From Nitrospirota bacterium (GTDB taxonomy: Bacteria > Nitrospirota > Thermodesulfovibrionia > Thermodesulfovibrionales > UBA6898): a stretch of DNA of 35,718 nucleotides. This document shows positions 1 through 35,718 of this stretch, piece by piece. The DNA lies in contig JAKAKQ010000363.1 of assembly GCA_021813425.1 (NCBI GenBank), forward strand, positions 1 through 35,718, read 5' to 3'. Positions within the stretch are counted from its first letter, which is position 1; every line of letters starts with the position of its first letter. The notes beneath the pieces were generated by a model. The model had not been told where the DNA came from. It did not search any database and was given only the letters and a program-made list of their open reading frames with translations. A program made the translations under genes and the position numbers.

Positions 1-1
1 G

Positions 2-64
2 GACAGTATTCCTTTAAATATTGCAGAAGCAGGCAAGCGTGGAAGATGGCAAACGGAAAGTTAA
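2..64 (+). pseudogene. Possible fragment of a four-helix-bundle (S23/23S rRNA IVP-like) protein
   Basis: Frame 2 reads DSIPLNIAEAGKRGRWQTES*, resembling the '(V)SIP.NIAEG.GK' motif of four-helix-bundle proteins, then diverges and stops; cut by the window edge. Confidence 0.3.
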
Positions 65-69
65 GAAAA

Positions 70-396
70 CTATCTACTGTAAACGACTATTCCTGTTTCC
101 AATATCTCTCTGGCAAACCCACTCTTTTCTCTGAGTTGTTTAGGTGTAAGGCCAATCGGCTCGATGGGCTCCCCGAATTTGTGATGTGCTTTGCTTAAAA
201 GCAGTTGTCGTTCAAAAATATCCAGTTTCTGAAATGAAGGCGATACTACGGCAATGTCTATATCGCTATATTCTTTCGGCTTTCCTTTTGCGTAAGAGCC
301 GAATAATATGACTTGTGAAACCTCAACCCCAAGCTGTTTGAGTTTCTGGATATATCTTTCTATGATATTTTCAATTTCCTGTTTCTTTTTAACCAT
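70..396 (-). CDS. MNT-type minimal nucleotidyltransferase (antitoxin-like)
   Basis: GSYAKGKPKEYSDIDIAVV motif (GSxAxG...SDxDxxV); overlaps the upstream HEPN gene. Confidence 0.88.
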   Translation of the reverse strand: MVKKKQEIENIIERYIQKLKQLGVEVSQVILFGSYAKGKPKEYSDIDIAVVSPSFQKLDIFERQLLLSKAHHKFGEPIEPIGLTPKQLREKSGFAREILETGIVVYSR

Positions 397-755
397 CTTA
401 ACAACTCCTTGGTTTTTTTCAGATAATCCTCTACTTTTTTTCTTTTAAAAGCCTTGACCATAGCATCTATGTCTTCAGGATATCTTGTAACAATGCTTAA
501 GTCATTAAGAGATTCAAGTGTTTCAAGATGTTTTTCAGGTATTTCAATTTCAGAAGTTTTTAAAAGATAAATCAGGTTATGAGTTTTGGGTGCGTTTTTT
601 TTTAGCACCGCCTCATATAATGCTTTTAGCAGCTTCTCGACTGCCAGATGACACATAAAAAGCACATAAATATATCTGCCGGTTTTTAGCATGTGTTCGG
701 CAGTCTTCAAATCATATTGAGAAGACTTGAGCCAATTCGCGATACTTTTATTCAT
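360..755 (-). CDS. HEPN domain protein (toxin-like partner of MNT)
   Basis: Short helical protein with 'WLKSSQYDLKTAEHMLKTGRYIYVLFMCHLAVEKLLKALYEA'; overlaps the MNT gene by 37 bp. Confidence 0.85.
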   Translation of the reverse strand: MNKSIANWLKSSQYDLKTAEHMLKTGRYIYVLFMCHLAVEKLLKALYEAVLKKNAPKTHNLIYLLKTSEIEIPEKHLETLESLNDLSIVTRYPEDIDAMVKAFKRKKVEDYLKKTKELLRWLKRNRKLKIS

Positions 756-825
756 TCAAATGACCTCATTTGCGTATTAAGATTATACCAGAATCCAAAT
801 TAAAACACTCTCTTCAAAATTTTAT

Positions 826-968
826 CAGCAGTTACAAATCCTCCACGAAGACACAAGTGCAGAAGTGCGGAGAGGAAGTATGCAAGCAAGCAAGTTGAAA
901 AGAAGTTTCCGGCTTGCTAACTTACATACTTGCCAACTTGTAAACTGGTGAGGTGCAGAAGTACAGAA
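826..968. repeat. Dispersed intergenic repeat, copy 1
   Basis: Unit a CAGCAGTTACAAATCCTCCACGAAGACACAAG (826-857) and unit b GGCTTGCTAACTTACATACTTGCCAACTTGTAAACTGGTGAGGTGCAGAAGTACAGAA (911-968). Confidence 0.7.
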
Positions 969-979
969 ATATCTTGATA

Positions 980-1023
980 TTGTATTCAAATTTGAATACA
1001 ATTGTATTCAGGATTGAATACAA
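980..1023. promoter_or_regulatory. Two tandem 22-bp palindromes, candidate operator of the HTH-MNT gene
   Basis: TTGTATTCAAATTTGAATACAA (980-1001, perfect palindrome) abuts TTGTATTCAGGATTGAATACAA (1002-1023, palindromic except at the centre); ATG at 1027. Confidence 0.65.
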
Positions 1024-1026
1024 GCG

Positions 1027-1617
1027 ATGGATATTGTAAGCATATTATTTAAATCGAAGATCCGGCAGAAGATTCTTGTGAGGTTCTTTGCTGACGAGAG
1101 TAATAAATTCTATATCAACGAGATGGCGAGGATTGTCGGAACAACGCAAGGCACATGCAGACGTGAACTCAACAAGCTTGTTGATATGGGTTTGCTCATG
1201 ACATCAAGGGAAGGAAATCTGCAATTCTATCTTGTTAATAAGAAAACCCCTTTCTATAAAGAATTCAAAACAATAATCCAAAAGACAATAGGAATAGAGG
1301 CCCTTCTCAAAGAAGCACTGGAGAGGGTAGCGGGAATTGCTTTTGCTTTTGTTTTCGGTTCATATGCAAAAAATGAATTCAAGCCGGAATCTGATATTGA
1401 TATGGCGGTTGTCGGTGAAGTTAATGAGAAACTGCTGATTAAGAACCTGAAACACATTGAGAAGACCATTGAAAAAGAGATAAATTACCATTTATATTCA
1501 AGGAAGGAGTTTAAAGAAAAAATTAGAGCCAATTCGTTTGTAAGAAACATAATCAAAGATTATATAATAGTCGCGGGCGATGAAAGAGAATTTAGAAAAT
1601 TACTTAAAGCGGCTTGA
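1027..1617 (+). CDS. Winged-HTH plus nucleotidyltransferase (MNT) fusion protein
   Basis: N-terminal HTH-like region (FYINEMARIVGTTQGTCRRELNKLVDMGLL) then FVFGSYAKNEFKPESDIDMAVVG. Confidence 0.87.
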   Translation: MDIVSILFKSKIRQKILVRFFADESNKFYINEMARIVGTTQGTCRRELNKLVDMGLLMTSREGNLQFYLVNKKTPFYKEFKTIIQKTIGIEALLKEALERVAGIAFAFVFGSYAKNEFKPESDIDMAVVGEVNEKLLIKNLKHIEKTIEKEINYHLYSRKEFKEKIRANSFVRNIIKDYIIVAGDEREFRKLLKAA

Positions 1618-2046
1618 ATCTGCCGGTTTTCTCAGGAAGGAGCGAATCGGCATTGATCAAATTAGAGCCTTGCTTATGAGCGCATCTAAGAAGTCGCATC
1701 AGAGAAGAATCTTACGATTGATGAGGAGGCATGTTATACACTTGCCTATAACGCAATGTTAAAGGCTGCAAGGGCGCTTCTATTTCTTCAGGGATACCGG
1801 CCTCATGACGGGCAGCAGCATAAGACAACTATCGAAGTTGCGGGGGAAATACTCGGCAAGGAATTCAGTGAGCTTATTGAGATGTTCGATAAGATGAGGA
1901 AGAAAAGAAATCAGTTCACTTACGACCCGATGCTTCCCTTGAGCCTGACGGAAGCTAAAACCGCTCTGAAAACAGCAGACGATTTTTATAAGAGAGTAAG
2001 AATTTTTCTGTATAAGAAATATCCCCAGCTTAAATTGTTCGAATAG
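1580..2046 (+). pseudogene. HEPN domain protein split by a frameshift
   Basis: ORF 1580-1762 (MKENLENYLKRLESAGFLRKERIGIDQIRALLMSAS...) and ORF 1756-2046 join around 1687-1707 as ...ASEKNLTIDEEACYTLAYNAMLKAARALLFLQGYRP..., a HEPN signature. Confidence 0.75.
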
Positions 2047-2109
2047 CTCCCCACCTGTACCAAAACTTGTCTGCCGTCACCTGTCTGTTGGAAGTAGAGA
2101 CATGTCCGC

Positions 2110-2141
2110 CAGCAGTTCCAAATCCTCCGCGAAAACAAAAG
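2110..2141. repeat. Dispersed intergenic repeat, unit a copy 2
   Basis: CAGCAGTTCCAAATCCTCCGCGAAAACAAAAG. Confidence 0.65.
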
Positions 2142-2227
2142 CGGGCAAGCAGGAAAGAGGGCCATCAAAACAAGCACTTCAAAACAAGCAGATTGAAAAG
2201 AATGAGCCGTTGTGTTAGATTTAAAGC

Positions 2228-2461
2228 ATGAAGGCAGACTGGAAAAAAAGAATTGAGATAAACCCGGACATACTGGGCGGGAAGCCTGTTATTAAAGGCA
2301 CGCGTGTTCCTGTGGAAGTTATTGTCGGCGGTCTAGCAGGCGGCATGACTGTGGAAGATGTCTGCATGGAATACCGGATTAAGCCCGAAGATGTAAGGGC
2401 TGCCCTCGCCTATGCAGCTGAAACTCTGTCAGAGGAACACCTGATTGCGGTTTCTCGTTGA
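2228..2461 (+). CDS. DUF433 family antitoxin
   Basis: 'RIEINPDILGGKPVIKGTRVPVEVIVGGLAGGMTVEDVCMEYRIKPEDVRAALAYAAE' is a classic DUF433 pattern. Confidence 0.92.
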   Translation: MKADWKKRIEINPDILGGKPVIKGTRVPVEVIVGGLAGGMTVEDVCMEYRIKPEDVRAALAYAAETLSEEHLIAVSR

Positions 2462-2840
2462 CGAAAACCTCCCTCTTGAAATTATAGAGTATCTTTTGTC
2501 GATTAATCATGATGTCTTTGATATAGCAGCATCAGATTTAAGGGGTTCTTCCGATAAAATTCTCTGGACTAAGGCTGCTGAAGAAAAAAGGATAATCATC
2601 ACCAGGGACCTTGATTATCCTATACCGAGGCTGAGACCTTCGCCATTTGGAGTAATATTAATCCGTGTCCCGTCAGATTTTAAGGCTGCTATCATTACAA
2701 GGATATTTAAAGAAGCCTTAGCAAAAATAGACCTTGAAAAGCTGAGGCAGGGGACTTGCAAACTTCTCAACTCCCCAAGCTTGCCAACTTGCAGTCTGGT
2801 GAGTGCAGAAGCATACAAACGCGAAAGTTCAGAAGATTAG
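2445..2840 (+). CDS. DUF5615 PIN-like protein (VapC-like toxin), atypical C-terminus
   Basis: MRFLVDENLPLEIIEYLLSINHDVFDI...ITRDLDYP; TTG start overlapping the DUF433 gene. Confidence 0.85.
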   Translation: MRFLVDENLPLEIIEYLLSINHDVFDIAASDLRGSSDKILWTKAAEEKRIIITRDLDYPIPRLRPSPFGVILIRVPSDFKAAIITRIFKEALAKIDLEKLRQGTCKLLNSPSLPTCSLVSAEAYKRESSED

Positions 2841-2870
2841 TCACATTAAGTGGTATAATAGAAGCGAAAT

Positions 2871-3077
2871 ATGATCAAGAACGCAAAGCTTTTAGCAAAA
2901 TTTGAGGATGGGCAACTAAGAAAAGAACGGCTTTCTTATGCGCAGGCACTGAAGATTTTTGAGGCGATGTGGGAAGAGGCTGTAAATCTCGGCGTTCTTC
3001 CTTTAAAAAATCCTCTTGAAGATATCGAAACGGATATTGAACTTGCCAGGGTGCTGAACTCATGTTCGAAAAGCTGA
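2871..3077 (+). CDS. Small conserved hypothetical protein upstream of a nucleotidyltransferase
   Basis: 68-aa ORF overlapping the next ORF by 16 bp, as in TA-like operons. Confidence 0.6.
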   Translation: MIKNAKLLAKFEDGQLRKERLSYAQALKIFEAMWEEAVNLGVLPLKNPLEDIETDIELARVLNSCSKS

Positions 3078-3619
3078 TAGCAAAAACTGCATCTTCTTTA
3101 AAAAAACACAAAATTCCTTACATGATAATCGGCGGGCAGGCTGTTCTTCTTTACGGCTCGCCAAGACTTACAAAAGACATTGATATAACCCTCGGAGTGA
3201 GCATAGACATGCTGCCTGCTCTGATGAATATAATTAGAGAGACAGGATTAAAAGCAATTCCCGAAAATCCTGAAAGTTTTGCACTAAGAACATATGTTCT
3301 ACCTGCTGAAGATGAGAAAAGCCGCATAAGGGTTGACTTTATATTTTCTTTTACGCCGTATGAAAGACATGCGATCAAGCGGGCCAAGGATATAAATATA
3401 GAAAAGACAAAGGTTAAGTTCGCCGCAGTTGAGGATATTGTTATTCACAAGATTTTTTCAGGTCGTGAGAGAGATATTGAGGATGTCAGGGTAATACTTA
3501 TCAAAAACCCGTCGTGTGACCTGACCTATATAAAGAAATGGCTGGAAGAATTTGGGCAAGCAGTTGAAGGAAAAAATTTTTTGGCAGTATTAGATGACAT
3601 CCTTAAAACTTTGAAATAA
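3062..3619 (+). CDS. Nucleotidyltransferase (AbiEii/DUF6036-like)
   Basis: IPYMIIGGQAVLLYGSPRLTKDIDITLGV motif; C-terminal VEDIVIHKIFSGRERDIEDV. Confidence 0.82.
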   Translation: MFEKLIAKTASSLKKHKIPYMIIGGQAVLLYGSPRLTKDIDITLGVSIDMLPALMNIIRETGLKAIPENPESFALRTYVLPAEDEKSRIRVDFIFSFTPYERHAIKRAKDINIEKTKVKFAAVEDIVIHKIFSGRERDIEDVRVILIKNPSCDLTYIKKWLEEFGQAVEGKNFLAVLDDILKTLK

Positions 3620-3655
3620 TTCTTAGCGGCCTCACTCATTGCCCCAAAAACCCTC

Positions 3656-3837
3656 CAGCAGTTACAAATCCTCCGCGAAAACAAAAGAGTAGAAGCAGGC
3701 AAGATAGCAAGCTCGTAAGTCCAGAGCGGTAAGCTTGTAAACTATCCCACTTGCGTACTTGCCTACTTTGGTGCTATTCGGCTTGCTAACTAACATGCTT
3801 GCCAACTTGCAAACTGGTGAGGTGCGGAAGTGCAGAA
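3656..3837. repeat. Dispersed intergenic repeat, copy 3 (units a and b)
   Basis: CAGCAGTTACAAATCCTCCGCGAAAACAAAAG (3656-3687) and a 58-bp unit b (3780-3837) differing from 911-968 at about 5 positions by eye. Confidence 0.7.
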
Positions 3838-4005
3838 GGCAAAAACCAAGCAAGTATACAAGAGGGTAAGTTGGCAAGGACTTCCCGACTTTCCAAATTG
3901 TTATCTTGCTATCTTGCTGACTTGCAGACTTACTTTCTTTCATACTTGCCGATTTGCTGTGATTATGAAAAAACGGATACTTTGATGTAGAATAAAATCA
4001 CTTTA

Positions 4006-4638
4006 TTGAAGGTGACCCAGATAAAAAATACTCTATTCATAATTATCCTTTTAATCCTGTTTACCTTATCTGTTTCTAATGCCGACATAATCGATGACCT
4101 CAAGGCAAAACAGGCAAAGGTAAAGACAATAAGCGCTCAGTTCACACAGGAAAAGCATACAAAACTGCTTGCGAAGCCGATAAAAAGCACAGGGAGGTTC
4201 CTCTATAAACAACCTGACAGGATACGCTGGGAATACCAGGGCGGCACAAATATGCATGTTATCTTTAACGGCAGGGAATTCTGGTTATACTACCCTGACC
4301 TGAATGAGGCCGACAAAATCAACGGGATGCCCCAATACTCATCACTCATGCACTTCGATATATCAAAGATGTCAGAGGATTACGATATAAAAGGCACAAG
4401 GGAGAGGAATCTTCTGAAATTACGGTTTACGCCAAAGGTGAAAAGTCCTGTAGCATCGATAGAGATGGAATTCCCTGAGGACTCTTCCTTCCCAAAGGGC
4501 CTGAAGTTGACTGACTCAAATGGCGAGGTAACCTCGATAATCTTCAGGGATATAAAACTGAATTCAGACATCCAGGACAATATTTTTACATTTGCACCGG
4601 GCAAGGGTACAAAAGTAAGGGAAAGGTCTTTGCCGTGA
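4006..4638 (+). CDS. lolA: Outer-membrane lipoprotein carrier LolA family protein
   Basis: Signal peptide; 'DDLKAKQAKVKTISAQFTQEKHTKLLAKPIKSTGRFLYKQPDRIRWEY'. TTG start. Confidence 0.88.
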   Translation: MKVTQIKNTLFIIILLILFTLSVSNADIIDDLKAKQAKVKTISAQFTQEKHTKLLAKPIKSTGRFLYKQPDRIRWEYQGGTNMHVIFNGREFWLYYPDLNEADKINGMPQYSSLMHFDISKMSEDYDIKGTRERNLLKLRFTPKVKSPVASIEMEFPEDSSFPKGLKLTDSNGEVTSIIFRDIKLNSDIQDNIFTFAPGKGTKVRERSLP

Positions 4639-5843
4639 TGCGTCCTGTAATCACAGGGATAGGTATTGTTTCTTCAATAGGCATCGGCAAAGACGCTTAC
4701 TGGGATGCCTTGAGCCGTGGCATATGCGGTATAGGGGAGATAACCCTTTTTGACACCTCAGGTTTCAAGGGCAAGCTCGGAGCCGAGGTGAAGGGTTTTT
4801 CTCCTGACAGATATCTCGACAGGCGTGAAACAAGGAGGCTCTCAAGATGCGATATGCTCGGAGCAACAGCCTTAATGGAGGCGCTTAAAGACTCGGGGCT
4901 CGACCTGGATTCAATTGACAGGACAAGGCTTGCTGTTGTGCTCGGGAGCGGTTCAGCCGGGCTTCTCTCCGGAGAGAAATTCAAGCGGCAATTATTTAAC
5001 AATAAAAGACCAAGCCCTTCTCTTCTTGTTTCATTCTCATCTTCTGCGCTTACGGATTATATTGCGCTTAAGACCGGCGCTCAGGGGTTCCGTTCCACTG
5101 TCTCGACTGCCTGCTCCTCAAGCAGCACCGCAATAGGAATAGCAGGGGAGATTATAAGAAAAGGCATTGCAGATTTCGTGATTACTGGAGGCAGTGAATC
5201 GCTTGCAGAGACTACATTCAGCGGTTTCAATTCTCTGAGGGCTGTAGATGAAGTGCCGTGCAGACCTTTTGACTGGGACAGGAAAGGCATATCACTTGGT
5301 GAAGGCGCTGCAATCTTTGTGGTTGAGAGATACGATCGCGCAAAACAGAGGGGAAGGAGGCTGTATGCCGAGATTGCGGGTTATGGCCTTTCATGCGATG
5401 CTTATCATGTTACAGCCCCATCGTCTGACGGCAAAGGAATAGCCCATGCAATTAACCTTGCGGTAAAGAATTCGGGCATTGATATGGCATGTATTGGATA
5501 TATTAATGCGCACGGCACAGGGACTCCTGCAAATGATGTTGCTGAGACAAATGCATTCAAACTCGCCTTCGGACAATCAGCCTATAATATTCCGATAAGC
5601 TCGACCAAGTCCATGATAGGACACTGCCTCGGCGCAGCCGGGGCATCCGAGGCTGCAGCAGCCATACTGCCCTTTGTCAGGGGTATTATCCCTCCCACAA
5701 TAAATTATAAGAACCCTGATCCTGAATGCGACCTTGACTATGTTCCGGAACCCCGGCAGGCAGAAGGGATTTATGCAGTGATCTCAACATCGGTTGCGTT
5801 CGGCGGGAACAACACAGCGCTGATACTAAGGAGGGCAGATTGA
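4635..5843 (+). CDS. Beta-ketoacyl-ACP synthase (FabF-like, catalytically complete)
   Basis: STACSSSSTAIG (Cys), NAHGTGT (His), STKSMIGH (Lys/His), KAS II layout. Confidence 0.93.
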   Translation: MMRPVITGIGIVSSIGIGKDAYWDALSRGICGIGEITLFDTSGFKGKLGAEVKGFSPDRYLDRRETRRLSRCDMLGATALMEALKDSGLDLDSIDRTRLAVVLGSGSAGLLSGEKFKRQLFNNKRPSPSLLVSFSSSALTDYIALKTGAQGFRSTVSTACSSSSTAIGIAGEIIRKGIADFVITGGSESLAETTFSGFNSLRAVDEVPCRPFDWDRKGISLGEGAAIFVVERYDRAKQRGRRLYAEIAGYGLSCDAYHVTAPSSDGKGIAHAINLAVKNSGIDMACIGYINAHGTGTPANDVAETNAFKLAFGQSAYNIPISSTKSMIGHCLGAAGASEAAAAILPFVRGIIPPTINYKNPDPECDLDYVPEPRQAEGIYAVISTSVAFGGNNTALILRRAD

Positions 5844-7036
5844 TAGCCATAACAGGGATCGGCATTATATCACCGGTAGGGATCGGGAAGACAGAGGTAC
5901 TCAAGTCCCTTTCCCTGTCTGTTTCAGGTGTGTCTGTCTCTGAAATTTCTGGACTGTCCGGATCAGGCATAACCAGGCTCGGTGAGGTAAAAGACTTTTT
6001 TCCAAAAAGATATATACCACCTATCAAAGCAAGACGCATGTCAAGGTTTTCACAGTTCGGACTTGCCTCTGCCATAGAGGCATTGACCGATTCCGGACTT
6101 CAACTGAATGAAGATAACCTCTTTACAGGAGGGATCGCTGTCGGCACAGGACTGGCAAGCACTGACAGCACCGACAGATTCTACGAGGGACTCCTCAGAG
6201 AAGGGCCTGAAGGGACTAACCCGATGATATTCCCTGAAACCGTGCAGAACATAGCAGCAAGTCATATATCAATACATTTCGGGATAAGGGGGCCGAATAT
6301 AACCTTCAGCCACTCTGATATCTCATCCGAACTCGCACTTTTCTACGGGTGTGAACTGCTGAGAGACAGGCAGGTGGATTTTGTGATCGCAGCAGGCGCT
6401 GATGAACTGAGCATTGCATCCGTGATCGGATATTCCTCCCTCGGCTTATTATCTGATAATATGATGCCTTTTGATATGGACAGAAAAGGTTTTGTGCTTG
6501 CCGAAGGCGGTGCCGCAATTGTGCTGGAAAGGTCCGAAGATGCGATCAGAAGAAACGCAAATGTCTACTGCAAAGTTGCAGCATCTGCCTTTTCATCATT
6601 TCCGACGCCGACTGTCCAGTACGACATCAGCCGGGCATCGATGAGACATTCCATGAAGACCGCCCTGTCGAATGCCGGCATCGATCACCCTGACTTCATA
6701 TCTGCCACGGCAAATTCTACAAGAGACCTCGACAGACTTGAGACAGAAGCTATCAAAGATATTTTCGGCAGCAGGGCAACATCCATACCGGTATCTGCTA
6801 TAAGGTCATTTTATGGTTTCTTTCCCGGTGACGGCATGTTAAGGATTGCTGCTGCCGCCCTATGTATAAAATATGGAATGATACCCGTAACCCTCGGACT
6901 GAGAAGCGCTTTTCCTGAATGCGACCTCGATTATGTTTTAGACGGGCCAAGGGAGGCCGATATCAACTCTGTATTGATAAATTCGTTTTCGAGCGGAGGA
7001 AGCGCCGCATCGACAGTGCTGATGAAAGGAAAATGA
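5840..7036 (+). CDS. Ketosynthase-like protein lacking catalytic residues (chain-length-factor-like)
   Basis: KS fold along its length; TACSSSS replaced by SHSDISS, NAHGTGT by SATANST, STKSMIGH by SAIRSFYGF. TTG start coupled to the upstream KS. Confidence 0.85.
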   Translation: MIAITGIGIISPVGIGKTEVLKSLSLSVSGVSVSEISGLSGSGITRLGEVKDFFPKRYIPPIKARRMSRFSQFGLASAIEALTDSGLQLNEDNLFTGGIAVGTGLASTDSTDRFYEGLLREGPEGTNPMIFPETVQNIAASHISIHFGIRGPNITFSHSDISSELALFYGCELLRDRQVDFVIAAGADELSIASVIGYSSLGLLSDNMMPFDMDRKGFVLAEGGAAIVLERSEDAIRRNANVYCKVAASAFSSFPTPTVQYDISRASMRHSMKTALSNAGIDHPDFISATANSTRDLDRLETEAIKDIFGSRATSIPVSAIRSFYGFFPGDGMLRIAAAALCIKYGMIPVTLGLRSAFPECDLDYVLDGPREADINSVLINSFSSGGSAASTVLMKGK

Positions 7037-7069
7037 ACCATTTGCAAAAAAAAGACTACGATAATTATA

Positions 7070-7150
7070 AAAATCCCCCTTTCTCCCCCTTTTTCAAAGG
7101 GGGATTCAGTAAAAACCCCTCTTTGGCAAAGAGGGGTATGGGGAGATTTT
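7070..7150. repeat. Nested-palindrome intergenic element (REP/MITE-like)
   Basis: Outer arms AAAATCCCC/GGGGAGATTTT enclose hairpins TCCCCCTTT-TTC-AAAGGGGGA (7084-7104) and CCCCTCTTT-GGC-AAAGAGGGG (7116-7136). Confidence 0.75.
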
Positions 7151-7151
7151 C

Positions 7152-8432
7152 ATGAAACTGGCGATTATCATACCTAAATGGCCTGCTGGCAGCATCTGGT
7201 CAAACTTTGTCTTCAGGTTCCCTTATCTGAGCTCAACAACCCTTGCAGCTCTCACCCCGCCAGACGTCGAGGTCACAATACAGGATGAGAATGCACAGGA
7301 GATATTTTTTGACATGGATATTGATGCCGTTGCCATTTCCATCATGACCCCGCTTGCGGTCAGGGGATATGAGATTGCAGACAGGTTCAGGGCAAAAGGC
7401 ACAAAGGTCATCATAGGAGGCTTCCATGCCACATGGATGCCTGATGAGGCTTTACTGCATGCAGATGCTGTAGTCACAGGAGAGGCAGAGGGAATATGGA
7501 GCAGAATTATAAATGATATAAGGACAAACAGACTTCAGAAGCGATATGCTGCGCCTTCAGTGCCGGAACTTAATGGTATTCCTCCTGCGAGGAGAGACCT
7601 ATTGAAAAAAGACGGTTATTTTTTCATAAATACATTGCAGACAACAAGGGGATGTCCGTTTGACTGCGACTTCTGCTCTGTCACTGCATTCTATGGCAGG
7701 ACATACAGATACAGGCCGGTAGATGAAATAGAAAAAGAGCTGCAGGGCATATCAGGGGGCGCCAACTTCCTTTTCATTGTGGACGACAATGTCACCGGCA
7801 ATCCGGCTCATGCAAAAAAACTCTTCGAGATGCTCAAGAGATATCCTTTTAAATGGCTCAGCCAGACATCGATAACATTCGCAGAGAATCCCGAACTTCT
7901 GAGACTTGCAAAAGAAAGCGGATGCTACGGCATGTTTATAGGCTTCGAGACCCTGACACAGGAAGGACTTAATTCCCTCAATAAGAGATTCAACCGCGCA
8001 GAAAATTATGCAGAGCTAATTAAAAAGATCCATGACCATGGAATGGGCATTCAGGGCTCTTTCATATTCGGCTATGACTGGGACACAAAGGCGTCATTCG
8101 AGACGGTTGTCGACTTTGCGGAGAAGACAAAGCTTGACAGCGTACTTTTCACAATTCTGACACCCTACCCCGGCACAAAGGTCTTTTCAAGGATGATGGA
8201 AGAAAACAGGATCATAACAACAGACTGGTCAAAGTATGACATGGCGCATGCAGTCTACAAACCAAAAAACATGACGCCCGATGAACTGCAGGAGGGTTAT
8301 TTATGGGCAAACAGACAGTTTTATTCATGGCAGTCAATGCTCAAAAGACTGCCGGCCTTCAGGCGAAGCCTCCAGGTATTCGGTCCCATGAACTGGGGGT
8401 TTAAAAAGGCCTGGAAGGAGTTCAGGTACTGA
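7152..8432 (+). CDS. B12-binding-domain radical SAM protein
   Basis: N-terminal Rossmann-like domain (VIIGGFHATWMPDEAL..ADAVVTGEAEG) and CPFDCDFC (CX3CX2C). Confidence 0.92.
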   Translation: MKLAIIIPKWPAGSIWSNFVFRFPYLSSTTLAALTPPDVEVTIQDENAQEIFFDMDIDAVAISIMTPLAVRGYEIADRFRAKGTKVIIGGFHATWMPDEALLHADAVVTGEAEGIWSRIINDIRTNRLQKRYAAPSVPELNGIPPARRDLLKKDGYFFINTLQTTRGCPFDCDFCSVTAFYGRTYRYRPVDEIEKELQGISGGANFLFIVDDNVTGNPAHAKKLFEMLKRYPFKWLSQTSITFAENPELLRLAKESGCYGMFIGFETLTQEGLNSLNKRFNRAENYAELIKKIHDHGMGIQGSFIFGYDWDTKASFETVVDFAEKTKLDSVLFTILTPYPGTKVFSRMMEENRIITTDWSKYDMAHAVYKPKNMTPDELQEGYLWANRQFYSWQSMLKRLPAFRRSLQVFGPMNWGFKKAWKEFRY

Positions 8433-8845
8433 TGTTCCGGAAATACAGGGGTATGATAATGGATTTCCTGCATAAGGGCATGTCTCCGGCAGAGATAGCC
8501 TTTGGTGTAGCCCTTGGCAACTTTGTCGGGATATTGCCTTTTCTGGGCTTTCATACTGTAATGGCAATAGGACTCGCATATATCATGAGGCTGAATATAC
8601 TGGTCGTCTTTCTCGGCACACAGATATCGAACCCTTTTTCTTTCCCTTTCATTGTTTTTATAAGCGCACAGATCGGCAGTCTTGTCATGCATGGCACACT
8701 CCTTGACCTTAAATTCACTTCGGATCTGGGTATCATTAAAAAATACATACTGCCGACCATCGTCGGCAGTATTTTGCTCGGCCTTTCAGTCAGCATACCA
8801 TCATATTTCATTACTCTGAAATTCGCGAAAAGATTCAGGCAGTGA
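8432..8845 (+). CDS. DUF2062 membrane protein
   Basis: KGMSPAEIAFGVALGNFVGILPFLGFHTVMAIGLAYIMRLN...GTQISNPFSFPF. Confidence 0.88.
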   Translation: MFRKYRGMIMDFLHKGMSPAEIAFGVALGNFVGILPFLGFHTVMAIGLAYIMRLNILVVFLGTQISNPFSFPFIVFISAQIGSLVMHGTLLDLKFTSDLGIIKKYILPTIVGSILLGLSVSIPSYFITLKFAKRFRQ

Positions 8846-10182
8846 AAATACTTCTGGCATACCCATTTAAACAAGACGCTTACAGAAAGGTAGGATTCGT
8901 TCTTCCGCCAATGGGCATTGCCTATATTGCAGGAGTTCTGAGAAACAACGGCCATACAGTCAGGATAATCGATTTCAATGTGACAGATGAAAAGTTGATT
9001 TTCTCTGATTTTGACCTGGTGGGGATATCCTCAGACACAAGCAGGTATAAAAGCGCGCTCAGATTGGCCAGGGAGGCAAAACAGTCAGGCTGCACTGTTG
9101 TCATGGGCGGCCCTCATGTCAGTTATATGGACACTGAAGCCCTGAATACGGGCATGTGCGATTTTATTGTAAGGTCGGAGGGCGAAGAGACAATGACCGA
9201 GCTTGCAAATTCTCTTCCCGGTGGGGATATCTCAACTGTCAAGGGCATAAGTTTTTTAAAAAACGGGAAAATACATAGGACCGGGGACAGAGGTTTTATT
9301 CAGAATATAGATGACCTTGTGCCTGCGAGGGATCTACTTGACATGAAATCTTACAGGCACCTTGAAATGGGTAAGCGCAAGATGACCTCTGTTTTAACCA
9401 GCCGGGGCTGTCCTTTCGGATGCTCTTTCTGCTGCTCTACCGAATTCAGCGGAAGAAAATGGAGGTCAAGGACACCTGCAAGAATTGTTGACGAGATTGA
9501 AGATATCGTAACGAATCACGGTTTTAACGGCATCGCCTTCCTTGATGACAATTTCACCCTTGACGCAATAAGGGTTATCGGTATATGCGACGAAATAATG
9601 CGCAGGGGCATTGATATATACTGGTGGTGCTTTTCGAGGGCGGATACATTGCTCAGGAACGAGGAGATGGTAAGGAAGATGTCAGAGGCCGGTGCGAAAT
9701 ATATCTTTATCGGGTTTGAGTCCGGTCATCAGGGGACACTCGACAGCTATAACAAAAAAACGACTGAGACAACGGCTAAGGCTGTAACCAAACTTTTAAG
9801 GAAATATAAAATATCGATACACGGGAGTTTCATTATCGGGAATATCGACGAAACAAGGGACATGATACTCGACACAATTAAATATTCCAAAAAGATAGAC
9901 CCTGAAGCAATACAGTATTCGATCCTTACACCCTACCCGGGCACAAGACTTTTCGATAATGTTAAAGCCAGGATAATCTCCTTCGACTGGGACCTCTATG
10001 ACTGCCTTCATTCTGTAATAAAAACGGATTTTTTAGGCAGCGATGAACTCGAATCGATGCTTAAAAAGGCATATATGTCTTTCTACCTTTCCCCCAAAAA
10101 AGTAGTTGCCGGACTTATAAGCGGGCTGAGGGGTAAAGGCATAAAGCTGAGTTCAATAATAAAGATACTTAGGGGGATATGA
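8842..10182 (+). CDS. B12-binding-domain radical SAM protein
   Basis: VVMGGPHVSYMD...SEGEET and CPFGCSFC (CX3CX2C). Confidence 0.92.
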   Translation: MKILLAYPFKQDAYRKVGFVLPPMGIAYIAGVLRNNGHTVRIIDFNVTDEKLIFSDFDLVGISSDTSRYKSALRLAREAKQSGCTVVMGGPHVSYMDTEALNTGMCDFIVRSEGEETMTELANSLPGGDISTVKGISFLKNGKIHRTGDRGFIQNIDDLVPARDLLDMKSYRHLEMGKRKMTSVLTSRGCPFGCSFCCSTEFSGRKWRSRTPARIVDEIEDIVTNHGFNGIAFLDDNFTLDAIRVIGICDEIMRRGIDIYWWCFSRADTLLRNEEMVRKMSEAGAKYIFIGFESGHQGTLDSYNKKTTETTAKAVTKLLRKYKISIHGSFIIGNIDETRDMILDTIKYSKKIDPEAIQYSILTPYPGTRLFDNVKARIISFDWDLYDCLHSVIKTDFLGSDELESMLKKAYMSFYLSPKKVVAGLISGLRGKGIKLSSIIKILRGI

Positions 10183-11504
10183 TGAAGGTACTTCTGGTCT
10201 CTCCAAACAGGGAGCATCTTCCCGATCCTGTTTTCCCACTCGGACTTGCATATATAGCCGCTGCTGTAAAGAGGTCCGGTCACGAAGTAAAAGTGGCAGA
10301 CCTCTGCTTTTCAGATGATATTGACAGGGACATAAGAGAGTCTGTTAATGGTTTCCTGCCTGACATAGTAGGTGTATCTCTCAGGAACATCGACGATGTT
10401 GCATATCCCAAAAAACATTCCTATCTGAAGGAATACAGGGATGCGATAGAGATAATAAGGAAATTTACCAGCGCCCCTGTTGTGCTTGGAGGCTCAGGCT
10501 TTACAATAATGCCGGAACAGTTCATGAAAGAACTGCATGCCGACTACGGGATAGCCGGCGAAGGAGAGAAGGCATTCCCCGAGTTAATCGAAAATCTTCA
10601 AAAGTCGGTAAGGGGAATCCACTCTTCCCGCACAAAAATAAAGAACATCGATGACATTATGCCTGACAGGGAAATCCTCGACTGTGAATCGTATTACAGG
10701 CTCGGGGGCATGCTGAACATACAGACAAAAAGGGGCTGCCCCTTCAGATGCATTTATTGTACATATCCTATGATCGAGGGCAGGACCGTGAGGATAAGGA
10801 GTCCCTTATCCGTTGCCGATGAGATAGAAGATGTTATTGAAAAGACCGGGGTCCGCCACCTCTTCATTGTTGACAGCACATTCAATTATCCTGTATCCCA
10901 TGCGATGGCTGTCTGCGACGAAATAATTAAACGCCGCCTCGATATAAAATGGTCGTGCTATGCAAACCCTCGTCATATGACAGAAAGACTTGCCGGGGCA
11001 ATGGCAAGGGCAGGATGCACAGGCATAGAATTCGGGACAGATTCCCTTACAGACGAGGGGCTGTCAATAATGGGCAAGGACTTCAACTATGAGAAAGTAA
11101 AAAAGGCATCCGGAATCTGCAGAAAAAACGGCATAAAGTTCTGTCATTTTATATTTGCCGGCTCTCCGGGAGATAATGAGGAGACAGTAAAAACAAATAT
11201 TGACAGACTCGATGAATTAAACCCGGATGCTGCTGTAATTATGGCCGGGATAAGGATATTCCCCGGCACGCGACTTGCTGAAATTGCAAAGGAAGACCTC
11301 GGCATTTCAGATATAGGGCTAAAGCCTGTTTTTTATATGTCAAAAAATGTTTCGAAGAAGATCGACGGTATCGCAGAGTTTGTTTCAAAGAGACGGAACT
11401 GGGTCATGCCTGGATATGAAATAAACATATACCCGAGGCTGCAGAAGAGATTGAGAGAACGCGGGATCAAGGGTTCTTTATGGGAAGAGCTTTCAAAAAG
11501 ATAG
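10179..11504 (+). CDS. B12-binding-domain radical SAM protein
   Basis: VVLGGSGFTIMPEQ...GEGEKAFPELI and CPFRCIYC; start overlaps the upstream gene. Confidence 0.92.
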   Translation: MMKVLLVSPNREHLPDPVFPLGLAYIAAAVKRSGHEVKVADLCFSDDIDRDIRESVNGFLPDIVGVSLRNIDDVAYPKKHSYLKEYRDAIEIIRKFTSAPVVLGGSGFTIMPEQFMKELHADYGIAGEGEKAFPELIENLQKSVRGIHSSRTKIKNIDDIMPDREILDCESYYRLGGMLNIQTKRGCPFRCIYCTYPMIEGRTVRIRSPLSVADEIEDVIEKTGVRHLFIVDSTFNYPVSHAMAVCDEIIKRRLDIKWSCYANPRHMTERLAGAMARAGCTGIEFGTDSLTDEGLSIMGKDFNYEKVKKASGICRKNGIKFCHFIFAGSPGDNEETVKTNIDRLDELNPDAAVIMAGIRIFPGTRLAEIAKEDLGISDIGLKPVFYMSKNVSKKIDGIAEFVSKRRNWVMPGYEINIYPRLQKRLRERGIKGSLWEELSKR

Positions 11505-11751
11505 GTAAAGGCGATACCTGTGCTTACCACGTTATCGAGAGCAGATGCTCGATGTTTGACTGTATGAAGTTGAATTTGCAATTCACTATCATACATTGCC
11601 CCGAACGGTAGCAGATCCCCCCCCTTATCACAACATGCACATTAATGCCTGTTCTTTCATGGTAAGGACAGGGGATATGGAGTTTCCCCGTCGTCTCTGA
11701 AAATCGCTTATCTAAGTACCGGCCTTTCATATCCCATTACAGAACTTCAGG

Positions 11752-12525
11752 CTATGAAGTTCTTCTTCTGCGCTCCGGCATAAACCATACCCACTCTGCA
11801 GGGACCTTTCGAATAAGCTTGGGCCATATCTCTGAAGAGTCCTTATCGAAGACGGTCTTTGAATCTGCCTTCAGTACATGCCAGCCTCCTCTTAAGATTT
11901 CCTGGTCAAGCTGGCGCGGGGCCCACCCTGCATAACCTGCATACATGCGAAATCTCATTTTTTCATCAACATCATCGACCATCTGCCGGAGCAATGCCCT
12001 GCTCGAACTGACATATATATCTTCAAATACATGTTTCGATTGATCGGGATTTGCGCCGGACTTTATGATCATCATCATTTTATTATACTCCACCGGACCG
12101 CCGATATATACTGTATCCTTTCGCTGCTGCAGGCTCTCTATATCAGGGAATAAGGTTGATAGTTTCACTTCAGTCGGACGGTTTATTATCAAGCCGACCG
12201 CTCCATGCATACCATAATCTATAAGGAGTATAACGGTTTCCTTAAATCTCGGGTCCTGCATGTTCCGGCTGGCAACGAGAAACTTCCCCTGGGACAAAAC
12301 AACCTCTGGTTGTTTCCTCTGCGGAGGAGCAGGGGTCTCGGGGACCCTGCAGTGCAGAAATCCGGATTCATCGGCAGAGAAGACCGGGCCGATCACGGGC
12401 ATACCGGGCAACATTATGGTTACCAGAAGGGCCAGAACGGGTACAACGGATAAAATTTTTCTCCGGGCCGGCTTATTCCCGTGATGCATATTCAGCATAA
12501 ACGCATTATACTGCATATTAAACAT
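11752..12525 (-). CDS. YqgE/AlgH (DUF179) family protein with N-terminal signal/TM segment
   Basis: GKFLVASRNMQDPRFKETVILLIDYGMHGAVGLIINRPTEVKLSTLFPDIE...VYIGGPV; preceded by RRKILSVVPVLALLVTIMLPGMPVIGPVFSA. Confidence 0.85.
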   Translation of the reverse strand: MFNMQYNAFMLNMHHGNKPARRKILSVVPVLALLVTIMLPGMPVIGPVFSADESGFLHCRVPETPAPPQRKQPEVVLSQGKFLVASRNMQDPRFKETVILLIDYGMHGAVGLIINRPTEVKLSTLFPDIESLQQRKDTVYIGGPVEYNKMMMIIKSGANPDQSKHVFEDIYVSSSRALLRQMVDDVDEKMRFRMYAGYAGWAPRQLDQEILRGGWHVLKADSKTVFDKDSSEIWPKLIRKVPAEWVWFMPERRRRTS

Positions 12526-12575
12526 CTATTCCAGCAAGCAGAGCGTATTTACACCTGTTTAAATCAATCTCATTC

Positions 12576-14552
12576 TTAAGGGCAGGTGGACGAACTCCCT
12601 CTGTAAGCCCCGGCAGGAGCGGGATTGTTTCTCTGACACTCGTCAAGGTCCTGGGTCACTGTGTTATTCAGGTCTCCAACAGGCGCCAGCGGCGGCTGGG
12701 GACGATCACCTCCCGAGAAGTTTGGCAGGCTGTATGCTGTTGCCGAAAAGACATTGCCACCTGAAACAGGATGGAAATCACCTGCCATCGGATTGACAAG
12801 CTGAGGATTGACAGTATTAATGGAATTCTGTGAAAGCAACTGGGTTGCATTACATGTGGTATTTGCAGTCAGACAGCCCTCGCCTGCACCACCTGCTCCA
12901 AGCGGATGAGTTACAGGACCGTTCCATATTATATTGCCCTTTATCTGGAGATTATTGTCAGATAAGGATGGACTCGGTATATTCGTACCAGACGGTGGAT
13001 ATGCAGTACCGAATATGACAAAATGATTGTAGATGGTCTGCGTGGGAGCAGGATTATAAAAAATGTTGTTATATACATAAACATTCCGGTTGGGGATCCA
13101 TTCACCTCCATCCCCCATACTGACAGGCCCCCATCCTCCTGCCAAATGCCTGGCAGCACATGCAGGCGCATCACCATCGCATGACCTTGAGCCTTGACTG
13201 ATAAGCAAAAGCCCGGCGCCCCTTGAATCATATCCGACCCGGTATAGGGTATTGTAGGCCGCCAGTATATTGTATCCGCCTCTTACTGCAATGCCTGCAT
13301 TCTGGATATTGTATACAATATTGTTTACGAATTTAATATCATATGCCTCATAATGCAACCACGGCGACATCATATATTCAAACCCTGTCCCCTGCCCTGC
13401 TGTAAAACCGATGGCGTTGCAGTTATAAATCTTATTGCCTTCGACCCTGAGATTGGAGCTCCCTCCTTTAATCACGACGCAATCTTCTGAGGCATCATGG
13501 ATGCTGCTTTCGCGAATATGCCCGTAATCAACTGCGACAAAATCCAGGGAAAACCAGGACGCCCCTGAAAATTCACTTTCCTCGATATACATATACTGAG
13601 TCTGATTAACCTTTAAAGTCTCCTGTGGCTGACGCACGCTGCCGTCATAACCACTGAGAGTACAGTGCCTGATCAGAATATGATTCCCGTTTGCGATATG
13701 CACCACATTGCCGCCGCCACCGTAACCCGGATCAGTTACAAAATCCAGGTCAATAAGGTAAAGATACCGAACGTCATTGATGTTTAAATAACCATGTAGC
13801 TTAACAGTGTGGGAACCATCTGCAGCCTGGATAATTACGGGATAAGCGAATGTGCCGTAACGGGCCTCCATCCAGTTCGGGATGCCAGACTCGGGGTATT
13901 CACCGCGTACCAGCTGTATGCGGTATCCTGTTCCGTTTAAAACAGTCCCGGAAGGGATCCTGCCCCATGCTGCGGTGATTGTGCGAAGCGCATTTGAACG
14001 TGAAGAGCCGGTATTGCTGTCATTCCCGTTCAGCGGGTCGACCCATATATCAGTAAGGATCGGATTCCCGATGTTATAGGTATTATTATCATCATTCGTT
14101 CCATATCCCTTCACATCCAGCGTTATCGGATCCCATGAGTTGACGCCGAGATATACCCAAAGATTGTCTCCGAAGTAATCGATACACGGTATGTGGACTG
14201 TACTACTGAAAGAATCGAATGTCGCACATCTTGAACTACCCGGTAAATTTTCTCCTCCATATCCCGGGACGTTCAACCGTATTACCGGATCCCATGCAGT
14301 AACACCTAAATTAACCCAGAGATTTTCTCCAAGATAATCGATGCACGGCATATGGACTGTATTGGACGCAGGATCAAATGTCGAGCATGAACCGTCAGAT
14401 GGAATTGGCGCTGAGGCAATACCGGCATAATCATCCGGAGTGCCGGTCTCCAGTCTGAATCCATAAGCTATTGATTGTGCCGATACTATGACAATAAATG
14501 ACATAAAGAAAGAAAAGAAAAAGACCTTTGTCCCGGGAAAATTGCTTTTCAT
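12576..14552 (-). CDS. Secreted right-handed parallel beta-helix protein with two N-terminal repeats
   Basis: Signal peptide; 'DIWVDPLNGNDSNTGSSRSNALRTITAAW' (DUF1565-like) and beta-helix-like coils (HILIRHCTLSG, LRVEGNKIYNC, YDIKFVNNIVYNI). Confidence 0.82.
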   Translation of the reverse strand: MKSNFPGTKVFFFSFFMSFIVIVSAQSIAYGFRLETGTPDDYAGIASAPIPSDGSCSTFDPASNTVHMPCIDYLGENLWVNLGVTAWDPVIRLNVPGYGGENLPGSSRCATFDSFSSTVHIPCIDYFGDNLWVYLGVNSWDPITLDVKGYGTNDDNNTYNIGNPILTDIWVDPLNGNDSNTGSSRSNALRTITAAWGRIPSGTVLNGTGYRIQLVRGEYPESGIPNWMEARYGTFAYPVIIQAADGSHTVKLHGYLNINDVRYLYLIDLDFVTDPGYGGGGNVVHIANGNHILIRHCTLSGYDGSVRQPQETLKVNQTQYMYIEESEFSGASWFSLDFVAVDYGHIRESSIHDASEDCVVIKGGSSNLRVEGNKIYNCNAIGFTAGQGTGFEYMMSPWLHYEAYDIKFVNNIVYNIQNAGIAVRGGYNILAAYNTLYRVGYDSRGAGLLLISQGSRSCDGDAPACAARHLAGGWGPVSMGDGGEWIPNRNVYVYNNIFYNPAPTQTIYNHFVIFGTAYPPSGTNIPSPSLSDNNLQIKGNIIWNGPVTHPLGAGGAGEGCLTANTTCNATQLLSQNSINTVNPQLVNPMAGDFHPVSGGNVFSATAYSLPNFSGGDRPQPPLAPVGDLNNTVTQDLDECQRNNPAPAGAYRGSSSTCP

Positions 14553-14599
14553 AACCCCTCCTGATTTATATCAATACAAAAAATTTAAAGGGATGTAAA

Positions 14600-14632
14600 C
14601 CCCGTTAGAAAACCTTCGACCTTCTAACGGGG
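14600..14632 (-). terminator. Hairpin downstream of the FKBP gene, candidate terminator
   Basis: Perfect 11-bp stem CCCCGTTAGAA / TTCTAACGGGG with 11-nt loop just after the FKBP stop; T-tract weak. Confidence 0.5.
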
Positions 14633-14642
14633 TAAATTCTAT

Positions 14643-15071
14643 CTACAATATTTCTTCCAGGGTAATATCGAATATAAGATTCTTGCCTGCAAGCGGATGG
14701 TTGCAGTCCATAGTAACTGATTTTTCGGATAAGGCGACCACTGTAACCATAACAGGCACCCCGTCAGCCCTGTACATCTGCAACTGCTGTCCTACCTGAG
14801 GATTAAAGTTCTCAGGCGCCTTGCTCCTGTCAAACTCAAAGACCATATCCTTATTGCGCAGACCATATCCCTTTTCCATCGGGATAAAGATTGTCTTTGT
14901 TTCACCGGTACTCATCCCGATCACGCCTTCTTCAAACCCCGGGATGAAACTACCCCCACCGAGCCTGACCTCAAGAGACGCGCCGCCTTCCGAGGAATCA
15001 AATACCGTCCCGTCTTCGAACTTCCCTGTATAATGGACCCTTATAGTATCCCCTTCCTTAACAATAGCCAT
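14643..15071 (-). CDS. FKBP-type peptidyl-prolyl isomerase (SlyD-like)
   Basis: VHYTGKFEDGTVFDSSEGGASLEVRLGGGSFIPGFEEGVIGMSTGETKTI...DCNHPLAGKNLIFDI. Confidence 0.93.
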   Translation of the reverse strand: MAIVKEGDTIRVHYTGKFEDGTVFDSSEGGASLEVRLGGGSFIPGFEEGVIGMSTGETKTIFIPMEKGYGLRNKDMVFEFDRSKAPENFNPQVGQQLQMYRADGVPVMVTVVALSEKSVTMDCNHPLAGKNLIFDITLEEIL

Positions 15072-15216
15072 TTCCCTGACTCCTTTTATATGCTTTTTTA
15101 AATAGTATAATCTTATTTACAGATACTTTACAATTTAAATGACCTTAAAATAGAAAGCTTGTTATATCATTACAGGAAAAATATCTCATGTCATTTTTAG
15201 GGCAAATTTGATTTTA

Positions 15217-15663
15217 TCATTTAGGGTAAATGGGCTTCTCTAACAGTCTGAGCGTCGCGGCATCTCGCTCCCCATGGCAGTACCTATCAAGTGCGAACGA
15301 AAACACCGAGCCCGATCCTGCTATTTTCTCAAACAGCGTCATCGATGACTTAAACTTCAAATCGTCAGGATAGCCAAAGATTTCTGAAACCGATCCGCCC
15401 CTGAGTGCGACTACGGCTTCCGTGCATTCCAACAGCCTTTTTCCAAGAACAGGATGGTTCAGATACTGCCGGGCTTCTTCAATGCTCTTGATGGAGTAAC
15501 GTTTCGCAGTTGGACTGTACCCCAGTCCATCGATTTGCGGAAATATAAACCACATCCAGTGAGTTCGCTTCTGACCGCACTTAAGCTCTGTGAGCGCTCT
15601 TTCATATACGCCTTCCTGAGCACTCAGAAACCGCTTCAGATCATATGGATCGCCGGGATTCAT
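15217..15663 (-). CDS. DUF1810 family protein
   Basis: DPYDLKRFLSAQEGVYERALTELKCGQKRTHWMWFIFPQIDGLG. Confidence 0.9.
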   Translation of the reverse strand: MNPGDPYDLKRFLSAQEGVYERALTELKCGQKRTHWMWFIFPQIDGLGYSPTAKRYSIKSIEEARQYLNHPVLGKRLLECTEAVVALRGGSVSEIFGYPDDLKFKSSMTLFEKIAGSGSVFSFALDRYCHGERDAATLRLLEKPIYPK

Positions 15664-15819
15664 GTTACCTGCTTCAATTGCTTATATTATATCAGACCTA
15701 AGAATCGAAGGCCCCCTGATTTAATCCATTTCTGTATTCACACGTTCGGGCTTATATGCTATTATTTTGCTCAAGGGACCAGAGAATGCCCTTGGAGTAC
15801 AGCAATCGTTAGACTACAA

Positions 15820-15888
15820 AATAATAATAGAATAATAAGCGCAAGGCGCGCAACAAAACAAGAAAGGAAAATATATGAAGACGGCTAA
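15820..15888 (+). pseudogene. 3' remnant of a BrnT (DUF497) toxin gene
   Basis: Frame reads ...NNNRIISARRATKQERKIYEDG*, the typical BrnT C-terminus, overlapping the start of the next ORF; no recognisable BrnT N-terminus upstream. Confidence 0.7.
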
Positions 15889-16153
15889 AAAAGAAGAAAT
15901 GCGCAAAGAGTACAAGAGGGAGGTTTTAGGCAAAGGAATAAGAGGAAAATATTATGAGGATTACAAAAAAGGGACCAATCTTGTTCTCCTCAGTCCAGAT
16001 GTAGCTGCCGCATTCCCGGATGATGCGTCGGTCAATGAAGCCCTGCGTAATTTAATGAAAATAGCAAGGCAATCAACCAGTCTAACGAAGCGCTCCACCG
16101 GATCGCGGCTTGCCAGCCGCTCCGGGTGCGGCGGATGGGCAAAGGGTAAATAA
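15875..16153 (+). CDS. Antitoxin-like protein (partner position of BrnT)
   Basis: KGIRGKYYEDYKKGTNLVLLSPDVAAAFPDDASVNEALRNLMKIARQS; C-terminal tail runs into a GC-rich hairpin and looks non-native. Confidence 0.6.
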   Translation: MKTAKKEEMRKEYKREVLGKGIRGKYYEDYKKGTNLVLLSPDVAAAFPDDASVNEALRNLMKIARQSTSLTKRSTGSRLASRSGCGGWAKGK

Positions 16154-16207
16154 TAAAAGAGAATCATGATTTCCCGAAAAGGTATCAATAAGATTCCATC
16201 TTATAAA

Positions 16208-16480
16208 TCAACCCGGTTTGTCGGTATATTTCAATCTCACATATCTGTTTTCAGTCCATCGCCATATAGAAACATCATAGTAGCCTGACTTATTTACAGT
16301 CTCAGGCTCTAACCCATGATCACTTGCAATCTCATCAAAGACTTGCTTGGCATCTTTGAAAGAACCAAAATCATTGATCTCAACTACCCTGCCACCCTCC
16401 GCCGCCACTATCAAAAACTTCGCATCGCAAGGCTTATACATTATCCAACTTGCTTTCCTATCAATTACCTTATTGCTCAT
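16208..16480 (-). CDS. Hypothetical protein
   Basis: 90-aa ORF on the same strand as the RM operon; no family recognised. Confidence 0.6.
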   Translation of the reverse strand: MSNKVIDRKASWIMYKPCDAKFLIVAAEGGRVVEINDFGSFKDAKQVFDEIASDHGLEPETVNKSGYYDVSIWRWTENRYVRLKYTDKPG

Positions 16481-16581
16481 GATTAATCTCCAATCTTCAT
16501 TTCAGCGCCACGATGATTATAGTGGTCTTTAGGCTTTTCAATATTCATTTATTTAGAATCGTTTTCTTTTTCTAACAAATT

Positions 16582-17844
16582 TCATTCTGGTAAATGAAAC
16601 AACATCACAGACAGCTTCACCTCTCTGTTTCTGTCTTCGTTGATATGAAACCTGTAGTGAAACCATCCTTCTTCCTGTTCAGAGACAAAGCCCAAACAAT
16701 TATCATGTTCAAGAGTTGTCTTTTTTACTGTTTCCAGCACAGATGAAAATTCTTTGTTTTTTACGAACACAACAACCGCTGCCTTCGAATCTCTCCATGT
16801 TAAATAACTAAGAAGCTGACTTATAGTATCAAAATACGCTTTCTTGCCATGCCAAAACTTCAGCTCGGCAATAAACACATTCTTCCCTTCGTGTCGGAGT
16901 AAAATGTCAGTTTTGCCTGCTTTGTTAAAAGTTTCTCCTGTTGCAGATCCTTCAAAGTTGGGCTCAAGGATTAGTAGCATATGATCCCGAAGATGTTCTT
17001 CCTCTTTTCCTGCATACGTACTGGGTAATCTTTCAAATTGTCTGCCAACATCGTGAATTATTTTCAATATTTGTTGATAAATTGAGTCATCCAGTGTAGG
17101 TTCAGGTATATACCCCTTCTCTGCCACTTGTGGTTTTGTTTTTGTCGGAATGACTTTGGTTCTCTTGGCAGGGATAGAAAACGTTTCTGAAGTATTGGTG
17201 GACTTCCGAATAGGTACGCCTAAAGTCGCCATTAAGTCGTTTTTCTTTAAAAGTTGTTGTTTTCTTGCGTCGAACGCTTGCGATGCAATGGACTCAATTG
17301 ATCTGTTAAAGCTATTAAGATCGTTAGTCAGATATTGATTTTGACTTATCAAGCTATTGATAGTTTGTTCAGACTCTTGTTTGATGTGTTCAGGCTCTAA
17401 ATTAAAATTTATAATCTCAAAGCAAATGCAGTTATCTTCTACTGTTATCCTTGGGGCGTATGATGAAAATGTACTTGCTCTCACTTTTAAAAGTTGCGGA
17501 TCACCAGTGAACGGTAGATGAAATTTTATTATGTCTCGTGCATATGATTTTCCAGAATCCACCCAATATGTATTTGGATGTCTTTCCGCAGGTATTTGAG
17601 CCTCATAGGTAGACACACTAAGCTGCTCTCTCTGCAATTCAATAGGCTGCATTGTGTATTCTGAAACAAGATGTTCAATAAATTCTGTCTTATTAACATT
17701 TAGGATGTAATTGTCTGGTTGGGAGTTTATATCAGAAACGACTTGCGCTTTTTGATTCTCTATCAATGAAAAACCATCGTACTCTGAAAATGCATGGAAC
17801 TCAGCCCCGTATCTTGCTCTCATTTTTGATTCCTTTTCCAACAA
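16582..17844 (-). CDS. Uncharacterised protein with C-terminal PD-(D/E)XK-like nuclease domain
   Basis: FNKAGKTDILLRHEGKNVFIAELKFWHGKKAYFDTISQLLSYL gives a D-X(n)-ExK core; directly downstream of the RM fusion gene. Confidence 0.65.
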   Translation of the reverse strand: MLEKESKMRARYGAEFHAFSEYDGFSLIENQKAQVVSDINSQPDNYILNVNKTEFIEHLVSEYTMQPIELQREQLSVSTYEAQIPAERHPNTYWVDSGKSYARDIIKFHLPFTGDPQLLKVRASTFSSYAPRITVEDNCICFEIINFNLEPEHIKQESEQTINSLISQNQYLTNDLNSFNRSIESIASQAFDARKQQLLKKNDLMATLGVPIRKSTNTSETFSIPAKRTKVIPTKTKPQVAEKGYIPEPTLDDSIYQQILKIIHDVGRQFERLPSTYAGKEEEHLRDHMLLILEPNFEGSATGETFNKAGKTDILLRHEGKNVFIAELKFWHGKKAYFDTISQLLSYLTWRDSKAAVVVFVKNKEFSSVLETVKKTTLEHDNCLGFVSEQEEGWFHYRFHINEDRNREVKLSVMLFHLPE

Positions 17845-17879
17845 CCTAAATATGTCTTCTGCAATGTTTTAATGGCTCA

Positions 17880-17927
17880 CTACTTTTCCTTCCTCACCCC
17901 TATAAGTTTCCTGATCATCGTATTCAT
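17880..17927 (-). other. 15-codon ORF ending in GVRKEK
   Basis: MNTMIRKLIGVRKEK*, 2 nt after the upstream stop; C-terminus matches the 57-aa protein at 20580-20753. Confidence 0.3.
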
Positions 17928-17929
17928 AC

Positions 17930-20500
17930 CTAAATCTCTTCTATAGCTTCCACAGCGTCCTTCTTATCAAATGCGATTCCTTCTACTTCGAATGCGATTT
18001 CTTTGGCGCGGTTACGAAGCTGAACACGCGTCTCAATAACACGGCGAGTCTCTTCGGCGATTTTTTCCCTAATCTTTGCATCCTTCGGTATCGGCAGGAC
18101 GACTTCGAACAACCGTTTGCCCAAAGTATCGATGATGTCCTGGGTGAACTGCTTGGCCCTGATCTGGCGCTTCACGATGAGGGCGTTCAAACATGCAAAG
18201 AGAAGCCAGGGATCAATAGCCTTCTTATCCAATACTCTGACCCGATAGATATGACTCTGGAACAGCATCGGAACATCGCTTTTCGTAACTATGGCTGTCG
18301 TACCGATCAAATACGTGCCGTCGCGCACCATCAAAACATCGCCGGGCTCGACATCTATCTTCCCTTGATACTCATCATAAACATCCTGGCTGACGCCATG
18401 CTTAAAATCAGCCTTGATTTCCCAATTAGAAAAATCTGATGTCCTGATGAACGGAATGGTCCCCGTTCCGTAGGCCATCTTCCCGATCTCAATGCCGGTA
18501 TCTACGGATACTTTCTTCTCCTTGACAAGATCACCCACCGTCACCAACGCATGAGTCTTCTTAAGTCGCTGTAAATCGCGTGTAATCTCAGGGTTATAAT
18601 ATTTCGGGACTAATATGCGGTTCTGAATCTTATCGGAACGCAAGACAAACCCCAGATGATCGATGACCTTGCGGCCTTCCTGCATAATCTGCCTATACCG
18701 CTCCGTGATCACCGGCACATCGTCAAGCAACTCCATTTCTCCTTGTGCATTTTTCCTCAAGGTCGGATTGCCGCGCGAATCATGGCCGCACCACTTTGCC
18801 TCGGCCATGAAGATATCGTATGGCTCTGTTGTTTTCTCTTTGGCCAAAAGCAAGGTACAAACCTTTGTGTGTGTGCCTCCCTTGCCACTTGTCTTGAACA
18901 ATGATTCGGGCATCGTAATGACAGCGATCAACCGTGTATTTTCGAGAATATACGATATAACGTGTTCATAAGACGGATTGCCGAGGATGCTTTCGGGCAG
19001 AACGATTCCCATACGACCACCCGGTTTCAACAGCTGAAGGCAGCGTTCGAGAAATAATAGCTGTGGCGGCTGGTCTTCATGAATAATAGACGTTTTTTCA
19101 AACCGGCCGGTTGACTTATCCCGATTCCACTTATAGCCGAGATCATACTGGGACAAGATGGCATCTCCCTTCACAACAATCTTGTTACCGAAAGGTGGAT
19201 TGGTCATCACGATATCGAATACACCGTGCCTTGCTTTCTCCCTCAGTCCGTGTGGCCACTCTTCCGGCCTGCTCAGAGAATTCGCGCAGAACACGCCGCC
19301 GCGTCCATCGCCCACAAGCGCCATGTATGCCTTGCAGACCTTGGCAAGGAACGCGTCTTTATCGATGCCGCGAAAACAATCAGTCGCAACCTCGACCTCA
19401 CGTTTAAAAAGCTGTTTCTCCGTCCAGCCCTTGCGCTTGGTTTGACTTCTAAGTTGCTTCCACACGTACTCCAGCGCGCCGATGAGAAAACCGCCTGAAC
19501 CACAGGCCGGATCAATAATCTTTTCGCCGGGCTTGGGATCAAGGATCTCGACCATCATCTTGACAACATTACGCGGCGTGAAGAACTGACCCTCTGACCC
19601 GCGGAGGGCAGGGCCGATGAACACTTCGAATGCGTCCCCAATGGCATCGCGGTCGGCATCCATAACGCAGTAGTTCTGAAGTTCTCCGACAACATAGCAA
19701 AGACTATCGACATCAAGACTGATCGTGTCATTCTTGTCAAAGACATCTTCATACGTTGCCGTCTTTACGCGCTCAAAAAGCTCAAGAATGCGTTCGCGCA
19801 CTGTTTCGGGTTTCTCTCCGACGCCTGCCCGAAATGTCACGGTTTTATCCTGGTCGGTCTCCTGCTCGTCGAGAATCTTGCAGAACAGGATGTTGATTAT
19901 TTCCTGTGCCAACGCTTCGTCACGGGTGATACCCGTCGTCATGCCGGCAAGGTGATTGCGCAAATCACGGAACACCGCCTTAAGGTTTGATGGTTTTTTC
20001 AGGTCTTTGCGGGTATAGAGGCCGATGTCCTCAATGCGCTGACCATGACGGGGAATGTTGGGAAGAGGTGTATATGTGCGCGATCCGTCCTTCTGATGGA
20101 TTTTTCGTAAATACTTATGCTCATCACCGTTGAACCAGACGCCGACTTCGGCTGCGGACATATCCATGTAAAGTTTGAGCTGTTCTTCACCGTCCTTACA
20201 GTACCTTTTCTTGCACTCGGCTACCATAAACAGATCACTATCTGTTTTTTTCGCCGAATAGAAGACTGCTATATCGACAGGGTAGGATTTTTCTACATCC
20301 GACGGACGCTTCTTGACCCGGTACTGAGGACGCGTCTGGATATGCGACTTCGGATAACCATAATCTTCAACCAGGCGTTGTGAAAGCACCTGGACAGCCT
20401 CGACCTCCTCGGGTGTGGCCTTGACCGGTTCACCACTGATAAAATCAAGTAAATAACCAGCTTTTAATTCTGCTTCCAATGACTTCTTTTTTTTAGCCAT
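17930..20500 (-). CDS. Single-chain restriction-modification-like protein: HSDR_N-type nuclease domain, N6-adenine methylase, specificity region
   Basis: N-terminal PVDIAVF...FMVAECKKR (D...ExK); IIDPACGSGGFLIGALEYVW; DIVMTNPPFGNK; C-terminal TRD-like GTGTIPFIRTSDFSNWEIK...VEPGDVLMVRDGT. Confidence 0.88.
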   Translation of the reverse strand: MAKKKKSLEAELKAGYLLDFISGEPVKATPEEVEAVQVLSQRLVEDYGYPKSHIQTRPQYRVKKRPSDVEKSYPVDIAVFYSAKKTDSDLFMVAECKKRYCKDGEEQLKLYMDMSAAEVGVWFNGDEHKYLRKIHQKDGSRTYTPLPNIPRHGQRIEDIGLYTRKDLKKPSNLKAVFRDLRNHLAGMTTGITRDEALAQEIINILFCKILDEQETDQDKTVTFRAGVGEKPETVRERILELFERVKTATYEDVFDKNDTISLDVDSLCYVVGELQNYCVMDADRDAIGDAFEVFIGPALRGSEGQFFTPRNVVKMMVEILDPKPGEKIIDPACGSGGFLIGALEYVWKQLRSQTKRKGWTEKQLFKREVEVATDCFRGIDKDAFLAKVCKAYMALVGDGRGGVFCANSLSRPEEWPHGLREKARHGVFDIVMTNPPFGNKIVVKGDAILSQYDLGYKWNRDKSTGRFEKTSIIHEDQPPQLLFLERCLQLLKPGGRMGIVLPESILGNPSYEHVISYILENTRLIAVITMPESLFKTSGKGGTHTKVCTLLLAKEKTTEPYDIFMAEAKWCGHDSRGNPTLRKNAQGEMELLDDVPVITERYRQIMQEGRKVIDHLGFVLRSDKIQNRILVPKYYNPEITRDLQRLKKTHALVTVGDLVKEKKVSVDTGIEIGKMAYGTGTIPFIRTSDFSNWEIKADFKHGVSQDVYDEYQGKIDVEPGDVLMVRDGTYLIGTTAIVTKSDVPMLFQSHIYRVRVLDKKAIDPWLLFACLNALIVKRQIRAKQFTQDIIDTLGKRLFEVVLPIPKDAKIREKIAEETRRVIETRVQLRNRAKEIAFEVEGIAFDKKDAVEAIEEI

Positions 20501-20579
20501 ATTTCAGCCTATATCCAACGAGTTTCATAGCTCACTAAATCCATTTGCAGTTAGTTTTTCAGCAATAATTGCATATGAG

Positions 20580-20753
20580 CTATTTTTCCTTCCTGACCCC
20601 TTTAAACGGCTCTTTATCCGCCTTCTGATCAATAAACAGTTTAGTATCAGTGTCTATTTTTGTCCAGCGCTGATTGTGGGGATTGTATACCTGTGTGCGG
20701 TCTTTTACTGCTCCATGCCTGTGATTGTCTCCATACGGTGCATTCTTAGCCAT
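20580..20753 (-). CDS. 57-aa conserved small protein in RM operon (absent from ORF track)
   Basis: Own translation: MAKNAPYGDNHRHGAVKDRTQVYNPHNQRWTKIDTDTKLFIDQKADKEPFKGVRKEK*; ATG 2 nt after the lexA-like stop. Confidence 0.72.
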   Translation of the reverse strand: MAKNAPYGDNHRHGAVKDRTQVYNPHNQRWTKIDTDTKLFIDQKADKEPFKGVRKEK

Positions 20754-20755
20754 AT

Positions 20756-21382
20756 TTAAACCTCCATCTTCGGAATTGTTGTTACAGCCACTCCTTGAAC
20801 CTGAAAATTTTCAGTCAGGATAATCGGCTTATGATTTTTATTGCTCGACTTCGGCATTAAAACAACGCAATTCTTATTATGCTGAAATTCTTTCACAGTC
20901 GCTTCATTATCAATCAGAGCTACAACTATATCGCCATTCTTTGCTGCTGACTGCTGGCGGACAAGTATTAAATCTCCATCATTGATTCCGGCTTTGTTCA
21001 TGGAATCCCCTTTAGCTCTGAGCAGAAAGTATTTAAATCCAGGTTTTGCAAGAGAAACAGACACAGGGATATACCCTTCAATATTTTCCTGGGCTAAGAT
21101 AGGCACGCCACAGGTTGCCATCCCGACTAAAGGAATATCGACTGTGCGGGCATGAACCGAATCAGATTCAACATCTTTGATTAACTGCAAATCCCCATCC
21201 GGACGTTTTCTTAAAATACCTTTCTGGATTAATTCCGCAATAATTAAAGAAGCCGATCTGGGGGACTTATATCCAAGCTCTGCCATCAGTTCACGTACAG
21301 ATGGGGTTTTGCCTTTATGCATAAGCTGATTTCGGACATAACGAAGTGCATCTGCTTGTCTTTGACTTAGTTGTGTCTTCAT
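20756..21382 (-). CDS. LexA/S24-type repressor-protease
   Basis: MKTQLSQRQADALRYVRNQL...TPSVRELMAELGYKSPRSASLIIAEL; MATCGVPI cleavage region; AKGDSM (Ser); ATVKEF (Lys). Start chosen at internal Met (21382). Confidence 0.88.
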   Translation of the reverse strand: MKTQLSQRQADALRYVRNQLMHKGKTPSVRELMAELGYKSPRSASLIIAELIQKGILRKRPDGDLQLIKDVESDSVHARTVDIPLVGMATCGVPILAQENIEGYIPVSVSLAKPGFKYFLLRAKGDSMNKAGINDGDLILVRQQSAAKNGDIVVALIDNEATVKEFQHNKNCVVLMPKSSNKNHKPIILTENFQVQGVAVTTIPKMEV

Positions 21383-21385
21383 AGT

Positions 21386-21410
21386 TATACAAAGTGTATA
21401 ATAGTGTATA
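21386..21410. promoter_or_regulatory. Candidate operator of the LexA-like gene
   Basis: Perfect inverted repeat TATACA-AAG-TGTATA (21386-21400) plus a third half-site TGTATA (21405-21410), just upstream of the ATG. Confidence 0.55.
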
Positions 21411-21429
21411 ATAAAAGTCAAGCGGAAAA

Positions 21430-21516
21430 TTAAAGGTTGCCGCAGAAGCATTGATGAATTATCAACTCGATAAAGACAGGGCTGCTGCCGTCGAAGTCCC
21501 TAAGATTTTTTTGCAT
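21430..21516 (-). pseudogene. Truncated PIN-domain (VapC-like) toxin remnant
   Basis: MQKNLRDFDGSSPVFIELIIHQCFCGNL* overlaps the AbrB stop; reads like a PIN N-terminus that ends where the first catalytic Asp is expected. Confidence 0.5.
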
Positions 21517-21733
21517 AGAGATCTTCCAGTTCCTTCATTGAAAGTTTGCCCTTGGCTATCCCTCTGACTTTATCAGTATAGGTTTTCCTGATAGGTACAA
21601 CCACAATGCCCTCCGGCGTCATTTGCACGTCAACCTTATCACCTGTGTGGATATTTGCCTTCTCTCTTATTTCTTTAGGTATTACAATCTGCCCCTTCGC
21701 AAGGACCTTTGCCATCGGCATAAAAACCTCCAT
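21500..21733 (-). CDS. AbrB/MazE-type SpoVT-fold antitoxin
   Basis: MAKVLAKGQIVIPKEIREKANIHTGDKVDVQMTPEGIVVVPIRK. Confidence 0.92.
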   Translation of the reverse strand: MEVFMPMAKVLAKGQIVIPKEIREKANIHTGDKVDVQMTPEGIVVVPIRKTYTDKVRGIAKGKLSMKELEDLYAKKS

Positions 21734-21897
21734 ACTATGTTTAACTATAAAATTAGTTTAACCTTTAATTAAAGCATTACTAAATGTCGGTTGAATTGTC
21801 AACCCGAAAAAATGCACTTAGCAAGGACATCCTGACAGGGAATGAATTATTGACTCACGCATAACTAATGTCCTATACTGTGGGTGGGAGGTGAAAA

Positions 21898-22398
21898 ATG
21901 AGACCTCATGGAAACCCACAGGAATTGCAAAAACGACGCTTTCGGGCAATCTCCCTTCTGAAAGAGGGATACCAGCCAGTTGAAGTTGCCCAAATAGTTG
22001 GAGTTGACCGTCGCAGTGTAAGGCGATGGAATGCCGCCTACAAAAAAGATGGTCAAAAAGGCATAGAAGCTAACCCGCCCTCTGGCCGTCCATCGAAACT
22101 TGACGTAAGAAATAAGAAGAAACTCGAAAAGGCGCTGTTTAAGGGCGCTATGTTTGCAGGATTCAACACCGACCTTTGGACATGCCCGCGGGTCGCCAGA
22201 CTCATTGAAAAGCTTTTCGGCGTTCGTTATCATGCACACCATGTAAGCAAACTCCTGCACTCGCTTGGTTGGACACCGCAAAAACCCCAGCGTATAGCCA
22301 AAGAGCGTGATGAGAAAGAGATCAGACGCTGGATAAAAGAGGAATGGCCTCGCATTAAAAAAAAGCAGCGCGGCTTAAAGCCTTTATTGTCTTCATAG
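21898..22398 (+). CDS. IS630 transposase, N-terminal ORF (HTH)
   Basis: HTH (EVAQIVGVDRRSVRRWNAAYKKDG) and winged-helix region, ends after an A8 run. Confidence 0.9.
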   Translation: MRPHGNPQELQKRRFRAISLLKEGYQPVEVAQIVGVDRRSVRRWNAAYKKDGQKGIEANPPSGRPSKLDVRNKKKLEKALFKGAMFAGFNTDLWTCPRVARLIEKLFGVRYHAHHVSKLLHSLGWTPQKPQRIAKERDEKEIRRWIKEEWPRIKKKQRGLKPLLSS

Positions 22399-22409
22399 AC
22401 GAAAGCGGC

Positions 22410-22928
22410 TTGCTTATGGCTCCTGTCGTTCGTAGGACATGGGCGCTGCGTGGCAAAACACCCGTCTTGTTTCAACGAACTCGCTCTCACAAAAAAGTTT
22501 CGGCAATAGCAGCTTTGTGTGTCTCTCCGGAGAGAAAACATGTAAGGCTTTATTTCAGGCTTCTTGCGGATAATAACTTCAATGCCTCTCATGTTCGGAC
22601 ATTTCTTAACCAGTTGAACCGGCAACTCAAAGCCCCTGCCCTTATCGTATGGGATCGCTTCTTGCCGCATAGAGCTAATAAAGTTCATGAGTTTATTGGC
22701 AGGACGCCATATCTTCACGTACGGTTCTTTCCACCTTATGCTCCAGAACTTAATCCCACAGAATACCTTTGGGGTTGGCTTAAACAAAAGCCGTTGGCTA
22801 ACTTCACGCCGGACAATTTGGTAGAGTTGGCCGATAATGCAAGAAAGGGAAGCAGACGTGTTCAACGCAGTCAAAATCTTCTTCGCGCTTTCGTCAATCA
22901 TAGTCCCCTTCCTTTACGCCTTAAATAG
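22410..22928 (+). CDS. IS630 transposase, C-terminal ORF (DDE)
   Basis: VIVDRF-like VWDRFLPHRA and PPYAPELNPTEYLWGWLK; the upstream part of the same frame reads FIVFIDESG, supplying the first Asp. Confidence 0.9.
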   Translation: MLMAPVVRRTWALRGKTPVLFQRTRSHKKVSAIAALCVSPERKHVRLYFRLLADNNFNASHVRTFLNQLNRQLKAPALIVWDRFLPHRANKVHEFIGRTPYLHVRFFPPYAPELNPTEYLWGWLKQKPLANFTPDNLVELADNARKGSRRVQRSQNLLRAFVNHSPLPLRLK

Positions 22929-23111
22929 GACATTATTTATGCGTCTTTCAATAGTTGACTTGTTCAAAAAGAAGGAAACAAAGAAAAAAAGAGACAGGAA
23001 GGCAGAAAAAGTTTACATCTCTATATTCCGATAGCCGGGATAGCGCAACAGTTCAAAAGGACAAAAGTGCAAAAGTCAAAAGCTCAAAAGTCTGCAAGCG
23101 CGGCAACTGGT

Positions 23112-23378
23112 TTATGCTGATTTTTTTTCAGCCTTTTCCTGTTTTACGCGCTCGTGCAGCCAGACCTTTATCAAGGCACCCCTGTCAACACCTATCTGCT
23201 GACGGATTTCATCTATCTCAGTTACCAGAGACTCTGCGACATCCAGCGTCAGGCGCACCTTTTTCCCGTGACGGACAACCTTTGCCTTTGACATATCTAT
23301 AAGGTCGTGGATGTCTTCTCCTGCCTCGAATCTTTTGTCAAATTCCTGAGCGCTTTTAGCCAGCTTTAGCTTTGCCAT
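23112..23378 (-). CDS. BrnA/CopG-like antitoxin
   Basis: DLIDMSKAKVVRHGKKVRLTLDVAESLVTEIDEIRQQIGVDRGALIKVWLHERVKQE. Confidence 0.8.
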   Translation of the reverse strand: MAKLKLAKSAQEFDKRFEAGEDIHDLIDMSKAKVVRHGKKVRLTLDVAESLVTEIDEIRQQIGVDRGALIKVWLHERVKQEKAEKKSA

Positions 23379-23442
23379 ACAGTTTTTCCTCCTTTCTCCG
23401 TGAACGTCTAACGGAAATTATCCTGACCGTTTTACTGCGCAT
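23356..23442 (-). pseudogene. 3' remnant of a BrnT toxin gene
   Basis: MRSKTVRIISVRRSRRKEEKLYGKAKAG*, BrnT-like C-terminus overlapping the antitoxin start; N-terminal part absent. Confidence 0.7.
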
Positions 23443-23499
23443 AGTATATACATATTTTGACCACTTGTTGTACAAATTAAGCATAACGACGCGATTCCA

Positions 23500-23535
23500 A
23501 AGTCCCTAAGATTTTATTGCATAGAGATCTTTCAG
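23500..23535. repeat. 36-bp duplicate of the AbrB/PIN junction
   Basis: AAGTCCCTAAGATTTTATTGCATAGAGATCTTTCAG matches 21495-21530 with 2 mismatches by eye. Confidence 0.75.
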
Positions 23536-23635
23536 GTAAAGTTCGCACTCTGATCACCCTTTTTTCAAATCCCTGCTTGGATATTCATACCTGTTAATGG
23601 CATAATATTACGCTATCGAAAATAACCGGAGGCGT

Positions 23636-24535
23636 TTGATGAAGACTGCAGGTATCTTCCCGGGACAGGGCTCGGAATATCCGGGAATGCTCGAATGTAT
23701 AAGAGGATACGAGCTGACAAAATATGTTTTTGGCCGGATCGACGGGATCAGCGGAAAGGACATTTTCAGGATCACGATTGAAGGCCCGGAGGAAAAACTG
23801 AGAGAACCTCTTATTGCCCAGCTTTCCGTATTCGGCACGAGCGTTTGCTACTGGCATCTTCTGAACAATCAGATGGATTTCTACGGCCTTGCAGGACACA
23901 GCCTTGGTTTCTATTCTGCATTATATGCAGCAGGCTCCATTGCACTCGATGATTGCATAAGGATAATAATAAAAGTCCAGGAAGCCATCGACAGCATAAT
24001 GGAAAACAGATCAGGCATGATGGCATCGATTACCGGGCTGAAAACAGAAGAGATGAAAAGCCTCTGCAGTGATACAGCCGGAGTATTTTTTTCGAATATA
24101 AACTCTGCATCCCAGATCGTCATTTCAGGCAGCGCATCCGGGGTAAAGGATGCCTGCGAGAGGGCCCTGCAGAAAGGCGCTTTGTCTGTAAAAGAGCTTC
24201 CGATACCCTATCCCCTCCACAGCCCGATGATGGACGGAATCGAGGGAATTCTGAGACCGTTTATAAACCAGATAGAGATAAAAAAACCGTCAATCCCTGT
24301 TATAAGCCATCTTGACAATACTATTCTCGATCAAAAAGGCATTTCGGAAGTTCTTTGCATTCAGCTTTCAAAAAAGATCATGTGGAGGGATACGATAAAG
24401 TGCTTTGCGAGCACGGGAATAAACAGATTTGTCGAGGTCGGTCCGTCTGACGTGCTGTCGAAACTGGTCAGATGGATCGAAAGGGATGCTGAATCCCTGA
24501 GGGCTGAAGAGGTGCTGGATTGTCAGGGTGCGTAG
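23636..24535 (+). CDS. FabD-like acyl-carrier-protein acyltransferase
   Basis: FPGQGSEYPGM, GHSLGFYSA (Ser), PLHSPMM (His), FVEVGPSDVL. Confidence 0.92.
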   Translation: MMKTAGIFPGQGSEYPGMLECIRGYELTKYVFGRIDGISGKDIFRITIEGPEEKLREPLIAQLSVFGTSVCYWHLLNNQMDFYGLAGHSLGFYSALYAAGSIALDDCIRIIIKVQEAIDSIMENRSGMMASITGLKTEEMKSLCSDTAGVFFSNINSASQIVISGSASGVKDACERALQKGALSVKELPIPYPLHSPMMDGIEGILRPFINQIEIKKPSIPVISHLDNTILDQKGISEVLCIQLSKKIMWRDTIKCFASTGINRFVEVGPSDVLSKLVRWIERDAESLRAEEVLDCQGA

Positions 24536-25254
24536 CAATAGTCACAGGCGGTACTAAAGGCATAGGTAAGGCAATATCCCGTTCGTTCATAAAAAAGGGA
24601 ATAAAGGTATTCATGGTCTTCTCCTCTGATGAAAAGGCAGCCGAATCCGCCATGACCGAACTGAACAGCATCGATAACATTGCGGATGTAATAAAGGCAG
24701 ACGTCTCTGACCGGAATCAGGTGAATGCCGTGATCGAAAGTGTTGTAAACAAGACCGGAAGGCTCGATATCCTTGTCAATAATGCAGGGATAATCAGGGA
24801 CGGGCTGCTAATGCTTATGCCTGATATCAACTGGCACAGGGTCATGGATGTAAACCTTAATGGAGTTTATTACTGTTCAAAGGCCGTTCTAAGGCCGATG
24901 ATAGGGAACCGGTGGGGAAGGATCATCAATATCATTTCACCGAGTGCACTGCTTGGCAGGGCGGGACAGACAAACTATTCAGCATCGAAGGGAGGCGTCC
25001 TGAGTTTCACCAGATCGCTTGCAAGGGAGGTTGCACGGTTCGGCATAACAGTCAATGCTGTTTCTCCCGGCGTGATAGAAACGGAACTCACCGGTTATAT
25101 GGATGAAAAGGTCAGGGGTGAATTTCTCTCGATGATCCCTGTCGGCAGGTTTGGGACGCCTGAGGAAGTATCCAATGCTGTCTCGTTCCTTGCCTCTGAG
25201 GAGGCAGGTTATATTACGGGAGAATATATATCCGTAGACGGAGGGCTTACATAG
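24520..25254 (+). CDS. 3-oxoacyl-ACP reductase (FabG-like SDR)
   Basis: TGGTKGIGKAI, NNAGI, NYSASKGG, YITGEYISVDGGLT; TTG start. Confidence 0.95.
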   Translation: MSGCVAIVTGGTKGIGKAISRSFIKKGIKVFMVFSSDEKAAESAMTELNSIDNIADVIKADVSDRNQVNAVIESVVNKTGRLDILVNNAGIIRDGLLMLMPDINWHRVMDVNLNGVYYCSKAVLRPMIGNRWGRIINIISPSALLGRAGQTNYSASKGGVLSFTRSLAREVARFGITVNAVSPGVIETELTGYMDEKVRGEFLSMIPVGRFGTPEEVSNAVSFLASEEAGYITGEYISVDGGLT

Positions 25255-25514
25255 TGGAAAAAGAAAACCTGGTTGAAGAACTGAAGGCGCTCATTGTAAA
25301 GAACCTGAAACTTGAGGATGTCCTGCCCGGGGACATAGACCCGGCTGCCCCCCTTTTTGGAAGCGGCCTCGGTCTTGACTCAATCGATGCCCTTGAACTG
25401 GTTGTGGGACTTGAAAAGACTTACGGCATAAGGATTCCTGATGAAGACGTCGGCAAGGAGGCATTCGCATCTGTAAACGCCCTTACTGATTATATTCTCA
25501 GGAACAAAAAATAA
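25254..25514 (+). CDS. Acyl carrier protein
   Basis: GLGLDSIDALELVVGLEKTYGI with 4'-phosphopantetheine Ser; GTG start. Confidence 0.94.
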   Translation: MEKENLVEELKALIVKNLKLEDVLPGDIDPAAPLFGSGLGLDSIDALELVVGLEKTYGIRIPDEDVGKEAFASVNALTDYILRNKK

Positions 25515-25520
25515 CAGACC

Positions 25521-25910
25521 ATGAAACCCTTTGAGCATCTTCCTCACAGGTATCCTTTTATAATGATCGACACAGCAGAGATTATCGAGGAAGGCAGACA
25601 CGCAAAGGGAACAAAACAGATAACCGTCAACGACAGGATCGTGCTTCCTGACGGTAAAATGCCGGACGTATATATAATCGAGGCGATGGCCCAAATTTCC
25701 GGCATAGCAAGCGGAAAAAAGGGAGGCTCTGTATTTGCCGCAATAAATAACTTAACGTTCAGTGGAACAGCGAATGCAGGTGATATACTCGATGTCGAGA
25801 GCATACTTGAAAGGAATATCGGCAGCCTTTATATCTTCAGCTGCAAGGCGTCTGTTGCAGCCGGAACAATTGCAGAAGGGGAGATAATACTTCACTTTAA
25901 TGCAGAATAA
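25521..25910 (+). CDS. Hot-dog fold 3-hydroxyacyl-ACP dehydratase (FabZ/ApeP-like)
   Basis: LPHRYPFIMIDTAEII ... YIIEAMAQISG; lacks the canonical GHFP loop motif. Confidence 0.85.
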   Translation: MKPFEHLPHRYPFIMIDTAEIIEEGRHAKGTKQITVNDRIVLPDGKMPDVYIIEAMAQISGIASGKKGGSVFAAINNLTFSGTANAGDILDVESILERNIGSLYIFSCKASVAAGTIAEGEIILHFNAE

Positions 25911-28263
25911 GCTTCCGCGCATAAGGACCTTTACAAAAAGACATCCCCTCCTGACTATAGCCTTATCTGCATTCATCATTCTTGCCTCGATAATGATCAT
26001 CTTAAGGACAAAGTTTGACACTGACATAACCCGTCTTATACCGCTCCATGCTGAAAAGACCTCCCTCTATTTCAGCATAATGGAAAACTTCGGAGGGATC
26101 GAAAAGGCCTACATCATATATTCTTCTGACCATATTATGGACCATATTACGGTCATCGATAAAATCGGCAGTGAGATATCCGCATCAGGGCTTGTAAACA
26201 ATGTTCAATGGAAGATCTCAGATGAGGCAAAGGCTTTCCTGAAAGATGTCTATTCAAAAAAGGCGCCCCTTCTTCTTTCAGAAAAGGAGATGCAGGACTT
26301 TTTCGACAGGCTTTCCCCTGAAGGCATGTCGAGGGAGTTAAACAGGACAAAACAGAGACTCGCCCTGCCGGGAAGTCCGGAAATCCTTGCACGGATAGAT
26401 CCCCTGAACTTTTCGGCTATCTTCTCTTCACACATGAAGCTCTCTGACGTATCCTTTGACCTTGGAACAGGTTATTTTTTATCACCTGACAGGAAAAAGA
26501 TCATAATGATACTCACGCCTAAAGGTTCCCCGCGAGATATTACGTTTTCCGGAAAGTTCATCAATAATATAGAAAACATACTCCGGAAATACAGGAGCGA
26601 CAGGCTCAGGGCTGAAGTAACGGGAAGCCACGCCATCACCCTCCATGAGGCATCTGCAATGAAGAAAGAAATCGTTAACAATGTCCTCATGTCTTTTATA
26701 AGCGTCGTGCTGATATTCCTTATCTTCTTCAGATCATTAAGAGGCCTGCTATACGTCATGCTGCCTGTTATATTCTCGATAATCGCTACAATGGGGATAA
26801 TACTGATCTTTACAGGCTCGCTCTCTGAGGTCACAGGCGCATTTGCCGGTCTTATTGTTGGCCTGGGGATAGACCTCGGCATCGTTCTGTATGTTCGACA
26901 TCTTATAAATTCGGAAAACTTTACAGACCAGACCGAATGCATGGATAAAAGCATATCAGGAGTCTACAGGGGAATAACAACAGGGGTAGTGACAACGGCC
27001 CTGACCTTTTTCCCCATGATATTTTCATCATTCAGGGGGGTAGGGGAACTCGGACTACTTACAGGCACAGGCATGCTCATATGCTGGGCATTCCTCTTCG
27101 GGCTGGTTTCGCTCGTGATTAAACCATCCTCAGGGAAGTTTATCGGGATAAAAATGTTACGGGAAATTTCGATGTTCGCATATGCAAAACCATCTGTGAT
27201 TATTTTCCTGACGGCTGTTTTAACTCTTCTGTTTGCATTTTTTATCCCCGCTATTCACGTCACAGGAGATATAACAAAACTCGGCACAGACAATAATCGC
27301 GCGAGAAAGGCCCTCGAAGAACTCAAGGAGGTTTATATAAAAGACTACGGCGTCTTTATAACTGATAGTGCAGACTCTTCTGAATCGGCGCTGGCCAGGA
27401 GTCTTGAGATAAAAGAGTCTGTTTCAGGTGAATTAGATAACATATCAACAGCAGGTGACATTCTTCCACCGACCGAAAGACAGGAGAAAAATCTCAGGAT
27501 GCTGGCCTCTTTGGACTCCCGAAGGATCCTGAAGGACTTTAACAAAAAAGCCCTGGATGCCGGGTTCAATCCGTCAGCCTTCGAGCATTTCTCTCACATC
27601 TTGAAAGAGATGCTCGAAAACAGGGAGCCGCTGACGCTTAAAGACCTCGGGCCTGTTCAGGAGGCTGTCAACAGGCTTTTGATAAAAGAGGACAACGGAT
27701 GGAGGATAATAGTGACAGGCAATCTGAAAGAAAATGCCTCTTTGAATTCCCTGAATCGCCTGAAATATACCGGACCTTCCTTTATAAAACAGGAACTCCT
27801 TGATATCCTGAGGAAGGATGCCATCCTCATCAGCATAATCGGGCTCATTCTTGTTAATATCATCCTCTATATCGATTTTAAAAACTTTTTTTATGTCTTT
27901 CTCTGCCAGATACCCGTATTTATCAGCATAATATGGGTCCTCGGAATCATGGGTCTTTCAGGAATAAGCCTTAATTTCATGAACGCGGTCGTATTTGTGA
28001 TGCTGATCGGGATAGGGACCGACTACACCGTACACCTTCTGCACCGCTATCTTTCGGACAGGGACATCGGCGCCACTTTCCTTCAGACAGGGAAGGCTGT
28101 TCTGGTCGCCGGGCTGACCACAATTGCAGGGTTCGGCTCAATAGGTTTTTCATCTTACAGGGGGCTTGCCACAATGGGGCAGGTTGCAGTGATGGGGACT
28201 GCATTCTGTGTTATTCTGTCATTATGCCTTATACCGTCATTGTTGAGGTTGTATGAGAAATAA
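25900..28263 (+). CDS. MMPL/RND superfamily lipid exporter
   Basis: 787 aa, two TM blocks with internal symmetry (GLIVGLGIDLGIVLYVRH; VFVMLIGIGTDYTVHLLHRY). Confidence 0.92.
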   Translation: MQNKLPRIRTFTKRHPLLTIALSAFIILASIMIILRTKFDTDITRLIPLHAEKTSLYFSIMENFGGIEKAYIIYSSDHIMDHITVIDKIGSEISASGLVNNVQWKISDEAKAFLKDVYSKKAPLLLSEKEMQDFFDRLSPEGMSRELNRTKQRLALPGSPEILARIDPLNFSAIFSSHMKLSDVSFDLGTGYFLSPDRKKIIMILTPKGSPRDITFSGKFINNIENILRKYRSDRLRAEVTGSHAITLHEASAMKKEIVNNVLMSFISVVLIFLIFFRSLRGLLYVMLPVIFSIIATMGIILIFTGSLSEVTGAFAGLIVGLGIDLGIVLYVRHLINSENFTDQTECMDKSISGVYRGITTGVVTTALTFFPMIFSSFRGVGELGLLTGTGMLICWAFLFGLVSLVIKPSSGKFIGIKMLREISMFAYAKPSVIIFLTAVLTLLFAFFIPAIHVTGDITKLGTDNNRARKALEELKEVYIKDYGVFITDSADSSESALARSLEIKESVSGELDNISTAGDILPPTERQEKNLRMLASLDSRRILKDFNKKALDAGFNPSAFEHFSHILKEMLENREPLTLKDLGPVQEAVNRLLIKEDNGWRIIVTGNLKENASLNSLNRLKYTGPSFIKQELLDILRKDAILISIIGLILVNIILYIDFKNFFYVFLCQIPVFISIIWVLGIMGLSGISLNFMNAVVFVMLIGIGTDYTVHLLHRYLSDRDIGATFLQTGKAVLVAGLTTIAGFGSIGFSSYRGLATMGQVAVMGTAFCVILSLCLIPSLLRLYEK

Positions 28264-28939
28264 GGTCTGCTGTCTTATTCCGGCATTTAATGAGGCCCGC
28301 ATGATCTCAAAGGTAGTGACCGGGGCTAAAAAATATATTGATAATATTATTGTTGTTGACGATGGCTCGGAAGACCCCACACATACATTGGCGCAGGGAG
28401 CAGGCGCATTCGTGATAAGACACAACCGAAACCTCGGCAAGGGGATGGCCTTGAGGACCGGGTTTTCATATGCGCTTCAGAACGGGTTTGATGCAGTAAT
28501 AACACTCGATGCAGACGGCCAGCATGACCCGGCAGAGATCGGGAATTTCCTGTCTGAACTAAACAGTAATCCGGGTGATATAATTATAGGCACAAGGTTC
28601 TGGAAAAAAACCCCGATACCGATGTACAGATACATACCGAACCGTATAGGGATTTTCTGCATATCAAAGGCGGCAGGCTGCAGGATTGATGATACTCAAT
28701 CCGGCTTCCGCCTCTATAAAAGAGAGGTGCTCAATAGTGTAAGACTTGAGACAGAAGGCTTTGAGACAGAGACAGAGATCCTGATAAAGGCAGGGAAGAT
28801 GGGGTTCAGGATATGCAGCCTTCCTGTATCAGCCGTTTATCATGATGATTACAAAACACATTTCAGGCCTGTGAGGGATTTTTACAGGATAAGCATACTT
28901 GTTTTAAAGCTGAGTTTTTTCAGGGGAAAAGATAATTAA
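28253..28939 (+). CDS. Family 2 glycosyltransferase
   Basis: CLIPAFNEARMI...IIVVDDGSEDPT...ITLDADGQHDP. Confidence 0.94.
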   Translation: MRNKVCCLIPAFNEARMISKVVTGAKKYIDNIIVVDDGSEDPTHTLAQGAGAFVIRHNRNLGKGMALRTGFSYALQNGFDAVITLDADGQHDPAEIGNFLSELNSNPGDIIIGTRFWKKTPIPMYRYIPNRIGIFCISKAAGCRIDDTQSGFRLYKREVLNSVRLETEGFETETEILIKAGKMGFRICSLPVSAVYHDDYKTHFRPVRDFYRISILVLKLSFFRGKDN

Positions 28940-28995
28940 TTTCTACTTGAAACTTTACTCTTCTAATATTTAAAAGGAAATGCTAAGATTTTTCT

Positions 28996-29685
28996 ATGAA
29001 AGGCAGAATCAAGAAAAGGGCGCTTATCCGTAAAGATGTCATTATAAATGACATTATAAAGGGATGCGCCTTTGACGTCAGTCTTGATGGAATGTATATT
29101 CATACCCAGGAAACGTATTTTAAGGAAAATGAGCAGCTCACCCTTCGCTTTGATATCGACGGAAAAAATACTGATATAAAAGCTGCCGTGCGCCATTTAG
29201 AGCCTGGCTTTGGTATCGGCGTGAAGTTTTTAAATATGTCACCGGACATGCAGACCGACATAAAAAAATTTCTCATTTCGGCGTTGAATTCAACTGTTAA
29301 AACTACCCATAGAGTGGCGCTCCTTGTAATCAGCCAGGAGAAACCGAGGAGCGTTTACAAACTGAAGCTCCAGCAGGAAGGGCTGTGTGTGCTTGAAGCC
29401 TCAAACGGTAAGGAAGCTATCAAGTTCCTGAAGCTTTCGATACCGGATATTGTCATAATCGATATGCAGGTAGAAGGCATAAGTGCGGTCAAGATCATTC
29501 AGTTCATGCGAACACTGGAAGATATGGAGAATGTGCCTGTTATCGCCCTTTCCACACGATATCTCTCAGAGGAAGTGGATCAGACAGTCGCACTTGGAGT
29601 AAGCGAATATCTGGTCAAGGCAACCACAAGCCCCAATATTCTTTGCAATAAGGTTAATAAAATCCTGTCGGCAGGTTTAGAATAA
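28996..29685 (+). CDS. PilZ domain plus degenerate receiver domain protein
   Basis: PilZ-like KKRALIRKD and DVSLDGMYI; receiver IVIIDMQVEG and YLVKA, but no acidic pair near its start (ALLVISQEKP). Confidence 0.8.
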   Translation: MKGRIKKRALIRKDVIINDIIKGCAFDVSLDGMYIHTQETYFKENEQLTLRFDIDGKNTDIKAAVRHLEPGFGIGVKFLNMSPDMQTDIKKFLISALNSTVKTTHRVALLVISQEKPRSVYKLKLQQEGLCVLEASNGKEAIKFLKLSIPDIVIIDMQVEGISAVKIIQFMRTLEDMENVPVIALSTRYLSEEVDQTVALGVSEYLVKATTSPNILCNKVNKILSAGLE

Positions 29686-29774
29686 CTATAGCTTCTTATT
29701 ACAAGTTTGACCTGTTATTCAGTCCTTTATATTTCTGAATCAAACCTCAACTCAGGAATCGTATATAATAAACA

Positions 29775-31052
29775 ATGCGTCTTTATATTATTTCTCCGTG
29801 CCGCGCTGAGGATATCTGGAGGAAAAGCCGCGCAACCTTTGTGCTCCCCCAGATGTCCCTTGCGATAATCGCAGCGCTTACGCCGCCGGATATCGAAATA
29901 AAGGTGACCGATGAATTAGTTGACGACATAGATTTCGATTACCCCGCAGACCTCGTTGCGATTTCATCCAATTCGACGAATGCACCGAGGGCATATGCCG
30001 TTGCAAAGACCTTCAGGGAAAGAGGCGCAAAGGTGATCATGGGCGGGATACACCCCTCTGTAATGCCTGATGAGGCCCTGCAGCATTCCGATTCGGTATT
30101 TATAGGAGAGGCAGAAGGCACATGGGAGAAGGTGATCGATGATTTTATTACAGGGAAATTACAGGATGTCTATCGTTGTGAGGGATATCCTGACCCCTCG
30201 AAAATCCCTTCGGGCAGATGGGACATGCTGAATACGGGAAGGTATTATGTGCCGCGCACATTTCAGACCTCAAGGGGTTGTCCGCATGGATGCAGCTTCT
30301 GTTCATCAACCCAGTTCTTCGGTATAAAGCACCGCTGCCGTCCTGTCGGACATGTGATACGGGAACTGTCTGAATACAAAGGCAGGCTTATAGTTTTTGT
30401 TGATGACAACATAACAGGGAACCATGCATATGCAAAAGAGCTCTTCACGGCTATTAAAAAGATAAAGAAAAGGTGGGTGGCGCAATCCTCCATCGAGATC
30501 GCAAAAGACAATGAACTGCTCCGGTTTGCCGCTGAGAGCGGTTGTGCAGGCATTCTTATCGGTTTTGAGAGCATAGACTCAAGTAATGCCCGCGATGTCA
30601 GGAAACTCAGAGAGGCAGAAGTATATGCCGACCATATAAAGGAGATCAAATCACACGGCATCGGAGTGCACGGATCATTCATATTCGGTTTTGACAATGA
30701 CCCACCCGATATATTCGAAAACACCCTTGACTTTGTTATGAGAAACCGGCTCGAAGTCGCAAACTACTGCAAACTGACGCCGTTCCCGGGTACAAGGCTT
30801 TTCAGCGATATGCTTTCACAAGGCAGGATACTCCATCAGAACTGGGAGAGGTATGATAGGTACAATATAGTTTTTAAGCCAAAGAACATATCAGTGGAGG
30901 AGTTATATGAGAAGACCCTTAATGTGTATGAAAAAACCTATACGCTCGGTTCCATATTAAAACGAATGCCAGGGCAGATAAAGAATATCCCTCCATATTT
31001 CGCCATGAATCTGAGCTACCGGTTGGGATCAAAACGCTTGAGGATTTCCTGA
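29775..31052 (+). CDS. B12-binding-domain radical SAM protein
   Basis: VIMGGIHPSVMPDEALQHSDSVFIGEAEGTW and CPHGCSFC; similar to the 7152 and 33098 products. Confidence 0.92.
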   Translation: MRLYIISPCRAEDIWRKSRATFVLPQMSLAIIAALTPPDIEIKVTDELVDDIDFDYPADLVAISSNSTNAPRAYAVAKTFRERGAKVIMGGIHPSVMPDEALQHSDSVFIGEAEGTWEKVIDDFITGKLQDVYRCEGYPDPSKIPSGRWDMLNTGRYYVPRTFQTSRGCPHGCSFCSSTQFFGIKHRCRPVGHVIRELSEYKGRLIVFVDDNITGNHAYAKELFTAIKKIKKRWVAQSSIEIAKDNELLRFAAESGCAGILIGFESIDSSNARDVRKLREAEVYADHIKEIKSHGIGVHGSFIFGFDNDPPDIFENTLDFVMRNRLEVANYCKLTPFPGTRLFSDMLSQGRILHQNWERYDRYNIVFKPKNISVEELYEKTLNVYEKTYTLGSILKRMPGQIKNIPPYFAMNLSYRLGSKRLRIS

Positions 31053-31777
31053 AAAGGCCTGACTTTCTTGTCTGCGTGGTCAATAGTCACAAAGTAATCA
31101 TCAGAAATATCAGTATCAAATTCCGGCTCCCGCAACAAAAAATCCATTGCCATGCCGTTATGGAATAAAACTCTTATCCGTTCGGGGATCCTGCCGTTGA
31201 AACCGGTGAAATCTATTTTTATAAAGTCCATCCCATCCTTGTAAAAAATAACAGACCGGTTAATCAGATACGTCCGGTCGAAAATATATTTTGTTGCAAG
31301 CTCAGGCTCGCTGTTCTCGTATCTGTACGCATAAAGCAGAAACGCATCTTCATCCTCGTCCATGCTGTACCTGAATCCGCTGTCAAGCAGAGCATTGAAT
31401 GAAACTTCCGGAGACTTCCATTCATAGAGGGTATCCCTATGAGGTATATACATCTGGATAAGGTCTTTTGACACAAGGAGGTCCATTGCAGTAAGGCCGA
31501 ACGGACCGAAAAGACTCGTCCGCATGTACCCTGGCGACTTGTATCCAAAAACCCCGCTGAAACTGCCAGCAGGTTCACCGCGTTTATAAACAGTGACCTC
31601 CGATAGTGCTTTAATGCTTTTGACGTTTCTGAAGACTATTGACTGTCTCAGCGCTTCTACCGTCACAGGCCCTGAATAAGGCACTATTTCGGTCCTCTTT
31701 ATCTCCTCCTTTTTTACGCAGGAAAAGATGAGACAACAGAACAGTATCAGGCTGACCTTATTTGCAATATTTCTCAT
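31016..31777 (-). CDS. LolB-like/LolA-fold lipoprotein
   Basis: Lipobox LIFSC; VEALRQSIVFRNVKSIKALSEVTVYKRGEPAGSFSGVFGYKSPGYMRTSLFGPFG. Start chosen at MRNIANK. Confidence 0.72.
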   Translation of the reverse strand: MRNIANKVSLILFCCLIFSCVKKEEIKRTEIVPYSGPVTVEALRQSIVFRNVKSIKALSEVTVYKRGEPAGSFSGVFGYKSPGYMRTSLFGPFGLTAMDLLVSKDLIQMYIPHRDTLYEWKSPEVSFNALLDSGFRYSMDEDEDAFLLYAYRYENSEPELATKYIFDRTYLINRSVIFYKDGMDFIKIDFTGFNGRIPERIRVLFHNGMAMDFLLREPEFDTDISDDYFVTIDHADKKVRPFQEILKRFDPNR

Positions 31778-33104
31778 TCCATGCCTTATCTGCCATTTCA
31801 CCGTAACATGCGGCATACTCATCTATCTCTTTTGTGAACTCTTCAACGATGTTCCCGGCGCCGTCATGTGTGAAATAGACTCCCTCCATCCTGCATACAT
31901 CCCTGTAAACATCCGGACGGTCGATTATCATGCAGGGTCTTAAGAGGTTTTTATTTGCCTTCTGGTATCCCTGTATTTTTTTAAACAATGGAGAAGTCAC
32001 GGCTTCTTTCAGGCTTACATTTTTTATATTATGAAGGGCAAAATGGCAGAACACGCATGGTTCAACATCACCCTTTGAATTTATATGAAAGTATTTCCTG
32101 CCGCCTGCGATACATCCTCCTACTACAGGGCCGTCGTTCCAGAAATCGCCGAACAGCATTTCCCTGGTAGATCTGAAATAGGATACACGTTCCCTGAGCG
32201 TGTCCCTCTGCGCCGGTGTTGGTACAAGTTCCCAGTTGGGCTTCCTGCCGACAGGCGTATAGAGGAAATACCAGCCAACAGTGCAGCCGTTTTCGATCCA
32301 GTGATCTACAAATTCATCCGACACCATGATCTCAGCATTCTGCCTTGTCATGGTTGCAGAGTACCCGAAGAGTATACCCGCCTCTTTTAAAAGTCTCATC
32401 GCCCTCACCACTTTATCGTAATGTCCCTGCCCCCTTCTGCTGTCTGTTTCTTCCCTGAACCCCTCAACACTTATGGCAGGGAGTATATTTCCGAGATCTG
32501 CAAGCCTGCCTACCAGTTTTTCATCCAACAGACCGCCGTGTGTAAATACGTGAAACGACATATCATTATGTTTCTCAAAAAGGGAAAGAAGGTCTTTTCT
32601 GAAGAAAGGTTCGCCGCCTGAGATCACTACAAAATACACGCCCATCTCTTTAGCCTCATTCAATACACGGTCGATCACCTCATAAGGGAGGTCTTCATCC
32701 TTTCTGTACATGCCTGCATAACAGCCAAAACAGTTAAGGTTGCATTTCATGGACGGGCTTATCACAAGAAGTCCCGGAGGATAAAACCCTCCCGCCTGCT
32801 CCGAAAATGATTTTCTCTTTGTGCTGCCGACAAGGAGCTGGTTTATGATAAAGCATTTTATAATCTGCTTCTTGTGCCTCGGGCTTGTATTCCTCAAAAT
32901 CTTCATCGCAACCCGCAGGCTCGGATGCCCGTTTCTCCACATCTCTTTTATACTTCTGATCGCACGCCTGTAATGGTCCCTTGTTGTCGCCTTTTCTGCT
33001 ATATTCAGATATGATATAAGCGCGTGCTGACTGCTCATGGACATAACCTGAACAAACCCGTACAGGAATTTTGAAAGCACGAACGGCTTCAGCGTCTTTA
33101 ACAT
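31758..33104 (-). CDS. Radical SAM protein with SPASM-like C-terminal Cys region (HpnH-like by appearance)
   Basis: PSMKCNLNCFGCYAG (CX3CX2C); VISGGEPFFRKDLL; C-terminal CIAGG...GDVEPCVFC. Confidence 0.88.
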   Translation of the reverse strand: MLKTLKPFVLSKFLYGFVQVMSMSSQHALISYLNIAEKATTRDHYRRAIRSIKEMWRNGHPSLRVAMKILRNTSPRHKKQIIKCFIINQLLVGSTKRKSFSEQAGGFYPPGLLVISPSMKCNLNCFGCYAGMYRKDEDLPYEVIDRVLNEAKEMGVYFVVISGGEPFFRKDLLSLFEKHNDMSFHVFTHGGLLDEKLVGRLADLGNILPAISVEGFREETDSRRGQGHYDKVVRAMRLLKEAGILFGYSATMTRQNAEIMVSDEFVDHWIENGCTVGWYFLYTPVGRKPNWELVPTPAQRDTLRERVSYFRSTREMLFGDFWNDGPVVGGCIAGGRKYFHINSKGDVEPCVFCHFALHNIKNVSLKEAVTSPLFKKIQGYQKANKNLLRPCMIIDRPDVYRDVCRMEGVYFTHDGAGNIVEEFTKEIDEYAACYGEMADKAWNEKYCK

Positions 33105-34402
33105 CTATCCTCTTGCCTCTGCCTTTCTTTTTTCATTACTGCCTCAACCCATCTGCCTCCTTTGTAATTTAACAGATCTTCCCTGTTCAAAGGGAAGCAT
33201 GCAAAAGATTTTATCACAGGTCCTCTCTCTGTATCTTCGAAATTTTCTTTCGGATAAAACTCCCGCCACGCATAGAGATATCCTTCATGCAGTTCGTCAG
33301 GGGACATGTTTGCCGGCCTGAAAACAACAGACGATGTCGAATACCTTGAAAAATCAGAGGTAATAAGCCTGCCCTCTGAATCCAGTCTTTCATAAAGCCT
33401 GCTCTTTGGATAAGGCGTCAATATATGGAACTCTGCCTCTTCAATATTATTATCTTTTGCGAACCTTACAGTCTTCTCGAATATATCTTTCCTGTCATGG
33501 TCAAAGCCGAAGACAAAGGATGCGATAACCTTAATTCCCCTTTCGCGTATCCTCTCGATCATTATATTTGCCTTTGCGACCTGAACACCGTCTATCATGT
33601 CATTAAGGCTTGCAGAGATCCAGGGGCTCAGGTCAACATACATCGCCCAGCAGTTGCTTTTTTTAAGAATATCGAGATAAGCGCTGTCCTCCGCTATCGA
33701 AAGAGGCGCAAGCCCGACCCACTGCTTATCAATACCTGCCATCCCGTCCAGAAAGCCCCTGACCCTTCTTTTTGCAAGGTGCATATTATCATTGATGATG
33801 AAGATATATCTTTCCAGCCTTTTTACGTCTTCAAGGAGTCTCTCTGTCCCGGTCATCCTGAATTCAGTGCCATATGTTTGCGGGACGGAACACATATCAC
33901 AGTTAACAGGACAGCCGCGCGAGACCTGCAGGGAATTCATTGGAAGATAAGTCCTGTTTTCAAAAATATCCCAGCGGGGAAAAGGGATCTCGTCGGCAGG
34001 ACTTTTGCATGAATATACCCTTTTAAGGTTCCCTTTTCTTAAGTCGTTTATCAGATCAGGCCATGTACCCTCTGCTTCTCCCACAACTACTGCATCCGCA
34101 TTCTGCAAGGCGTCATCAGGCATGAGCGATACATGAACTCCGCCTAATACAACAGGAATGTCTTTCTCCCTGTATATCCTCGATATCTCATAAGCCCTGT
34201 TTGCCTGACTTGTCATCATGGATATGGCCACCATATCGTAATCCCTATCAAAATCAATACTGTCGACTCTTTCATCTGTAAAAACAATATCAATATCAGG
34301 AGGTGTCAGAGACGCAACTATCGCCGGGCCCATCACAGGGATATACCTTCTGTAAACAAGAGGAAAATGCCCCCAGTCAGGGTAAATCAGATGAATTCTC
34401 AA
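33098..34402 (-). CDS. B12-binding-domain radical SAM protein
   Basis: VVLGGVHVSLMPDDALQNADAVVVGEAEGTW and CPVNCDMC. Confidence 0.92.
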   Translation of the reverse strand: MRIHLIYPDWGHFPLVYRRYIPVMGPAIVASLTPPDIDIVFTDERVDSIDFDRDYDMVAISMMTSQANRAYEISRIYREKDIPVVLGGVHVSLMPDDALQNADAVVVGEAEGTWPDLINDLRKGNLKRVYSCKSPADEIPFPRWDIFENRTYLPMNSLQVSRGCPVNCDMCSVPQTYGTEFRMTGTERLLEDVKRLERYIFIINDNMHLAKRRVRGFLDGMAGIDKQWVGLAPLSIAEDSAYLDILKKSNCWAMYVDLSPWISASLNDMIDGVQVAKANIMIERIRERGIKVIASFVFGFDHDRKDIFEKTVRFAKDNNIEEAEFHILTPYPKSRLYERLDSEGRLITSDFSRYSTSSVVFRPANMSPDELHEGYLYAWREFYPKENFEDTERGPVIKSFACFPLNREDLLNYKGGRWVEAVMKKERQRQEDRC

Positions 34403-34430
34403 TTACCGGAAAGCTCCTTTTTGTTTTTCT

Positions 34431-35384
34431 TTACATGTCGTCAATCCAGAATGGCATAAAAGTATACCACTGGGTCGGATACTGACCAATATATTTTTCT
34501 AATATTTTAATTATTTTATTAAGATTTGTCTTTAATTCGATTTCAGGATCCATATTTTTCTCCATTGCAATTGGCTGTTCGATGATTATCTCATAAGATT
34601 TATATCCTTTAATGGGTATGAAGACCGGCAGGATTATACTTTCAGAAACAATGGCCAGCTTGACAGGCCCCTTGGGAAACAGTGCATCTGAACAGAAGAA
34701 ACTCATCTTTACCCCGCTATCAAACGTCAGCCTGTCGCCCTGAAGCGCAATTATCCTTCCCTCCTGTAAAATCCTGAGCATTTTCAGGGATGAAAATTCT
34801 CCCTGTCTCAGGGGTATCTCATTTATTCCTTCTGCAAATCTGATAAAACTCCTCTGGATTTCCAGCGATGACATGCTGTCCGGAGAATATACTACATTGA
34901 TCTCCCTGCCGCTGGAAGAGAGTTTAAGTCCGCCGATTTCCCAGTTGCCCAGATGTGTTGCAAGCAAGATAATACCCTTTTTTTGAGACAGGGCAATCTC
35001 AAGGTTTTCTATCCCTGTAATTTCAACATCATACTTTCTAATCCTTTCAGGATCATGGCTCAGATGGAAAAGGTCTATAAGGTAGTAGGAATAGTTTTTA
35101 AAAACGGCAAAGGCCTGAAATGAATAAGAAAATGCGGACAGGCCGGGTTTAATCCTCGAAAGGTTTTGTCTTATCGCAATATAGTTCTTAAAATTCAGGA
35201 GAATAAAGAGCAACACAAAGAAAATACCGACTATTCTCAGAAGCCATACCGGTAAATATTTGGTTGAGAAGAGAAAGCCCTTTATCAGAATCCTGAAAGG
35301 AAACGCATGCTGGAATTTTCTGAACGCGCTTTCAGCCTCTGCGCCGTGCATTGTATTTTTTTGATCATTTATGCTGTTGCGCAT
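34431..35384 (-). CDS. Lysophospholipid/lipid A-type acyltransferase (LpxL/HtrB-like)
   Basis: LLATHLGNWEIGG (HX4E), LQGDRLTFDSG, QYPTQWYTFMPFW. Start set to an internal Met; the ORF track start at 35609 overlaps a divergent CDS. Confidence 0.85.
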   Translation of the reverse strand: MRNSINDQKNTMHGAEAESAFRKFQHAFPFRILIKGFLFSTKYLPVWLLRIVGIFFVLLFILLNFKNYIAIRQNLSRIKPGLSAFSYSFQAFAVFKNYSYYLIDLFHLSHDPERIRKYDVEITGIENLEIALSQKKGIILLATHLGNWEIGGLKLSSSGREINVVYSPDSMSSLEIQRSFIRFAEGINEIPLRQGEFSSLKMLRILQEGRIIALQGDRLTFDSGVKMSFFCSDALFPKGPVKLAIVSESIILPVFIPIKGYKSYEIIIEQPIAMEKNMDPEIELKTNLNKIIKILEKYIGQYPTQWYTFMPFWIDDM

Positions 35385-35480
35385 AAGGTATACATTATAA
35401 CCTGATACGTTTATTAGAGGATATACTGAACTGCCGGTATACCATTGACAACACGTCCACTCAAAAAGTAATTTAATTAC

Positions 35481-35718
35481 ATGGGGAAGGCATCCAAGAA
35501 GAAAAAGGGCAAGGATACCGGCGCAATCCCTGATATTAAAACAGGGGTATCGGACAAAACCGGGGCTGGATATAAAAGCACAAAGATATTTTATAGTCCC
35601 TTGTTCCATATCCTCCTTATATCGGTTATCGGTCTCATAGTTTACTCAAATACATTCCATTCGGCTTTTTACTATGATGACGTGCCTCTCATTGCTGAAA
35701 ATAACACAATAAAGGCTT
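35481..35718 (+). CDS. N-terminal part of a membrane protein (TMTC-like/TPR glycosyltransferase type), truncated by the window edge
   Basis: MGKASKKKKGKD...LFHILLISVIGLIVYSNTFHSAFYYDDVPLIAENNTIKA; 'YSNTF...F.YDD...I.EN..I' is typical of that class. Confidence 0.65.
   Translation, partial: MGKASKKKKGKDTGAIPDIKTGVSDKTGAGYKSTKIFYSPLFHILLISVIGLIVYSNTFHSAFYYDDVPLIAENNTIKA

Follow-up and report, generated by a model that had tools for sequence, protein, structure and literature searches.

Restriction-modification (R-M) systems are usually regarded as constitutive, and for some of them alleviation of restriction by DNA damage is known. For LexA, an autorepression that is relieved by RecA-stimulated cleavage has been established. 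DNA-damage-responsive control of immune operons has been described for CapW/BrxR, CapH+CapP and CapK+CapS (PMC13373217, PMC9122588, PMC9122601). In a 2026 paper, CapW/BrxR and CapH+CapP are given as two families of damage-responsive immune regulators, to which CapK+CapS is added as the third, and the word LexA is absent (PMC13373217). The C proteins of type II R-M are covered in a 2025 review, which makes no mention of LexA (PMC12707154). No paper on LexA-controlled R-M was found in the open-access literature that was searched, and the novelty of such control is provisional.

The locus studied here, from a Nitrospirota genome, is headed by a LexA-type repressor (LexA2) and can be compared with each of these systems. 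As with the Cap-type controllers, a repressor of damage-responsive type is encoded next to immune operons of various kinds or heads them. However, LexA2 is a single LexA-type self-cleaving protein rather than a WYL protein, a repressor-protease pair or a kinase pair, and the payloads seen behind it are almost all R-M. Like the C proteins of type II R-M (PMC12707154), it is encoded by a regulator gene heading R-M operons, with autoregulation likely, but it has the LexA fold with a peptidase domain, uses a different operator and serves many unrelated R-M types. With LexA of the SOS response it shares the fold, the cleavage site, the Ser/Lys dyad and the ATAC half-sites; it differs in being an extra copy in a separate clade, with a Cys-Gly bond, a different operator spacing and a predicted regulon of one operon. 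LexA2 is best read as a fourth kind of damage-responsive immune controller beside CapW/BrxR, CapH+CapP and CapK+CapS.

Gene order and the single-chain enzyme

The window, that is, the whole stretch of 35,718 nucleotides that was analysed, carries on its minus strand an operon in the order promoter, lexA2, PDC-S38, a nuclease-methyltransferase-specificity (nuclease-M-S) gene, PDC-S54 and orf90. Four of these genes had been put forward in the original prediction as a candidate defence operon, and their ORFs were confirmed on this strand where it had placed them; orf90, the promoter/operator at 21383–21422 and a second, canonical LexA on contig C395 were absent from it. The lexA2 gene (20756–21382) encodes 208 aa. 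Its ORF opens at 21451 (20756–21451), and the true start is most likely the ATG at 21382, because the alignment of relatives puts the conserved promoter directly before that codon. The stop of lexA2 ends at 20756 and the ATG of the next gene (57 aa, 20580–20753) is at 20753, which leaves the 2-nt gap previously reported. It is followed by the gene of the 856-aa enzyme (17930–20500) and that of the 420-aa protein (16582–17844), whose ORF opens with TTG at 17844 and which, judging from homologues, probably starts at the ATG at 17823; orf90, encoding 90 aa, lies at 16208–16480. Upstream of lexA2, an AbrB/MazE-like gene (21500–21733) stands between it and an IS630-type transposase of two ORFs (winged HTH and DDE_3, 21898–22928), which is about 0.5 kb away. 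Elsewhere in the window, at 23636–28936, genes for an acyltransferase, a ketoreductase, an acyl carrier protein, a 129-aa protein, an MMPL exporter and a glycosyltransferase possibly form a lipid or polyketide-type biosynthetic cluster.

The 856-aa protein contains the three parts that had been predicted: an HSDR_N_2 nuclease domain (residues 37–150, 20051–20392, 4e-11), an N6_Mtase domain (residues 283–575, 18776–19654, 4e-39) and a specificity region with one recognition domain (residues 678–823, 18032–18469), the last resting on a Methylase_S match of 4e-4, slightly under the Pfam cut-off, together with a match to the MAD5 model. The methyltransferase motifs DPACGSGGF and NPPF begin at residues 330 and 434, respectively. 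In an alignment of 14 sequences, the others being 43–86% identical to the window protein, residues D76, E95, K97, Q107 and Y111 of the nuclease domain are invariant. A lack of catalytic residues in the HSDR_N domain had been named as grounds for dropping the prediction; such a lack is not seen, because the PD-(D/E)XK residues, D76, E95 and K97 among them, are invariant in the 14 homologues. That is to say, endonuclease, methyltransferase and recognition parts are fused in one polypeptide with an intact nuclease and no translocase, as in type IIG enzymes, with the recognition match just below the cut-off. As the prediction also held, there is no helicase or translocase in the window; the one HsdR of the genome is on another contig (C206), and no conserved HsdR-sized neighbour was found among 34 related loci from other genomes. 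Several of these 34 loci are split into M plus S, and the S protein matches the recognition region twice. Thus, the earlier assignment to a type IIG-like single chain stands, and the protein is, from its domains and residues, a type IIG-like enzyme predicted to cut and methylate.

The closest solved relative of the 856-aa protein is the type IIB enzyme BsaXI, both by sequence and by fold. The AlphaFold model has a mean pLDDT of 76, and the TM-scores are only 0.34–0.38, which is attributed to domain placement. BsaXI, BcgI and other type IIB/IIG enzymes likewise combine nuclease, N6-MTase and specificity parts without HsdR; unlike these, the 856-aa protein has a fused specificity region with one recognition domain. 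Stretches resembling MAD2 and MAD5 of the MADS system were also recognised in it, but MADS was rejected as an identification, since the scores are 408 bits against a cut-off of 720 for MAD2 and 42 against 400 for MAD5, and no partner genes were identified.

The 420-aa protein matches the PADLOC candidate PDC-S54 over its full length (2.2e-156, 404/410 positions) and has no Pfam family. Its PD-(D/E)XK core consists of GKTDIL (16900–16917) and AELKFW (16852–16869), and the D...ExK core is invariant in 7 sequences, which bears out the prediction of a second ExK nuclease protein. In other genomes PDC-S54 lies between the specificity and restriction genes of a type I system (L132), in the same order in L133, as judged by gene size and an M match, and behind a 72% relative of LexA2 (L134). 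Towards the distal end of several LexA2 cassettes orf90 is met again, with matches in L030, L126, L189, L190 and L197, and also as fragments; a DNA block of 216–243 bp is shared.

The LexA2 repressor, its promoter and its operator

LexA2 scores above the TIGR00498 cut-off (162 vs 111 bits) and keeps the cleavage site and the Ser/Lys dyad, so that a self-cleaving type of repressor does stand on top of the operon, as had been proposed. The predicted scissile bond is Cys-Gly (C91-G92) instead of Ala-Gly, the catalytic residues are S127 and K164, and the cleavage site and dyad are conserved in 15/15 aligned LexA2 copies. RecA is present in the genome. LexA2 is not the host LexA but an extra copy, because the genome has the canonical LexA on C395, with 219 bits against 162. 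In the 396 Nitrospirota genomes searched, the nearest 14 copies of LexA2 have 82–96% amino acid identity; copies 84–89% identical to the query LexA2 occur across at least six families, and the housekeeping LexA proteins are about 35–45% identical to it. Between the two groups fall one relative of 72% (L134) and one of 58% (L198). In the tree, LexA2 and its 58% relative are separate from the host LexA sequences (98/98). LexA2 has spread horizontally. Two copies per genome occur in at least G262 (L191, L202) and G304 (L128, L192), and the two copies of G304 head different R-M payloads. Several further copies are located at contig ends, as repeats are.

The promoter of lexA2 consists of CTTGACT, a 17-nt spacer and a −10 box TACACT. 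The mRNA of the operon is probably leaderless, because the ATG follows the −10 box by only about 12 nt. A putative operator, ATACA-N5-ATACA-N3-TGTAT (21387–21409), overlaps the −10 box. The promoter/operator of the cassette (21383–21422, minus strand) is conserved in 14/14 close LexA2 copies, which have in common the operator pattern and a TTGACA-like TTGACT separated by about 17 nt from TACA(C/G)T. In these copies the ATG comes a few nucleotides after the expected transcription start, with an insert in L192 that separates promoter and ATG. The 72% relative keeps ATACA-N3-TGTAT, elsewhere in its promoter.

In this genome the operator occurs as a single site without mismatch, at the repressor's own gene, and the next best site has 3 mismatches. 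In the 396 genomes, every site with at most one mismatch is located ahead of LexA2 or at a contig end that cuts into LexA2 or falls shortly upstream of it; G201 and G280, each with a site but no full LexA2, were considered as exceptions, and their sites turned out to be at contig ends. Sites with two mismatches are about as frequent as in the reversed-pattern control, except for one at an L134-type copy. The host SOS box ACTATAC-N4-GTATAGT is found in perfect form only before the host lexA and before one two-gene unit, the second protein of which begins, by eye, like DNA polymerase IV (putative dinB). The two operators have ATAC half-sites in common at different spacing; the specificities of LexA2 and host LexA are likely separate, and cross-talk is possible because the half-sites are shared. 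As far as sequence tells, LexA2 does not control the host SOS regulon.

A recurrent head with varied payloads

The exact set of four genes was not found elsewhere, so the quartet is not the recurring neighbourhood that had been expected. The candidate defence operon is supported as such, two of its genes being PADLOC phage-defence candidates (PDC-S38 and PDC-S54), but not as a fixed unit of four genes. What recurs is a block of about 690 bp with promoter/operator and lexA2, often with PDC-S38. The trio of LexA2, the 57-aa protein and nuclease-M-S is found in two further genomes, fused in L007 and split into M+S in L030. In this survey, whose in-depth part covered the one phylum Nitrospirota (396 genomes), 14/14 close LexA2 copies precede R-M genes, with eight endonuclease types, and thus adjoin varied immune operons as the Cap-type controllers do. 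The payloads are nuclease-M-S or M+S (window, L007, L030), HNH with two MTases (L117, L194, L195), MTase with TdeIII (L128, L189 and L193, the last cut by the locus end), MTase with MvaI/BcnI (L190), N4-MTase with an HNH gene identified by eye (L191), MTase with GIY-YIG (L196), MTase with EcoO109I (L197) and D12 MTases with AlwI (L192). R-M genes of the same panel were found at 0/16 housekeeping-LexA control loci (Fisher p about 1e-8 against 14/14), a control that is somewhat lenient because the panel was drawn almost wholly from LexA2 loci. Behind the 72% relative there is only PDC-S54, and behind the 58% relative there are genes without a recognisable R-M system. In addition, LexA-like genes 45% (L199:9926–12411) and 38% (L203:9781–12306) identical to LexA2 stand directly before a Dcm-type MTase and a nuclease gene, candidate or BpuJI-type; the association with R-M may therefore be wider than the LexA2 clade.

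Pairwise DNA homology around lexA2 runs from about −41 to −53 to about +628 to +650, or to about +795 to +806 in pairs with PDC-S38 in common, and mostly ends abruptly on both sides. The exceptions are pairs sharing payloads, and L117/L191, which also share upstream DNA. Relics of other payloads are left behind the present ones: the last 86 aa of an L117-type MTase behind AlwI (L192), the last 76 aa of a GIY-YIG enzyme behind M+S (L030), AlwI pieces (L190), and MTase and MvaI pieces (L007). Immediately behind lexA2, the opening codons of PDC-S38 are still present in L192, L193 and L194. Edges and relics together are the pattern expected from repeated replacement of payloads behind a fixed head, as read from sequence. 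The block common to all cassettes is only promoter and lexA2 (with or without PDC-S38), and it contains no shared integrase or phage gene.

The 57-aa protein matches the PADLOC candidate PDC-S38 over its full length (1.7e-29, 57/57 positions). PDC-S38 is not confined to LexA2: in plasmids and related genomes, with regulator proximity judged case by case and without a background count, it is found beside CapH/CapP ahead of ubiquitin-like operons (L111, L116, L121, L123), beside a WYL regulator (L148, L150), flanked by an HTH regulator and CBASS-type genes (L146) and ahead of Pycsar genes (L120). Its neighbours thus include regulators of several kinds for which a response to damage is known or expected, a link not found in the open-access literature searched. 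PDC-S38 is an early gene in many defence operons, and where these are regulated it may serve them as a general accessory. In L126 (1754–3400, minus strand) it forms an in-frame N-terminal fusion with a DNA methyltransferase, which has an MvaI/BcnI-type gene and orf90 as neighbours. The slot after LexA2 can also hold alternatives: a protein of 97 aa, judged by eye to be GIY-YIG-like (L189, L191, L196), or a DUF2188 protein; in L134 and L198 the slot codes for 80–93 aa. Neither PDC-S38 nor PDC-S54 has a match in viral contigs. RptR (PMC12255303) was considered for the 57-aa protein and rejected, being a protein of 79 aa with a solved structure, to which the 57-aa protein has no such PDB match; an AlphaFold model of PDC-S38, built from three sequences with a pLDDT of 56 and giving a hairpin only, was set aside.

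Proposed control of the cassette and its meaning

The operon is probably an R-M cassette under a dedicated, RecA-responsive and horizontally moving LexA-type controller with exchangeable payloads. A LexA2 dimer would bind the operator over the −10 box and repress the operon, its own gene included. RecA filaments formed on phage or damaged DNA would stimulate cleavage at C91-G92, and such derepression on DNA damage would fit the intact cleavage residues. The result would be more of the bifunctional enzyme, which would methylate host sites and cut unmodified DNA, together with the accessory nuclease PDC-S54, until newly made LexA2 shuts the operon down. Recombination between LexA2 blocks and downstream sequence would replace payloads and place different specificities under the same switch. 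Several points weigh against this explanation: repression of a methyltransferase brings the risk of undermethylated DNA on induction, so that leaky or internal expression would be needed, and the internal promoter matches within the operon are near background. Cross-talk with host LexA is possible through the ATAC half-sites, no recognisable R-M system follows the LexA relatives of 72% (L134) and 58% (L198), the in-depth search covered one phylum, and the panel of the housekeeping control came almost wholly from LexA2 loci.

The main rival is that LexA2 acts like a C protein, as an autoregulated R-M controller that sets expression level and timing on entry into a new cell or silences incoming cassettes with the same operator, its self-cleavage being ancestral and not the main input in vivo. 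The autorepressor layout with the operator over −10, the strict pairing of LexA2 with R-M and the two genomes at least (G262, G304) in which two operator-LexA2 copies would cross-regulate all agree with it, and under it no restriction enzyme would have to be induced in a damaged cell. We nevertheless hold it to be rather unlikely, since the conservation of the cleavage site and dyad in 15/15 copies is unexpected if cleavage is dispensable, and since C proteins, being small HTH proteins, lack a peptidase domain (PMC12707154). It is very unlikely that LexA2 is an ordinary second SOS repressor of the host regulon with incidental R-M neighbours in a defence island: it does pass the LexA equivalog cut-off, and R-M genes are common in these genomes, but there is one operator in the genome, the contrast of 14/14 with 0/16 loci is not that of incidental neighbours, and the block in common stops where the gene does. 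LexA2 could instead be a lysogeny-type repressor belonging to a prophage or integrative element whose cargo is the R-M genes; in keeping with this, repressors of the S24 kind are typically found in prophages, the high identity between families implies horizontal movement, and an IS630-type transposase is nearby. This is the least probable of the readings, because viral contigs give only relatives of 37–49% identity, mostly partial, the best plasmid match is about 42%, and the common block lacks an integrase or phage gene.

Returning to the switch that RecA would release, there is a reasonable likelihood that a LexA-type SOS repressor has been turned into a mobile R-M controller, a block of about 690 bp behind which unrelated payloads are swapped. 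In that case a fourth family would be added to the damage-responsive immune controllers, and, as far as the open-access literature searched shows, these would be the first LexA-controlled R-M systems. PDC-S38 is linked in this way to three different regulator types, and the operator sequence offers a search handle for further R-M and defence genes. In relatives the head stands before at least seven further, unrelated restriction systems, which suggests that these bacteria repeatedly exchange their anti-virus enzymes while one SOS-type switch stays in front. If this is true, some bacteria would raise restriction on infection or damage through a portable SOS-type switch, and new specificities would be gained by payload swap while the control unit is kept.
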